A DNA stretch of 59,062 nt. Source: Flavobacteriales bacterium. GTDB taxonomy: Bacteria; Bacteroidota; Bacteroidia; CAIKAF01. The position numbers and the translations under genes are program-made. Where the stretch lies: contig JAOABX010000015.1 of NCBI GenBank assembly GCA_026418175.1, forward strand, positions 1-59,062. Direction: 5' to 3'. Shown here piece by piece: positions 1 to 59,062 of the stretch (position 1 is its first letter; each line of letters starts with the position of its first letter). The notes below the pieces were generated by a model that worked only from the letters and a program-made list of their open reading frames with translations, was not told where the DNA came from and did no database searches.

Positions 1-163
1 ATGTAAATATATTGTATAATGAACCGTGTACCCGGTAAAAGACTACATCAAAACAAACATTTTATTAGCTTTATGAATTTTGGGATTTGTTTTTCTTAGG
101 TCTTGTATCATACATGCCGATCTACCCGGGCAAAATTGTAAATTTGTAAAATAAGCTTAAACA

Positions 164-2128
164 TTGATCAGCAAAGAAACCATAGAAAGAATACGAGATA
201 CTGCCAGAGTTGAAGAAGTAGTTGGCGAGTTTGTGAATCTTAAAAGAAGAGGCACCAACTTGTTGGGTTTATGTCCATTTCATAGTGAAAAAACACCTTC
301 TTTTACAGTTTCGCCGGCTAAGGGTATTTATAAATGTTTTGGTTGCGGGGCTTCGGGCGATGCTGTAAAGTTTATCATGGAACATGAGCATTATTCATAT
401 CCGGATGCATTGAAGTATCTTGCAAAAAAATACAACATTGAAATTGAAGAAATATTAGTTACTCCGGAATATCAGGAAGAACAAAATTTAAAGGAAAGTC
501 TATATGCCGTAAATCAATTTGCTGAGCAGTTTTTCATAGATCAGTTATGGAAAGACCCCAAAGGACAAGCTATCGGGTTAAGTTATTTTCATGAACGTGG
601 GTTTAGTGATGAAATCATCAAAAAATTTCGTTTAGGGTATGCACAGGATGATTGGACACACTTTACTATGGCAGCTCAACAGCATGGATACAAATTAGAA
701 TATTTAAAAGCTGTTGGGCTTACTTCTTCCGGCGAAAAAAACGTGGATGTATATCGGGGAAGGGTAATGTTCCCAATTCATAACATTACTGGACGAGTTT
801 TAGGTTTTGGTGGAAGAACCCTGAAGGTAGATAAATCTACTCCCAAATACATCAATTCTCCTGAATCAGAAATTTACAATAAGAGTAAAATTCTGTATGG
901 ATTATTTTTTGCAAAATCGGCGATTATAAAAGAAGATAACTGTTATTTAGTAGAAGGATACACCGATGTTATTTCACTGCATCAGGCAGGTATCGAAAAT
1001 GTTGTGGCATCCTCTGGAACATCGCTTACAGAAGGCCAAATACAACTCATAAAACGTTATACATCCAACATTACTATTTTATATGATGGTGATACGGCAG
1101 GTATTAAAGCATCCTTTCGAGGTATAGATATGATATTGGAAGCAGGGATGAATGTACATGTTGTTTTGTTTCCAGATGGGGAAGATCCCGACTCTTTTTC
1201 CAGAAAAGTTCAGCACAATGAATTGATAAATTTTTTAAATACTAATCGAAAAGACTTTATTCGTTTTAAAGCTGATGTTTTACTGCATGAAGCCGGCACT
1301 GATCCGATCAAGCGGGCGGGTGTGGTTAGGGATATGGTAGAAAGTATCGCATTAATACCAGATGGTATAGTTCGAAATATGTTTATTCAACAATGTGCCT
1401 CCATAATGAATATTCCGGAGCAAACGTTGTTTAATGAACTAAACAAACTTCGCAGAAATAAACTCAAAGAGAAGCATAAGAAAGAAGGTATAGTGCCCGC
1501 TGATTGGGATGTGATGCAGACTGAACCTATTAAGATAGCACAACCCATACAACTTGAACTCAATACCCATGCACAGGAGCGTGAAATTATCCGCTTATTA
1601 CTGAATTACGGGTATCACGATTTAGTATATCATGAAAAGAATGAGGATGGCGATACTATTGAATTCAGAGAAAAAGTATACGAAATGATTATAGATGAGC
1701 TTTCAATGGATGAAATAAATTTCACCCATCCTATTTATCAGAATATTTATTCAGAGTTTCAAAACTTTTGTAACCATACACATTCTCAAGAAGCCATTCA
1801 ACAGTTTTTTATCAGGCATGATAACGACGAAGTACGAAATTTAGCCATTGAATTAATCATCCCTCAATACACCATGAGTAAAAACTGGGAAGAGCGTCTT
1901 CATGTGTTTACTGTTCCGGAAGAAGAAAAACTACATGCATCAGTGGTAGAAGCCTTACATCAATTAAGGCTTCGCCATATCAATTTGATGATTGATGATG
2001 AAAAAAAGAAGTTGAAAAATGCAACGGATGCAGAGGAAATATTCTCTATAATGGAAGTAATAAAAAATCTGGAAGTAATGAAAAAAAAGCTTTCAGAAGA
2101 GTTAACTACAGTAATTCATCCATTATGA
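164..2128 (+). CDS. dnaG: DNA primase DnaG
   Basis: Synthesises RNA primers for lagging-strand and origin replication, working with DnaB helicase. The 654-residue protein has the expected order: an N-terminal CHC2 zinc finger with ligands C37, H40, C58 and C61, the catalytic core, and a Toprim fold with EGYTD (264-268) and YDGDTAG (307-313) carrying the metal-binding acidic residues. The C-terminal part (about 450-654) is divergent, as usual for the helicase-binding domain. The start codon is TTG: no ATG lies nearby in frame and the protein begins exactly at the conserved family N-terminus. A TAAATTTG element at 139-146 could be a promoter with a very short leader, but I see no matching upstream box. 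The stop overlaps the next start as ATGA. Confidence 0.97.
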   Translation: MISKETIERIRDTARVEEVVGEFVNLKRRGTNLLGLCPFHSEKTPSFTVSPAKGIYKCFGCGASGDAVKFIMEHEHYSYPDALKYLAKKYNIEIEEILVTPEYQEEQNLKESLYAVNQFAEQFFIDQLWKDPKGQAIGLSYFHERGFSDEIIKKFRLGYAQDDWTHFTMAAQQHGYKLEYLKAVGLTSSGEKNVDVYRGRVMFPIHNITGRVLGFGGRTLKVDKSTPKYINSPESEIYNKSKILYGLFFAKSAIIKEDNCYLVEGYTDVISLHQAGIENVVASSGTSLTEGQIQLIKRYTSNITILYDGDTAGIKASFRGIDMILEAGMNVHVVLFPDGEDPDSFSRKVQHNELINFLNTNRKDFIRFKADVLLHEAGTDPIKRAGVVRDMVESIALIPDGIVRNMFIQQCASIMNIPEQTLFNELNKLRRNKLKEKHKKEGIVPADWDVMQTEPIKIAQPIQLELNTHAQEREIIRLLLNYGYHDLVYHEKNEDGDTIEFREKVYEMIIDELSMDEINFTHPIYQNIYSEFQNFCNHTHSQEAIQQFFIRHDNDEVRNLAIELIIPQYTMSKNWEERLHVFTVPEEEKLHASVVEALHQLRLRHINLMIDDEKKKLKNATDAEEIFSIMEVIKNLEVMKKKLSEELTTVIHPL

Positions 2129-4074
2129 AAAAATATATTTTTTATATACTATTTTTATTTCTGACTTTTCAAACAAATGCACAACAGTTAACGATGTATG
2201 ATTTGGAGGGATTGGAAGAAATTATTTGTTCTGAAGTCAAATCTTCACTTTTATCCACAGGGTATCAGCCCTCTATTGTACCACATACGTATGATGTTAT
2301 TAATCATGTTTTATCATTAGAAGTTGATCCTTCGCAGTTTTATATTAAGGGTGCTGTGCAAACCGGCTTTATTCCTTTTACCAGTGGTTTAAATGAAATA
2401 TATTTTGATTTATCGTTTAATCTAACTGTAGATTCAGTACTTTTTCAAAATCAAAGTGTATCATTTACACAATTAGCCAATGATGGGTTGAAAATAGAAT
2501 TTCCTTATACGTTAAACATTTCACAGTACTATGAAGTAAGTGTGTTTTACCAAGGTGTTCCACCAATGCCAAGTGTATTGGGTGGATTCGATACTTCTTC
2601 TCATCAAGGGATACCTGTGGCATGGACACTTTCTCAGCCATATGCAGCAAAATATTGGTGGCCGTGCAAACAATCACTTAATGATAAAATTGATTCTGTG
2701 GAAGTGATTGTGAAAACACCTGTGGCCTATCGTGCCGGGTCAAACGGAGTTTTAGTGGATGAAACAGTTTCCGGTACTTTTCGCATTTCTCACTGGAAGC
2801 ATCGTTACCCCATACCGGCCTACTTGGTGGCATTTGCTGTTAGTAATTATGATGTTCAAACATATTATATTAACTTTTCTCCCACCGATTCTTTGTTGAT
2901 TATGGAATATGCTTATCCTGAGGATATGAGTTTTGTTTTAACTGAATCGGTTAAAATGAATCAAATGTTCCCATTGTTTAACGATAAATTTGGAATTTAC
3001 CCATTTATGGATGAAAAATATGGTCATATGCAATGTGAGTTTGGTGGTGGAATGGAACATACCACGATGAGTTCCATGGGAGTATATGGATATGAAATTA
3101 TAGCTCATGAACTGGCACACCAATGGTTTGGGAATACGGTAACATGCAAAACCTGGGATGATATCTGGCTCAATGAAGGTTTTGCAACATACCTTACAGG
3201 CATGGTTTATGAATATAATACTCCTGATTTATGGTGGCTGGTTTGGAAAAAAAATCAGGTAAATAACATTACATCACAACCCGGTGGTTCGGTATGGGTT
3301 GATGATACGACTAATATTTGGCGAATCTTTGATGGGCGCTTGACGTATGCTAAAGGTGCCATGGTATTACACATGTTGCGAATGACCCTCGGTGATGATG
3401 ATTTTTTTCAAGGCATATATAACTATATTCATGATCCCTTGCTCCGATTTAATTATGTTTCTACAGCTGATTTTAAACAACATATGGAAGCAGCTTCAGG
3501 CATGAATTTAACCTATTATTTCAACGATTGGATTTATGGGCAAGGATTTCCTTATTATGATATACAATGGACTCAAAACCCCGATTTAAGCCTATATTTT
3601 AAACTCAATCAAACGCCTTCACATCCCTCAGTTAGTTTTTTTGAATTACCAGTACCCATGCAATGTTGGTATGCAGGGAATGATACCATATTTTGGTTAT
3701 GGAATACACAAAACGGAGAAGAATTTACAATATCTTTCAATCATCCGGTTGATTCGGTTGTATTTAATCCATTTAATGATATCGTTGCCAAGCTTTCTTC
3801 TTTGAATAATTTAGATAACCAACCAGAAACTATATTTCAACTATCTCCTAATCCTGTGGGTGGGGGAGAAACAATTCGACTAAGTTGGATGCCCGTGTGT
3901 GGTGTTGCACAACTCGCTTGCAGTGATATGCACGGTAAATCCTATTTTAATAAAGAGCTTGATTTGAGTGTTGGACAAACAGCGATACTGGTAGATGAAC
4001 TCAATGCAGGTGTATATCTGCTACGATTGCAAACAGGAGATAAAGTAGTAGTACGAAAGTTTATCAAGCATTAA
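2125..4074 (+). CDS. Secreted M1-family metallopeptidase with T9SS sorting domain
   Basis: A zinc aminopeptidase of the M1 (gluzincin) family, exported through Sec and then probably by T9SS. Residues 1-19 form a signal peptide. The substrate-recognition motif appears as GGMEH (308-312) in place of the textbook GAMEN. The zinc site is complete: HELAH (H328, E329, H332) and E351 in WLNEGF, with the normal 18-residue spacing. The last 75 or so residues are a type-A sorting domain, with an SPNP motif near its start and a GVYLLRL...KFIKH ending. The gene overlaps dnaG by 4 nt, so it may be co-transcribed with it, though the functions are unrelated. Only one base separates its stop from that of convergent dcd. 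Confidence 0.93.
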   Translation: MKKYIFYILFLFLTFQTNAQQLTMYDLEGLEEIICSEVKSSLLSTGYQPSIVPHTYDVINHVLSLEVDPSQFYIKGAVQTGFIPFTSGLNEIYFDLSFNLTVDSVLFQNQSVSFTQLANDGLKIEFPYTLNISQYYEVSVFYQGVPPMPSVLGGFDTSSHQGIPVAWTLSQPYAAKYWWPCKQSLNDKIDSVEVIVKTPVAYRAGSNGVLVDETVSGTFRISHWKHRYPIPAYLVAFAVSNYDVQTYYINFSPTDSLLIMEYAYPEDMSFVLTESVKMNQMFPLFNDKFGIYPFMDEKYGHMQCEFGGGMEHTTMSSMGVYGYEIIAHELAHQWFGNTVTCKTWDDIWLNEGFATYLTGMVYEYNTPDLWWLVWKKNQVNNITSQPGGSVWVDDTTNIWRIFDGRLTYAKGAMVLHMLRMTLGDDDFFQGIYNYIHDPLLRFNYVSTADFKQHMEAASGMNLTYYFNDWIYGQGFPYYDIQWTQNPDLSLYFKLNQTPSHPSVSFFELPVPMQCWYAGNDTIFWLWNTQNGEEFTISFNHPVDSVVFNPFNDIVAKLSSLNNLDNQPETIFQLSPNPVGGGETIRLSWMPVCGVAQLACSDMHGKSYFNKELDLSVGQTAILVDELNAGVYLLRLQTGDKVVVRKFIKH

Positions 4075-4075
4075 A

Positions 4076-4594
4076 CTATTCGAAGTCTTTAAACAAAAGA
4101 CTTGGTTGAATCCCTTGGTTTTTTTGATATTTACCACTTTTGTATAGTTCGTATTCGCCTTCGATGGTATGATAAAAAATTTGACAAATTTGAATGCCCG
4201 GATATATTTTAATGGGTTGAACACAAAACATTTCTAGTGTCCAATAACCACTAAACCCAACATCGCCAAATCCTGCGGTAATGTGTACAAAGAGGCCCAG
4301 GCGTCCGATGGAGGAACGGCCTTCCAGCATTGGTACAAACGAGTCGGTTTCGGTGTATTCAATGGTGCGGCCTAAATACAACTTTCCGGGTTGTAACACC
4401 ATGCCTTCTTCTGGCAAAATGATTTTCGAAGCTGTATTTTCTTTTTTCATGTCCAGCACCTCGTTGTCATACACCAATAATTCGTTATGCAGTGTAAGGT
4501 TATAACTATTGGGGTTTAATTGTTTTGGATTGTAAGGAGTAATTTTGATTTTAGTTCCTAACAATTTTTCTATTTCTTTTCCGCTCAGGATCAT
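4076..4594 (-). CDS. dcd: dCTP deaminase
   Basis: Deaminates dCTP to dUTP, the first step in dTMP supply. The 172 residues match the usual length of the trimeric Dcd family. Visible motifs are the nucleotide-binding RSSIGR (93-98), the segment TAGFGDVGFSGYWTLE ending in E121, which sits where the family's catalytic glutamate lies, and the following PGIQICQI strand. I cannot tell from sequence whether it is mono- or bifunctional (dCTP deaminase/dUTPase). The gene is divergent from ileS, and a near-perfect Bacteroidota promoter lies 17-47 nt upstream of its ATG. It is convergent with the M1 peptidase, with a 1-nt gap and no terminator. Confidence 0.95.
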   Translation of the reverse strand: MILSGKEIEKLLGTKIKITPYNPKQLNPNSYNLTLHNELLVYDNEVLDMKKENTASKIILPEEGMVLQPGKLYLGRTIEYTETDSFVPMLEGRSSIGRLGLFVHITAGFGDVGFSGYWTLEMFCVQPIKIYPGIQICQIFYHTIEGEYELYKSGKYQKNQGIQPSLLFKDFE

Positions 4595-4610
4595 ACCTTA
4601 ATTTTTGGGT

Positions 4611-4641
4611 CAAAAGTAACCCGATTTTACTAATCATCAAA
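4611..4641 (-). promoter_or_regulatory. dcd promoter, Bacteroidota type
   Basis: On the minus strand TTTG (4641-4638) is followed after exactly 19 nt by TACTTTTG (4618-4611), matching the published Bacteroidota -33/-7 consensus TTTG-N19-TAnnTTTG. Predicted transcription starts about 12 nt before the dcd ATG. This is the cleanest promoter in the window. Confidence 0.75.
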
Positions 4642-4653
4642 CATGTTCCTGCC

Positions 4654-4682
4654 TCTGTTTCGTCTAAAAATCACTACTTTTG
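4654..4682 (+). promoter_or_regulatory. ileS promoter, Bacteroidota type
   Basis: TCTG (4654-4657, one mismatch to TTTG), a 17-nt spacer, then TACTTTTG (4675-4682). It lies inside the longest possible ileS frame, so the real start codon must be downstream, at 4700 or 4709. It is divergent from and close to the dcd promoter, so the two transcription units share a roughly 100-bp control region. Confidence 0.6.
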
Positions 4683-4708
4683 CAAACTTTATCAATTGGA
4701 TGATTCTC

Positions 4709-7700
4709 ATGAAGAAAATTTATCCTGAATACAAACAACTCAACCTGCCGGAGGTAAATCAGCAAATCTTAGCTTTTTGGAAGCAGGAAGAAGTTTTTAA
4801 AAAGAGTATTGAACGGCGTAATGGTAGTCCGGAATTTACTTTTTACGAAGGGCCTCCTTCAGCCAATGGGATGCCGGGTATTCATCACGTAATGGCCCGT
4901 GCCATAAAAGATATATTTTGTCGTTACAAAACTTTACAGGGTTTTCAAGTTATCCGTAAAGCAGGATGGGATACCCATGGATTGCCTGTGGAACTGCAGG
5001 TTGAAAAGGAGTTAGGTATTACCAAAGACGATATTGGAGTGAAGATTTCTATTGAAGATTATAATCGTGAATGTCGTAAAGCGGTAATGAAATACACCGA
5101 TGTATGGAATAACCTTACCGAACAAATGGGATATTGGGTAGATATGGACAACCCATATATTACCTATGACAATAAATACATTGAATCCGTTTGGTGGTTA
5201 TTAAGTGAGTTTTACAAAAAAGGATTACTTTACAAAGGGTACACAATACAACCGTATTCTCCAGCTGCAGGTACGGGTTTAAGCACTCATGAATTAAATC
5301 AACCCGGTTGCTACCGCAATGTTAAAGATCGTACTGCGGTAGCAATGTTTGAAATAAAAGAAGCGGATGCCCAACAATTTACTTCTGCCAATCTAAAAAA
5401 ATCATTTGGTAAGCTCTATATACTGGCTTGGACCACTACTCCCTGGACACTCCCATCCAACACGGCATTGGCTGTAGGTAAAAGCATTGACTATGTAGCA
5501 GTTGCAACCTACAATCCATTTACCGAACAGCCGGTTACTGTTATTTTAGCCAAAGCCTTAATGAATAAATATTTTCCTGAAGCTAATGCTCATTTATCAC
5601 TTGAAAGCTATGTACCCGGTGCCAGTGATAAGAAAAAAATTCCGTTTGAAATTGTAGGTGAATTTACTGGTGCTGAATTAGAAGGAATGTATTATCATCA
5701 GTTACTTCCATTTGTACAACCCACTGATGGTGATGCATTTCGGGTGATTAGCGGAGATTTTGTTACAACAGAGGATGGTACTGGTATTGTACACATTGCT
5801 CCCAGTTTTGGTGCAGATGACTTTCGGGTGGCCAAGCAAAATGGCATTGGTAGTTTAACCCTGGTAGATAAACGTGGAAGGTTTTTACCCGAAGTTAAAG
5901 ATGGGGTGTATTTGTATGGAGAAGAATATGTGAAGGAAGCCTACCTTACCGATAAAGAAAAAGAAGCAGAGTGGCTGAAACAAAAATCCATCCTGGAAAG
6001 TGCTGGAAAAATTAAGGAACTCAAGACCTACTTGAGTGTGGATGATCGCATCGTGTTAAAATTACAGGAAGAAGGCAAGTTGTTTAAAAAAGAAACTTAC
6101 GAGCACTCTTACCCACATTGTTGGCGAACTGATAAGCCGGTTTTGTATTATCCATTAGATTCCTGGTTTATTAAAACCACAGCTATTAAATCAAAGTTGA
6201 TTGAATTAAACAAACAAATCAATTGGAAACCTGAATCTACAGGTACCGGAAGATTTGCTAACTGGTTAGAGAATCTGGTGGATTGGAATTTATCACGTTC
6301 TCGTTATTGGGGTATCCCTTTGCCTATCTGGCGAACAGAAGATTGCTCTGAGGAAATTTGTATTAGTTCTGTAAAAGAGCTATCAGAAAAAATAGACGAA
6401 TCGGTAGCGGCAGGATTCATGAAATCCAATCCGTATGCACTCAAAGATGGCCTTGTTGATTATGATTCATTTGATTTGCATCGTCCATATTGTGATGAGG
6501 TTATTCTTGTCTCTCCATCGGGTAAACCCATGTATCGTGAAAAAGATTTGATAGATGTTTGGTTTGATAGCGGGGCTATGCCCTATGCTCAGCAACATTA
6601 TCCGTTTGAAAATAAAGAAGCCATTGATGAAAAGAAAGCTTTTCCGGCTGATTTTATTGCTGAGGGTGTAGATCAAACCCGCGGATGGTTTTTTACGCTG
6701 CATGTTATTGCTGCTGCATTGTTTGATTCCGTGGCTTATAAAACAGTTGTTTCAAATGGCTTAGTGTTAGATAAACACGGTCAAAAAATGTCTAAGCGTC
6801 TAGGTAATGCCATTGATCCTTTTGATACCATCAAAAAATATGGTTCAGATGCTGTTCGTTGGTACATGATTAGCAATGCACAGCCTTGGGATAACCTAAA
6901 GTTTGATACCGATGGAATTATAGAAGTACAGCGTAAATTCTTTGGAACACTATTTAATACGTATAATTTTTATGCCCTCTATGCCAATGTGGACGGATTT
7001 ATTTATGCAAATCATCCGTTAATACCAGTTAATGAAAGACCAGAATTTGACCGTTGGATTATTTCAAAATTAAATGCTTTAATTCAACTTGTTACTTCAG
7101 AGATGGATGATTATGAGCCGACCAAAGCAACACGGGCTATTCAGGATTTTGTTACAGATGACTTAAGCAATTGGTATGTACGTCTTTCTCGTCGCCGTTT
7201 TTGGAAAGGAGAGTTGAATACTGATAAATTATCAGCGTATCAAACATTGTATGAATGTTTGCGAGGTGTTGCAGTAATGATGAGTCCGGTGGCTCCGTTT
7301 TATGCTGAAAGACTGTACTTGGATCTTCATCCCGGGAAAAATGAATCTGTACATATTCAACGTTTTCCTCAATTTGATCCAACTACACAGGATGTTGAGT
7401 TAATGGAAAGTATGTCGTTAGCGCAGCTATTTTCATCACTGATTTTGTCGTTGCGTAAAAAGCAAAACATAAGGGTTAGGCAGCCTTTACAAAAAGCTCT
7501 CATTCCCGTTGATCAGCCCGTTGTTAAAGAACGAATCATGCGTGTTGCAGATTTAATTAAAAGCGAAACGAATATCCGTGAAATTGAATTTATTTCGATG
7601 GATTCTGATTTTATTCGCAAAAAAGCGAAAGCTGATTTTAAAAAGCTTGGTCCCAAGTTTGGAAAGCTCATGAAAGATATTGCTGCCTATGTTCAAAACA

Positions 7701-8146
7701 TGGATCAGCAGCAAATTGTAACATTTGAACGGCAAGGTTCGTTAGAGTTGGTTATTCAAAATGAAAAGGTGGTGCTTACTCGTGATGATATAGAAATTAT
7801 TTCAGAGGATATCCCTGGTTGGTTAGTAGCAACTAATGGGGAATATACTGTTGCACTTGACATTACCCTGACCGAAGAATTGATTCGTGAAGGAATAGCC
7901 CGCGACCTGATCAATAGGTTGCAGAATATTCGTAAAGAACGAAATTACGAGTTAACAGACCGAATCAGGGTACGTCTAAAACCAACCGCAGGGCTGACAG
8001 AAGCAGTTGAACATAATTTAAGTTATATTTGCAGTGAAATTCTTGCTGATAAGCTTGAATTACAGGAACAACTTGAACCCGATTCGGCTGTTGAAATTGA
8101 GTTAGAAGATAATTTGAAAACCTGGGTGGAAGTTCACCGGGTTTGA
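4709..8146 (+). CDS. ileS: Isoleucyl-tRNA synthetase, eukaryote-like type
   Basis: Class I aminoacyl-tRNA synthetase that charges tRNA-Ile and edits valine. From this start it has 1145 residues. The HIGH signature reads GIHH (57-60, within PPSANGMPGIHH) and the KMSKS loop reads KMSKR (693-697). The CP1 editing domain lies between them, followed by the anticodon-binding and a long C-terminal region. KMSKR, the length, and the lack of an obvious C-terminal zinc knuckle point to the eukaryote-like (type 2) IleRS class, which is known for low mupirocin sensitivity; that last point is family knowledge, not seen here. The frame extends upstream to 4643, but the promoter at 4654-4682 and the family N-terminus (MKK.YPEYK) support 4709; an ATG at 4700 is the alternative. 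Confidence 0.96.
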   Translation: MKKIYPEYKQLNLPEVNQQILAFWKQEEVFKKSIERRNGSPEFTFYEGPPSANGMPGIHHVMARAIKDIFCRYKTLQGFQVIRKAGWDTHGLPVELQVEKELGITKDDIGVKISIEDYNRECRKAVMKYTDVWNNLTEQMGYWVDMDNPYITYDNKYIESVWWLLSEFYKKGLLYKGYTIQPYSPAAGTGLSTHELNQPGCYRNVKDRTAVAMFEIKEADAQQFTSANLKKSFGKLYILAWTTTPWTLPSNTALAVGKSIDYVAVATYNPFTEQPVTVILAKALMNKYFPEANAHLSLESYVPGASDKKKIPFEIVGEFTGAELEGMYYHQLLPFVQPTDGDAFRVISGDFVTTEDGTGIVHIAPSFGADDFRVAKQNGIGSLTLVDKRGRFLPEVKDGVYLYGEEYVKEAYLTDKEKEAEWLKQKSILESAGKIKELKTYLSVDDRIVLKLQEEGKLFKKETYEHSYPHCWRTDKPVLYYPLDSWFIKTTAIKSKLIELNKQINWKPESTGTGRFANWLENLVDWNLSRSRYWGIPLPIWRTEDCSEEICISSVKELSEKIDESVAAGFMKSNPYALKDGLVDYDSFDLHRPYCDEVILVSPSGKPMYREKDLIDVWFDSGAMPYAQQHYPFENKEAIDEKKAFPADFIAEGVDQTRGWFFTLHVIAAALFDSVAYKTVVSNGLVLDKHGQKMSKRLGNAIDPFDTIKKYGSDAVRWYMISNAQPWDNLKFDTDGIIEVQRKFFGTLFNTYNFYALYANVDGFIYANHPLIPVNERPEFDRWIISKLNALIQLVTSEMDDYEPTKATRAIQDFVTDDLSNWYVRLSRRRFWKGELNTDKLSAYQTLYECLRGVAVMMSPVAPFYAERLYLDLHPGKNESVHIQRFPQFDPTTQDVELMESMSLAQLFSSLILSLRKKQNIRVRQPLQKALIPVDQPVVKERIMRVADLIKSETNIREIEFISMDSDFIRKKAKADFKKLGPKFGKLMKDIAAYVQNMDQQQIVTFERQGSLELVIQNEKVVLTRDDIEIISEDIPGWLVATNGEYTVALDITLTEELIREGIARDLINRLQNIRKERNYELTDRIRVRLKPTAGLTEAVEHNLSYICSEILADKLELQEQLEPDSAVEIELEDNLKTWVEVHRV

Positions 8147-8154
8147 TATTTTTG
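8147..8154 (+). promoter_or_regulatory. Possible -7 element for the DksA-like gene
   Basis: TATTTTTG starts just after the ileS stop and 20 nt before the next ATG, fitting TAnnTTTG. No convincing -33 box is seen, so it is a candidate only; the gene may equally be read from ileS. Confidence 0.35.
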
Positions 8155-8174
8155 TTGAACATTAAATAAAAACG

Positions 8175-8597
8175 ATGGTTATGGCAAAGGGAAAGACCAG
8201 TGCGGGATTAAAAAAAGAAGACCAACCCGTACGTTACAGCGACGAAGAACTGGAAGAGTTCAAAGAAATTATTTTAAAGAAATTAGACAAAGCTAGAAAA
8301 GAGTTGGAGTTGCTTACCGAGGCATTTCGCCATAAAGACGGTAACACTACCGATGATACTTCACCCACTTTTAAACTTATGGAAGATGGAGCTGAAGTTA
8401 CCACCAAAGAAGAATTAGGGCAATTGGCTGCTCGTCAGCAAAAATTTATTCAAAACCTGGAAAATGCGTTGATCCGTATTCAAAATAAAACATACGGTAT
8501 TTGTCGCGTAACTGGAAAACTAATTCCTAAAGAACGCTTGCGGGCTGTACCTCATGCCACGCTAAGTATGGAGGCAAAATTGTCTCAGCGTGATTAA
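8175..8597 (+). CDS. TraR/DksA-family regulator without intact zinc finger
   Basis: A 140-residue coiled-coil protein of the DksA/TraR type, which binds the RNA polymerase secondary channel and, in studied members, works with ppGpp. Residues about 20-95 are charged and helical, followed by YGICRVTGKLIPKERLRAVPHA, the recognisable remains of the C4 zinc-finger domain. Only one cysteine (in GICRVTG) survives of the usual four, so zinc binding is unlikely; the final helix is kept. The start may be ATG 8175 or 8181 (MAKGK). It follows ileS by 28 nt and is followed by a strong terminator, so it ends a transcription unit or attenuates lspA. Confidence 0.85.
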   Translation: MVMAKGKTSAGLKKEDQPVRYSDEELEEFKEIILKKLDKARKELELLTEAFRHKDGNTTDDTSPTFKLMEDGAEVTTKEELGQLAARQQKFIQNLENALIRIQNKTYGICRVTGKLIPKERLRAVPHATLSMEAKLSQRD

Positions 8598-8620
8598 TCT
8601 GTAATTTCATAAAATATATA

Positions 8621-8651
8621 GAGGTTCGGTACATCCGAACCTCTCTTTTTT
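8621..8651 (+). terminator. Rho-independent terminator after the DksA-like gene
   Basis: A perfect 9-bp stem (GAGGTTCGG with CCGAACCTC, 8621-8629 and 8635-8643) with a 5-nt loop, followed by TCTTTTTT. It ends only 7 nt before the lspA ATG. Confidence 0.88.
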
Positions 8652-8658
8652 AAACATT

Positions 8659-9294
8659 ATGAAAAAAGCATTGATTGTAATTTTTGGAGTATTACTTGCC
8701 GACCAGATAATTAAGATTTGGGTTAAAACTAACATGTACCTTGGGCAAGAAATTTATGTACTAGGAAAGTTTTTCCGTTTATATTTTATTGAAAATAACG
8801 GAATGGCATTTGGAATGGAGCTAGGAGGTAACTATGGCAAATTAATTCTGTCTATATTTCGTGTGGTAGCAGTAATAGCTATAGGTTATTATTTGTATAC
8901 TTTAACTCGCAAGAAGCAAAAGGATAGTTTACTTATTGTTGCCATTGCCTTGATTTTTGCCGGAGCCATTGGTAATATCATCGACAGTTTATTTTATGGC
9001 TTGATATTTTCTCAAAGCTATGCCAATGAAATTGCCGTATTATTTCCGCAGGGAGGGGGCTATGCCCCTTTTCTACGAGGCAAAGTAGTAGATATGTTTT
9101 ATTTTGAATTAATTAATATTCATCGTGATGATGCCCCTTCGTGGCTACCACGTTTTTTGTTTGGTGAAGATGGCCGCTGGATTTTCTTTCGCCCCATATT
9201 TAATTTGGCAGATGCTTCTATTACGGTTGGAGTAGGTTTACTCATTATTTTTCAAAAACGCTTTTTTAAGCAGGTAAGTCATTCTTCAAATTAA
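8659..9294 (+). CDS. lspA: Lipoprotein signal peptidase (SPase II)
   Basis: Inner-membrane aspartyl protease that removes signal peptides from diacylated prolipoproteins. Four hydrophobic segments are visible (about 3-20, 63-83, 92-115, 182-202). The two catalytic aspartates are D109 in GNIID and D185 in FNLADAS; the family ENNGMAFG segment is also present. At 211 residues it is longer than the E. coli enzyme because of an insertion between helices 3 and 4 (about 115-175), common in Bacteroidota. The ATG lies immediately behind a terminator, so expression depends on read-through or an unseen start. It overlaps the convergent subtilase gene by 4 nt at the stop codons. Confidence 0.95.
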   Translation: MKKALIVIFGVLLADQIIKIWVKTNMYLGQEIYVLGKFFRLYFIENNGMAFGMELGGNYGKLILSIFRVVAVIAIGYYLYTLTRKKQKDSLLIVAIALIFAGAIGNIIDSLFYGLIFSQSYANEIAVLFPQGGGYAPFLRGKVVDMFYFELINIHRDDAPSWLPRFLFGEDGRWIFFRPIFNLADASITVGVGLLIIFQKRFFKQVSHSSN

Positions 9295-10871
9295 GGAATA
9301 ACTAGTTCTTGCTGCATATCTCTCCATTTTATCCAAAGGGTTTTACCGGTATATGATTTGCCTTCTTTTATTTTCTTTCGTACATTTCCTTCTATATTTT
9401 CCCAAGGGAAGGACGCTTGTGATGCTCCTTTTGCAAGTTGGATAAATCCATATACTTCAAATTCGCCAGGGTGTTTATCTATTTTGTAAAAAATTTTTTC
9501 TTCTTCCTCCATGGGTTTACTGAATTGGATGGTAAGTTGTTTGTTATTAGTACTTATTTCCCAACTGTTATTTGTTAATTTTTTTGGGAATAATACTTGG
9601 GTTACGGGCAGTCCGTAACCCAACCTATAATCGTAAAAAGGCCACCAACAACCACTTTTTACAAGAAGCTTTTTTAGTTCTGAGCTTGTCAGTGTGTCTG
9701 TGAAAAATTGCCAGATACAAGCAGCTAACCCGCCTATCATGGGTGCAGAAAAAGATGTTCCGCTAATTACCGACATATTTTTCTTTCCCCATGCCACTAC
9801 AGTTCCAGGAGCTGTTAGTTCTGGTTTGATTCGTCCATCAGCAGTAGGCCCGACCGAACTATACCAGGCATGCCTGCCAGTAAATGGATGTATAGCACCA
9901 ACCGTAAGTACTTTATCTGCATCAGCAGGAAGAATTAATGTCTTCCAGCTATTATTGTATTCATTGCCTGCAGCGTTAATTACAAGCATGCCTTTATCGG
10001 CAGCCATATTCATGGCTTGTGAAAGCCGGGATGTGCCATTAAGGTCTGATTTTTTATATTTCGGACGAGTGTATCCCATCGAGCAATTGATAATATGTGC
10101 TCCCTGCCGGTCGGCCCATTCCAATGCAGCAATCCATCGGTCTTCTTCAGCTTGGTTTTCACTCCAAACAGATTCAGTTCGGGCTAGCAGGTAAGTGGCA
10201 CCTGTGGCTAATCCGGTTTGCAAGGATTCTGTTTTACCTGCCATGCACGAAAAAACATATGTGCCATGTACGGAACCTGTATATACATCTTCTTTTCCTC
10301 GAATAAAATCAAAGGTTGAAGCTATGCCATTTCGTTGATAAACATGTTTAAGGCCCGGTGTGAAATTAGCCCCCCAAAAACCGGCATCAATTATGCAAAT
10401 GCGAATGTTATTTCCATCCAGACGATATGATTGTAGTAATGAGGCTCCTAGCAGATTAATTTGTTCGTCAGCCAGCTTTTTCAGTTCACTTGCCTGTTTT
10501 TTGATTACAGCTTTTTGGGTACAATGTATGGTTTGCGATTCAATACATTCAATTTTTTTTACAAACGGTAAGTTAAATAGTTTAGGCAAGCTATCAGGTT
10601 GAACCCATGCTGCTACGGCGTTTAGCCAGCGACTTTCATATCCTAGAGAATCTACTTTACAATGAATTTCTTTAATGTATGATGTGTTAAGTGGATAATC
10701 TGATGATTCCCATTGAATGTTTTGTGAAATTCGACGTTTTATTGCATGTTCATTGAATCCGGAAGGCACTCCAGTAGTGTCTGATTTATCTTCAAAAAAA
10801 ATCCAGTATTTCTGTTGTGAGTATGTGGGAATAATAAATAAAACGAAAGTCAAATAAAGAATTTGTTTCAT
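9291..10871 (-). CDS. Secreted subtilisin-like (S8) serine peptidase
   Basis: Extracytoplasmic serine protease with a Sec signal peptide (1-18) and a short N-terminal propeptide-like region. The catalytic triad is D162 (in IIDAGFW), H202 (VHGT) and S373 (SGTSFSAP), with the oxyanion-hole asparagine N303 in AAGNE. The last 120 residues form an extra beta-rich domain, but I do not recognise a T9SS sorting motif at its end. Target unknown. It follows the small membrane-protein gene on the same strand by about 50 nt and is convergent with lspA. Confidence 0.92.
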   Translation of the reverse strand: MKQILYLTFVLFIIPTYSQQKYWIFFEDKSDTTGVPSGFNEHAIKRRISQNIQWESSDYPLNTSYIKEIHCKVDSLGYESRWLNAVAAWVQPDSLPKLFNLPFVKKIECIESQTIHCTQKAVIKKQASELKKLADEQINLLGASLLQSYRLDGNNIRICIIDAGFWGANFTPGLKHVYQRNGIASTFDFIRGKEDVYTGSVHGTYVFSCMAGKTESLQTGLATGATYLLARTESVWSENQAEEDRWIAALEWADRQGAHIINCSMGYTRPKYKKSDLNGTSRLSQAMNMAADKGMLVINAAGNEYNNSWKTLILPADADKVLTVGAIHPFTGRHAWYSSVGPTADGRIKPELTAPGTVVAWGKKNMSVISGTSFSAPMIGGLAACIWQFFTDTLTSSELKKLLVKSGCWWPFYDYRLGYGLPVTQVLFPKKLTNNSWEISTNNKQLTIQFSKPMEEEEKIFYKIDKHPGEFEVYGFIQLAKGASQASFPWENIEGNVRKKIKEGKSYTGKTLWIKWRDMQQELVIP

Positions 10872-10922
10872 TTTTACGTAAACACTGTTTTCATTGATAT
10901 AATTAAAACATAGAATTTACTA

Positions 10923-11228
10923 CTATGGAAGAGGCTGTTGTGGAAGGTCTTTACCAAATGCTTCCCACTCAAAGCTCCGTTTATTAGTTCGGTCAAACCA
11001 ATATAACTTACTTTTACCGGTTTCAGTATCCCATACCAAGATGTAATGATAAATGATGTTTTCACTACTGCTGTATACTACAGTTTGGTCCATCATGTAT
11101 TTCCCGGTAGTAAACGGGTTGAGAGGTGAAGTAACATCAGCGCGGACGGGCAGCATGGTGCGAATTAAAAATCCGGTAGCTGCAATTATTAATGCAATCC
11201 CCAAAGCATTTTGTAAAAAACGTGTCAT
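10923..11228 (-). CDS. Small single-pass membrane protein, unknown function
   Basis: A 101-residue protein with one N-terminal hydrophobic segment (about 4-25, possibly an uncleaved signal) and a soluble tail containing YHYILVWDTETGKSKLYWFD. The longer frame reaching 11381 was cut back to the ATG at 11228, where the hydrophobic segment starts normally. I do not recognise a family. It is divergent from the gene at 11321. Confidence 0.6.
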   Translation of the reverse strand: MTRFLQNALGIALIIAATGFLIRTMLPVRADVTSPLNPFTTGKYMMDQTVVYSSSENIIYHYILVWDTETGKSKLYWFDRTNKRSFEWEAFGKDLPQQPLP

Positions 11229-11308
11229 AATTATTGAATTTTGAGTAAGGTAAGAATATTTCATTGGATATTTCAAAGAATGATGTATGAAATAACCATA
11301 CTTCCTTG

Positions 11309-11316
11309 TATTTTTG
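11309..11316 (+). promoter_or_regulatory. Possible -7 element just before an ATG
   Basis: TATTTTTG ends 4 nt before the ATG at 11321. If real, the mRNA would be leaderless. No matching -33 box is seen. Confidence 0.35.
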
Positions 11317-11320
11317 AAAT

Positions 11321-11719
11321 ATGTACAGTATCTACTTGAATACTGAGATAGCTGAGCCGGAAATTGCAGAAAAAGAAGCATTGCAAATTGCTGCGTCGGT
11401 AGAAGAAGAGCGTCAGGTTATTGTGCATTGTTTTATGTATATGCCTCAAGGAGGTGGTGTTCGTATATGGAAAAGTACCTATCTTAGGGATAAACATTCG
11501 TCGCATCGCTCCAAGTTGTTAAATGTATTTGGAATTTCAATTGCTCCAATATGGACGTTAATTGAGGTAGGGCAAACTGTACATTTTACACTTACTTTTG
11601 AACGATTACCTTCAACCTGCATGATGTTTGACCTGGTAGAAGATATTCCAGAAGAAGGAGGTTTTTTTGTGGGAAATATTGTTCGAAATCGCGAAGATAT
11701 ATATAAAGTAAGGCTATAA
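11321..11719 (+). CDS. Conserved hypothetical protein
   Basis: A 132-residue soluble protein without signal peptide, membrane segment or motif I can name. It contains a basic patch (TYLRDKHSSHRSKLL), a hydrophobic beta-rich centre and an acidic C-terminal stretch (FDLVEDIPEEGGFFV). Its stop overlaps the next ATG by one base (TAATG), so it is probably translationally coupled to the RluA-type synthase; a role linked to RNA is conceivable from this alone. The start is uncertain because a promoter-like box lies 4 nt upstream. Confidence 0.65.
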   Translation: MYSIYLNTEIAEPEIAEKEALQIAASVEEERQVIVHCFMYMPQGGGVRIWKSTYLRDKHSSHRSKLLNVFGISIAPIWTLIEVGQTVHFTLTFERLPSTCMMFDLVEDIPEEGGFFVGNIVRNREDIYKVRL

Positions 11720-12384
11720 TGATTGTTCCGGTCGTAGTATATGAAGATGCTCATTTGTTGGTAGTGAACAAGCCTTGTGGATTAAATTCAGATACAGACA
11801 ACATAGGAAATCCATCGGTTGAATTGTGGGTAAAAAAATATTACGCTGGTAAAAAACAAATTCAACCGGTCTTGATGCACCGTCTTGACCGTGTTGCCAG
11901 TGGTCTATTACTAATTTCAAAAAAGCCAGCTACTACCAAGCAATTGCAGTATGCATTTGAGCATCGAAAAATTGAAAAGAAATATTTGGCAGTTGTTCAT
12001 TCGTGTAATATATCACCAAGCGGTACCTTGAAGCATTTTTTGAGAAAGGATTTTGTGCAGAAAAAATCCGCTGTTGTTCATTCTTCTGAATTAGGCCAAG
12101 AAGCTATTTTGAAATACAAATTACTTCAGCAGGTTGAAATGTATTCTTTGTTGGAAATAGATTTACTTACAGGCCGGTATCATCAAATTAGGGCGCAACT
12201 TTCGGCTGCTGGATGTCCGATAGTAGGAGATAGGATATATGGTTCAAAAGTTGATTCAGGAATTGAAACGGGAATTGCATTGCATGCACATTATTTAAAA
12301 ATAAACCATGTAATGAGTGAAAAAAAACGAAACTGGAAACAATTACCCCCCAAAATTGGTGTATGGAAACTCTTTTTTAACTAG
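11719..12384 (+). CDS. RluA-family pseudouridine synthase, short form
   Basis: Isomerises a uridine in rRNA or tRNA to pseudouridine. The 221 residues cover only the catalytic domain, with no N-terminal S4 domain. The catalytic aspartate is D57 in HRLDRVASG, and RYHQIRAQL (about 154-162) is the second family signature. The target site cannot be told from sequence; it is distinct from the S4-containing RluD-like protein at 47139. It is coupled to the preceding hypothetical gene by a 1-nt overlap and convergent with the RemB-like gene. Confidence 0.9.
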   Translation: MIVPVVVYEDAHLLVVNKPCGLNSDTDNIGNPSVELWVKKYYAGKKQIQPVLMHRLDRVASGLLLISKKPATTKQLQYAFEHRKIEKKYLAVVHSCNISPSGTLKHFLRKDFVQKKSAVVHSSELGQEAILKYKLLQQVEMYSLLEIDLLTGRYHQIRAQLSAAGCPIVGDRIYGSKVDSGIETGIALHAHYLKINHVMSEKKRNWKQLPPKIGVWKLFFN

Positions 12385-12414
12385 CTGAAAATATACAATG
12401 CAAGATTAGCATCT

Positions 12415-14019
12415 TTAGTAATCCGTATAAAAATTCGGAATACGAGTTCGAACTCCAAAAAATATCATAAATGTGTTCACTTCTCGAATCTCTGAACTTA
12501 GTCTTCGGTAATTTATTCCCAATTCTACCCGGAAGCCATACGCAGGATTTATGATATAGCCGCCATGGAGTGAGCCGAATAAAATGGTTTCTTTCACACC
12601 TTGGCCTACATAATTTCCAAATTCCTGTGGATGGTTAATGTCTTGAATTAAAACGTTTCCTCCATAATTTATTCCACCTGTATCCGTACCATGTATAGCA
12701 TATGAAAACCTTGATTCAGCAGTAAATCGTTTATTTTGATATCGAAGAAATCCTAAGACTTCCCAAAAATTTGCACTCAATGGATGGGCCAGGGGTTGGC
12801 TATAATGTGAATAACTGCTGTTTACACGGTAATGTTGATAGGTATATGGTCGTACATAATTAAACTCTGCTTGAAAATTCAAGTTCTGAATTCCAAACAC
12901 GTGAAAATATTTATAGCCAACCTGAAAGCCTTGTTTATTCGCTCTCCAGCCTTTTTGAGGCTTGCCTAGCACATGTTTTAGCAAAAATTCATCTAATATA
13001 ACTTGTGCATATAGTTGATGTCGGTCGTGCGGACGTATTTGAATGCTAAATCCCATTAACGCATTGTCTGCTGACCCCAATCCGTATTCTATAGGACGAT
13101 AAAAAATAATCGGGTTTAGGTAATTTACATCAAATCCACGCACATTACCGGTGCTATCTGTACCACTCCAAATAATTGACTCAAAAAAACCCAATGTTAA
13201 ATATCGTGTTGGAATTACACTCAAGTAATGAAAAGTGCCATATCGTTTATAATTTATATTATCAGCATTTACTGAAGGCGTATTATCCTGAAATTCGGCC
13301 CAAAGGTTAACATACTTAATTTTCCAAACTTGGGTGCTGATTTTAAAATACGGATAATTAAAGCTGTTATCACTGAGAAATAATGAACGATATCCGTCAC
13401 CAAAGAAATGTTTACCGTGCCCTAGTTCAAAACTAACATATTTAACCGGGGTGAAGTTGATGTAGCCTGTGGCAAAAGCATAGTCATAACTTGCTTCTTT
13501 AAATGCCTTGGTTCTTCCCATTCCAGGTATTACACGGTTGGAGTCAACCCACTCTTTGATATAATTAACAAAAGCGGCCTGATTTTCATAGAAGTCAGTA
13601 TAAAATGAAAACATTTTGCCAATGTTTCCACGTATTTGAAAACCACGAGTATTGAAATAAGAGTTTTCACCGGGTGTAAAATTTCTTCCCAACTGAAAGT
13701 TAAATGCTGGATTGGCATAAAACTGAAAATCTTTCGTTTCTACATACAAAAGGTCTTCTTTAAAAAGTCTGCGGCCTATAAACGACCGGGCAAATTTGCT
13801 TCGATAATTTGGCACAAATTGTAATGAATCTAGATTTACATGGTGTTTTAGTTCGGCGATCCGATATGGTTTTACAGCTGTATGATAATCTACATCTAAA
13901 TTGTTTAATCCCGCTTCTAACTGATTATATTCAAACGGATTATACAATAGGTTAGTATGCTGCGCACAGAGCGATAATGCTGCAATCAGTAATAAAACGG
14001 ATGTAACTACTTTTTTCAC
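12415..14019 (-). CDS. RemB/Wzi-like outer-membrane barrel protein
   Basis: A 534-residue exported protein with a Sec signal (1-19). The body is rich in aromatic beta strands typical of an outer-membrane barrel, and the segment GHGKHFFGDGYRSLFLSDNS (about 200-220) is the signature I associate with the capsule-assembly Wzi superfamily and with RemB of flavobacterial gliding motility. The start codon is GTG. A role in surface polysaccharide or motility is inferred. No other gliding gene is adjacent; metF is divergent upstream. Confidence 0.75.
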   Translation of the reverse strand: MKKVVTSVLLLIAALSLCAQHTNLLYNPFEYNQLEAGLNNLDVDYHTAVKPYRIAELKHHVNLDSLQFVPNYRSKFARSFIGRRLFKEDLLYVETKDFQFYANPAFNFQLGRNFTPGENSYFNTRGFQIRGNIGKMFSFYTDFYENQAAFVNYIKEWVDSNRVIPGMGRTKAFKEASYDYAFATGYINFTPVKYVSFELGHGKHFFGDGYRSLFLSDNSFNYPYFKISTQVWKIKYVNLWAEFQDNTPSVNADNINYKRYGTFHYLSVIPTRYLTLGFFESIIWSGTDSTGNVRGFDVNYLNPIIFYRPIEYGLGSADNALMGFSIQIRPHDRHQLYAQVILDEFLLKHVLGKPQKGWRANKQGFQVGYKYFHVFGIQNLNFQAEFNYVRPYTYQHYRVNSSYSHYSQPLAHPLSANFWEVLGFLRYQNKRFTAESRFSYAIHGTDTGGINYGGNVLIQDINHPQEFGNYVGQGVKETILFGSLHGGYIINPAYGFRVELGINYRRLSSEIREVNTFMIFFGVRTRIPNFYTDY

Positions 14020-14094
14020 CGATTTGGCTGATAAGGCAACTAAGATACTGAAAATATATCATGCCTTGTTCCTGTGGCATTGCATAATGTTTAA

Positions 14095-14102
14095 TACTTT
14101 TG
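14095..14102 (+). promoter_or_regulatory. Possible metF -7 element
   Basis: TACTTTTG 20 nt before the metF ATG at 14123. It lies within the longer frame that starts at 14024 and so argues against that start. The nearest TTG boxes are at unfavourable spacing. Confidence 0.45.
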
Positions 14103-14122
14103 TGTCAATTGAATCCGGTTTT

Positions 14123-15073
14123 ATGAAAGTAATTGAACGAATAAAAAATTCGAGTAAACCCCTGTTTTCTTTTGAAATTATTCCACCACTTAAAGGGAAA
14201 AGTATCGAATCTATATATGAAAGTATAGACCCGTTGCTTGAATTTGAGCCATCATTCATCAACGTTACATATCATCGTGAAGAATTTACGTATAAACAGC
14301 GAGAAAAAGGGTATCTTGAAAAAATTTCCATGCGAAAAAGACCCGGAACCGTAGCCATATGTGCCGCCATTTATAACAAGTATAAAATTGATACGGTTCC
14401 TCATTTAATATGTGGCGGATTTAACAAAGAAGAAACTGAAAACGCATTGATTGATTTGCAATTTTTAGGAATTAATAATGTGTTGGCTTTACGGGGTGAT
14501 CCCATCAAAACAGAACCTCATTTTGTTCCAACGCCTGGAGGTCATTCGTATGCAATTGAATTGGTAAGACAATTAAAAAACATGAATCAGGGTATTTACC
14601 TGGATGAAGATATTAAAGGCAATCCAACCGATTTCTGTATTGGCGTTGCTGGTTATCCGGAAAAACACTTTGAAGCACCCAATATGGCAATGGATATGAA
14701 ATACCTGAAAGATAAAATTGATGCAGGGGCAGAATATATTGTTACTCAACTTTTTTTTGATAATAGTAAGTATTTTGCATTTGTGGATAAGTGCCGAGAA
14801 ATAGGTATTACAGTACCAATTATTCCTGGAATTAAGCCAATTACTCAACTACGCCACATTACCTTTATGCCCAAGTTTTTTCATGTAGAATTACCGGAGG
14901 CATTAACGCATGAGTTGTTGAAATGTAAAACAGATGCTGAAGTCAATCGGGTGGGGATTGAATGGAGTATTCAACAAAGCAAGGAATTACTGGCACGTGG
15001 TGTTCCGGGCATTCATTATTTTACCATGGGAAAGTCTGAGGCTACCCGCGAAATTGTGAAAAACGTTTTTTAG
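14123..15073 (+). CDS. metF: 5,10-methylenetetrahydrofolate reductase
   Basis: Flavoenzyme reducing methylene-THF to methyl-THF for methionine synthesis. The 316-residue TIM-barrel begins with the family start MKVIERIKNSSKPLFSFEI, has the PPLKG motif (about 20-25), the NVTYHREE strand (about 44-51), the LALRGDP strand (about 127-133) and the ITQLFFDN segment (about 206-213). The frame is open upstream to 14024, but the ATG at 14123 fits both the family N-terminus and the promoter-like box. It is followed by an unrelated oxidase gene 79 nt later. Confidence 0.95.
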   Translation: MKVIERIKNSSKPLFSFEIIPPLKGKSIESIYESIDPLLEFEPSFINVTYHREEFTYKQREKGYLEKISMRKRPGTVAICAAIYNKYKIDTVPHLICGGFNKEETENALIDLQFLGINNVLALRGDPIKTEPHFVPTPGGHSYAIELVRQLKNMNQGIYLDEDIKGNPTDFCIGVAGYPEKHFEAPNMAMDMKYLKDKIDAGAEYIVTQLFFDNSKYFAFVDKCREIGITVPIIPGIKPITQLRHITFMPKFFHVELPEALTHELLKCKTDAEVNRVGIEWSIQQSKELLARGVPGIHYFTMGKSEATREIVKNVF

Positions 15074-15152
15074 CCTATTTTTTATAGTTTTAGTATTTCA
15101 TTTATTTTTCAAGGGGAAAGTTGTATTTTTATAAGTTGTAAAATTGCTCGTT

Positions 15153-16409
15153 ATGGACATTAATTATATTGTATTTGCAATCCCTGTGTTTTTTATCACC
15201 ATTGGAATCGAGCTGTGGGTAGGGTATCGTAGAAAGCAACAATATTACAATTTTGAAGATGCCATTACCAATTTAAATATAGGTATTGGAAGTCAGGCAA
15301 TCGGATTGTTGGGTAAAATTTTGATACTGGCATCGTATGAATATGTATACCATCATTTTTCCTTTTTCCAATTACCTAAAGATAATCCATTGGTATGGAT
15401 AGGAGCATTAATTTTTTTCGATTTTCTATATTATTGGGCACATCGGTGGGGGCATGAGTGGAATTGGATGTGGGGGGCTCATATTGTTCATCATCAAAGC
15501 CAGGAGTATAATTTATCTGTAGCGCTACGTCAATCATGGTTTCACAATTTCATTGCGTTTTGGATTTTTCTTCCGCTTCCTATTTTTGGAGTTCATCCGT
15601 ATGTGTTTGTAGGGGTAGCCGGATTTGTTACGTTATATCAGTATTGGATACACACCAAAGCCATTAAAAAATTACCCCGCATTATAGAATTTATATTCAA
15701 TACTCCATCGCATCACCGGGTACATCATGCTATTAATCCGCAATATTTAGATAAAAATTATGCGGCAACCTTCATATTTTGGGATCGTATGTTTGGAACA
15801 TTTATGGAAGAAAAAGAAGAACCCGTATATGGCATAACTACTCCTTTTAATAGCTGGGACCCCGTGTGGGCTAACTTCCATTTTTATGTTGAGATGATTC
15901 GTGGAAGTAAAAAACTTAAAACGTTATGGCAAAAACTGGGTTTGATTTTCAGAGGTCCTCAGTATTTGGGTGAAGTGCTAGGGCAAGTATCAAAAGACCC
16001 AGAATATTATAAACATGTACCAAAGTATCAAACGTCGGTATCTTTAAACATGAAATTGTATGTGTTAGTTCAGTTTGTTGTTTTAACGGCTGGCATTGTA
16101 AAATACCTGATTCATTTTGATGAACTCTCATTATTTTATCAATGGACTTGTTTGGGCCTTATTATTTTAACAGCTTCGTCATGCAGTGGTATAATGGAAA
16201 ATAAACCCTGGGTAGGTTACATTGAAGTAATGCGTATCATGGGAGCCATTATCTTGCTTAATACATTGTATTATTTTAATTATAAAGATTGGTTTATGGC
16301 CATGCTGATTGGGTCTATCATCTTGGGTTTATTTTTTATGGGGTGGTTTGTATATAAATGGATGATAGCCCGTGATCCAATTTCAAGTGAACAATCAGCC
16401 AAAGTCTAA
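15153..16409 (+). CDS. Sterol desaturase/fatty acid hydroxylase-family membrane protein
   Basis: A di-iron, membrane-bound oxygenase of the sterol desaturase superfamily (418 residues). The histidine clusters are complete: HRWGHEW and HIVHH in the first half, and SHHRVHH further on, which together form the di-iron site on the cytoplasmic face. There are about four membrane segments around the catalytic part and further hydrophobic segments in a C-terminal extension (about 290-400). Substrate unknown; a lipid is likely. The start is taken at ATG 15153 rather than the upstream TTG at 15144. Confidence 0.88.
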   Translation: MDINYIVFAIPVFFITIGIELWVGYRRKQQYYNFEDAITNLNIGIGSQAIGLLGKILILASYEYVYHHFSFFQLPKDNPLVWIGALIFFDFLYYWAHRWGHEWNWMWGAHIVHHQSQEYNLSVALRQSWFHNFIAFWIFLPLPIFGVHPYVFVGVAGFVTLYQYWIHTKAIKKLPRIIEFIFNTPSHHRVHHAINPQYLDKNYAATFIFWDRMFGTFMEEKEEPVYGITTPFNSWDPVWANFHFYVEMIRGSKKLKTLWQKLGLIFRGPQYLGEVLGQVSKDPEYYKHVPKYQTSVSLNMKLYVLVQFVVLTAGIVKYLIHFDELSLFYQWTCLGLIILTASSCSGIMENKPWVGYIEVMRIMGAIILLNTLYYFNYKDWFMAMLIGSIILGLFFMGWFVYKWMIARDPISSEQSAKV

Positions 16410-16436
16410 ATATATTTATATTATCAGATTGCAATT

Positions 16437-17009
16437 TTGAAGATAGGACTTTATTTCGGCTCATTTAACCCGATACATATCGGTCATTTAGTAATTGCAA
16501 ATTATTTCGCTGAATTTACAGATTTGGATCAGGTGTGGTTTGTTGTTTCTCCCCACAATCCACTTAAACCCAAAAGTTCATTACTGGATGACTATCATCG
16601 GTTGGAATTGGTAAACCTTGCAATTGAAGACTATCCCAAGTTTCGTGTATCTAATATAGAATTCAATCTGCCTCAACCCAATTATACTGTTCATACGTTG
16701 GCTCATTTGCATGAAAAATATCCGCAACATATGTTTGCGTTAATCATGGGAGCTGATAATCTGGAGACACTTCCCCGATGGAAAAATCACGAGTTCCTTT
16801 TGGAGAACTATCAAATATATGTTTATCCCCGAATAGGAGCTGATGGTGGTGTGTATAAAGTACACCATGCGGTCCATTGGGTAGATGCTCCTATTATGGA
16901 AATATCTGCAACTGAACTTCGTAAAGCAATCAGTGAAGGCAAGGATGTACGTTTTTTTATGCCTTCCAAAAGTTATCGTTACCTTGATGAAATGAATTTT
17001 TACCGTTAA
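16437..17009 (+). CDS. nadD: Nicotinate-nucleotide adenylyltransferase
   Basis: Transfers AMP from ATP to nicotinate mononucleotide in NAD synthesis. The 190-residue protein starts KIGLYFGSFNPIHIGH, the nucleotidyltransferase (T/H)xGH loop at 14-17, and ends with ISATELRKAI, the second ATP-binding motif. The start codon is TTG, since the conserved N-terminus begins there directly and no ATG is available. The stop codon abuts that of the convergent radical SAM gene with no gap. Confidence 0.95.
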   Translation: MKIGLYFGSFNPIHIGHLVIANYFAEFTDLDQVWFVVSPHNPLKPKSSLLDDYHRLELVNLAIEDYPKFRVSNIEFNLPQPNYTVHTLAHLHEKYPQHMFALIMGADNLETLPRWKNHEFLLENYQIYVYPRIGADGGVYKVHHAVHWVDAPIMEISATELRKAISEGKDVRFFMPSKSYRYLDEMNFYR

Positions 17010-18035
17010 TTAGGTCCAAACTTTGGTGCCTTCGGTACAATTGGTACATATATCAATTTCTTTACGAGATCGTAGCAAGTTGTGCCTGAATTGCCGATAT
17101 GATTCGGAAAACCAAATCGTTTGGAAGCTTTCTTTGCTAAGGTCGCCAAGCATATATTTCGCATCTTTATCAAAGCAACAAGGCACCACTTTCCCGTCCC
17201 AGGTAATTATACAACTATGCCACATTTTCCAGCAATGATTGAGTAGTTTGTTTTTTAATTGATATGTACCGTTTGATAAGCGTTTGTATCTGGAATATTT
17301 GGGTTGTAATGGGATTAAATCATTGCCATGTTCGTAGTTATAAACCTGTGCAGTTTTAAATGTTACTTCATCTACTCCCAAAGATTGGGCTATTCGCTTT
17401 ACTTCATCTATCTGGTGTTCATTAGAACGTACTATCAAAAACTGAAAAACCAGGTGTGGGGTTCGAGATTTGCGTTGTTTCTTGGCGTTAACCATGTTTT
17501 TTGTTCCATCCAACACTTTGGTGAGGGTACCCCCAATTCGGTAACTTTCATAGACTTCTTGTGTAGTTCCATCAATAGAAATAATTAGTTTATCCAAGCC
17601 ACTTTCAATTATTTTTTTACACATTTCCGGAGTAAGATAGTGAGCATTGGTGCTTGTTACCGTATAAATATTTCGTTGGTGGGCTTCTAAAATCATATCC
17701 GGAAGATGTTTATTTAAAAACGGCTCCCCTTGAAAATAAAAAGTAACATAACAAAGGCTTTTTTCAAGTTCATTGAGCCATTGCAGGTATGTATGTTTTT
17801 GTAACATTCCGGTGGGGCGGGTAAATGAGCGAAGTCCGCTGGGACATTCCGGGCATCGTAAATTGCAAGAAGTGGTCGGCTCGAATGCAATACTGATGGG
17901 CAATCCTTGAATATTCGGATTACCAGTTATTCTGCTTTTATAATAACTCCATAAAATCCGGGAAGCATTGGCAATGCGTAGCGGTGTAAATCGCTTGATC
18001 AGATTAATCCGGTCATGCCAAATTGTACTTTTCAT
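17010..18035 (-). CDS. Radical SAM protein with SPASM-like C-terminus
   Basis: A 341-residue radical S-adenosylmethionine enzyme. The 4Fe-4S site is C57xxxC61xxC64 in CNLRCPEC, followed by the usual barrel. The C-terminal part (about 260-341) has a SPASM-like cysteine set, including HSC, VPCC and CTNC, that probably binds one or two auxiliary clusters. Substrate unknown; relatives include peptide-modifying and anaerobic maturase enzymes, but no candidate substrate peptide is visible beside it. It overlaps rbfA by 4 nt and is thus translationally coupled to a ribosome-biogenesis gene. Confidence 0.88.
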   Translation of the reverse strand: MKSTIWHDRINLIKRFTPLRIANASRILWSYYKSRITGNPNIQGLPISIAFEPTTSCNLRCPECPSGLRSFTRPTGMLQKHTYLQWLNELEKSLCYVTFYFQGEPFLNKHLPDMILEAHQRNIYTVTSTNAHYLTPEMCKKIIESGLDKLIISIDGTTQEVYESYRIGGTLTKVLDGTKNMVNAKKQRKSRTPHLVFQFLIVRSNEHQIDEVKRIAQSLGVDEVTFKTAQVYNYEHGNDLIPLQPKYSRYKRLSNGTYQLKNKLLNHCWKMWHSCIITWDGKVVPCCFDKDAKYMLGDLSKESFQTIWFSESYRQFRHNLLRSRKEIDICTNCTEGTKVWT

Positions 18036-18412
18036 GATGATTGTTCTTCCTGCGAGGGTTTATCATTCTCATGAATTTTTTTAAAAACCTCTTCCATTTT
18101 TTCGGCATAATCAACCGAATCGTCTAAATAAAATATCAATTCAGGGATAATTCGCAATTGATTTTTTAATTGCTGGCCAAGCAAATAGCGAATTCTTGGC
18201 TTATGATGATCCAAATTTTGGATGACCTTTTTTTTATCGTTAGTGCCGAATATGCTCAAATAAATTTTAGCAACCGATAAATCTGGTGAAATTCGAACGG
18301 TTGTTACTGAAACCATGATTCGGCCAAACAACCAACTTCCTTCTCTTATCAATACCTGGCTGAGTTCTTTTTGAATTAACCGAGATACTTTTTGTTGTCG
18401 GGTGCTTTCCAT
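18032..18412 (-). CDS. rbfA: Ribosome-binding factor A
   Basis: Late 30S maturation factor that binds near the 5' domain of 16S rRNA. The 126 residues match the family: SRLIQKELSQVL helix at the start, VSVTTVRISPDLSVAKIYLS strand, and the KPRIRYLLGQQL helix. The C-terminal tail is charged and longer than average. It is the first gene of a two-gene minus-strand unit with the radical SAM gene. A weak promoter (18437-18469) lies upstream. Confidence 0.93.
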   Translation of the reverse strand: MESTRQQKVSRLIQKELSQVLIREGSWLFGRIMVSVTTVRISPDLSVAKIYLSIFGTNDKKKVIQNLDHHKPRIRYLLGQQLKNQLRIIPELIFYLDDSVDYAEKMEEVFKKIHENDKPSQEEQSS

Positions 18413-18436
18413 GTTACTACTTAGAATAAGATGCTA

Positions 18437-18469
18437 TAAAGGTACGTAATTTCAGTTGCAACCTTCAAA
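18437..18469 (-). promoter_or_regulatory. Weak candidate rbfA promoter
   Basis: On the minus strand TTTG (18469-18466), 21 nt, then TACCTTTA (18444-18437), one mismatch to TAnnTTTG. It lies 25 nt before the rbfA ATG. Confidence 0.35.
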
Positions 18470-18570
18470 ATGAGCTTAAACTTGTAATTTTAATAGTTCG
18501 TAAATCTTTATTTATCAATTATTTTTATAAATTCATTTTGAAAATTCATGTAATATTTATGCATTTATTC

Positions 18571-18602
18571 TTGTTAGCCCTGTTTGAATAGTTGTATATT
18601 TG
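18571..18602 (+). promoter_or_regulatory. Promoter of the T9SS protein gene at 18626
   Basis: TTG (18571-18573), 21 nt, then TATATTTG (18595-18602), a full match to TAnnTTTG. The ATG follows 23 nt later. Confidence 0.55.
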
Positions 18603-18625
18603 GTAAATATTAATAATTGTTGCAT

Positions 18626-19759
18626 ATGAAAAAGTTAGCCGCATTCATCATTGTATTATCTCCATTATTTACTGGGATCAATGCACAGACCATAACATCT
18701 GCCGATTTTGGTAGCGTTGGTGATTCTGTTTTTTTAGGGTTTGATGAAACTCCCGGTGTATCCGTTGGCCCTGCCGGTATTGGACAAACTTGGAATTTTA
18801 CTTCATTGAATACAGAATCTTTAGATACCTTGTTTTTCCTTGCTCCTTCTTCTTTACCTAATGGTTCCAATTTCCCGACGGCTAATTTGGCATTGGCCTC
18901 TAATGAAGGGGTTTTCTTTTTTGAAAAAACTGTGTCTGCAATTTATAACACTGGATTCTCTTTTGGCTTTGGCCCTATCGTAACCGATGTAAATTATATC
19001 CCACCGGTTACTTATTTACAATTTCCGGCTTCTGTAGGTACTACTTTTTCAACTAATTCCGGTTTCTTAGCTAAAAATTATGTGGGGATTGATACTAATG
19101 CTATTTTTTGCCAACTGGTTATTGATTCAGTGATGGTAAAGCGGGTTTCAACATTAACTGTAAATTTTGATGCTTCGGGAACCTTGCAACTTCCAACGGG
19201 TACTTACAATAACGCTTTAAGGGCTTATTCTGTGGAAACGACTCGTGATTCAATATTTATTTATGCACCTTATTTTATTGATTGTTCATTTTTTACTGTA
19301 CCTGCAGGTTGGAGTTTAGCACCTGATTTTATGTTACAACTCATCAATCCTAATTTGGCCGGTGTAATTTTGGACACCAATCGTATCTATACCTGGTATG
19401 CTCCCGGTGGAAAATTTGGCGTGTGTGCCATTGATGTAGACTATGCCGGAAATACAATAAGTGCTCGATTTGTTAGCGATGCCTCACAAATTGGTTTGAA
19501 TATAAATGAATCCATGCTTGATAATGTGCACTTGTACCCTAATCCTGCATCTTATGGTTTTATGATTCAGTCTGACCAACCCTTGAAAGATCACTTGATA
19601 CAGTTGATGGATCTTCAGGGTAGAATTATAAAGGTTCAGAATTTAAATAATAATCAGTTGGTGAATGTAGAAGAATTAAATGATGGTATATATTTAGTTC
19701 AAATTTTAAATTCTTTGGGTAATATAGTATATCGAAGTAAGGTGATAGTTCAGAAGTAA
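18626..19759 (+). CDS. Secreted protein with T9SS type-A sorting domain
   Basis: A 377-residue exported protein of unknown function. A signal peptide (1-21, ending INAQ) is followed by a beta-rich body without motifs I recognise, and by a sorting domain of about 75 residues opening with VHLYPNPAS and closing with GIYLVQI...SKVIVQK. It is probably released or anchored at the cell surface by the type IX system. The start is ATG 18626; two TTG codons just upstream are not needed. It has its own promoter and terminator, so it is monocistronic. Confidence 0.82.
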   Translation: MKKLAAFIIVLSPLFTGINAQTITSADFGSVGDSVFLGFDETPGVSVGPAGIGQTWNFTSLNTESLDTLFFLAPSSLPNGSNFPTANLALASNEGVFFFEKTVSAIYNTGFSFGFGPIVTDVNYIPPVTYLQFPASVGTTFSTNSGFLAKNYVGIDTNAIFCQLVIDSVMVKRVSTLTVNFDASGTLQLPTGTYNNALRAYSVETTRDSIFIYAPYFIDCSFFTVPAGWSLAPDFMLQLINPNLAGVILDTNRIYTWYAPGGKFGVCAIDVDYAGNTISARFVSDASQIGLNINESMLDNVHLYPNPASYGFMIQSDQPLKDHLIQLMDLQGRIIKVQNLNNNQLVNVEELNDGIYLVQILNSLGNIVYRSKVIVQK

Positions 19760-19782
19760 GAATAAGAATATGTTTAACATGG

Positions 19783-19819
19783 AATAAGCCGGACTACATA
19801 TCCGGCTTATTTTTTTATT
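19783..19819 (+). terminator. Rho-independent terminator
   Basis: A perfect 11-bp stem (AATAAGCCGGA, 19783-19793, with TCCGGCTTATT, 19801-19811), a 7-nt loop and a T-rich tail. It serves the T9SS gene. On the minus strand the hairpin lacks a U-tract, so it would stop the MFS gene poorly. Confidence 0.9.
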
Positions 19820-19830
19820 CCGTGCTTTTC

Positions 19831-21078
19831 TTAATCATCAATCTGTGTGTTAGGTTGAGGATTCATTTCTTGCAAGGGTTGTAGCAGGTAATAGCCTGTT
19901 GCCAGCAGAATTCCCAAAGCTGCACATACATACCATAATACTTCAAAGCTCCAGGTATCTAAAATGTATGTGCCACCCAACGGTGCTAAAATAAAAGCCA
20001 GGGAATACGACATGGAATACATAGCCATGTAAGCTCCTTTGTTATATTGACCAGACCGTTGCATGGTATATGAAACCATAAACGGCATGCTGAATATTTC
20101 TGCAATAGAGGTTAGCAACATGGCCACTACCAGAATAATTATTGAATGATACACATTGAACAGAAAAAATGATAATCCCATAATAAAAACCCCTATAGCA
20201 ATTATTTGCATGATTTTTTGGGGCTTTCCAATTTTATACACTATTACCATTTCAAATAAAAAAATGATTAGTCCATTGAGCCCAATTAGCAAGCCAATAG
20301 CATTTTCATCCAGTAGATACACATTTTTATAATATAAGGGAATGGTTGTAAATAACTGAAAAAATAACATTGCAAACATACAGGAACCAATACAAAACAA
20401 AATAAAAATTACATCACGAAAAGGAGAGGGACCTCGTTCATTTTTAGATATTTTCCCAGTTGCTTTTCTTCGTAACTTATCTTGATTATTGAATGCCTGA
20501 AAAAAAAGTAATGCAGCTACTACACAAGTAATACCATCAACCCAGAATAGGAGTTTGTATGAAATTACCGCCAGTAAACCTCCTAGGGTTGGCCCAACGG
20601 CAAACCCCAAATTTATAGCCATCCGGTTCAATGAATAAGCACGGGTAATATTTTCAGGTTTTGCATACACGGAAATAGAAACAGCATTGGCCGGACGCAA
20701 TGCTTCAGAGACCAAGCTGGCAATAAATACCATGATGGTAAGTGAAGTTACTTCTTTAAAAAACTGCAACGAAAAAAGGCTGATTCCGCCCAGCAGTAAG
20801 CTAAAAAACTGAACATGAAAATGGCCAATTCGGTCAGTAAGCCAGCCGCCGGCGTATGCTCCCAATAAGGCCCCAACACCAAATGCACTGATAACCACCC
20901 CCGATTCTTTTACACCCATTCTCAGTTCTTGAGTTAGATACACCGCCATGAATGGGATTACCATCGAGCCGCTTCGATTAATAAGCATGATAATGGAAAG
21001 TAGCCAGGTATTTCTTGATAAGCCTCCGTAAGCCTCTTTGTATAATTGAAACATAGGTTGCAAAGATATATCTTGCAT
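19831..21078 (-). CDS. Major facilitator superfamily transporter
   Basis: A 415-residue membrane protein with about twelve hydrophobic helices in two halves and a central cytoplasmic loop (about 200-215, basic). The MFS motif A appears as GGWLTDRIG (about 77-85) between helices 2 and 3. It is probably a proton-driven exporter of the drug-efflux type, but the substrate is unknown. It lies 45 nt downstream of the LuxR-type regulator on the same strand, so the regulator may control it. Confidence 0.88.
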   Translation of the reverse strand: MQDISLQPMFQLYKEAYGGLSRNTWLLSIIMLINRSGSMVIPFMAVYLTQELRMGVKESGVVISAFGVGALLGAYAGGWLTDRIGHFHVQFFSLLLGGISLFSLQFFKEVTSLTIMVFIASLVSEALRPANAVSISVYAKPENITRAYSLNRMAINLGFAVGPTLGGLLAVISYKLLFWVDGITCVVAALLFFQAFNNQDKLRRKATGKISKNERGPSPFRDVIFILFCIGSCMFAMLFFQLFTTIPLYYKNVYLLDENAIGLLIGLNGLIIFLFEMVIVYKIGKPQKIMQIIAIGVFIMGLSFFLFNVYHSIIILVVAMLLTSIAEIFSMPFMVSYTMQRSGQYNKGAYMAMYSMSYSLAFILAPLGGTYILDTWSFEVLWYVCAALGILLATGYYLLQPLQEMNPQPNTQIDD

Positions 21079-21123
21079 TCACCCTTCTTGAAGCGCTTCT
21101 GTTAATTCTTTTAAAACAATGAA

Positions 21124-21783
21124 CTATTCTTTCTCCATCAATCCTTGTGAATAGGCATAGTTGATAAGATCAGTGGCGTTTTTGCAAGATAGTTTTTTCA
21201 GAATGTTTTTTCGGTGGGTGTACACGGTATGAGCACTTATAGATAATTCATCTGCAATTTCTTTAGTAGTTTTTCCTTGGGTTACCAATCGAAAAATTTC
21301 CATTTCACGTTCAGATAAATCATCGTGAAGCAGTTTTTGGCTGTTTGTTTTTTTGAAGCTTAATTCAATCAACACTTCCACAACTTTTGCACTGAAATAT
21401 TTGCCGCCAGAGGCAATGGTACGTATGGCATTGTTCAATTCGTCGGTGCTGGCATGGGTAGTTATCAATCCGGATATGTGTAATTTATGTAGCTTGTAAA
21501 TACTTTCTTTGTCAAAGTCAGAAACAATAAGCACTTTATACCCACTCATAAAGGCATCGTGCTCCTCCAGGATTTCTTCATCAAAAAAACCTTCAAATAT
21601 CCTGTCAACGATAATCAGGTCCGGATTCAATACCGGAGCTAATTGAATCAAAGCTACGGGATCGGGTGCTTCGCCGCATACCTCCAAGCCGGGCGTATGG
21701 CTTATCAATGACTTTAGCCCACCTAAAATCAATGGTTGGCTGCCGGCCAGTAGAATTTTAACAGACAATGAAGCTTTAATCAT
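21124..21783 (-). CDS. LuxR/NarL-type response regulator with degenerate receiver
   Basis: A 219-residue DNA-binding regulator. The receiver domain (about 8-125) keeps the phospho-acceptor position D60 (LIIVDRIF), but the acidic pair that binds Mg at the end of strand 1 is replaced (ILLAGSQP where ILLVDDxP is expected), and the conserved lysine after strand 5 is replaced by threonine (GLITTHAS). Normal phosphorylation is therefore doubtful. The C-terminal LuxR HTH is intact (LSEREMEIFRLVTQGKTTKEIADELSIS, then HTVYTHRKNILKKL). The start is ATG 21783; an upstream TTG at 21792 lies in the promoter box. It is divergent from the prenyl synthase gene, with the MFS gene downstream. Confidence 0.88.
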   Translation of the reverse strand: MIKASLSVKILLAGSQPLILGGLKSLISHTPGLEVCGEAPDPVALIQLAPVLNPDLIIVDRIFEGFFDEEILEEHDAFMSGYKVLIVSDFDKESIYKLHKLHISGLITTHASTDELNNAIRTIASGGKYFSAKVVEVLIELSFKKTNSQKLLHDDLSEREMEIFRLVTQGKTTKEIADELSISAHTVYTHRKNILKKLSCKNATDLINYAYSQGLMEKE

Positions 21784-21789
21784 AGCCCA

Positions 21790-21797
21790 CAAAGGTA
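21790..21797 (-). promoter_or_regulatory. -7 element of the LuxR-type regulator
   Basis: Minus-strand TACCTTTG ends 6 nt before the ATG at 21783, predicting an mRNA with almost no leader. No clear -33 box. Confidence 0.4.
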
Positions 21798-21843
21798 AAA
21801 ATTCCGGGAGTTAGATTTTTCTTTAGAACACCTTTCGATGTAT

Positions 21844-21876
21844 TTTGTTTGTGTGTTGAAGATTTTAATACTTTTG
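21844..21876 (+). promoter_or_regulatory. Promoter of the polyprenyl synthase gene
   Basis: TTTG at 21844-21847 (and again at 21848-21851) followed by 21 (or 17) nt and TACTTTTG at 21869-21876. The ATG follows after only 4 nt, so the transcript should be leaderless or nearly so. Confidence 0.6.
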
Positions 21877-21880
21877 GAAC

Positions 21881-22855
21881 ATGGCTGAGCTAAATAAAAT
21901 TAAAAAGCCCATTGAGCGGGAAATGAATGAATTTGATACCCGTTTCAGGCAATCTATGAAAAGCTCAGCTCCCCTGCTTGATAAAATAACCCATTACATC
22001 GTAAAGCGCAAAGGAAAGCAAATGCGACCTATGTTTGTTTTTCTGAGTGCACATATTACCGGAGGTGCTACCGAAGCAACGTATAGAGCCGGCATTTTGA
22101 TTGAATTGCTGCATACAGCTACCCTGGTACATGATGATGTAGTGGACGATAGTAATGAACGAAGAGGTTTTTTTTCTATCAATGCCCTTTGGAAAAACAA
22201 AATTGCAGTGTTAGTTGGGGATTTCCTATTATCCAGGGGATTGCTATTAGCTACTCAGCATAAAGATTTTCGTTTGCTTGAAATAGTATCAGAAGCCGTA
22301 AGGTTAATGAGTGAAGGCGAATTATTGCAGATTGAAAAGGCTCGCCGCCTGGATATTGAAGAACCGATATATTTTGAAATAATCCGCCGTAAAACGGCTT
22401 CGCTTATTGCTTCCTGTTGTGCTTGTGGTGCCAGCTCTGCCGGTGCTGATGAAGAAACCGTGCAGCTCATGTATCTTTTTGGCGAAAAAATTGGTATTGC
22501 TTTTCAAATCAAAGATGATTTGTTTGATTATGAAAACAGTTCAATCATCGGTAAACCAACAGGCATTGATATCAAAGAACAAAAGATGACTTTGCCTCTG
22601 ATTTATGCTTTAAATCATGCTTCATCAACAGAGCGTAAGCATATCATTAACATTGTTAAAAACAATAATAACGATCCACAGAAGGTAAAAGAAGTTATTG
22701 ATTTTGTTAGTAAAAGCGGAGGTATTCCTTATGCAGAAAAAAAAATGATTGAATATCAGAAAGCAGCTTTGGAAATGCTTGACAGATTCCCTGATTCAGT
22801 GTATAAACAATCACTCATTGATTTGGTAGAATTTACTACCAAGCGAAAGTATTGA
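21881..22855 (+). CDS. Polyprenyl diphosphate synthase (trans-isoprenyl type)
   Basis: Elongates allylic diphosphates with isopentenyl diphosphate, most likely to make the menaquinone side chain. The 324 residues contain both aspartate-rich motifs: D85-D86-V-V-D89 (first, in HDDVVDD) and D212-D213-L-F-D216 (second, in KDDLFD). The family's KRKGKQMRP segment (43-50) binds diphosphate. Chain length cannot be read with confidence. It has its own promoter and faces away from the LuxR-type regulator. Confidence 0.93.
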   Translation: MAELNKIKKPIEREMNEFDTRFRQSMKSSAPLLDKITHYIVKRKGKQMRPMFVFLSAHITGGATEATYRAGILIELLHTATLVHDDVVDDSNERRGFFSINALWKNKIAVLVGDFLLSRGLLLATQHKDFRLLEIVSEAVRLMSEGELLQIEKARRLDIEEPIYFEIIRRKTASLIASCCACGASSAGADEETVQLMYLFGEKIGIAFQIKDDLFDYENSSIIGKPTGIDIKEQKMTLPLIYALNHASSTERKHIINIVKNNNNDPQKVKEVIDFVSKSGGIPYAEKKMIEYQKAALEMLDRFPDSVYKQSLIDLVEFTTKRKY

Positions 22856-23296
22856 TTAGTAAGCTCTGGCAGAAAATTCACCTTCGCTGATGAGCAGGGT
22901 AGAACTGCCTGATACAATTTCTCCTGAAAAATATCCTTCCAGTAAATTACTTCCTACTTGTATCAATTCAATTTGGCCCGTGGCAGAAAGATTGTTTGAT
23001 GTAAATAACTGGCTACCGTTATAAAATTCAAGCAAACCGGGAGCTCCAGATCCGGTAGAAAAAACATATGTTCCTGGAGTGTTTCCATTGGTTCGAATAT
23101 TTACATCCCAGGGTGTTCCATCTGCCTGTATGTAACATTGTGTAAATGAACCATTGTTTAGGTATTGCCCATTTACTGTGGTTTCTACTCGAAAGGTGTC
23201 TCCGTTTACCTTGCATTGTAAATAAGGTGTGTATTCTTTACAAGATGTAAAAAGAATGGATAAGAGAACTGAACAAATTATGATAAAACGAGTCAT
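22856..23296 (-). CDS. Putative lipoprotein, unknown function
   Basis: A 146-residue protein with a lipoprotein signal peptide: hydrophobic stretch followed by LFTSC (lipobox, Cys about residue 19), so it should be a substrate of LspA. The mature part is beta-rich and resembles the small DUF6252-like lipoproteins of Bacteroidota in general character (HxxC-like start, repeated strands), but I cannot assign a family. The start is taken at ATG 23296, directly before the signal peptide. Its stop is adjacent to that of the convergent prenyl synthase. Confidence 0.7.
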   Translation of the reverse strand: MTRFIIICSVLLSILFTSCKEYTPYLQCKVNGDTFRVETTVNGQYLNNGSFTQCYIQADGTPWDVNIRTNGNTPGTYVFSTGSGAPGLLEFYNGSQLFTSNNLSATGQIELIQVGSNLLEGYFSGEIVSGSSTLLISEGEFSARAY

Positions 23297-23302
23297 ATCG
23301 TG

Positions 23303-23310
23303 TATTTTTG
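23303..23310 (+). promoter_or_regulatory. Possible -7 element of the deacetylase gene
   Basis: TATTTTTG, 11 nt before the ATG at 23322, inside a longer frame that begins at 23229. No clear -33 box. Confidence 0.4.
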
Positions 23311-23321
23311 AAACCAAGGTA

Positions 23322-23963
23322 ATGAATTCAATTAAGTCTATAAAATATCCGGTAAAAACTCCTTTTTGGGCTTCGTGGTTATGGCCTGCGGCTTATTGGC
23401 GAATAAAAACCACGCAACCCGAACTGTATCTTACCTTTGATGATGGGCCGCACCCTAAGTTTACACCCTGGGTACTTGATCAATTAAAACAAGCCGATGC
23501 AAAGGCCACTTTTTTTTGTATCGGAAAAAATATCCAACGCTATCCGGAAGTGTTTCGCCGAATCATTCATGAAGGTCATGCAGTAGGGAACCACACCTGG
23601 AATCATACGCATGCATTTCATACTTCAACCAATCAATACCTCCGGGAAGTTGAACAAACCGATTTGCTAACAGGCTCCGGGTTATTCAGGCCGCCGTACG
23701 GTAAAATGACCCCCGGACTTTATCGAATTTTGCGTAAAACGCACCGCATCGTAATGTGGGATGTATTAAGCGGTGATTTTGACCTACGGGTAAATGGCGA
23801 AATATGTGCACAACGGGTGATACACTATGCCCGGCCGGGTTCAATCATTGTTTTTCATGACAGTCAAAAAGCCTGGCCTCGCCTGCAGACAGCCTTGCCC
23901 CGGGTGATCAGCCATTTTCAGAAACAAGGGTATCGTTTTTTGAGCCTGAATGCAGGCAACTAA
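23322..23963 (+). CDS. NodB-type polysaccharide deacetylase
   Basis: Metal-dependent deacetylase of carbohydrate esterase family 4, acting on N- or O-acetyl groups of a polysaccharide such as peptidoglycan. In the 213-residue protein the motifs are TFDDGP (38-43, D40 base and D41 metal ligand), NHTWNH (H91 and H95 metal ligands), RPPYGK (substrate groove) and VFHDS near the C-terminus. No clear signal peptide is present, though the N-terminus has a short hydrophobic patch (FWASWLWPAAYW). The start at 23322 avoids overlap with the divergent lipoprotein gene and lies just below a promoter-like box. Confidence 0.9.
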   Translation: MNSIKSIKYPVKTPFWASWLWPAAYWRIKTTQPELYLTFDDGPHPKFTPWVLDQLKQADAKATFFCIGKNIQRYPEVFRRIIHEGHAVGNHTWNHTHAFHTSTNQYLREVEQTDLLTGSGLFRPPYGKMTPGLYRILRKTHRIVMWDVLSGDFDLRVNGEICAQRVIHYARPGSIIVFHDSQKAWPRLQTALPRVISHFQKQGYRFLSLNAGN

Positions 23964-23973
23964 TTAATTAAAA

Positions 23974-25263
23974 TTACCTATTCATCAGCTCTTCAATTTC
24001 TTCTGCTTCAATAGGGATGTTTTTCATCAAATCCACCGGGCCGTTTTCGGTTACCAGGATGTCATTTTCTATACGTACACCCAGGCTTTCTTCGCGTATG
24101 TATATGCCCGGTTCGCAAGTAAATACCATACCGGCTTGTATGGGTTCGCTAAAATAGCCCACATCATGCACATCCAGTCCCAGAAAATGAGAAGTTCCGT
24201 GCATAAAGTATTTTTTATAGGCAGGGTGAGCCGGGTTTTGGTTTTTAATATCATGCATGCTCAACAATCCCAAATCCACCAATTCTTTTTCAATGAGCAA
24301 TCCAACTTCTTCATTAATTTGTTTAAGAGTATTGCCTGGTTTTAACATTTTAATAGCCTGACGCTGAACTCGGAGTACGGCATTGTACACCGCTTTCTGG
24401 CGGGGTGTAAATTTCCCGTTTACAGGAATCACGCGGGTTAGGTCACTGGCGTAATTTCCATACTCTGCGGCTACATCCAGCAGCAGTACTTCGCCATCGT
24501 TGCAGGCCTTGTTATTCTCTACATAATGCAGCACGCAGGAGCTAAATCCGGAAGCAATGATCGGCCCGTAGGCAAATCCTCTGGACCGGTTTCTTACAAA
24601 TTCATGCAATAGCTCTGCCTCAATTTCATATTCCGTTACACCGGGCTTTACAAAGCCAAGTACTCTTCTAAATCCTTTTTCTGTAATGTTACAGGCTTGT
24701 TGAATCATTTCAATTTCAAGCGGATGTTTGATGCTTCGCTGACGATTAATAATTGGTGCCAGGCGGTGATACTGATGAAGCGGATATTCATTTTTCATCC
24801 ATTGTATCAATCGCTGATTTCGGGTTTGTACTTCATTAGCTCGGCGTGTATGCTCATTGGTACACATGTACACATGGTCGGCATCAATCATCAGACTCTT
24901 GAGTATAGTAGCAAATTCATGGGTCCAGTAAATAGTTTCGATACCGCTTATTGCTGTAGCCTGTTCTTTGGTAAATTTAGCTCCTTCCCAAATGGCAATA
25001 TGTTCATTGGTTTCGCGAATAAATAAAATTTCACGCATTCGCATTTCACGAGCATCTGGAAACATCACCAGGATTGTTTCTTCTTGATCAATACCTGTAA
25101 GATATAGCAAATCGCTGCATTGCCTGAAACCCATGGTGCCGTCAGCATTTGTAGGCATAATGTCATTACTATCAATAATTACCACACTGCCTGGCAATAA
25201 TTGTTGGGCCAGCGTTTTTCTGTTAATGGTGTATAACTGGGATGAAGGAGGAGTGTATCGCAT
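23974..25263 (-). CDS. pepP: Xaa-Pro aminopeptidase (aminopeptidase P)
   Basis: Removes N-terminal residues before proline. The 429-residue M24 peptidase has an N-terminal creatinase-like domain (1-170) and a pita-bread catalytic domain. The dinuclear metal ligands are visible: two aspartates in LLLDVAAEYGNYASD, the histidine in HGTSHFLGLDVHD, a glutamate in FTCEPGIYI and a glutamate in VRIENDI. Length is normal. It is divergent from sdhC across a 234-bp region holding two palindromes. Confidence 0.93.
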   Translation of the reverse strand: MRYTPPSSQLYTINRKTLAQQLLPGSVVIIDSNDIMPTNADGTMGFRQCSDLLYLTGIDQEETILVMFPDAREMRMREILFIRETNEHIAIWEGAKFTKEQATAISGIETIYWTHEFATILKSLMIDADHVYMCTNEHTRRANEVQTRNQRLIQWMKNEYPLHQYHRLAPIINRQRSIKHPLEIEMIQQACNITEKGFRRVLGFVKPGVTEYEIEAELLHEFVRNRSRGFAYGPIIASGFSSCVLHYVENNKACNDGEVLLLDVAAEYGNYASDLTRVIPVNGKFTPRQKAVYNAVLRVQRQAIKMLKPGNTLKQINEEVGLLIEKELVDLGLLSMHDIKNQNPAHPAYKKYFMHGTSHFLGLDVHDVGYFSEPIQAGMVFTCEPGIYIREESLGVRIENDILVTENGPVDLMKNIPIEAEEIEELMNR

Positions 25264-25366
25264 ATTTTAAAAATTTGAATATTTGAAAATTAAGCAAAAC
25301 GAAGGTACTTCCTTGCAACAAACTCGCCAACTGCTTTGTTTCTTTTTTACATTTTTATTGATAAAA

Positions 25367-25383
25367 GTTACTTAAAAAGTAAC
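25367..25383. promoter_or_regulatory. Palindrome 1 upstream of sdhCAB
   Basis: GTTACTT-AAA-AAGTAAC, a perfect 7-bp inverted repeat with a 3-nt centre. It has the size of a dimeric repressor site. It lies between the divergent pepP and sdhC starts, so it could act on either. Confidence 0.5.
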
Positions 25384-25396
25384 ATATCTCAACTAC

Positions 25397-25417
25397 TATT
25401 TAGAATAGTTCTAAATA
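25397..25417. promoter_or_regulatory. Palindrome 2 upstream of sdhCAB
   Basis: TATTTAGAA-TAG-TTCTAAATA, a perfect 9-bp inverted repeat with a 3-nt centre, 10 nt above the -33 region of the sdh promoter. Probably an operator; I cannot name the regulator with confidence. Confidence 0.6.
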
Positions 25418-25426
25418 ATAATGAAG

Positions 25427-25456
25427 TTTTAAAAAACGCTTGAATTGTTACATTTG
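25427..25456 (+). promoter_or_regulatory. sdhCAB promoter
   Basis: TTTT (25427-25430, one mismatch to TTTG), 18 nt, then TACATTTG (25449-25456), a full match to TAnnTTTG. The predicted leader to the sdhC ATG is about 37 nt. Confidence 0.55.
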
Positions 25457-25497
25457 CACAAAATAAAGAAGGCTAAGTCAACTAAAAATCTGCACTT

Positions 25498-26166
25498 ATG
25501 AAAACGTCTTTGTCGCGTAAATACTGGATGGCTGTATCGGGATTGTTTTTGATTATCTTCCTAACCCAGCATTTTACTATTAACTTCTTATCGGTAATTA
25601 GTGAAGAGTCGTTTAACAGTGTTTCGCACTTCATGGGTACCAATCCGATAGTTCAGTTTTTATTGCAGCCGGTATTGCTGATTGGTGTTGTATTTCATTT
25701 TATAGCGGGATTTATGCTTGAAATTAAAAATCGCCAATCTCGTCCGGTTAAATATGCTGCGTATAGCCCAGCAGCTAATTCAACCTGGATGAGTAGAAAT
25801 ATGATTGTTACCGGCATTATGATATTGTTGTTTTTGGGTCTTCATTTTTATGATTTTTGGATTCCTGAAATGAATGTAAAATACATCCAGGCAGATATGA
25901 GTGGTTTAAATGAAAATGGTGAATTTCGTTATTATGATGAATTAGTTCATAAGTTTACCGATCCGATACGTGTAATTATTTACTGTCTTTCATTTGTATT
26001 TCTTTCATTGCATTTAATGCATGGTTTCCAGTCTGCGTTTCAATCATTGGGTGCACGTCATCCCAAATACACACCGGGGATAAAAAAATTAGGAGCCGCC
26101 TTTGCAGTGCTTATCCCACTTGGATTTATTGTAATTGCATTGTTTCATTATTTGTCGAGTCATTAA
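25498..26166 (+). CDS. sdhC: Succinate dehydrogenase/fumarate reductase cytochrome b subunit
   Basis: Membrane anchor of complex II, carrying quinone and b-type hemes. The 222-residue protein has five hydrophobic segments (about 10-30, 50-72, 100-122, 155-178, 197-218), the arrangement of the b558 single-anchor type that needs no SdhD. Histidines placed in helices (for example H22, H38, H66, H119) are candidate heme ligands. First gene of the sdhCAB operon; SdhA follows after 15 nt. Confidence 0.92.
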   Translation: MKTSLSRKYWMAVSGLFLIIFLTQHFTINFLSVISEESFNSVSHFMGTNPIVQFLLQPVLLIGVVFHFIAGFMLEIKNRQSRPVKYAAYSPAANSTWMSRNMIVTGIMILLFLGLHFYDFWIPEMNVKYIQADMSGLNENGEFRYYDELVHKFTDPIRVIIYCLSFVFLSLHLMHGFQSAFQSLGARHPKYTPGIKKLGAAFAVLIPLGFIVIALFHYLSSH

Positions 26167-26181
26167 AATAATAAAGAAGCT

Positions 26182-28218
26182 ATGAGTAAGCTGGATTCAA
26201 AAATTCCTGAAGGCCCACTGGAGCAAAAATGGACCAAGTACCGCTCTACGGTACCGTTGGTTAACCCTGCCAATAAGCGGAACTTGGAGATCATTGTAGT
26301 AGGTTCCGGCCTTGCCGGGTCATCAGCTGCTGCTACACTGGCAGAAATGGGCTATAAAGTAAAAGTATTTTGTTTTCAGGATTCACCCCGTCGGGCTCAC
26401 TCGATTGCTGCACAGGGCGGAATTAATGCTGCCAAGAATTATCAAAATGATGGCGATAGTGTATATCGTTTGTTTTATGATACCATTAAAGGGGGCGATT
26501 ATCGTTCCCGCGAAGCCAATGTATATCGTTTGGCCGAAGTGAGCGGAAATATTATTGACCAGTGTGTAGCCCAAGGGGTTCCACTGGCTCGTGAATATGG
26601 CGGTTTGTTGAGCAACCGTTCATTTGGCGGGACTCAGGTTCAGCGTACGTTTTATGCAGCCGGCCAAACCGGTCAGCAATTATTGCTTGGTGCATACAGT
26701 GCTCTACAACGCCAGGTTGGATTAGGGAATGTACAAATGTTCGCTCGCCATGAAATGCTGGAACTTGTTACCATTGATGGTAAAGCCAGAGGTATTATTG
26801 CTCGAAATTTAGTTACCGGTGAATTGGAACGTCATTTTGGCCATGCAGTATTACTTTGCAGTGGTGGCTATGGGAATGTTTTCTTCCTTTCAACCAATGC
26901 TATGGGAAGTAATGTGACAGCAGCCTGGAAAGCACATAAAAAAGGAGCATTCTTTGGAAATCCTTGTTTTACACAGATACATCCTACTTGTATTCCGGTT
27001 TCGGGAGAACATCAATCCAAGTTGACGTTAATGTCAGAGTCATTGCGCAACGATGGAAGAATTTGGGTACCTAAAAAGAAAGAAGATGCCGAAGCCATTC
27101 GCGCCGGTAAAAAGAAAGCCAGTGATATTCCTGAAGAAGACCGAGATTATTATTTGGAAAGAAGGTATCCGGCTTTTGGGAACTTGGTGCCCCGAGATGT
27201 GGCTTCCAGAGCAGCTAAAGAACGTTGTGATGCTGGATATGGGGTAAATGCTACCGGTCAGGCTGTATTTCTAGATTTTATGTATAACATGAAAGAAAAA
27301 TACGGAAGGGCCGAAGCTACGAAGCGAGGAATTAGCAATCCTACCGATGCGCAACTCAAAGAATTGGGAAAAGAAGTAATCAAAGAAAAATATGGTAACC
27401 TGTTTGATATGTACAAACAGATTACCGGGGTTGACCCTTATGAAGAACCCATGCAAATATACCCTGCGGTACATTATACCATGGGCGGTTTGTGGGTAGA
27501 TTATAACTTAATGACTACCATCCCCGGATTATATGCATTGGGAGAAGCCAATTTTAGCGACCATGGGGCGAATCGTTTGGGCGCTTCTGCGTTGATGCAA
27601 GGCTTAGCTGACGGGTACTTTGTTATTCCATATACCATTGGAGCATACTTAAGTACCGAAGTAAGCAGGATGAGTGCTGAAAAAGAAAAACCGGATGCCA
27701 TTGATAAAATAAAAACCAAACATCCCGCCTTTGATGAAGCCGAAAAAGCAGTGAAAGATCGCATTGAAAAATTGTTGAGTATCAACGGAACTAAACCGGT
27801 AGATTATTTCCATAAGCGGTTAGGAAAGGTAATGTGGGATAAATGCGGAATGGCGAGAAATGCAGAAGGATTAAAATGGGCCATCGAAGAAATCCGTAAA
27901 ATTCGCGAAGAGTTTTGGAAAGATGTTCGTGTACCTGGCACCAATGAAGAGTTTAATCCGGAATTAGAAAAAGCCGGACGAGTAGCTGATTTTCTGGAGC
28001 TGGGAGAATTGATGTGTATTGATGCACTACATCGCAACGAATCATGCGGAGGTCATTTTCGTGAAGAATACCAAACAGAAGATGGAGAGGCACTTCGTGA
28101 TGATGAAAACTATGCCTATGTAGCTGCATGGGAATACAAGGGGGATGGCCAATATGAGCTTCACAAAGAAGAACTCAAGTTTGAAGCGATTAAAATTGCA
28201 CAGCGTTCTTATAAATAA
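26182..28218 (+). CDS. sdhA: Succinate dehydrogenase flavoprotein subunit
   Basis: Catalytic FAD subunit that oxidises succinate in the TCA cycle. The 678-residue protein has the dinucleotide fold [12 protein letters not shown] (39-50), the covalent-flavin histidine H73 in [11 protein letters not shown], and the capping and FAD-binding motif [18 protein letters not shown] in the second half. The length and insertions are typical of the menaquinone-linked Bacteroidota enzyme. Middle gene of sdhCAB. Confidence 0.96.
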
Positions 28219-28239
28219 AAATTTTTTAGATTACTTTTT

Positions 28240-29031
28240 ATGAGTAAAGAAGGAATGAACCTGACCCTGAAAGTATGGCGTCAGAAAAATGCAAAGTCTG
28301 AAGGCAAACTGGTAACATATCAGGTATCTGATATTTCGCCCGATATGTCATTCCTTGAAATGTTTGATGTGCTGAATGAACAGCTCATCTCCAAAGGAGA
28401 AGATCCTATTGCCTTTGATCACGATTGCCGCGAAGGGATTTGCGGAATGTGCAGCATGTTCATCAATGGAAGGGCGCATGGGCCGCTTACTGGGGTTACT
28501 ACTTGCCAGTTGCACATGCGTTCATTCAAAGATGGCGATACCATTGTGGTTGAGCCATGGAGAGCGAAGGCATTTCCCGTAATTAAGGATTTAGTGGTAG
28601 ATCGTTCGGCTTTTGACCGTATCATTGCCAAAGGTGGATTTATTTCTGTAAATACAGGGAGTGCCCGGGATGCAAATAATATTCCTATTCCAAAGCAAAA
28701 TGCTGATGAAGCCTTTGAAGCAGCCGCTTGCATTGGTTGTGGTGCTTGCGTAGCAACCTGCAAAAATAGTTCTGCCATGTTGTTTGTGTCTGCTAAGATT
28801 TCTCAATTAGCCTTGCTTCCTCAAGGGCAACCCGAACGATATCAGCGGGTTTTGAATATGGTGGAACAAATGGACAAAGAAGGTTTTGGAAACTGTAGCA
28901 ATACAGGAGCCTGTGAAGTAGAATGCCCCAAAGGTATTTCGTTAGAAAATATTGCCCGAATGAATCGTGATTTCCTCAAGGCAAGTCTTATTCAAAAGCC
29001 TAAAAAAGAAACTGGCGGAGGAGCTATGTAA
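28240..29031 (+). CDS. sdhB: Succinate dehydrogenase iron-sulfur subunit
   Basis: Relays electrons from SdhA to quinone. The 263 residues carry the [2Fe-2S] ligands C63, C68, C71 and C89 ([10 protein letters not shown] and TTC), then a [11 protein letters not shown] motif and a [11 protein letters not shown] motif for the [4Fe-4S] and [3Fe-4S] clusters. The extra residues between motifs fit the Bacteroidota branch. Last gene of the operon, followed by a terminator. Confidence 0.96.
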
Positions 29032-29053
29032 TCTTTTTATCTCTTTATACAGG

Positions 29054-29077
29054 AAGCCGACTCTGCCGGCTTTTTTT
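29054..29077 (+). terminator. Terminator of sdhCAB
   Basis: Stem AAGCCG (29054-29059) with CGGCTT (29067-29072), 7-nt loop, and a run of seven T overlapping the right arm. Confidence 0.75.
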
Positions 29078-29173
29078 ATCTAAATTTCGCTAAAAAGTTT
29101 TTGTTACAATCATTTTACATCCATGCATGGAAATTCCATATAGCAAGCGTGCGATTTAGTTTAACCCTTTAGC

Positions 29174-29938
29174 CTAATATGACATTAAAAATTTTAAAGT
29201 TTCAGCCAGGTATTCTTTAGGTTTTTCAGCATGAATCCAATGTCCACAATCTTCAATGGTAACAATATTGCTTTGCGGAAAATGATTTTTTATCATTGGT
29301 TCGTCAGCAGGGATAATATAATCACTTTTTGAGCCGCGAATAAATAATGTGGGGCCTGCATACCTGTAAGTTTCTGGTAGTTTTCTCCCAACTTCTTCGA
29401 TATTTCGGCTAATTACATCCAGGTTAAAACGCCAAGCTAATCGGTCATCTTTCCAGTATAAATTTTTTAGCAAAAATTGCCGAATGGCAAAATCATGAAT
29501 GTGTTTTTCTAAAATTGATTCTGCTTCTTTTCTTGATTGAATGCTAGAAAGAGGTACAGCACGCAAGGCATCAATAATTTCGGTATGATGTACGGGATAA
29601 TAGCGTGGAGCAATATCAGATACAATTAGTTTTCTTACTTTCTCAGGATATTTACAAGCCATAAACATGGCAGTTTTTCCACCCATGGAATGCCCCATTA
29701 AATGTATTGATGATAAACCTTCGTCAATCATTAATTCTACAAGATCTTCAGTCATAACTTCATAGTTCCATATATCACTATGGGGCGACTGTCCGTGATT
29801 ACGCTGATCAATAATATAGGTACAAAAGTGCTCGGCATAGCTTTTAGCTAAGGTGTTCCAGTTATCGGCTGTGCCAAATAATCCGTGTAAAATGAATAAG
29901 GGGAGCCCTTCACCGTACTTTCTAAAATGAAGTTTCAT
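29174..29938 (-). CDS. Alpha/beta hydrolase, YbfF-like esterase
   Basis: A 254-residue soluble alpha/beta-fold hydrolase. The oxyanion strand is [11 protein letters not shown] (18-28), the nucleophile is S84 in GHSMGG, and the catalytic histidine is in [11 protein letters not shown] (H233). The general family hydrolyses short acyl esters or thioesters; the substrate is not predictable. The ATG overlaps the pdxJ stop by 4 nt, so the two are co-translated. Confidence 0.9.
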
Positions 29939-30648
29939 ACTAATTGTTTTTTATACATCTGGATGGTATTTTCTAATCCGAAATACAAGGCATCAGAAAT
30001 TAATGCATGACCAATGGATACTTCAAGTAATCTCGGAATATGTTGAGCAAAGTATTGCAGATTATCCAAATTCAAATCGTGACCTGCGTTGATCCCTAAT
30101 TCTACTTCATTAGCTGCTTTTGCTGCTAAGATGTAAGGAGCAATGGCTTTTTCGCGATTAATGAAATACTGACGGGCGTAGTGTTCTGTATATAACTCAA
30201 TTCGGTCTGTTCCGGTTTCTTTTGCACCCCTCACCATCTTTGGATCTGGTTCTACAAAAATAGAAGTGCGAATATTGTTCTGATGAAACTCTTGAATTAC
30301 TTCTTTTAAGAAATCGCGAAATTTGTTGGTGTCCCAGCCAGCATTTGAGGTTAATACATCCGGTGGATCGGGTACCAATGTAACTTGTGCCGGTTTTACC
30401 CGGGTAACCAATTGAATAAAGTCTGATGAGGGATAGCCTTCAATATTGAATTCAGTGGTAAGGGCTTCACTTAATTCAAATACATCACTATACCGAATAT
30501 GCCGTTGATCGGGGCGGGGATGAACCGTGATGCCGTCGGCTCCAAACCGCTCACAATCTAAGGCTACTTTTAATACATTCGGTATATTGCCACCCCTTGA
30601 ATTTCGTAGGGTAGCTATTTTATTAATGTTTACACTAAGTTTTGTCAT
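29935..30648 (-). CDS. pdxJ: Pyridoxine 5'-phosphate synthase
   Basis: Condenses 1-deoxy-D-xylulose 5-phosphate with 3-amino-2-oxopropyl phosphate in DXP-dependent vitamin B6 synthesis. The 237-residue TIM barrel has the N-terminal [17 protein letters not shown] and the phosphate/substrate motif [13 protein letters not shown], together with GINAGHDLN and [12 protein letters not shown]. Length is normal. First gene of a two-gene unit with the hydrolase. Confidence 0.96.
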
Positions 30649-30759
30649 TGTTATTCACTTTTCACACAACTGCTTTGGCAGAAGATTTGTTTAAATAAAT
30701 ATATTTACGGACAACTTATAACACTAAAATAGCGTTTAGTTAAGTATGATGTACTTTTT

Positions 30760-31419
30760 ATGATTGCAGAAGAGTTAATATCCAACGAAATTCCTCCTCT
30801 AAAAACCTCAGATAGTGGCCTGAAAGCATTAAGCTGGATGGAAGAATTCCGTATTTCGCATCTCCCCATCGTGAATCATCAAGATTTACTGGGAGTTATA
30901 TCAGAAGAAGATATTTTTAATCTTAATTCACCGGAAGAACCATTGGGCAATCATCGCCTATCATTATATAAGCCTTACGTAAAGAGCCATCAGCATATCT
31001 ATGAAATCATCAAGCTGGTTGCTGATCTTAATCTTAGTTTGGTGCCGGTTTTAGATGAACATGATAAATACCTTGGTGTAATTACGCTGCCAGATTTAAT
31101 TAAAAATTTAGCGGAACTTTCTTCTATTAAAGACAATGGGGCCATTTTGGTACTTGAAGTAAATGAACGGGATTATAATTTATCTCAAATAGCTCAAATT
31201 GTTGAAAGTAACGACTGCAGAATTTTAAGTGTTTATATTAATACTATTCCTGATTCAACCAAAATGGAAGTAATATTAAAATTAAATCGTACCGATCTTC
31301 GTGCCGTGTTGGCAACGTTTAACCGCTATAATTACATTGTAAAAGCTTCGTACAATGAAATTGGATATGATGATATGAAAGAGCGGTTTGATTTGTTGAT
31401 GAATTATCTCAATATGTAG
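30760..31419 (+). CDS. CBS-domain protein with ACT-like C-terminus
   Basis: A 219-residue protein with two CBS motifs (about 5-60 and 75-130), which usually sense adenine nucleotides, and a C-terminal ACT-like region (about 135-219). No catalytic domain. In Bacteroidota such a protein often sits near pdxJ and NAD kinase; here pdxJ is divergent upstream, and a T9SS cargo gene follows. Its regulated partner is unknown. Confidence 0.8.
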   Translation: MIAEELISNEIPPLKTSDSGLKALSWMEEFRISHLPIVNHQDLLGVISEEDIFNLNSPEEPLGNHRLSLYKPYVKSHQHIYEIIKLVADLNLSLVPVLDEHDKYLGVITLPDLIKNLAELSSIKDNGAILVLEVNERDYNLSQIAQIVESNDCRILSVYINTIPDSTKMEVILKLNRTDLRAVLATFNRYNYIVKASYNEIGYDDMKERFDLLMNYLNM

Positions 31420-31499
31420 ATTCATTAACAATTTTTTTATGTGATTTTTATTACTTAAGACACTCTTATGCACTTCTATCTTTACATTAATTTTCATAT

Positions 31500-33128
31500 A
31501 TGAATTTTCTTACTTATTACTTTCGCTTTATTTTCTTAACTTTTATTCTTGGACTTAGTTCATTAAATGGTACGGCTCAGCAAGTTGGGACATATAATGT
31601 ATTATTAGAACCATTTACCATTCCAAATATGCCGGGATTACAGTCCTATGTCTGGGGAATAACACCCTCAGGATACTGGGTGCTGATTGGGGGTAGAACA
31701 GACGGATTACATCGCCGACAGCCGAATTCAGCTTTTCTTGCCAGCGGAAACAATACTATTATTTATATGATTGACAGCGAGGAAGGCCTTATTTGGCAAC
31801 GTCCACTAAGTGAGCTTTCTGCTTCATTGAATGAACAGTTGCAGAGTACCAACATGGAGTTTTATCAGAATGGTAACAATCTGTATATCATTGGTGGATA
31901 TGGTTTTTCAGCAACGGCCAATGATCATATTACGCATCCGAACCTTACCATTGTTGATCTTAGCGGGTTAGAACAAGCACTAATCAATAATCAGCCGATA
32001 ACGAACTATTTCAGACAGATTACAGATCAGCGTATGGCTGTAACCGGTGGGCACCTGGGAATGTTTGGAGATGAATTTGTGCTGGTATGTGGTCAGCGGT
32101 TTGACGGAAGATACAATCCGCATGGCCCCACTCATGGCCCCGGTTTTTCGCAGCAATATACCAATTCTATCCGACGTTTTTCGATTCAGGATGATGGCAC
32201 TATATTTTCCATTCAAAATTATATTGCTACGGTTGATACCGTTAATCTCCACCGTAGGGACTATAATCTTACTCCGTTTGTACATTCCGGTCAGGAAGGG
32301 TATACAATCTGGACAGGAGTTTTTCAATATGATCAGGATTTACCTTACTTAAATACCGTAGATGTTACTTCTTCCGGTTATCAGGTGAATAATGGGTTTA
32401 ATCAATACCTCAGCCATTATCACTCTGCCAAACTTCCATTGTATGATTCGGTGAATAATGAAATGTATACAATATTTTTTGGCGGAATCAGTCAGTATTA
32501 TTACAATACTTCCAATATCTTGGTGCAAGATGATAATGTACCGTTTGTGAAAACAGTAAGCATGGTTAAACGTAATGCTTTGGGTACTATGACAGAGTAT
32601 CGAATGCCGGTAGAAATGCCCGGATATTTGGGAGCCAGTGCTGAGTTTATTCCGGCGAATACGTTGCCAATGTATATCAATAAAGTGGCAAAGCTTCACA
32701 CCCTGAATGCCGATACAGTACTGGCGGGATATATTGTGGGCGGTATCAATTCAAGTGCAGCAAATATTTTCTTTATAAATGATGGTACCCAAAGTTTTGC
32801 AGAAACAACCATATACAAAGTATGGCTGGCTCGTCCTGAAACCCATGCCGGCGGACTAACCGAAGTGCAGGATCCAAACAAGTGGAAGTTTGATATTTCA
32901 CCTAATCCTGCTCTAAACTGGGTATGCATACAGGGAACTGAACAGGCTGTTAACCGTGATTTTGAAATTTCACTTACTGATACAAAGGGAAGAAAGATTA
33001 AACAACTTTATTCAGGTAAATGGAATCAGCCTTTGTTTACAGATATTTCAGAACTTCCTTCCGGATTGTATTATGTGGTAATCCGAAGCGGGCAAGCCAT
33101 GCAGGTGGAAAAGTTAATCAAAGAATAA
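31500..33128 (+). CDS. Secreted kelch-like protein with T9SS sorting domain
   Basis: A 542-residue exported protein. Signal peptide 1-26 (ending GTAQQ), then a beta-rich body with repeated strands such as VWGITPSGYWVLIGG, NLYIIGGYGF and VLAGYIVGGI that suggest a kelch-like beta-propeller. The C-terminal 75 residues are a type-A sorting domain (WKFDISPNPALNW ... GLYYVVIRSG ... KLIKE). Function unknown. A strong bidirectional terminator follows. Confidence 0.8.
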   Translation: MNFLTYYFRFIFLTFILGLSSLNGTAQQVGTYNVLLEPFTIPNMPGLQSYVWGITPSGYWVLIGGRTDGLHRRQPNSAFLASGNNTIIYMIDSEEGLIWQRPLSELSASLNEQLQSTNMEFYQNGNNLYIIGGYGFSATANDHITHPNLTIVDLSGLEQALINNQPITNYFRQITDQRMAVTGGHLGMFGDEFVLVCGQRFDGRYNPHGPTHGPGFSQQYTNSIRRFSIQDDGTIFSIQNYIATVDTVNLHRRDYNLTPFVHSGQEGYTIWTGVFQYDQDLPYLNTVDVTSSGYQVNNGFNQYLSHYHSAKLPLYDSVNNEMYTIFFGGISQYYYNTSNILVQDDNVPFVKTVSMVKRNALGTMTEYRMPVEMPGYLGASAEFIPANTLPMYINKVAKLHTLNADTVLAGYIVGGINSSAANIFFINDGTQSFAETTIYKVWLARPETHAGGLTEVQDPNKWKFDISPNPALNWVCIQGTEQAVNRDFEISLTDTKGRKIKQLYSGKWNQPLFTDISELPSGLYYVVIRSGQAMQVEKLIKE

Positions 33129-33146
33129 TTCTAAATAACCTAAATA

Positions 33147-33178
33147 AAAAAGGGAGTAACCATAGTTGCTCCCTTTTT
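33147..33178. terminator. Bidirectional terminator between convergent genes
   Basis: A 14-bp stem with one G-U pair (33147-33160 with 33165-33178) and a CATA loop, with T-runs on both strands. It separates the T9SS gene from the DUF349 gene. Confidence 0.9.
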
Positions 33179-33195
33179 ATTGATAAATTATTTAA

Positions 33196-35100
33196 TTATT
33201 TCCCCATTTTTTGAAAGGCATTTTTAATCAATTGCCTTTTTTCTTCCAGGTGTGAAACTTCGTTTTTTAGCGATTCAATTTTCCCTTCATATTGCTTTCT
33301 AATTTGATCAGCATCCTTGGCATGTTTAAAAAATCCAAGGTTATTTTCAATTTGTGTTATTTCGTCCTGAAGTTTTCGAATGCGGTTACCTACATAGGTA
33401 CGTTCTTCTTTCAATAATGCTTCGGCATTGGGCGCCTGCAACATTTGTTCGAGCTTGAGTTTATATTCCATGCGGAATCGCTTATCTTGATCCATGTTCA
33501 TTTTTGCCATCAATCCATTCAGGGCTTGCTGAAATGATTTTTCAATGGCATTTTTTTCTTTTACAGGCACAAATCCAATTTCATTCCATTCTTGTTGCAA
33601 GGATTTTATTAGTTGCAAATTCTCTTCAATTGATTCAGCAGGAACAAGGGTGTTGATTTTTTCAATCAATGCTTTCTTTGCCTCTAAATTTGCTGCTTCC
33701 CGGTCGCTTTGTCCGGCAAAGTATTGTTCTTTAGCATGGAAAAACGTATCACAGGCTGCTCTGAATCTTGCCCAAATTTCGTCTGATTTTTTACGTTCTA
33801 CCGGCCCTATTTTTTTCCACTCGTTTTGCAAGTTTAATAATTGATGTGTGGTGTTTTTCCAGTCTGTACTATGCTGAAGTGCTTCGGCTTTTTCGCAAAG
33901 TTTTACTTTCTTTTCATAATTCTGCTTTAGCTCTTCTTGTATTTGCTTTAGCAATGCATGTTTTTTCTTGTAAAACTCGCGGCGTGCAAGTTTAAAACGT
34001 TCCCAAATACTTTCATTATATTGCTCAGGCACTCTTCCCGTTTTTTTCCAGGCTTCATCCAAATTTTGTACTTCTATTTCATTTTTTTTCCATTCCGGAA
34101 GTGATTTATAATTTACTGAAGCAATTGCTTCCATTTTTTCGCAAAGTGCTGTTTTGATTTCTAAGTTCTTTTGTCTTTCGGCTTCTCTGGCCTTTAAGAA
34201 ATCATCCCGCCGCTCATAAACTTTCTGAACCGTTTCTTTGAATTTTTCAAATATGCTTTTTGTATGTTCCTTGGGAACAGGACCAGTTTCACGCCATTCT
34301 TTTTGAATGGAATGTAAGAGTTCGATACTTTTTTGTATAGAGGGCATTTTCAAAAGCCCTTCAGTACGACGAATGAGATGTTGTTTAATTTCTAAGTTCT
34401 TTTTTAGCTCAACTTCATACAGCTCTTTGTTAATCTGAACAAATTCATAAAATTTATCAGAATAAAACTTATAATTTTTCCAAAGCTCTTCGGCTAGATT
34501 AGCCGGTACAGGGCCTATTGATGACCACTTTTCACGTAATGTATGAAATTTTTCAAATGCTTTTTTAATATCAGATTCTTCAGTGATAAGGTTTTTCAGT
34601 TCATGTACTACATCCTGCTTGGCTAAAAAATTTGCCTGCAATTGCTGTTCTTCCTTTTTTCTGATTTCATTCAGCCGATCGCTGTATTTCCTAATACCAT
34701 CCTTTAACTTATTCAGTGCTTCAGATGGAGTATAAAAGAAATCTTCCGGCTTGCCACCATCCTCTAAATAAGCACTATATAGCTTGTTTTTTTCTTCTTC
34801 CAGCAAATCCCGAAATCTTTTTTTCAGCACATTGAATTGCTTTCTGAATTCACGAATGCGATCAGATTGTAATACCTCATGTAAAATTTTTGCCAAGGAT
34901 GAAGCATCATGGTTATCATACGATTCAATTTCTTCTTCAAGCTCCGCCAAGGCTTCCTTTTCAGAGGCATCTTCTCCTTTAATTTCATCTGATGATGAAT
35001 TATCATGCAATTCATGCTCCTCTATGGGATTCTTAGCACTGTGATCGGGTGGATTCACAGGATGAACAGAGTTTTCAGTTTCGTCTGAATGTAAAATCAT
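33196..35100 (-). CDS. DUF349-repeat protein
   Basis: A 634-residue, highly charged, helical protein. The N-terminal about 60 residues are acidic and probably disordered. At least five DUF349 repeats follow, each with a (K/E)W...(I/T)G.VP signature: EKWSSIGPVP, KEWRETGPVP, EAWKKTGRVP, NEWKKIGPV and QEWNEIGFVP. The C-terminus (about 550-634) is a coiled coil. No enzyme motif. DUF349 proteins are common in Bacteroidota and their function is not well established. A promoter-like box lies 26-33 nt upstream. Confidence 0.88.
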   Translation of the reverse strand: MILHSDETENSVHPVNPPDHSAKNPIEEHELHDNSSSDEIKGEDASEKEALAELEEEIESYDNHDASSLAKILHEVLQSDRIREFRKQFNVLKKRFRDLLEEEKNKLYSAYLEDGGKPEDFFYTPSEALNKLKDGIRKYSDRLNEIRKKEEQQLQANFLAKQDVVHELKNLITEESDIKKAFEKFHTLREKWSSIGPVPANLAEELWKNYKFYSDKFYEFVQINKELYEVELKKNLEIKQHLIRRTEGLLKMPSIQKSIELLHSIQKEWRETGPVPKEHTKSIFEKFKETVQKVYERRDDFLKAREAERQKNLEIKTALCEKMEAIASVNYKSLPEWKKNEIEVQNLDEAWKKTGRVPEQYNESIWERFKLARREFYKKKHALLKQIQEELKQNYEKKVKLCEKAEALQHSTDWKNTTHQLLNLQNEWKKIGPVERKKSDEIWARFRAACDTFFHAKEQYFAGQSDREAANLEAKKALIEKINTLVPAESIEENLQLIKSLQQEWNEIGFVPVKEKNAIEKSFQQALNGLMAKMNMDQDKRFRMEYKLKLEQMLQAPNAEALLKEERTYVGNRIRKLQDEITQIENNLGFFKHAKDADQIRKQYEGKIESLKNEVSHLEEKRQLIKNAFQKMGK

Positions 35101-35125
35101 TTCCTTGAAATTTATAAAAGGACAA

Positions 35126-35133
35126 CAAAGATA
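35126..35133 (-). promoter_or_regulatory. -7 element of the DUF349 gene
   Basis: Minus-strand TATCTTTG, with TTTT 17 nt upstream as a degenerate -33 box. The ATG is 25 nt downstream. Confidence 0.5.
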
Positions 35134-35181
35134 GGGTTTTTCTGCGGATTAAAACATTGCTTTTTTAACTCATTTGCCGTG

Positions 35182-36891
35182 ATGAAAAATTTTACCTTTA
35201 TCAAAAATTTTGGTATGATATTCCGTTTTCTAACTTGTATATTATTCTTTGTATCATATAGTTTTTGTTGGGCACAATATTTAGGAAAGCAAGCCTATCA
35301 AAGTCTTCAGGCCCATGTTAAGTTTCTTTCGTCTGATGAATTGGAAGGCCGGCTAACCGGCACGGAAGGTGAACGAAGGGCGCATCAATACATCATTTCG
35401 CAATGGAAAAAAGCCCGAATTTCGCCAGCCGGAAGCAACGGATATTTACAGCCTTTTGAATTTACTTACCGGGTGGTGCCAGCAGATAACTGCCAGCTAA
35501 TATTAGAAAATTCTTCAGAAACCGGTGGTAAGAAATTAGGGATTGATGAATTTTATCCTGTATCTGGTAGCGGAAATGGTATTTTATCGGCAGAATGCGT
35601 TAAGGTGGGCTATGGTATTTATGCACCGGAATTAAATCATAATGATTATGCTGGCCATGCTGAAATTGAAGGAAAAATTTTTGTAATTGATGTTAGTAAT
35701 CCGGATGCAGGAAACGTTCATTCAAAATTTGCTGAGTTTGGTATCCAACAACGCATTGCCAAAGCCAAAGAAATGGGAGCCGTTGCTGTTATTTTTATCA
35801 ATCCATCAGGAAAAGGGGATGAACCTTCTCCAACAATTTCAACCAAAGTAAGTGCGTATGATATACCGATTGTTTTTGTGAAAGATGCTTCTTTATTTAA
35901 GGATGATGGATTTAATGTTACACTTAGTTTAAACTTAATTCGTGAAATGCGAACCGGAAACAATGTGTTAGGATTTATAAATAACAAAGCACCATATACG
36001 GTTGTTATTGGTGCACATTATGATCACTTGGGATACGGTGAAGAAAATTCATTGCATAAAGGAGCACGTGCTATTCATAACGGGGCAGATGATAATGCCA
36101 GCGGAACAGCTGTGATGATTGAACTGGCTAGGTATATAAAAAAATCAAAACTTAAAAAATTTAATTACCTCTTTATTGGATTTTCTGGTGAAGAGCTTGG
36201 TTTACTTGGTTCAGGCTATTTTACAAAGAGTAATTTGTTTGGTAAGTATCAAGTAAATTACATGCTGAATATGGATATGGTGGGACGCCTTGATTCTGTC
36301 GATCGAACAATTATAATTAATGGGGCAGGTACTTCCCCATTTTGGATATCTACTCTATCATCCATTCAGGCGGGCAACCTCAAAGTTAAAACTACTGAAA
36401 GCGGTATAGGACCGTCAGATCATACTTCGTTTTATTTGAAAGATATTCCGGTACTTCATTTTTTTACTGGCACGCATAAGGATTATCATAAACCAAGTGA
36501 TGATTGGGAAAAACTTAATATACAAGGAATGGTAGATGTGGCTAATTATATGCTTGCACTGATTGAGGCCAGTGAGAAAAATGGAAAGCTTGAATTCACC
36601 AAAACCAAAGAACCTGAAACCGGAAAGGTAAGTTCATTCAAAGTATCCTTGGGAGTTGTACCTGATTATGCTTATGAAGGTCATGGGATGCGTATTGATG
36701 GTGTAAGCGAAGGTAAACCGGCACAAAGAGCCGGATTAAAAGCCGGAGATATTATAATTCAAATGGGTGAAGAAAAGGTTAAAGATATTTATGCTTACAT
36801 GGCTGCTTTGGGGAAATTTGTGAAAGGCCAAACAATAGAAATTCGGTTTATTCGTGATGGCAAAGAATTAGTAGTAAATGTAACGTTTTAA
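35182..36891 (+). CDS. Secreted M28-family aminopeptidase with PA insert and PDZ domain
   Basis: A 569-residue exported zinc peptidase. Signal segment 1-31 (ends CWAQ), an M28 core interrupted by a PA-type insert (about 115-235), and a C-terminal PDZ domain (about 485-568). The two-zinc site is visible: GAHYDHLG, NGADDNASG, FSGEELGLLGS, NMDMVGRL and the final histidine in VLHFFTGTHKDYHKPSDDW. The PDZ probably guides substrates. Start is ATG 35182 rather than a GTG at 35179; an ATG within the signal is possible. Divergent from the DUF349 gene. Confidence 0.9.
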   Translation: MKNFTFIKNFGMIFRFLTCILFFVSYSFCWAQYLGKQAYQSLQAHVKFLSSDELEGRLTGTEGERRAHQYIISQWKKARISPAGSNGYLQPFEFTYRVVPADNCQLILENSSETGGKKLGIDEFYPVSGSGNGILSAECVKVGYGIYAPELNHNDYAGHAEIEGKIFVIDVSNPDAGNVHSKFAEFGIQQRIAKAKEMGAVAVIFINPSGKGDEPSPTISTKVSAYDIPIVFVKDASLFKDDGFNVTLSLNLIREMRTGNNVLGFINNKAPYTVVIGAHYDHLGYGEENSLHKGARAIHNGADDNASGTAVMIELARYIKKSKLKKFNYLFIGFSGEELGLLGSGYFTKSNLFGKYQVNYMLNMDMVGRLDSVDRTIIINGAGTSPFWISTLSSIQAGNLKVKTTESGIGPSDHTSFYLKDIPVLHFFTGTHKDYHKPSDDWEKLNIQGMVDVANYMLALIEASEKNGKLEFTKTKEPETGKVSSFKVSLGVVPDYAYEGHGMRIDGVSEGKPAQRAGLKAGDIIIQMGEEKVKDIYAYMAALGKFVKGQTIEIRFIRDGKELVVNVTF

Positions 36892-36892
36892 G

Positions 36893-37957
36893 TTATTTCC
36901 CTTCTTTTAGCATTTCTAAATGATCTTTAAGATCATCGCTTAGCCAGGTATTCCATTCGCCTTTGTAGTTACCAAAAATTAAATAAGCTGAAACATCTGG
37001 CATTTTACTAATCCATGATTTGCATTTTTCAGGGCCCATAACCATACAAGCTGTAGCATAGGCATCAGCTTCTGCACAGGTAGGTGCAAATATACTGGCG
37101 CTTATTAGACTATGTTGTACAGGATATCCGCTGATAGGATCAATGGTATGTGAAAATTTTACCCCGTTTTTTTCATAATATTTTCGGTAGCTCCCCGATG
37201 TTGCCAAGGCTTTGTTGTTAAGCTTTACAATTGCAATAAGCGAACGTGGTTCATCTTTCCCCACGGGTTTATCAATTCCTATTTTCCAAATTTCATAGTT
37301 GCGGTTTACTCCTTGGGCTCTTACTTCGCCCCCTACTTCAATCATGTAGTTCTTAATGCCACGCTTTTCTAAAAAATCCGCAATTAAGTCAACCGTATAG
37401 CCCTGCGCAATGGCATTAAAATCTAACTGTACCTGTTTGTTTTTTTTGATGAAAAAATATTTGTCATCTTTTTGAATCATATAGCAATCATCAAACCGAC
37501 TTATGGTTTTCAATGAGTCAATTGTAGCAGCTCGTGTTTCTTCTGGATGTTCTATTTTGTCTGTTCCAAATCCCCAGTATTGAATAAGTGGATAAATGGC
37601 CGGATTAAATGCCCCATTGCTAAGCTTGTAAATGTTTTTTGATTTTTCAAATACTTGGTAAAAATATTCATCCACTTGCATTACCGTATCTTTCATGCGG
37701 TTTGCCCTGCTAATGCATGAGGTGCTATCGTAAAGAGAAAGCGATTGATCCATCGCTTTAAAAATCTTATTTATTCCTTCTTCAATTTCTTGCTTGGTTG
37801 AACTTTCGTCATACACGATATGAAAAGTGGTGCCTTGAGCATACCCGTTGTATTCTTCCATCCGCTTTATAGGTTTTTTTTCGCAAGCGGTAATAATAAG
37901 TGTAATTATGCTTAGAATATAAAAATTATTGAGAAGCTTATAATCATTTTTTATCAT
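36893..37957 (-). CDS. apbE: FAD:protein FMN transferase (ApbE family) lipoprotein
   Basis: Attaches FMN to threonine or serine of target flavoproteins, such as Na-pumping NADH dehydrogenase subunits. A lipoprotein signal ends at TAC with C25, so it is tethered in the periplasm. The ApbE core shows AQGTTFHIVYDE near the N-terminus and the metal/FAD-binding SHTIDPISGYPVQHSLISASIFAPTCAEADA near the C-terminus. The ATG at 37957 overlaps the plsC stop as ATGA; the longer frame to 38008 is less likely. Last of a three-gene overlapping unit. Confidence 0.93.
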   Translation of the reverse strand: MIKNDYKLLNNFYILSIITLIITACEKKPIKRMEEYNGYAQGTTFHIVYDESSTKQEIEEGINKIFKAMDQSLSLYDSTSCISRANRMKDTVMQVDEYFYQVFEKSKNIYKLSNGAFNPAIYPLIQYWGFGTDKIEHPEETRAATIDSLKTISRFDDCYMIQKDDKYFFIKKNKQVQLDFNAIAQGYTVDLIADFLEKRGIKNYMIEVGGEVRAQGVNRNYEIWKIGIDKPVGKDEPRSLIAIVKLNNKALATSGSYRKYYEKNGVKFSHTIDPISGYPVQHSLISASIFAPTCAEADAYATACMVMGPEKCKSWISKMPDVSAYLIFGNYKGEWNTWLSDDLKDHLEMLKEGK

Positions 37958-38727
37958 GCCGATTGTATTGATTTTTTGGCAAAGGTAACATCGTTTTTCA
38001 GGATACATTCTTTCATAAGTTCATACACTTGTTGTTTGATTATTGGTACATCGGCTTCTGTCATGCCTTTAGTATCTATGGGTGAAAGATAAAATGCTTT
38101 TACCAGACCAGGTTTAATTAAGATTGAACCCATGGGCCAAATGTTTCTTGCATTAACAGTTACCAGAGGTAAGATGGGCTTTTGCATTTCAATGGCAATT
38201 TTAAAGGCCCCATCATAAAATTCTTTCAACGGAGTTTCGGTACGGTTTCGAGTTCCTTCCGGATAAATAAATATTGGGAATCCTTCTTCTAATGTTTTTT
38301 TAAGAAGTAACATGCTACGCGCCCTGCTTTCTTTATTTTTTCGGTCAACCATTACAGACATGATTTTAAACTGATAACCAATAATTGGAATTTTCAGTAA
38401 TTCAATTTTTGCTAAAGGCTTGGCCCCTAATGGAAGTGCAAACGGTGCTGTAATCATATCAATGTTGGTAGAATGATTGCTAACAATGATACAAGGAGGA
38501 GTATTGTCTCGAATTTCTTTACCATAAATTTTCATCCTAACACCTGAAATTGTAAAAAATACACTAATCCATGCCTTATAAAACCTGTAAATGGTGACAT
38601 GCGCTTTTTTCCCCATTAAAAGAGCCAGGAAGAGTGTTCCAAAAAAGCTAATGGTAAGACCTACAGCATACAACAACAGAAAGTAAATAGTATAAATAAT
38701 TTGAAATGGTAATAATAAGTATTTCAT
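37954..38727 (-). CDS. plsC: 1-acyl-sn-glycerol-3-phosphate acyltransferase
   Basis: Makes phosphatidic acid by acylating lysophosphatidic acid. The 257-residue protein has one or two N-terminal membrane segments (about 5-35), the catalytic NHSTNID (H-x4-D, about 83-89), and FIYPEGTRNR (substrate phosphate binding, about 155-164). It overlaps neighbours by 4 nt on both sides. Confidence 0.93.
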   Translation of the reverse strand: MKYLLLPFQIIYTIYFLLLYAVGLTISFFGTLFLALLMGKKAHVTIYRFYKAWISVFFTISGVRMKIYGKEIRDNTPPCIIVSNHSTNIDMITAPFALPLGAKPLAKIELLKIPIIGYQFKIMSVMVDRKNKESRARSMLLLKKTLEEGFPIFIYPEGTRNRTETPLKEFYDGAFKIAIEMQKPILPLVTVNARNIWPMGSILIKPGLVKAFYLSPIDTKGMTEADVPIIKQQVYELMKECILKNDVTFAKKSIQSA

Positions 38728-39398
38728 AAATATTCATGAATTGCTTGTTGTACAAAACGAATGAAATCAAGTGATGCAATATAGTGTTCTACAATAAAAT
38801 CTGCTAAATCGGAGCGTATAATGTTTTTCTTTCCACGATATTCTCTCCAATAATAAAACTGTTTGTTGAATATAAGTGAATTATTTTTTGCTGCGTTTTT
38901 TAAATCAGCCGAAATAATTTTGTTTTTTTCTCCTTCTATCTTGCCCAGTTTTTCTTTGAATGTAGGGGAAGTAATAATTTTATTGAATTGTTTGGATTCA
39001 TTTGCAATGGCCCATCGAAGAGCTTGAACTACTTCTTTATCAGGCATATATAATCCGCCTCCAATCATCACACCTTCGGCTGAAATTTGAAAATAAATAC
39101 CATTGGGGTTATTCCAATCTTTTTTATGGGTGGTAGAAATTGAAGCAGCCATGTGTAATTTATAGGGCGATTTATCTTTTGAAAATCTCACATCACGATT
39201 AATTCGAAATACGGCATCTTTTGCCATGATGTCAAAATGAGGATCTAACGTTTTTAATCGTTCGATTACCTGTTGGGTTAACTCATAGAATGGTTTTTTT
39301 ACTTCATTTTCATAAACTTGTTTATGCGCATCAAACCATTCTTTGTTATTTTTTGTAGAAAGTTCTTTGAAAAAATCTATGTATTTGAGGCTCAACAT
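38724..39398 (-). CDS. DUF2461-family protein
   Basis: A 224-residue soluble protein of DUF2461 (TIGR02453-like), function unknown. The recognisable region is the N-terminal NNKEWFDAHKQVYENEVKKPF and the FRINRDVRFSKDKSPYK segment (about 64-80). No signal peptide. First gene of the unit with plsC and apbE, joined by ATGA overlaps. Confidence 0.85.
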   Translation of the reverse strand: MLSLKYIDFFKELSTKNNKEWFDAHKQVYENEVKKPFYELTQQVIERLKTLDPHFDIMAKDAVFRINRDVRFSKDKSPYKLHMAASISTTHKKDWNNPNGIYFQISAEGVMIGGGLYMPDKEVVQALRWAIANESKQFNKIITSPTFKEKLGKIEGEKNKIISADLKNAAKNNSLIFNKQFYYWREYRGKKNIIRSDLADFIVEHYIASLDFIRFVQQAIHEYL

Positions 39399-39510
39399 AA
39401 TTTATTTATTAGCCAAAATCTTTTTAAATAAATAATGTAATAGTAAACTTTTTTTTTCATGAATATAGGATTTAGGCCTTAAATTAGGTGCTTAATTAAT
39501 AAAATTACTT

Positions 39511-42009
39511 ATGTTGTTTAGATTAATACAATTTGCATTTATATATGCAATATCTTGTTTGTTCATTTTTTCTCAAACACCAACGAATTGTTTTGAAATA
39601 GAAAGTATTTTGGTAGATGCTTGTGTCCCTGGTAGTCCATGTACAAGTGCTGCATCGCCTAGTTGTAGTTGTGAAGGGAAAAATGAAATGGTTCGTTTTA
39701 GGGTTGGCCCCAGTAATTTGAATTTATCAACACTTACGGTGAATTGGCCAAATAACCCTTGGTTAGGCTTATGTCAGAATGCTACAACTGCCTCTCATGT
39801 GGCAGCCATGAATGCTACAGTACTTAACTGCGGGTTATTTGTAGAACCCGTAGGTGGTATATTACCTGCGGGTAGGGAAGTCTTATTTATTACTTCTACC
39901 GATTTCTGTGTTTCGGCTCATTCATTTGCTAATCTTAGCGATACTGTTATTGTTATTTTTCAATGTGCGGGGAATTGGCAAGGACATTTTGCTAACTACG
40001 GTACCGGACTTCGAACATTAAGTATGAGTTTTGGTGCAGGTTGTACTGACCAAGTAACCTATGACAGGGCGCAACTTCTAAACCAATCGTTGGTACCTGG
40101 TCCTGGTGACGGAGCTTTGGTAAATTTTGCTTGGGACGGCACAGCTACTTATGGAAACAACGGATGTAATGCTCCTTTAACACCACAGGTGGTAAATGCT
40201 GGCGCAGATGTTAATGCTTGTCCTGGAGATGTGCTGACGTTTACCGCATCGGTTCAAGGTAGTTTTAGTAGTTACCAATGGAGTGGGGGAGCTGGTACCT
40301 GGACTAACGCCAATCAATTAACAGCTACTTATCAGGTGGGGGCCGGAGAATCAGGAACCATTCCTATTACGTTTACTGCCACAAACTGCAATGGTAATGT
40401 AACCGATCAATTATTTATACAAGTTACATCTAATCCTCAGGTGAGTATTTCACCAGCGGGGCCAATTAATTTATGTGCCGGAAACAATGTTAATTTAACA
40501 GCTAGTGGCATTGGAAGTTTTGTATGGAATACCGGAAGTACTACTTCCACCATTACAGTTAATAGTCCTGGGACTTACACAGTAACTGCTTCCAATGCAT
40601 GTGGTTCAAGTACTGCTCAAGTTGTAGTACAAAATGCAGGAAGTGCACCGGTAGCAACAATAAGCCCTTCGAGCCCTATTCAGCTTTGTCAGGGCAATCA
40701 GGTTACGTTAACAGCGAGTGGAGGAACTTCTTATACATGGAATACCGGTGAAACAACCGCATCCATTCAGGTAAATTCAGCCGGTAATTATACGGTAACT
40801 GTTTCAAATGCATGTGGATCATCAACTGCAAGTGTTAGTGTATCTGTTACACCATTACCAAATGTTTCAATTACTCCTATTAGTCCGGTAAATATATGTT
40901 CTGGTCAAACAGTTTCTTTAACAGCATCCGGCACGGGAAATTATCAGTGGAATACTGGTGAAACAACTTCTACAATTAGTGTATCTAATTCAGGTATTTA
41001 TTCTGTAGTTTCATCAAATATTTGTGGTAGTGATACGGCTGTTGTTCAAGTAATTAATAATGGCACCCCACCTAATTTGAGTATCCAACCTGGTAATACA
41101 GTTCAGTTATGTCAAGGTCAAAGTGTACAAATTACAGTAAATGGAGCAGATAATTATTTATGGAGCACTGGACAAACCAGCGCTTCAGTTTCCTTTTCAA
41201 GTCAGGGAAATTACAGTGTGATTGGTACTAACTCGTGTGGTTCAGATACAGCGTATATCAATATTCAGGTTAACGATATCCCTCAAATATCTTACAACGG
41301 AAACGATACGGTATTGATTTGTTCTGGGCAGAATACTGTGTTGCAAGTTTCTGCAAATTCACCACTAACTTGGAATACCGGAAATACTGGAAGTAGTTTA
41401 TCTGTAACACAGCCTGGGTTATATTATGTATACACATCTAATGCTTGCGGTGCAGATACGGTTTTTATTCAGGTTCAAACATCTTCTGTATCAGCTAATT
41501 TTACTGTAAATCCAATGGGTGGGACAGTGCCGTTGGTTGTAAATACTATTAATAATTCAACCAATACAAACAGTTATACCTGGAACATGGGAGATGGTGC
41601 TACCTATAATACATTTCAACCTTCTCATGTTTTTACTTTACCGGGTGTTTATAGCATTACTCTTATAGGTTATAATTCCATAGGTTGTAGTGATACGGCT
41701 TGGGTTACAATAACCGTTGATTCGTGTAATTCTCAAATTTTTATTCCCAATACATTTACTCCTAATAATGATGGAATTAATGATTTTTTTGATGTAAAAG
41801 GAACTTGTATAGACTCTGGCATAATATACATTTACAATCGTTGGGGTTTTGAGATATATAAATCGGCTATTTCAAATCAAATTTTCTGGGATGGGAGAAC
41901 AAATACGGGTTCTGAAGCAGTACAGGGAGTATATGTATATTTGATTGAATTGAAGGATTTTAATGGTACAAATCAAACATTCAGAGGGACTTTACATCTA
42001 TTTAAGTAA
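39511..42009 (+). CDS. Large secreted Ig-like repeat protein with gliding-motility C-terminal domain
   Basis: An 832-residue surface protein. Signal peptide 1-21; a cysteine-rich N-terminal domain (about 25-225) resembling a lamin-tail-type fold; one divergent Ig-like domain (about 228-310); five Ig-like tandem repeats of about 70 residues (about 311-661), each with a W(N/S)TG(S/E/N/Q)T core and a NxCG(S/A) strand; a PKD domain (about 662-740); and a type-B T9SS domain (about 744-832) that opens FIPNTFTPNNDGINDFF. Probably an adhesin. Its 3' end overlaps convergent cysQ by 12 nt. Confidence 0.85.
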   Translation: MLFRLIQFAFIYAISCLFIFSQTPTNCFEIESILVDACVPGSPCTSAASPSCSCEGKNEMVRFRVGPSNLNLSTLTVNWPNNPWLGLCQNATTASHVAAMNATVLNCGLFVEPVGGILPAGREVLFITSTDFCVSAHSFANLSDTVIVIFQCAGNWQGHFANYGTGLRTLSMSFGAGCTDQVTYDRAQLLNQSLVPGPGDGALVNFAWDGTATYGNNGCNAPLTPQVVNAGADVNACPGDVLTFTASVQGSFSSYQWSGGAGTWTNANQLTATYQVGAGESGTIPITFTATNCNGNVTDQLFIQVTSNPQVSISPAGPINLCAGNNVNLTASGIGSFVWNTGSTTSTITVNSPGTYTVTASNACGSSTAQVVVQNAGSAPVATISPSSPIQLCQGNQVTLTASGGTSYTWNTGETTASIQVNSAGNYTVTVSNACGSSTASVSVSVTPLPNVSITPISPVNICSGQTVSLTASGTGNYQWNTGETTSTISVSNSGIYSVVSSNICGSDTAVVQVINNGTPPNLSIQPGNTVQLCQGQSVQITVNGADNYLWSTGQTSASVSFSSQGNYSVIGTNSCGSDTAYINIQVNDIPQISYNGNDTVLICSGQNTVLQVSANSPLTWNTGNTGSSLSVTQPGLYYVYTSNACGADTVFIQVQTSSVSANFTVNPMGGTVPLVVNTINNSTNTNSYTWNMGDGATYNTFQPSHVFTLPGVYSITLIGYNSIGCSDTAWVTITVDSCNSQIFIPNTFTPNNDGINDFFDVKGTCIDSGIIYIYNRWGFEIYKSAISNQIFWDGRTNTGSEAVQGVYVYLIELKDFNGTNQTFRGTLHLFK

Positions 42010-42837
42010 TGTATCTATAATTGAAATTGAAGCTTTACTGCATGCAATAAAATTTTCTTGAAGTAGATGAGGTTTATTGTATGTAAGATTTTGATTATTA
42101 TTGAGTGATAAACATAATCCCCCTGCATTTCTTACTATTGCATCACCTGCTGCAGTATCCCATTCATTGATGGGCGAAAGCCTCACATAAATATCTGCTT
42201 CACCCTCGGCTACTTTACAGAATTTAAGAGAAGAGCCAACTGAAATAATATGAGAATTTGGGTAAAGCTGTTTTACTTTTTCAAAAAACAATTCAGTTTC
42301 GCGGTTCATGTGTGATTTAGTGCCGGTTATCCGCAAAGAGTTTGATAAACTTACTGCACATTGAATGGGGTAACTATGCCTGATAAGGTCTTCTACAAAA
42401 CTTACAGAGTTGATGTTTGTAGTTTTAAATGTACCCGTTAGCGGTGTGCCCCAATAGCCGATATTTAATGCAGGTGCAATGATTACTCCAAGTACCGGTG
42501 TGTTGTTTTTAATCAATCCAATGTTTACTGTAAAGTCAGTTGAATGTCGGATAAATTCTTTGGTTCCATCCAAAGGATCAACAATCCAAAGTTCATTCAA
42601 ATCTTTTCGATGTTCATAGGGGATCATGGCAGATTCTTCTGATATAACAGAAATTCCTGTGGTATTTAAGTAATGTTGAATGATTGTATCTGCCTGTTTA
42701 TCTGCTATTGTAACCGGGGAATGGTCTTTTTTATAATCTATTTGATAATTTCCTTTGTACACCTGCATGATTGCTGATGCTGCATCAACAGCTGCATTCC
42801 ATGCAGTAATCAGAAGTTTGTTAATTTTATTTGTCAA
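41998..42837 (-). CDS. cysQ: 3'(2'),5'-bisphosphate nucleotidase
   Basis: Dephosphorylates PAP (and PAPS) in sulfate assimilation. The 279-residue member of the lithium-sensitive phosphatase family has the metal ligands E67-E68 (SEES), D87 and D90 in WIVDPLDGTKEF, and a C-terminal WDTAAGDAI aspartate. Its ATG overlaps the ddl stop by 4 nt. Confidence 0.93.
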   Translation of the reverse strand: MTNKINKLLITAWNAAVDAASAIMQVYKGNYQIDYKKDHSPVTIADKQADTIIQHYLNTTGISVISEESAMIPYEHRKDLNELWIVDPLDGTKEFIRHSTDFTVNIGLIKNNTPVLGVIIAPALNIGYWGTPLTGTFKTTNINSVSFVEDLIRHSYPIQCAVSLSNSLRITGTKSHMNRETELFFEKVKQLYPNSHIISVGSSLKFCKVAEGEADIYVRLSPINEWDTAAGDAIVRNAGGLCLSLNNNQNLTYNKPHLLQENFIACSKASISIIDTLLK

Positions 42838-43817
42838 GGTTTTTTTCTTTGAATTGCCAATTCAATCAGTAATGACAATATATCTTTTTCTTTTAGTCCG
42901 GCTGCACGAATTTGCTGAGGTACTATACTTGCCCTTGAAAATCCGGGAACTGTATTTACTTCCATAAAATATGGTGTATCGTTTTTAATAATAAAATCTA
43001 TTCGAACCAGGCCGCTTATATTCAACAATTCATAAATCTCCGCTGTTCTTTCCTGTATTTTTTTGTAGAGTTTTTTATCCAGGTTTGCCGGCGTTATTTC
43101 ATCTGATTTTCCTTGGTATTTGGCTTCATAATCAAAAAAATCATTGTGTGGAATAATTTCTGTAACCGGTAGTGTTTTTATGGTTGTTCCGTCAAAATAA
43201 ACTCCACAGGTTACTTCACGGCCTTTGATATATTGTTCAACAATTACTTCATGATCATGCTCAAATGCGGCTTCAATGCCATCAGCCATTTCTTGCTTGG
43301 TATATGCCTTTGTAGTTGCTACACTACTTCCCCCGTTATTGGGTTTTACAAAACAGGGCAGTTTAAGTTTTTCACTAATTTTATCAATATCTATGATTGG
43401 TTCATGTGCTTTTAGTAGTATAGATTTTGCAACCGGTATTTTGGCAGCTTTGCAAATTTTTTTGGTTAAGTATTTATTCATCGTGAGGGCACTTACCAAT
43501 ACATCAGGAGATGTGTAAGGAATGCCTATCAAATCTAAATATCCCTGGAGCTTACCATCTTCGCCCGGGGTGCCATGAACAATAATGTATGCAACATCAA
43601 ACGTAATTTTCTTTTTACCTTTAGTAAACGAAAAATCATTTTTATCTATCGGATATTTTTTTTCTCCTTCCCAAACATGCCAATCTTTTCCACGAATGAT
43701 GATTTTGTAAGGGTCGTATTTTTCCCGGTCAAGAGTTTGCATGACCATTTCTGCACTGTTCAGCGAAACTTCATATTCTCCTGAATTTCCTCCCCCTATT
43801 ACGGCAATTTTTTTCAT
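42834..43817 (-). CDS. ddl: D-alanine--D-alanine ligase
   Basis: ATP-grasp enzyme joining two D-alanines for peptidoglycan. From ATG 43817 the 327 residues begin KKIAVIGGGNSGEYEVSL, with HGTPGEDGKLQGYLDLIGIPY (typically HGxxGEDGxxQ), PCFVKPNNGGSSVATT (ATP-grasp loop), and VRIDFIIKNDTPYFMEVNTVPGFS near the C-terminus. The longer frame begins at a TTG that overlaps the promoter box at 43830-43837. First gene of ddl-cysQ, divergent from the PASTA gene. Confidence 0.95.
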   Translation of the reverse strand: MKKIAVIGGGNSGEYEVSLNSAEMVMQTLDREKYDPYKIIIRGKDWHVWEGEKKYPIDKNDFSFTKGKKKITFDVAYIIVHGTPGEDGKLQGYLDLIGIPYTSPDVLVSALTMNKYLTKKICKAAKIPVAKSILLKAHEPIIDIDKISEKLKLPCFVKPNNGGSSVATTKAYTKQEMADGIEAAFEHDHEVIVEQYIKGREVTCGVYFDGTTIKTLPVTEIIPHNDFFDYEAKYQGKSDEITPANLDKKLYKKIQERTAEIYELLNISGLVRIDFIIKNDTPYFMEVNTVPGFSRASIVPQQIRAAGLKEKDILSLLIELAIQRKKP

Positions 43818-43829
43818 GGTTTCTTTTTT

Positions 43830-43837
43830 CAAAGATA
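43830..43837 (-). promoter_or_regulatory. -7 element of ddl
   Basis: Minus-strand TATCTTTG ending 12 nt before the ATG at 43817. It overlaps the TTG of the longer frame and so excludes that start. Confidence 0.45.
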
Positions 43838-43997
43838 AAGCGATAGCAGTTATTTAAGTTGTTGCATTAGTAAGCAGTATTCCGCAGGCCCATGTTAATA
43901 ACAAATGCAGCATTTCTGCAGTACTTAATGTATTCGAATAAAAAAGGCATGGATTCTCGGGGTTTATTGTTAATTTTACGGACTAACCACTAAGGGT

Positions 43998-44771
43998 ATG
44001 AGTAATCCGTTTGCAATTTTCGGTAAAAAAGTTTTTTGGCTGAACCTGCTGCTGGCTGTAGTTGCTTTTGTGGTGGTAACTATTCTACTTTTCAAGTCTT
44101 TTGGGATTTATACTCATCATAACGAAGCCATTGAAGTACCAGATTTAACAGGTCTTCAGGTTGAAGATGTCAGAGATTTGCTCGCCGATAAAAACCTGCA
44201 GTTAGCAACTGTTGATTCGGTTTTTGAAGTGCCGAAAGAAAAGAAGCATGTTGCTTATGGTAGTGTTATTGATCAAAACCCCAAACCGGGCGAAAAGGTA
44301 AAGCGAAACCGTAGGTTTTATATTGTAATTCGTTCGGTATCTCCTCCCATGGTTGAAATGCCAGATCTTATTGATTTATCGTTGCGACAAGCTATTGGGA
44401 TTTTAGAAGCCAAAGGGTTGAAATTGGGTAAAACCATTAAAAAACCCGGCATGCCGCCAGTGATGAAACAATTATACAAAGGGAAACCCATTGCACCGGG
44501 AACAAAAATTCCTAAAGGTTCTGTGATAGATGTGTGGATTGGCGAAGGAGGAAGTGATGTAAAAGTAGGAGTGCCTAATTTGATTGGCAAAACACGAAGT
44601 GAAGCCTTGATGATTTTAAGTACAAGCAACCTGAATATGGGTGCAGAAATCTATACAGAAGGGGTGAAAGATACTGCGAAGGCTCGTGTGATTCGTCAGT
44701 CACCTTCGCCTACAACTGAGCCAACCATTACTGAAGGGAGCGATATTGACTTGTGGTTTGGGGCTCAATAA
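43998..44771 (+). CDS. Membrane-anchored PASTA-domain protein
   Basis: A 257-residue inner-membrane protein: one helix (about 11-34) and three PASTA domains (about 45-115, 116-188, 189-257), each with a VP(D/N)L..L or MPDLIDL start. PASTA repeats bind peptidoglycan fragments in kinases and PBPs; here there is no kinase domain. In Bacteroidota this gene often sits beside ddl and an RluD-type synthase, as it does here. First gene of the unit with the T9SS protein and rluD. Confidence 0.87.
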   Translation: MSNPFAIFGKKVFWLNLLLAVVAFVVVTILLFKSFGIYTHHNEAIEVPDLTGLQVEDVRDLLADKNLQLATVDSVFEVPKEKKHVAYGSVIDQNPKPGEKVKRNRRFYIVIRSVSPPMVEMPDLIDLSLRQAIGILEAKGLKLGKTIKKPGMPPVMKQLYKGKPIAPGTKIPKGSVIDVWIGEGGSDVKVGVPNLIGKTRSEALMILSTSNLNMGAEIYTEGVKDTAKARVIRQSPSPTTEPTITEGSDIDLWFGAQ

Positions 44772-44783
44772 TATATAAATACT

Positions 44784-47117
44784 ATGCGCATAAAATTTTC
44801 GTTTTCGGGTTTTAATGTTTTAAAAATGACAGTTCGTACGTGGTTTACAATGGCCCTTTGTTATGGTTGGATGATTGTATATTCACAATCGGTTGGTACC
44901 AGCCCGTTAGAATATAATCCTGAAACCTTCTTTCATACATATAAGTCTATGATTGATGAAGGTACCGCTAAAAATATCTATCCGCTGGGTTCGTACAATT
45001 ATTACATACATGATACTTTGGCACTGCCGTTTATTGATGATTTTTCAACGTGGACTTTTAAGAACTATGATCAGTGGTCGTTGGGGACTCCGGTTGACTC
45101 TGTAGCTCCCTTGTATCGTATCACCCCCTTGCCCCCTACATTCCCGTTTAATTACAGATTGGAGCAAACCTATACGTATTCAATAGTAAGTACTTCTCCG
45201 GTAGTTATTGATTCGATTCCTAATATCTCATATCAGTACATTTTATATGGCGATCCGTTAAATCCATTTATTCCGGTTGATACACTATCGATATGGCCAG
45301 TTACTACACGCCGTTATTTTTTCAATGAACTTACCTCTACCATTGATTCATCCGTGGTATTTCCCGATGGAGTTGTAACCGATGATTCAACCCGCACTTA
45401 TAAGGTGTATTTCCCGGTATCTACTGATAAATCACTTTGGGTAGATAATTTTGCTTATCGCAATTTTTCAATGGGTATTGACCCTCCAACTATGGGAGTG
45501 GTTACCTTGGATGGGACCAACGAATTTGGCAGGGCTTATGTTCCAGGTGGAATTAGTAGTTTTGGTATTAATGATTATTTAACATCAAAGCCCATTAATT
45601 TAGCCTATCCGGCTTCAGATAGTATTTATTTAAGTTTTTTCTACCAACCGCAAGGATTAGGGTATGCTCCAGCGGCTAAAGATTCATTGGTGTTAGAGTT
45701 TTATGATGTGGATACCCGCACGTGGCATCATGTACTGAATATTCCGGGCGGGACGGCACATCCCTTTAAACAGGTATTAGTGCCAATTAAAGATTCCAAG
45801 TTTTTGAAAAAAGGGTTTCAGTTCCGTTTTAAAAACTGGGGAAACAGATCGGGCAATTTAGATCATTGGAATCTTGATTATGTGCGATTGGACAGAAACA
45901 GAAATCATGCAGATACACTGATTCATGATGTGGCATTTGTATTTCCGCCCTTTAGTATATTACGGCGATACCGTGAAATGCCCTATACACAGTTTACTCA
46001 AAGTGAAGTAGATGCCAAATGGGAAAACTACATGGCCAATTTAAGCAATATGAATAAAAACATATGTTACAAGTTTATATTCTCTGATGAGAATGGGAAC
46101 ATATTAAATCGTTATACCGAAGATTATACGCCGGTATCAACTGATACAAATATTATTGCGCCCTATACTGTAGCTGGATATGCTTCTTATTCGCGTTTTA
46201 TTCAGCCAGACTTTAACTATAATTTTCAATCGCAGGGTTGGCTGCCTTTGCCTGATAGTACACGTTTTTTTGTAAAAAACTATATCATCAATTTTGACAC
46301 GGATGTACGTGCTGAGAATGATACATTTTTACTGGAGCAAAAATTCTTTTCACATTTTGCATACGATGATGGTACTGCTGAAGAAGCTATTTGGTTGGGT
46401 ACACAAGGTAGCATGGCATTAAAGTTTAATTTGAATTTTCCGGATACACTTCGGGCGATACAGTTTTATTTTTCACCGGTACGTGAAGATGAATCCAATC
46501 GGTTTATTGACATTAAAGTATGGAGCAACTTAACCAATGATGCTTCCGGGGAAGTTTATTCAGAAAATCGGCAAATTCGTATTTTGCCGAATGATCCTAA
46601 AGCATATATCAATCCGGTAAACAATGGATATTCAACTTATATTTTAGATGAGCCGGTGCCTTTGCCAGCAGGAGAGTTCTACGTAGGATGGCATCAAAAT
46701 CAAACTTTCAAAATACATCTTGGATTTGATAAAAATACCAATAACAAGCAGTACACCTTTTATAAAACCACCAACCAATGGGATACACTTTCATTCAACG
46801 GCACCATCATGATTCGACCAATTGTAGGTCCTGCAATTACTAAACAACAAATTGGTATTAATGAACCAGAAGAAAATGTACACCAACTTCTGGTTTATCC
46901 TAACCCGGCGTCTGATCTTATAAATTACAAATACACACATCCAGAACATATAGATCAAATTGTATTGTATGATATTACCGGGAAACAGGTATTAAAAACA
47001 AGTCCTAATGGCATGTTTCAAATCAATGTAAACGGAATTTCACCTGGTGTGTATTTTATACACTTTTATTTAAAATCAAATCCTGCCGGTATAACCTCCA
47101 AAGTTATTATTCATTAA
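44784..47117 (+). CDS. Large secreted T9SS-sorted protein
   Basis: A 777-residue exported protein of unknown function. Signal segment about 14-34 (ends IVYSQ), a beta-rich body without repeats I recognise, and a type-A sorting domain with LLVYPNPASDLINYKY and GVYFIHFYLKS...KVIIH. The family of long T9SS proteins next to PASTA and rluD is a recurrent Bacteroidota arrangement. Gaps of 12 and 21 nt to its neighbours indicate one operon. Confidence 0.82.
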   Translation: MRIKFSFSGFNVLKMTVRTWFTMALCYGWMIVYSQSVGTSPLEYNPETFFHTYKSMIDEGTAKNIYPLGSYNYYIHDTLALPFIDDFSTWTFKNYDQWSLGTPVDSVAPLYRITPLPPTFPFNYRLEQTYTYSIVSTSPVVIDSIPNISYQYILYGDPLNPFIPVDTLSIWPVTTRRYFFNELTSTIDSSVVFPDGVVTDDSTRTYKVYFPVSTDKSLWVDNFAYRNFSMGIDPPTMGVVTLDGTNEFGRAYVPGGISSFGINDYLTSKPINLAYPASDSIYLSFFYQPQGLGYAPAAKDSLVLEFYDVDTRTWHHVLNIPGGTAHPFKQVLVPIKDSKFLKKGFQFRFKNWGNRSGNLDHWNLDYVRLDRNRNHADTLIHDVAFVFPPFSILRRYREMPYTQFTQSEVDAKWENYMANLSNMNKNICYKFIFSDENGNILNRYTEDYTPVSTDTNIIAPYTVAGYASYSRFIQPDFNYNFQSQGWLPLPDSTRFFVKNYIINFDTDVRAENDTFLLEQKFFSHFAYDDGTAEEAIWLGTQGSMALKFNLNFPDTLRAIQFYFSPVREDESNRFIDIKVWSNLTNDASGEVYSENRQIRILPNDPKAYINPVNNGYSTYILDEPVPLPAGEFYVGWHQNQTFKIHLGFDKNTNNKQYTFYKTTNQWDTLSFNGTIMIRPIVGPAITKQQIGINEPEENVHQLLVYPNPASDLINYKYTHPEHIDQIVLYDITGKQVLKTSPNGMFQINVNGISPGVYFIHFYLKSNPAGITSKVIIH

Positions 47118-47138
47118 TTTCTTATTTAAGTTTAAAAA

Positions 47139-48251
47139 ATGATGGGGGAACAGGAGTTGGATGATGCATTTTTTGTGCCTGAAGAAGAAAGTGGGGGAGA
47201 TGATTTGTATGAACATCATCGGTTTGTTGTAGATAAAGGGCAAGACCTATTGCGCATTGATAAATACCTGGGATATAAACTGGAAAAAACATCCAGAAAC
47301 CGAATTCAAAAGGCCATTGAAGCAGGTTCGGTTAAAGTAAATGATCGTGTGGTAAAAAGTAATTATCGAGTAAAACCACAGGATGTAATCACTATTGTTT
47401 TTGCACATCCTCCGCATCAGAATTTGCTTACACCACAGCCCATGCCGCTCGATATAATATATGAGGATGCATCATTATTAGTTTTAAATAAACCAGCCGG
47501 CCTGGTTGTTCATCCCGGACATGGCAATTATTCGGGCACATTAGTAAATGGATTGATGTATCATTTAAAGAATCAACTGCCTGTTTCAACACATCCATTG
47601 GCAAGTGCAGAAGATGAGATTAGGCCGGGGCTGGTACATCGCATTGATAAAGATACTTCAGGCCTGATGGTGATTGCAAAAAATGAAATTTCTATGACGC
47701 ATCTGGCCCGCCAGTTTTTTGACAGAACCATTGACAGAAAATACCTGGCACTGGTTTGGGGCAACGTAGCAGAAGATATCGGACGTATTGAAGCACACAT
47801 TGGCCGGGATAAAAAAGATAGAATTGGTATGGCGGTTTATCCGGGTGGAAATGAAGGGAAGCCGGCTATTACTAACTACCGGGTGATAGAGCGTTTGGGT
47901 TTTGTAACCTTGGTGGAGTGTAGGTTGGAAACGGGTCGTACTCATCAAATCAGGGTGCACATGCGTTTTATTGGTCATCCACTATTCAATGATGAGCAAT
48001 ACGGTGGCAAACGAATATTAAAAGGTTTTGATACTCCCAAGTATCGTCAGTTTGTAGAAAATTGTTTTTCATTAATTCCTGGGCAGGCGTTGCATGCTGC
48101 CACGTTGGGATTTATTCATCCAGAAAATGAGAAGCCAATGTATTTTGAGGCACCGTTACCTGAAAACTTTAAGCTATTACTTGAAAAGTGGAGGCGATAT
48201 GTAGGTTCTGAACAACTTAAACACAAAGAATCAGGCTCTGAATTTTCGTAA
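47139..48251 (+). CDS. rluD: RluD-like 23S rRNA pseudouridine synthase
   Basis: S4 domain (about 30-95, LLRIDKYLGYKLEKTSRNRIQ...) followed by the RluA-type catalytic domain with the aspartate motif HRIDKDTSG and RTHQIRVHM. The 370-residue length and S4 domain fit RluD (U1911/1915/1917 of 23S rRNA), but the target site is inferred. The N-terminus is extended and acidic. It ends the PASTA operon and its last 21 nt overlap the convergent histidine kinase gene. Confidence 0.88.
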   Translation: MMGEQELDDAFFVPEEESGGDDLYEHHRFVVDKGQDLLRIDKYLGYKLEKTSRNRIQKAIEAGSVKVNDRVVKSNYRVKPQDVITIVFAHPPHQNLLTPQPMPLDIIYEDASLLVLNKPAGLVVHPGHGNYSGTLVNGLMYHLKNQLPVSTHPLASAEDEIRPGLVHRIDKDTSGLMVIAKNEISMTHLARQFFDRTIDRKYLALVWGNVAEDIGRIEAHIGRDKKDRIGMAVYPGGNEGKPAITNYRVIERLGFVTLVECRLETGRTHQIRVHMRFIGHPLFNDEQYGGKRILKGFDTPKYRQFVENCFSLIPGQALHAATLGFIHPENEKPMYFEAPLPENFKLLLEKWRRYVGSEQLKHKESGSEFS

Positions 48252-49289
48252 AGTGAATGAAAACGTTGAGCCTCTACCAACAGTACTGCGCACATTAATG
48301 GTTTGTTGATGTGCCTCAATAATATGTTTTACAATAGAAAGTCCTAACCCTGTTCCTCCTTGATGACGGCTTCGGCTTTTATCTACTCTGTAAAAACGCT
48401 CAAACAAACGGGGCAGATGTTTTTCTTCTATTCCCGGCCCGTCATCGGCTACTTCGCATAAAATGTTTTCGTCCATGTCGTAAAACGAAATCTTGGTATG
48501 TCCATTTTCGTTCCCATAAACTATGGAATTAACAATCAGATTGGTAAACACCTGTTTAATGGTATTTTTATCAGCATATACCCAAATGGGTGATTTGTAA
48601 TCTTCCTTGTAAGAAATGGTTACATTTTTAGATTGTGCCTTAATTTCCAACATATCGGTAACTTCGCGGGCTAAGGCCACTACATCAAATTTTTCAAACT
48701 CCAGATGCATTCTTCCTGATTCCAGCTTGTGAATAGTGTCCAAGTCTTCGACCAGTGAAATCATTCGCTCTACATTTTTTTCTGCATTCTGTAAATATTT
48801 TTCAGCAATTTCACGATCTTCCAGCCCACTATCAATCAAGGTAGAAAGGTATCCTTGAATATTAAAAATGGGTGTTTTTAACTCATGCGATAGGTTGCCT
48901 ATGAATTCTTTTCGATATTCTTCCAATTTTTTTAATTCATCAATTTCATCTTTTTTATCGCGAGCCCAAACCAAAACTTCATCGTTTACTTCAGAAATTA
49001 CATCCGGACTTTTTCTGATGCGTTGTTTTAATGAATCGCTTTGTGTTTTTAGCTTTAGCTGATGAATGGTTTTGTATATCAGTTTTATTTTTCTGTATAT
49101 AAATCGTTCCAGTGCGCTTTTAAAAATGAAATAAGAAAGAAAAAATATTAAAACAATGCTTAGCGATGCTACTACCATTCGCCATTGGTGCAGGGGTAAA
49201 AAAATGTTTACAATTAAAACCAAAGCAACGGCTCCGGTTAATATCAATGCAGAATAAAGGGATAACTGCTTGGGCGTAATGTTACGCAT
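48231..49289 (-). CDS. phoR: Sensor histidine kinase, PhoR-type
   Basis: A 352-residue membrane kinase. Two N-terminal helices (about 11-31 and 36-56) with a very short loop leave almost no periplasmic sensor. The phospho-accepting H135 is in NLSHELKTP; the ATPase domain has the N box (NLIVNSIVYG), the G1 box ADDGPGI and the G2 box GGTGLGLSIV. It follows phoB by 34 nt. The signal is not predicted; the phosphate-response label rests on the pairing with a PhoB-like regulator. Confidence 0.85.
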   Translation of the reverse strand: MRNITPKQLSLYSALILTGAVALVLIVNIFLPLHQWRMVVASLSIVLIFFLSYFIFKSALERFIYRKIKLIYKTIHQLKLKTQSDSLKQRIRKSPDVISEVNDEVLVWARDKKDEIDELKKLEEYRKEFIGNLSHELKTPIFNIQGYLSTLIDSGLEDREIAEKYLQNAEKNVERMISLVEDLDTIHKLESGRMHLEFEKFDVVALAREVTDMLEIKAQSKNVTISYKEDYKSPIWVYADKNTIKQVFTNLIVNSIVYGNENGHTKISFYDMDENILCEVADDGPGIEEKHLPRLFERFYRVDKSRSRHQGGTGLGLSIVKHIIEAHQQTINVRSTVGRGSTFSFTLRKFRA

Positions 49290-49323
49290 GCCTTCAATAT
49301 ATTTTTAATGAATGAAGGTAAAA

Positions 49324-50016
49324 TTAAAATTCAAACTTGTATCCTACACCTTTCACAGTGCGGATATATTCATCTCCGAGCTTTTCACGAAGTTTACGTA
49401 TATGAACATCAATGGTACGGTCGCCAACCACTACATCGTCTCCCCAAACCTTTTTTAAAATTTTTTCCCGGGAATACACTTTGCCCGGTTTGGAAGCAAG
49501 TAAAGCCAGTAATTCAAATTCTTTTTTGGGTAAATGAAACTCTTCTCCTTTTAATTTTACTATGTACGCTTCGCGATCTATTACAATATCGCCAATAACA
49601 ATTTGTTGTGCTTCAGCATTGCTTGGGCCGGCTTCCTGGTATCTTCTAAGCAAAGCATTGACACGGCTTACAAGTACACGTGGTTTGATGGGTTTGGTAA
49701 TGTAATCATCTGCTCCGGCTTCAAAACCAGCAATTTGAGAATAATCTTCGCCCCGGGCTGTTAAAAATGTAATTAGTACATTTTTTAAATTTTCATTACT
49801 GCGTATTTCCCTACAGGTTTCAATTCCATCCATGTCGGGCATCATTACATCCAATATAATCAGGTGAGGTTTTATTTCTGTTGCTATTTTTACGGCTTCA
49901 CGTCCATTGTTGCTGGTATAAATTTGAAAACCTTCTTTTTTTAAATTAAAACTTAAAAACTCTAAAATATCAGGTTCATCATCTACCAGAAGAATTTTGT
50001 ATTGGTTGTTTTCCAT
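49324..50016 (-). CDS. phoB: OmpR/PhoB-type response regulator
   Basis: A 230-residue response regulator with a complete receiver (D12-D13 acidic pair, phospho-acceptor D56 in IILDVMMPD, and a conserved T/K region) and a winged-helix DNA-binding domain (about 130-230; RTIDVHIRKLREKLG and VKGVGYKFEF). Start taken at ATG 50016 rather than a TTG 21 nt upstream. It is upstream of and probably co-transcribed with the kinase. The Pho assignment is by overall similarity. Confidence 0.88.
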   Translation of the reverse strand: MENNQYKILLVDDEPDILEFLSFNLKKEGFQIYTSNNGREAVKIATEIKPHLIILDVMMPDMDGIETCREIRSNENLKNVLITFLTARGEDYSQIAGFEAGADDYITKPIKPRVLVSRVNALLRRYQEAGPSNAEAQQIVIGDIVIDREAYIVKLKGEEFHLPKKEFELLALLASKPGKVYSREKILKKVWGDDVVVGDRTIDVHIRKLREKLGDEYIRTVKGVGYKFEF

Positions 50017-50190
50017 GGGATTTTGAATGTGTTCCAAAGAAAAAAAGTTAATATTAATCGTAAGTTAAGCAAAAATTAACTTAAGTCGGCAAAATATGAA
50101 TAATATATCGGGAAATTTTTAATAATTAAACCCTTTTGATTTCTCAATTTATATTGTCATATAGAAAAATTTTATCAACCTGTGTAAACA

Positions 50191-50223
50191 TTTGTTTTTT
50201 TTGAAAAATATCCGATAAATTTG
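50191..50223 (+). promoter_or_regulatory. Promoter of the acidic-protein gene
   Basis: TTTG (50191-50194), 21 nt, TAAATTTG (50216-50223), both boxes matching the Bacteroidota consensus. The leader to the ATG is about 45 nt. Confidence 0.6.
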
Positions 50224-50273
50224 TGAGGATACAACAAATTCCCTTAACAATTGGCTAACTTAATTGAATTAAC

Positions 50274-50531
50274 ATGGTAAAAAAATCTACTCTCTGCGAA
50301 GAACTGGAACTCCGTGGTGCTTTCGGCCCGGTATGCATTGAAGCTACTGCCAAACGTAAGTCGGCTGACGAGGATGATGACGACGATGACGAAGAATATG
50401 ATGATGACGACGATTATTATGATGACGATGAGGATGCTGACGACGAGGATGAAGAATTTTTCGATGATCCGGAGTTTGACGATTTTGATACATTCGATGA
50501 AGATGAAGACGACGATGAAGATTATTATTAA
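50274..50531 (+). CDS. Small, extremely acidic protein
   Basis: An 85-residue protein with two parts: an ordinary N-terminus of about 30 residues (KKSTLCEELELRGAFGPVCIEATAKRK, two cysteines) and a tail of about 55 residues made almost only of Asp, Glu, Tyr and Phe. The tail should be disordered and strongly negative. It has its own promoter and a strong terminator, so it is expressed alone. Function unknown; such tails can mimic nucleic acid or bind basic partners, but that is speculation. It is a real gene rather than a repeat, as the frame is closed by proper signals. Confidence 0.8.
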   Translation: MVKKSTLCEELELRGAFGPVCIEATAKRKSADEDDDDDDEEYDDDDDYYDDDEDADDEDEEFFDDPEFDDFDTFDEDEDDDEDYY

Positions 50532-50578
50532 TTAATCGTCAATTCAACTTTTCGGGTTCACTTACATATATCTTTTTT

Positions 50579-50617
50579 AACCAGCATGCTTACCAATTAG
50601 TATGCTGGTTATTTTTT
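50579..50617 (+). terminator. Rho-independent terminator after the acidic-protein gene
   Basis: An 11-bp stem with one G-U pair (AACCAGCATGC, 50579-50589, with GTATGCTGGTT, 50600-50610), a 10-nt loop and a T-run. It ends 7 nt before the next ATG. Confidence 0.88.
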
Positions 50618-50624
50618 ACAGCTC

Positions 50625-51614
50625 ATGGTGCTGAACGATTTTATTCATGATATTTTTTCTATTCAGTCTGAAGAGGACTTTCGTCGGTTGGCATTGTTAG
50701 CCTTCCAATATCAATATCAGCATAATTTGATTTACAAAAAATATGTTGACCTCATTGGATGCTCCCCTTCTAAAGTAAATGATATTTATCAAATTCCTTT
50801 TTTACCAATTTCTTTCTTTAAAAATCATAGAATAATTTCGGGAAATCAGTCTCCGGAATTGATTTTTGGAAGTTCGGGAACTACCGGCACACGAAGTTTC
50901 CATTATGTGCTTTCAGCTAATATTTATAAAAGCTCATTACTTAAAAGTTTTGAGTTGACTTTTGGTCCAGCTTTTCAATATGCGTATGTATGCCTGCTAC
51001 CTTCGTATGCCGAAAGAAATGACTCTTCGTTAGTTTATATGGCAAATGAGCTGATTCAAAAAAGTAATCATCCACTTAGTGGATTTTATCTTCATGCTGA
51101 CGATAAGGCATTAACTAACGTATTGATGGAATTAGAAAAATCTCAACAGCCTACCATATTGTTGGGAGTAACCTTTGCATTACTTCAGTTGGCATCAGTA
51201 TCTCCCATGCCTTTAAAATCGGTACGTATAGTAGAAACGGGGGGAATGAAAGGACGTGGAAAAGAAATGGTTCGCCAGGAAGTACATGAAATTTTGAAAA
51301 GCGCATTTTCGGTAGACGTTGTTTATTCAGAATATGGAATGACAGAGTTGTTAAGCCAGGCATACATGCAAGCTGATGGATTGTTTCATTCGCCACCTTG
51401 GATGCGAATTATTTGCCGTGAAACAGAAGACCCATTTGCTTGGGTTGAAGCAGGTAGAACCGGAGGCATCAATGTAATTGATTTGGCCAATATTTATTCC
51501 TGCTGCTTTATTGAAACGCAGGACTTAGGGAAAACGCATTCAGAGGGTTTGTTTGAAGTTATCGGAAGATTTGATCATTCCGATATTCGGGGTTGCAATC
51601 TAATGGTGATTTAA
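50625..51614 (+). CDS. LuxE-like acyl-protein synthetase
   Basis: A 329-residue member of the LuxE/acyl-protein synthetase family, which activates fatty acids as acyl-AMP and transfers the acyl group to a protein. The AMP-binding P-loop is FGSSGTTGTRS (81-91), and EYGMTELLSQAY (about 237-248) is the second adenylate motif. The conserved C-terminal region has a cysteine pair (SCCFIETQDLG) where LuxE has its acyl-accepting cysteine. No lux genes are present. In Bacteroidota such proteins occur alone. The ATG follows a terminator by 7 nt. Confidence 0.82.
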   Translation: MVLNDFIHDIFSIQSEEDFRRLALLAFQYQYQHNLIYKKYVDLIGCSPSKVNDIYQIPFLPISFFKNHRIISGNQSPELIFGSSGTTGTRSFHYVLSANIYKSSLLKSFELTFGPAFQYAYVCLLPSYAERNDSSLVYMANELIQKSNHPLSGFYLHADDKALTNVLMELEKSQQPTILLGVTFALLQLASVSPMPLKSVRIVETGGMKGRGKEMVRQEVHEILKSAFSVDVVYSEYGMTELLSQAYMQADGLFHSPPWMRIICRETEDPFAWVEAGRTGGINVIDLANIYSCCFIETQDLGKTHSEGLFEVIGRFDHSDIRGCNLMVI

Positions 51615-51615
51615 G

Positions 51616-52275
51616 TTAAGGTTGAATGCTGTTGCAAGTAAATTCATCACCCAGCAACGTTACATTATTTGCTCCAATTACTTGAAACTTGGTAATTTTA
51701 ATACCACTGATACCTGTTACTAGGCTATCGCCCATTGTACCAATACGAAAACCAAAACGGATGGGGTTTACAGCATAATTTTGAGCTACCTGGGCAGTAT
51801 CTGTTCCAATGATGGTTTGAGCCAATAGGTTGTTCCCGAATTTTTTTATGCGAAATACACCGGTATTTCCGCTCGTATTTTTTCCATTGGTCCAAATACC
51901 TCCTATACCAGCATATATTCGGTTGCGAGTAATACCACAATATACAGAAGTTGTATCCATAATTGTATCGGGTATTTCAGAATTATACATCATCATTTCA
52001 ACAAAAGTTCGGCCACCGCTTCCTGCAGCAAAGTTTTTAAAGTTAGCAATGGCTTCAAAATCGCCTACAAAATATTGCTGGAAGATTTCCCCACCAAAAC
52101 CTGCAAAATCTACACCCTGCATCGAAAGTTCTTTGTTGGTAGTATTTATTTCAATAATTACTCCATTTGCTTGCCCTTCAATATTCCACATCTTTACACA
52201 ATCGTCTTTTTCGCAGGAAGTAAGCAATGTAATACCAGAAAAAATTGAAGTAAATATTATAAGTATTTTTTTCAT
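51616..52275 (-). CDS. Putative lipoprotein, unknown function
   Basis: A 219-residue protein with a lipoprotein signal (LLTSC, Cys about residue 21). The mature domain is beta-rich and contains acidic strands, with no motif I recognise. It is convergent with the LuxE-like gene (one base between the stops) and divergent from acs. Confidence 0.75.
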   Translation of the reverse strand: MKKILIIFTSIFSGITLLTSCEKDDCVKMWNIEGQANGVIIEINTTNKELSMQGVDFAGFGGEIFQQYFVGDFEAIANFKNFAAGSGGRTFVEMMMYNSEIPDTIMDTTSVYCGITRNRIYAGIGGIWTNGKNTSGNTGVFRIKKFGNNLLAQTIIGTDTAQVAQNYAVNPIRFGFRIGTMGDSLVTGISGIKITKFQVIGANNVTLLGDEFTCNSIQP

Positions 52276-52411
52276 AAAACGTATGATTTAATTGCTAATA
52301 TAAATCAATTTTTTAAAACATTGATAGATATCCGGCAGAGATTTTCAATAAATATTACACTGAATAGTAAAATAAATGCTATATAATTTTATTAGTTAAA
52401 TTAGAACCAAA

Positions 52412-54316
52412 ATGAGCGAAATGAATGATATCCGTAATTTCAGTGAATATCAGAAGGCTTATCATTTAAGTCTTGAAAATCCAGAAAAATTTTGGAATGA
52501 CATTGCGCTTGATTTTTATTGGAAAAAAAAGTGGGAAAAAACGTTGCAGTGGAATTTTACCCAACCCGATATAAAATGGTTTTGTGGTGGAAAATTAAAT
52601 ATTACTGAAAATTGCTTGGATCGTCATTTAGATGTATTGGGCAATCATCCGGCCATTGTTTGGGAGCCCAACCATCCTGAAGAGCACACAAGAATTTTAA
52701 CTTACAATGAATTGTACCTACAAGTGTGCCGATTTTCGAATGTACTAAAAAACTTAGGGGTTTATAAAGGCGATCGGGTTTGTATTTATATGCCAATGGT
52801 GCCTGAAGTAGTAATTGCCATGCTTGCCTGTGCCCGTATTGGGGCGGTTCATTCTGTAGTATTTGGAGGTTTCTCGGCAACGGCTCTTCGAGAGCGGATA
52901 ATAGATGCGCAAAGCACGGTGATAATTACTACCGATGGGGCTTATCGTGGCGCTAAGCAAATTTCAATGAAGCAAACCGTGGATGAGTCGTTGGAACATG
53001 TGAACATTGAACAAAAAGTAATTGTACTTCGGCATACAGGCCAACCAGTTTCCATGATTTCAGGACGGGATGTATGGTGGCACGAAGCCATGCAATCAGC
53101 ATCGGATGAATGTGAAGCAGAAGAAATGGATGCCGAGGATATGTTATTTATTCTTTATACTTCCGGTTCAACGGGTAAGCCCAAAGGCGTGGTACACACC
53201 ATTGGCGGATACATGGTTTATACCGGATACACGTTTAAGCAAGTATTTCAATATCAGCCGGGAGAAGTGTTTTGGTGTACGGCCGATGTAGGTTGGATTA
53301 CCGGCCATTCATATGTGGTTTATGGCCCTTTGCTGAATGGAGCTACGGTGCTGATGTTTGAAGGTGTGCCTAACTGGCCCGATCCTTCACGTTTATGGCA
53401 AGTTATTGATAAATATAAGGTGAATATATTTTACACGGCACCTACTGCTATTCGGGCCTTAATGGCAGAGGGGGATGATTGGTTAAAGCCATATTCTTTG
53501 CAAAGCCTGCGTGTCATTGGTAGTGTAGGTGAGCCTATTAATCACGAAGCCTGGGAATGGTTTTACCATCAGGTAGGAAAGGGGAAATGCCCGCTCGTTG
53601 ATACCTGGTGGCAAACAGAAACCGGAGGCATTATGATTGCTCCATTGGCTGGAATTACACCATTAAAACCTACGTATGCATCGTTGCCTCTACCGGGCAT
53701 TCAACCTGTTTTGTTGGATAATGAAGGGAATGAAATTCTGGAAAATGAAAAAGAAGGATTGTTATGCATAAAATTTCCGTGGCCTTCTATGATTCGTACT
53801 ACTTACGGCGACCATGAACGTTGCCGTCAAAATTATTTTGCTGCATTCTCCGGTTATTACTTTACGGGAGATGGTGCACGGCGTGATAAAGATGGTTTTT
53901 ATCGCATCATTGGCAGGGTAGATGATGTGATAAATGTATCCGGACATCGCATTGGTACAGCAGAAGTTGAAGATGCTATTAACGAACATGAAAACGTAGT
54001 TGAATCTGCTGTAGTGGGGTATCCTCACTCCATCAAAGGGCAGGGAATTATTGCCTTTGTGATTTGCAATCAGGTGCCGGTAAATGAAGAAGAAACCCGA
54101 AAAGAAATTGGGGAGGTGGTATCACGCATCATCGGGCCGATAGCCCGCCCGGATAAAATTATTTTTGTGCCTGGATTGCCCAAAACCCGTTCCGGAAAAA
54201 TCATGCGTCGCATTCTTCGGAAAATTGCCGAAGGAGATGTGTCAAACCTGGGTGATACCAGCACATTGCTTGACCCCTTTGTAGTGGAGAAGATAATGCA
54301 GGCAATGAAGGGTTGA
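52412..54316 (+). CDS. acs: Acetyl-CoA synthetase (AMP-forming)
   Basis: Makes acetyl-CoA from acetate, ATP and CoA. The 634 residues carry the ANL-family motifs: P-loop YTSGSTGKPKG (249-259), the WWQTETGG motif (about 405-412), the hinge and A8 region FTGDGARRDKDGFYRIIGR, and the acetylation-regulated lysine K596 in RSGKIMRR. The missing PTA-AckA neighbours mean acetate use rather than overflow cannot be decided. It ends the conserved part of the window. Confidence 0.96.
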   Translation: MSEMNDIRNFSEYQKAYHLSLENPEKFWNDIALDFYWKKKWEKTLQWNFTQPDIKWFCGGKLNITENCLDRHLDVLGNHPAIVWEPNHPEEHTRILTYNELYLQVCRFSNVLKNLGVYKGDRVCIYMPMVPEVVIAMLACARIGAVHSVVFGGFSATALRERIIDAQSTVIITTDGAYRGAKQISMKQTVDESLEHVNIEQKVIVLRHTGQPVSMISGRDVWWHEAMQSASDECEAEEMDAEDMLFILYTSGSTGKPKGVVHTIGGYMVYTGYTFKQVFQYQPGEVFWCTADVGWITGHSYVVYGPLLNGATVLMFEGVPNWPDPSRLWQVIDKYKVNIFYTAPTAIRALMAEGDDWLKPYSLQSLRVIGSVGEPINHEAWEWFYHQVGKGKCPLVDTWWQTETGGIMIAPLAGITPLKPTYASLPLPGIQPVLLDNEGNEILENEKEGLLCIKFPWPSMIRTTYGDHERCRQNYFAAFSGYYFTGDGARRDKDGFYRIIGRVDDVINVSGHRIGTAEVEDAINEHENVVESAVVGYPHSIKGQGIIAFVICNQVPVNEEETRKEIGEVVSRIIGPIARPDKIIFVPGLPKTRSGKIMRRILRKIAEGDVSNLGDTSTLLDPFVVEKIMQAMKG

Positions 54317-54575
54317 GAAAGTATTATACATATTAGAAATGAACCTGACCTTCATGTGCAAACACAATGTAAGCTAAATTCCAATAGCCAAAATTGAGTG
54401 TTGGTGTTATATTATTCTTGAATGAAAAAGAGTAAAAATTATACCCTCTGTTTTTATTACCAATTTTTTGTATATATCCATTCAATTGAACTAATATTTT
54501 TTTTGAATTGAACAAATTTGACTATAACCCAGCTAAATATTTAAAAAATATTTAAAAAGTGCTTAAATAATTAAT
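54317..54575. other. AT-rich non-coding segment, possible gene remnant
   Basis: No confident gene. A minus-strand frame at 54333-54515 ends in NLAYIVFAHEGQVHF and could be the tail of a decayed gene; I do not recognise it. The rest is AT-rich without repeats longer than a few bases. It ends with the TTAAT target site of the mobile element that follows. Confidence 0.4.
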
Positions 54576-54844
54576 CCCAAAATTGTCATTAGGGATAATT
54601 TTCTAATGGCGGTCATTAGGATTTTATGTTTTTAACTCTTAGAAAAACAGATATTTACGTTGAATGATTCTGCAAAATTTAGTTGAATTTGACCGTAAGA
54701 AAATCTTACATTATGAAAGACATTAACATGTTCTTAACTTTCCTTTGCATTGAAACAATTAGAGCGGTTTATGAGCTGTGGATGAACACCATCTACATCA
54801 AACCATCTTTCGTTTTAGTTTCCTAATGACAATTTTGGGTTAAT
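54571..54844. mobile_element. 264-bp MITE with 18-bp perfect inverted ends
   Basis: Positions 54576-54839 are bounded by CCCAAAATTGTCATTAGG (54576-54593) and its exact reverse complement (54822-54839). Immediately outside both ends is TTAAT (54571-54575 and 54840-54844), a 5-bp target-site duplication. No transposase frame lies inside. Within the left end, GTCATTAGG recurs at 54616-54624 and CTAATG/CATTAG form a small hairpin. It is a non-autonomous element moved in trans by an unidentified transposase. Confidence 0.85.
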
Positions 54845-54847
54845 TCT

Positions 54848-55045
54848 AGAAAAATTATTCAATCCATTACAAGCTCATTACAGCCGATATAAGAGCATCA
54901 AAAAATTACAAACTCAAAAATTAAGAGAAAAGCCAGGATTCGTTAAAACGCTTTTAATAAGGCCGATATAAAACCAATGATTCCAAAAGAAAATTTTTTA
55001 AAACGTTGTGCAGCGGCTACCGCTGTTGGCAGCTGGCATTTTGTC
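54848..55045. repeat. Left copy of a ~190-bp direct repeat
   Basis: Nearly identical in sequence and orientation to 58621-58820 (offset 3773-3774, one indel). Within a 68-nt stretch (54867-54934) only two bases differ. It begins with codons matching the end of the IS1182-type remnant (ending QPI-stop in both copies) and ends in the boundary motif. GCCGATATAA occurs twice inside each copy. The minus-strand propeller gene ends inside this copy. Confidence 0.85.
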
Positions 55046-58000
55046 GTCTTGCTCATTATCACTTAAATTGATGTCCCTTATAATAACAACACCGTCAGAG
55101 CTTAGTGTCATAATTCTACTTTCGTCTTCTGAAAATGCTACAAAGGTCACTTTCTTAGTTTTGTTGTCTTTGATTTTATCACCGTGTCCCGTGAATGAGT
55201 CAATTATTTGCCCATTAACTGTCTTTGCAATATGAACAACATTAGATTCTTGATGTCCATACCCTCCTAAAGTCAAAGGTTCATAACCTTGTTCAGATAA
55301 AGCTAAATAATTACCTGTCGGACTGAAACAAAGAAAATTTTTACCTTTTATTACATTCCACTTTTTGTAAGTATTGTAAATGTTTGTTTTTGATTTATAA
55401 ATATTTTGTCTCAACTCAACTTCTGTTGTTTTGCTGTCAAAAAGGCCATCATCAACAAAAAGGATGTATGTGTCTGGTGTGCTATCATAAGTTGCGAAAT
55501 ATCCAGTTTTGGAAAATCCACAGACCCAAGATGCGTAACGTGGGTATCTGCTCAAATATGTGTCAGATACTAAAAGTTTTGAGTTTACTTCGTCAAAATC
55601 AATTTTAAATAAGTGGATTAGTCCATTTGACGATGGCTTGCCAACATATCCAAAATACTTGTTATCGTAACTGAAAGCTGAATAATTGTAGAAAGCTAAA
55701 TCCTCTGGAAAATGTACTTCCGTAATAATATTTGTGCCTGTTATGCCAATTTCAGTGAATCTATCCACTTTAATCACTGATTGTGATGTGATTTTGTTGT
55801 AATCTTCAATACCTATTTCTTTAAATTGATTTTTAAATGAATTGTAAATATCTTTTCTATTCTCCGACACTTTAATTTTTGCTTCTTCTCTTTCATCTTC
55901 TTTAAGGAAAATACTTGGATCGTCTAAGTTCTGTCTAATTTTAGCAACTTCATCTGCCTTTAATTCTTTACCATTTAGTTTATTAAAAAACCTTACTTTG
56001 GATGACACTTGTGCATAAAGTTTACCATCTGGACTAATAAACCTATAATAATGATAGTTAGGGGGAGTAATATCTTGAAATGTTTTTGGGTCAATTATTT
56101 TCACTGCTTTTGTACCATCTTGCTCTACTATAAGACTACCGTCATTTCTAAACGCCAAAAAGTTACCGGAAATGAAGTTTATAGTTTCGCCCTTTTCGAT
56201 ATCATACAAGGAATATATATTGCTTTCATCTTGAAGAACCAAAAATTGACCGTTTGGGGAAAGATATGATTCCCTGTATTTGTTGTCATCAATTGATATT
56301 TCCCATAAATCATACTTTGCTGTTTGAGGATTAAATTTGGAAAGGTAGATTTTGTTGATTCTATGCGATACAATTTTGTTTAATTGATTAGAGCATGATT
56401 CAATGTAGCCAATAAATACATCTTTTATTTCAAGAGTTTTTGGGTTGAAAACTATTTGATTAGACGATAAAGCGTACTTCTCAAAAAACTTAAAGTCCAA
56501 AGCATCTTTGAAAAGTGAATGTTGCACCTTTTGCTCATCGATTAGTATTCTTGAGCAGTTTTTTAAATCAAATGCATTCAAATATTTTGTGTTGGATATA
56601 TTTTTTTCTTTTCCACGATACCATATGATTTGATGTTTTTTGAAAAGGTCAGGATTCAGAATTTCTATTTGCTCTAAAATGGCATTATTTGGATTGGTTG
56701 AACAGAAAAGTGAATACCTTTCTTTTGATTTTATTAAAAAATAGGGGATTTCGTTTATAGTGAAGAGCTCTATCGAATCTTCATTGTTGAGCGCAACTTT
56801 ATTCCTTCCTGAAAATAAAATTTTAGTGCCTTCATGGCTTACGACAAGCATATCTTTAAGATATTTGTAAACGGTCAGGTTAGGAGTTTTATCGATTAAA
56901 ATATCTACTCTCTCCGTGTTTAAAAACAGAAGGGTTATTTCAGAACCTTCTATAACATATGGTGTAGCAGTCCATGTGGCTTGGTGCTTTCTGAGAGTAA
57001 CTCCAATAAAATCTCTTTTTATTCTCTTTTGAATTATAAAAACACCATTTTTAGTAGGGTAAACTTCATGGGTTGTAATTATTTCTGATATTCTTTGGGG
57101 TTCAGGAAGTTCGTAATTATAATATGTTTTAGCATCAGGTAGTGAAGAAATCATTTTTTCCTTAATTTCTTCCGATTTTGTATTCAGGTCGGTTAGTTCG
57201 ATTTCCCTCCTTAGCTGCTTGCCAATATGAATATAGTTATCACTTTGCAAATTAATTTCAAAATCAAGATTGACCGTTTCTGAGTAAATTGCATGTAAAC
57301 TTGTGCATTTTATCGTTCTTTTATAGAGTGTGAATACATTACCTAATTGGTCTATTGCATTGTTTTCATTTTTGGGTATTTCTAAGGACTTATGGAAATT
57401 GTTTAAGCTTGAAACTTTCAATACTTCATTATGATTGATATAAATTATCTGATTGGAATCATCTAAAAAGTAGTCATTAAAATTTTCAAATGATTTTAAC
57501 TCTGTAAAATATTTATTGGTTTGATGTATTAATTCAAAGCAATGAATTGTTTTGGATTTTATGTTATAAAGCCAAGCTTTATTATTATCGGCTAATATTT
57601 TAATTTCACGATAGTCGTTTAATAATTCTCCGACTAATGAGAAAGTTTCTGTGTTGTAAATTCCAAGGTTAACAATTCCGCTGGCAGTATTTCCTACTTT
57701 AGTTACAAATAAAAAATTTGTTTCATTGATTTTGTGAATCTCTGTTGGGCTATAATGGTTTTCAGTCAGCAATATTTTCTTTTTCTCATCATAAAGTAAT
57801 AATCTGTCCTTCATCAGAAAGAAGGAATATTCTGTATCATCAAAAACAAAAGCCTTTTTGAATTCACTTGACCCAAGTCTGAAGGCTTCTTTTATCTCCA
57901 ATTCTTGCTGAAAAACCGTATTGTTAAAATTGCATTTTGCAATTAAATGTCCTGTTGCATTAACACTTGTAAGTAAAGTTGGATTTTTAGAATTAGCTTC

Positions 58001-58123
58001 AATAGACTTGACAATTTTGTCTTGGTCGTAAATGTCAATTTTCAAATTGTCAACCGAGGAAACAATTTGAAACTGGCTATTTCTATATCCTATACTCGGG
58101 AATATGTTAAAAGGTCTTTTCAT
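54998..58123 (-). CDS. 1041-residue beta-propeller-like protein of unknown function
   Basis: A very large cytoplasmic protein (no signal peptide or membrane segment). The N-terminus (about 1-75) is Ig-like in character (QFQIVSSVDNLKIDIYDQD...); the remainder is a long series of short beta strands alternating with loops, best explained as one or two WD40-type beta-propellers. The clearest blade is near the end (VTFVAFSEDESRIMTLSSDGVVIIRDINL); others are LSPNGQFLVLQDESNIYSLYDIE and FSPTGNYLALSEQG. Around 735-790 there is a charged helical insert. The last 13 residues (MPAANSGSRCTTF) are encoded by the left flanking repeat. I see no enzyme motif. Base composition and codon use look more AT-rich than neighbours. 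Could be a conflict-system scaffold (as bpX-type propellers with MoxR-vWA are), but no partner is in the window. Confidence 0.75.
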   Translation of the reverse strand: MKRPFNIFPSIGYRNSQFQIVSSVDNLKIDIYDQDKIVKSIEANSKNPTLLTSVNATGHLIAKCNFNNTVFQQELEIKEAFRLGSSEFKKAFVFDDTEYSFFLMKDRLLLYDEKKKILLTENHYSPTEIHKINETNFLFVTKVGNTASGIVNLGIYNTETFSLVGELLNDYREIKILADNNKAWLYNIKSKTIHCFELIHQTNKYFTELKSFENFNDYFLDDSNQIIYINHNEVLKVSSLNNFHKSLEIPKNENNAIDQLGNVFTLYKRTIKCTSLHAIYSETVNLDFEINLQSDNYIHIGKQLRREIELTDLNTKSEEIKEKMISSLPDAKTYYNYELPEPQRISEIITTHEVYPTKNGVFIIQKRIKRDFIGVTLRKHQATWTATPYVIEGSEITLLFLNTERVDILIDKTPNLTVYKYLKDMLVVSHEGTKILFSGRNKVALNNEDSIELFTINEIPYFLIKSKERYSLFCSTNPNNAILEQIEILNPDLFKKHQIIWYRGKEKNISNTKYLNAFDLKNCSRILIDEQKVQHSLFKDALDFKFFEKYALSSNQIVFNPKTLEIKDVFIGYIESCSNQLNKIVSHRINKIYLSKFNPQTAKYDLWEISIDDNKYRESYLSPNGQFLVLQDESNIYSLYDIEKGETINFISGNFLAFRNDGSLIVEQDGTKAVKIIDPKTFQDITPPNYHYYRFISPDGKLYAQVSSKVRFFNKLNGKELKADEVAKIRQNLDDPSIFLKEDEREEAKIKVSENRKDIYNSFKNQFKEIGIEDYNKITSQSVIKVDRFTEIGITGTNIITEVHFPEDLAFYNYSAFSYDNKYFGYVGKPSSNGLIHLFKIDFDEVNSKLLVSDTYLSRYPRYASWVCGFSKTGYFATYDSTPDTYILFVDDGLFDSKTTEVELRQNIYKSKTNIYNTYKKWNVIKGKNFLCFSPTGNYLALSEQGYEPLTLGGYGHQESNVVHIAKTVNGQIIDSFTGHGDKIKDNKTKKVTFVAFSEDESRIMTLSSDGVVIIRDINLSDNEQDDKMPAANSGSRCTTF

Positions 58124-58360
58124 TTGTTTCGTTTGTCTTTATGCTTGCTGCTAACGTTTTGTGTTTTGCTGCAGTTGGCGATTTTGGAGCACTTTACTGT
58201 CAACCTGCACGAAAGTTTGATAGGTGCACACGGTTTTAATTATGCATGACAACGCCAATTGAGCCAAACGGCTGTGCCTGTTGCACAACTAACGAAAGGT
58301 AGTAAATAACTTTAAAAAAAACAATAATTAAACTGTGGAGTATGTAGGTATTTTAGTGTC
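58124..58360. other. Cassette-boundary-like segment upstream of the propeller gene
   Basis: No gene. Two CTAACG motifs at 58151-58156 and 58289-58294 bound it. In between is GCAGTTGGCGATTTTGG (58170-58186) and, 62 nt later, its inverted core CGCCAA (58253-58258). The stretch ACGCCA...GTTGCACAACT (58252-58290) recurs, inverted, at the end of both direct repeats. I know similar TAACG/GGCG-TTTTGG intergenic motifs from other Bacteroidota accessory genes; that comparison is from memory. Confidence 0.45.
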
Positions 58361-58665
58361 ATGCAAGGAAGAAAAGAATTACAACAAAAATGATATATCA
58401 GTTCAGTTTGGAGGAACTGGTGGCAGAAGATAATTTTTATCGGCAATTGTCTTTTAACCATGCTAACAGTTGACATCAGAGGAATGCAAGGAGCCATAAA
58501 TATGTGCTGTTAAGTGCCATTAGTTATAACCTGAAGAAGTACCTGAAGTTTATCCACAAAAAGGCAAAAGTAAATGCCCAAGTTATAAGGGTAGAAGGGA
58601 GCATAACGATAGAAAGAATAAAAACATTTTTTCAATCCCTTATAAGCTCATTACAGCCGATATAA
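58361..58665 (+). pseudogene. Decayed IS1182-family transposase
   Basis: The start MQGRKELQQK (58361-58390) continues after a 1-base frameshift in an A-run as MIYQFSLEELVAEDNFYRQL (from 58390), the typical IS1182 transposase N-terminus. Then a large internal deletion and a TGA (58471-58473) lead straight to the C-terminal part HQRNARSHKYVLLSAISYN, LKKYLKFIHKK ... FFQSLISSLQPI (58474-58662; TAA 58663-58665). Only about 90 of the usual 400-500 residues remain, so it cannot be active. Its last codons lie within the right direct repeat. Confidence 0.7.
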
Positions 58666-58820
58666 GAGCATCAAAAAATTACAAACTCAAAAATTAAGAG
58701 AAAAACCAGAATTCGTTTCAACGCCTCTAATAAGGCCGATATAAAACCAATGATTCCGAAAGAATATTTTTAAAGTAAGTTGTGCAACGGCTACGCATGT
58801 TACCAGCTGGCGTTCTTGTC
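58621..58820. repeat. Right copy of the ~190-bp direct repeat
   Basis: Matches 54848-55045 in the same orientation. It contains the end of the transposase remnant, about 110 bp of conserved 3' flank and the boundary motif (AGTTGTGCAAC, 58778-58788, and CAGCTGGCGT, 58804-58813). Read on the minus strand, the frame equivalent to the propeller tail would give TPAGNMRSRCTT. Confidence 0.85.
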
Positions 58821-58901
58821 CACCGTGTTTGTAAACCATTGTAGTTTTTGAGTTTCACTGTCTTTGTCGGGTTGGTTAGTGTGTCGGGTGTGTTAATTTT
58901 T

Positions 58902-59062
58902 TCAGAAGTGAGAGGAAAAAAATTGCATTACTTCTAGGGTTAGGAAAGCCCACTCTTTTCCAAGTTTTAGCTTGTTTGTCGGCTTTTGGGACTTGGCAAT
59001 GTGTGTGCTTTTTTGCGTAGGCGTTCCGTTATCTTGTTGTCTTTTGATATATTCTATTAATA
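58902..59062 (-). CDS. Partial open frame at the window edge
   Basis: A minus-strand frame enters from beyond the right edge and ends with TGA at 58902-58904. The visible 53 residues include KSTHIAKSQKPTNKLKLGK and end FFSSHF. It may be the 3' end of the next accessory gene or only boundary DNA that happens to be open. No function can be assigned. Confidence 0.3.
   Translation of the reverse strand, partial: LIEYIKRQQDNGTPTQKSTHIAKSQKPTNKLKLGKEWAFLTLEVMQFFSSHF

Follow-up and report, generated by a model that had tools for sequence, protein, structure and literature searches.

In integrons (IntI, attI and attC; class 1 and chromosomal), a tyrosine recombinase lies beside an entry site, and each cassette consists of a gene with a hairpin site at its 3′ end. 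The cassettes are circular, share one orientation in the array, and have complementary ends and a crossover at G|TT. A promoter lies ahead of the entry site, and arrays lacking an integrase (CALIN) also occur. The IntI-specific domain is held to be essential for cassette recombination. Integron surveys pick IntI by its additional domain (PMC9668308, PMC2426708, PMC9024848), and IntegronFinder 2.0 reported a single complete integron for Bacteroidetes proper, that of Salinibacter (PMC9024848). A classification of recombinases describes the insertion as 'not fully conserved' in an integron-like subgroup (PMC8138268), so relatives of the recombinase treated below may already sit there unnamed.

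The system that we analyzed resembles integrons in the architecture outlined above, CALIN-like arrays included; the circularity of its cassettes is read from a sequence signature, and its promoter is a candidate. It appears to be an undescribed integron type whose recombinase, entry site and hairpin exchange sites are all its own. We found no description of it in the open-access literature; subscription papers and preprints lay outside this search, and an earlier description there is possible. In the mechanism that we propose, every cassette would carry a hairpin-forming 132-nt site at its 3′ end, and a tyrosine recombinase of ~345–400 aa would recombine these sites with an entry site that lies ~100 bp behind the recombinase gene. 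The cassettes would move as circles, with the crossover at G|TT at the hairpin ends.

The window, that is, the whole stretch of 59,062 nt under analysis, is an entire contig of a 2.7-Mb genome assembled in 80 contigs; position 59062 is therefore an assembly end, and it falls within an array. The initial annotation had described the right end of the window as an accessory island built like a gene cassette and bounded by direct repeats, with one large ORF, a MITE, a decayed transposase and copies of a boundary motif, directly after a housekeeping region. All of these components are present, and their nature is in part different. Judging from the sequence comparisons below, the region very probably comes from a cassette array of an integron-like system that occurs across Bacteroidota, and represents the distal end of this array in a decayed state; its propeller cassette is probably immobile. 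Under this reading, the propeller gene would be one cassette and the right contig end would be part of the next. The window contains neither a recombinase nor an entry site, and the array runs past the contig end. No Rfam family matches within the region, even at E 1.

The housekeeping flank at the distal array end is an acsA-like acyl/acetyl-CoA synthetase gene (52412–54316, + strand; 634-aa ORF, stop at 54316). Behind it, a MITE-like element (54576–54839, no strand assigned) has perfect 18-bp terminal inverted repeats, CCCAAAATTGTCATTAGG, at 54576–54593 and 54822–54839, and 80 bp of it are matched at 99% identity at the end of contig C20. The large ORF (54998–58123, − strand) encodes 1041 aa with weak Pfam matches to beta-propeller/WD40-like families. 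The propeller protein was found in the own genome only, 1 of the 149 genomes of the class that were searched, and the orthologues of the acsA-like gene in three congeners (71–87% identity) have no site downstream. Its absence from the other 148 genomes, together with the lack of a site after acsA in the congeners, is consistent with an accessory gene. We looked in the congeners for an exact empty site at acsA and found other sequence there.

At 58149–58274 (+ strand) lies an attC-like hairpin site of 132 nt, interrupted near its right end by an insertion sequence (IS). Our covariance model of the site family, R1, with which the genome searches were made, matches it with 90.4 bits (E 6e-21). 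The sequence to the left of the IS recurs in 21 of 60 relatives, and the IS part hardly does. Sites of this family begin with TAACG and end with GTTA; between these, two matching arms enclose ~70 nt of conserved inner sequence. Their length is nearly constant, mostly 132 nt with flanks. In an alignment of 18 elements, a 23-bp hairpin has 98.3% of its cells paired. The arms diverge strongly and yet stay complementary, with 14 of the 23 pairs altered on both sides, and none of 500 shuffles reached the observed values. The sites thus share with attC an imperfect hairpin with unpaired bases and a variable arm sequence in which the structure is kept. The covariation is equally compatible with a double-stranded palindrome and with a folded single strand. 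Model R1 has matches in 144 of 198 genomes of the class and in 64 of 118 genomes of the phylum. The copies of the 'boundary motif' are pieces of these hairpin sites.

The sites are linked to one kind of recombinase. In two genomes (G025 and G035), a 370-aa tyrosine recombinase is followed by a series of elements separated by one or two genes each, all oriented in a single direction. The genome of the window carries such a recombinase on another contig (C9:2628–3758), adjoining cassettes and a site end. A profile built from four recombinases retrieved 446 relatives in named genomes, and the best 80 loci of the 446, which include Flavobacterium and Pedobacter isolates, were analyzed with their two flanks as an internal control. 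Downstream of these recombinases, 122 sites occur in 265 kb, compared with 2 in 684 kb upstream, and 121 of the 122 have the same polarity. Where at least 2 kb of downstream sequence is available, 31 of 34 loci have sites; no detectable site is present in the remaining L097, L126 and L147, each with more than 2 kb downstream of the recombinase. At 26 of the 80 loci, the contig stops within 500 bp on the downstream side of the recombinase, and at 2 it stops within 500 bp on the upstream side, a bias that would follow if repeats interrupt assemblies. Among 95 cassettes (median length 942 bp), the longest ORF runs in the integrase direction in 88, and its stop lies close to the site. The system is present on chromosomes and on a Chryseobacterium plasmid.

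Suppose that a cassette travels as a circle and that its own first bases complete its site: the bases following GTTR at the cassette start must then be complementary to those preceding YAAC at the cassette end. Over 75 cassettes, 4.60 of 5 positions pair in this way, compared with 1.87 (sd 0.13) for shuffled ends and 2.05 for the linear neighbor. A larger set of 95 cassettes includes 85 with 4–5 of 5 pairs, and cassettes of the own genome on contigs C79 and C17 also close. For tet(X5), carried by an Acinetobacter plasmid, a closing end was sought and not found.

These data bear on the idea that the 132-nt hairpin is a MITE, or another self-moving repeat, which merely lies between genes. Such an origin would explain why the hairpin is short, repeated, palindromic and widespread. 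We nevertheless consider it barely credible. Downstream of one recombinase, the copies keep a constant polarity and are separated by one or two genes. Outside the copies, the bases at one end of an interval complement those at its other end; they do not do so across one copy. The moving unit is a gene plus one site.

The entry site was sought behind the recombinase as the complement of the end of the first cassette. It lies at +87 to +111 in 28 of the 38 loci that have a first site, and its core, TATAnnnWA|GTT, occurs in 45 of the at most 58 loci for which sufficient sequence is available. A covarying inverted repeat precedes the core. The own genome has three entry sites, on contigs C9, C17 and C79. 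Of 58 loci, 37 have the motif TAnnTTTG, the Bacteroidota promoter element, no more than 60 bp from the integrase stop, and 2 have it on the opposite strand. This candidate promoter behind the integrase gene would drive the cassettes.

The same cassette occurs in different contexts. One cassette, 99.3% identical over 698 bp, stands at the entry site in locus L161 and in the middle of an array, behind a hairpin site, in genome G110. The two loci share nothing beyond this cassette, and the similarity breaks exactly at G|TT. Meanwhile, L088 and L114 have a whole cassette of 2417 bp in common, with 80.6% identity. The complementarity of the cassette ends is as expected if cassettes are exchanged as circles with a G|TT crossover. 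We infer that the exchange is catalyzed by this recombinase, which may act on a folded single strand.

In the window, the sequence indicates that the propeller gene is one cassette of this integron-like system. The cassette body spans 3129 bp (55026–58154, − strand) between its two crossover points; the lost distal site is not included in this length. Its ends pair at 5 of 5 positions, with GCTGC before TAACG at 58152 and GCAGC after GTTG at 55025. The surviving end of the cassette's own recombination site (55019–55033, + strand) reads GCTG|TTG-GCAGC, in which GCAGC fits the cassette start at 5 of 5 positions; the distal site is otherwise mostly lost. On the other side of the cassette, the remaining end of the interrupted site (58794–58802, + strand; ..ATGTTA) has its crossover between 58799 and 58800 and fits the end of a site in genome G008. 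The same sequence comes next in both: the 3′ end of the next, integrase-proximal cassette (58803–59062, − strand), which is cut off by the contig end, contains 74 bp that are 90.5% identical to the sequence 3′ of the G008 site.

Both recombination sites that flank the propeller gene contain remains of an IS1182-family element. The initial annotation had proposed that the two repeats bound the island and that recombination between them would excise the propeller gene and the transposase remnant. As it had reported, the repeats (54855–55045 and 58628–58820) have the same orientation and lie ~3.77 kb apart; they are 88% identical over 193 nt, with a spacing of 3773. These properties of the repeats speak for an island excised by homologous recombination between them, a reading that we judge highly improbable. 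An alignment of five copies from the own genome revealed that most of the repeat is the right end of an IS1182-family element, joined to the end of a hairpin site, and this ruled out the ~190-bp repeats as cassette ends. An intact copy of the element on contig C79 (67.7–69.6 kb) encodes a 513-aa transposase that scores 331 bits against NF033551, above the NCBIfam cut-off of 270, and the repeats in the window are ends of this element. Moreover, the ends of the cassette match at other positions than the repeats, arrays elsewhere carry sites without any IS, and the unit with matching ends, 55026–58154, contains no transposase. The cassette part of the earlier description holds; the boundary by repeats and the predicted excision are not supported, the island being bounded by the hairpin sites.

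The first repeat comprises a right-end remnant of the IS (54850–55019, + strand), aligned with the right end of the intact copy and located in the former distal site of the propeller cassette, and it extends beyond this remnant to 55045. The second (58628–58820, + strand) comprises the IS right end plus the site end. It overlaps an element with a large internal deletion (58275–58793, + strand) and two transposase pieces, whose ends are GCCTGTTGCACAACT... and ...AGTTGTGCAACGG and which matches the intact IS at both ends with 81% identity. The decayed transposase (~58362–58665) matches that of the intact element. A DNA search with the whole repeat returned almost only copies from the own genome. 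The absence of the repeat elsewhere, which had been named as an argument against the island, is thus nearly true of the IS part, whereas the boundary motif occurs throughout the phylum.

Some other IS families are also known to insert in attC, and the IS1182-family element described here uses the same insertion place within the hairpin sites. We propose that the element would have hit both sites flanking the propeller gene and then decayed. The last residues of the 1041-aa ORF are coding sequence supplied by the site and the IS end. Since both of its sites are broken by IS remnants, the propeller cassette is probably no longer mobile and is stranded.

An ordinary integron with a canonical IntI and canonical attC sites, missed by the surveys, has to be considered. 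The architecture, the entry site, the putatively circular cassettes and the G|TT crossover are the same, the C-terminal SP-D motif of the cassette recombinase resembles that of IntI, and NCBI names one relative 'site-specific tyrosine recombinase/integron integrase'. The recombinase itself differs from IntI. The IntI-specific insertion around patch III is missing, leaving a gap of ~42 aa relative to IntI1, IntI4 and the IntI of genome G153, and the TIGR02249 scores of 194–218 bits lie below the curated cut-off of 265. The integrase is usually directed toward its cassettes, unlike that of integrons; in two genomes, G423 and G429, the recombinase is shorter and directed away from the cassettes, which is the class 1 geometry. 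The sites differ from attC in lacking the GTTRRRY / RYYYAAC core and in having the conserved inner region and near-constant length. GTTRRRY is found in 6 of 95 cassettes, about the chance level, GTT itself being required by the extraction. Furthermore, five canonical IntI regions of this phylum are devoid of such sites, and more than 30 are present in five regions that contain the insertion-less recombinase. We reject canonical attC sites on the basis of the core motif and these control loci, and consider an ordinary integron very unlikely.

The catalytic part of the cassette recombinase has its best sequence and fold matches among the XerC/XerD/XerA dimer recombinases, the best fold matches being archaeal XerA (5hxy, 4a8e), with IntI4 further down. 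It differs from Xer in its tie to cassette arrays and in forming a clade of its own, and the own genome carries separate XerD- and XerC-like genes. In the tree, this clade stands apart from IntI and Xer; its placement relative to IntI is not firm because long branches meet. The recombinase also has an N-terminal domain of ~75 aa, which IntI does not have. In the confident structure model (pLDDT 89), the best structural matches of this domain are the N-terminal domain of archaeal XPB (Z 7.5) and T4 UvsW (Z 6.8), in a range of Z 6.1–7.5 where chance likeness is possible. These matches suggest, purely as a hypothesis, that the N-terminal domain might recognize distorted or branched DNA.

A wider interpretation, to which we give an even chance, is that Bacteroidota have a second integron platform with an origin separate from that of IntI. 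Its insertion-less, Xer-like integrase would read the folded 132-nt sites with the N-terminal domain, predicted to resemble the domains of XPB and UvsW that recognize DNA distortion, and the platform would be a main route of accessory gene exchange in the phylum. If the main reading, an integron-like system of its own type, is correct, surveys have overlooked a system in about three quarters of the sampled Bacteroidia genomes, by which one and the same cassette passes from genome to genome. The system would also offer a test of whether another solution can replace the IntI domain in cassette recombination.

In hairpin sites of several genomes, the ends of IS1182-family elements lie at the same position near the site's right end: in the window (58275-58793), where the element is internally deleted, and in the loci L009 (7780-9540), L012 (1-480), L069 (5606-7167) and L027. 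This shared position suggests that hairpin sites are targets of these elements. Integron attC sites are targets of some other IS families. Elsewhere in the window, we notice a MITE-like element (54576-54839) with 18-bp perfect ends, a partial second copy of which lies at a contig end of the same genome (G000:C20:30282-30361), and an 85-aa ORF (50274-50531) whose second half is almost wholly acidic (Asp/Glu).

Behind the integrase on contig C9 of the window's own genome, the first two cassette genes (L012:509-2498) encode PRTase-CE and NADAR domain proteins, resembling defence-type cargo. At another locus, two sites enclose a restriction-modification-like gene cluster (L065:1632-8247).

Canonical IntI genes above the TIGR02249 cut-off are present in the phylum (genome contigs G153:C40, G469:C88, G399:C5, G423:C10 and G395:C23), in some genomes alongside the new system. 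At two loci, L202 (G423:C33) and L203 (G429:C44), a variant recombinase of 280–306 aa, too short to hold the N-terminal domain, uses the same site family and is oriented away from the cassettes.

On the Chryseobacterium sp. SNU WT5 plasmid NZ_CP041688.1 (L177), five sites lie downstream of the recombinase; the system therefore also occurs on plasmids. On the Acinetobacter baumannii plasmid NZ_CP044520.1 (L179:4378-7415), tet(X5) comes after a truncated relative of the wider recombinase family; this relative is probably what is called 'xerD' in published xerD-tet(X) contexts. An entry-site-like palindrome and TT|GTTATGTGC precede tet(X5), and neither a hairpin site nor a closing end was found. 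It is possible that tet(X) came in as a first cassette.
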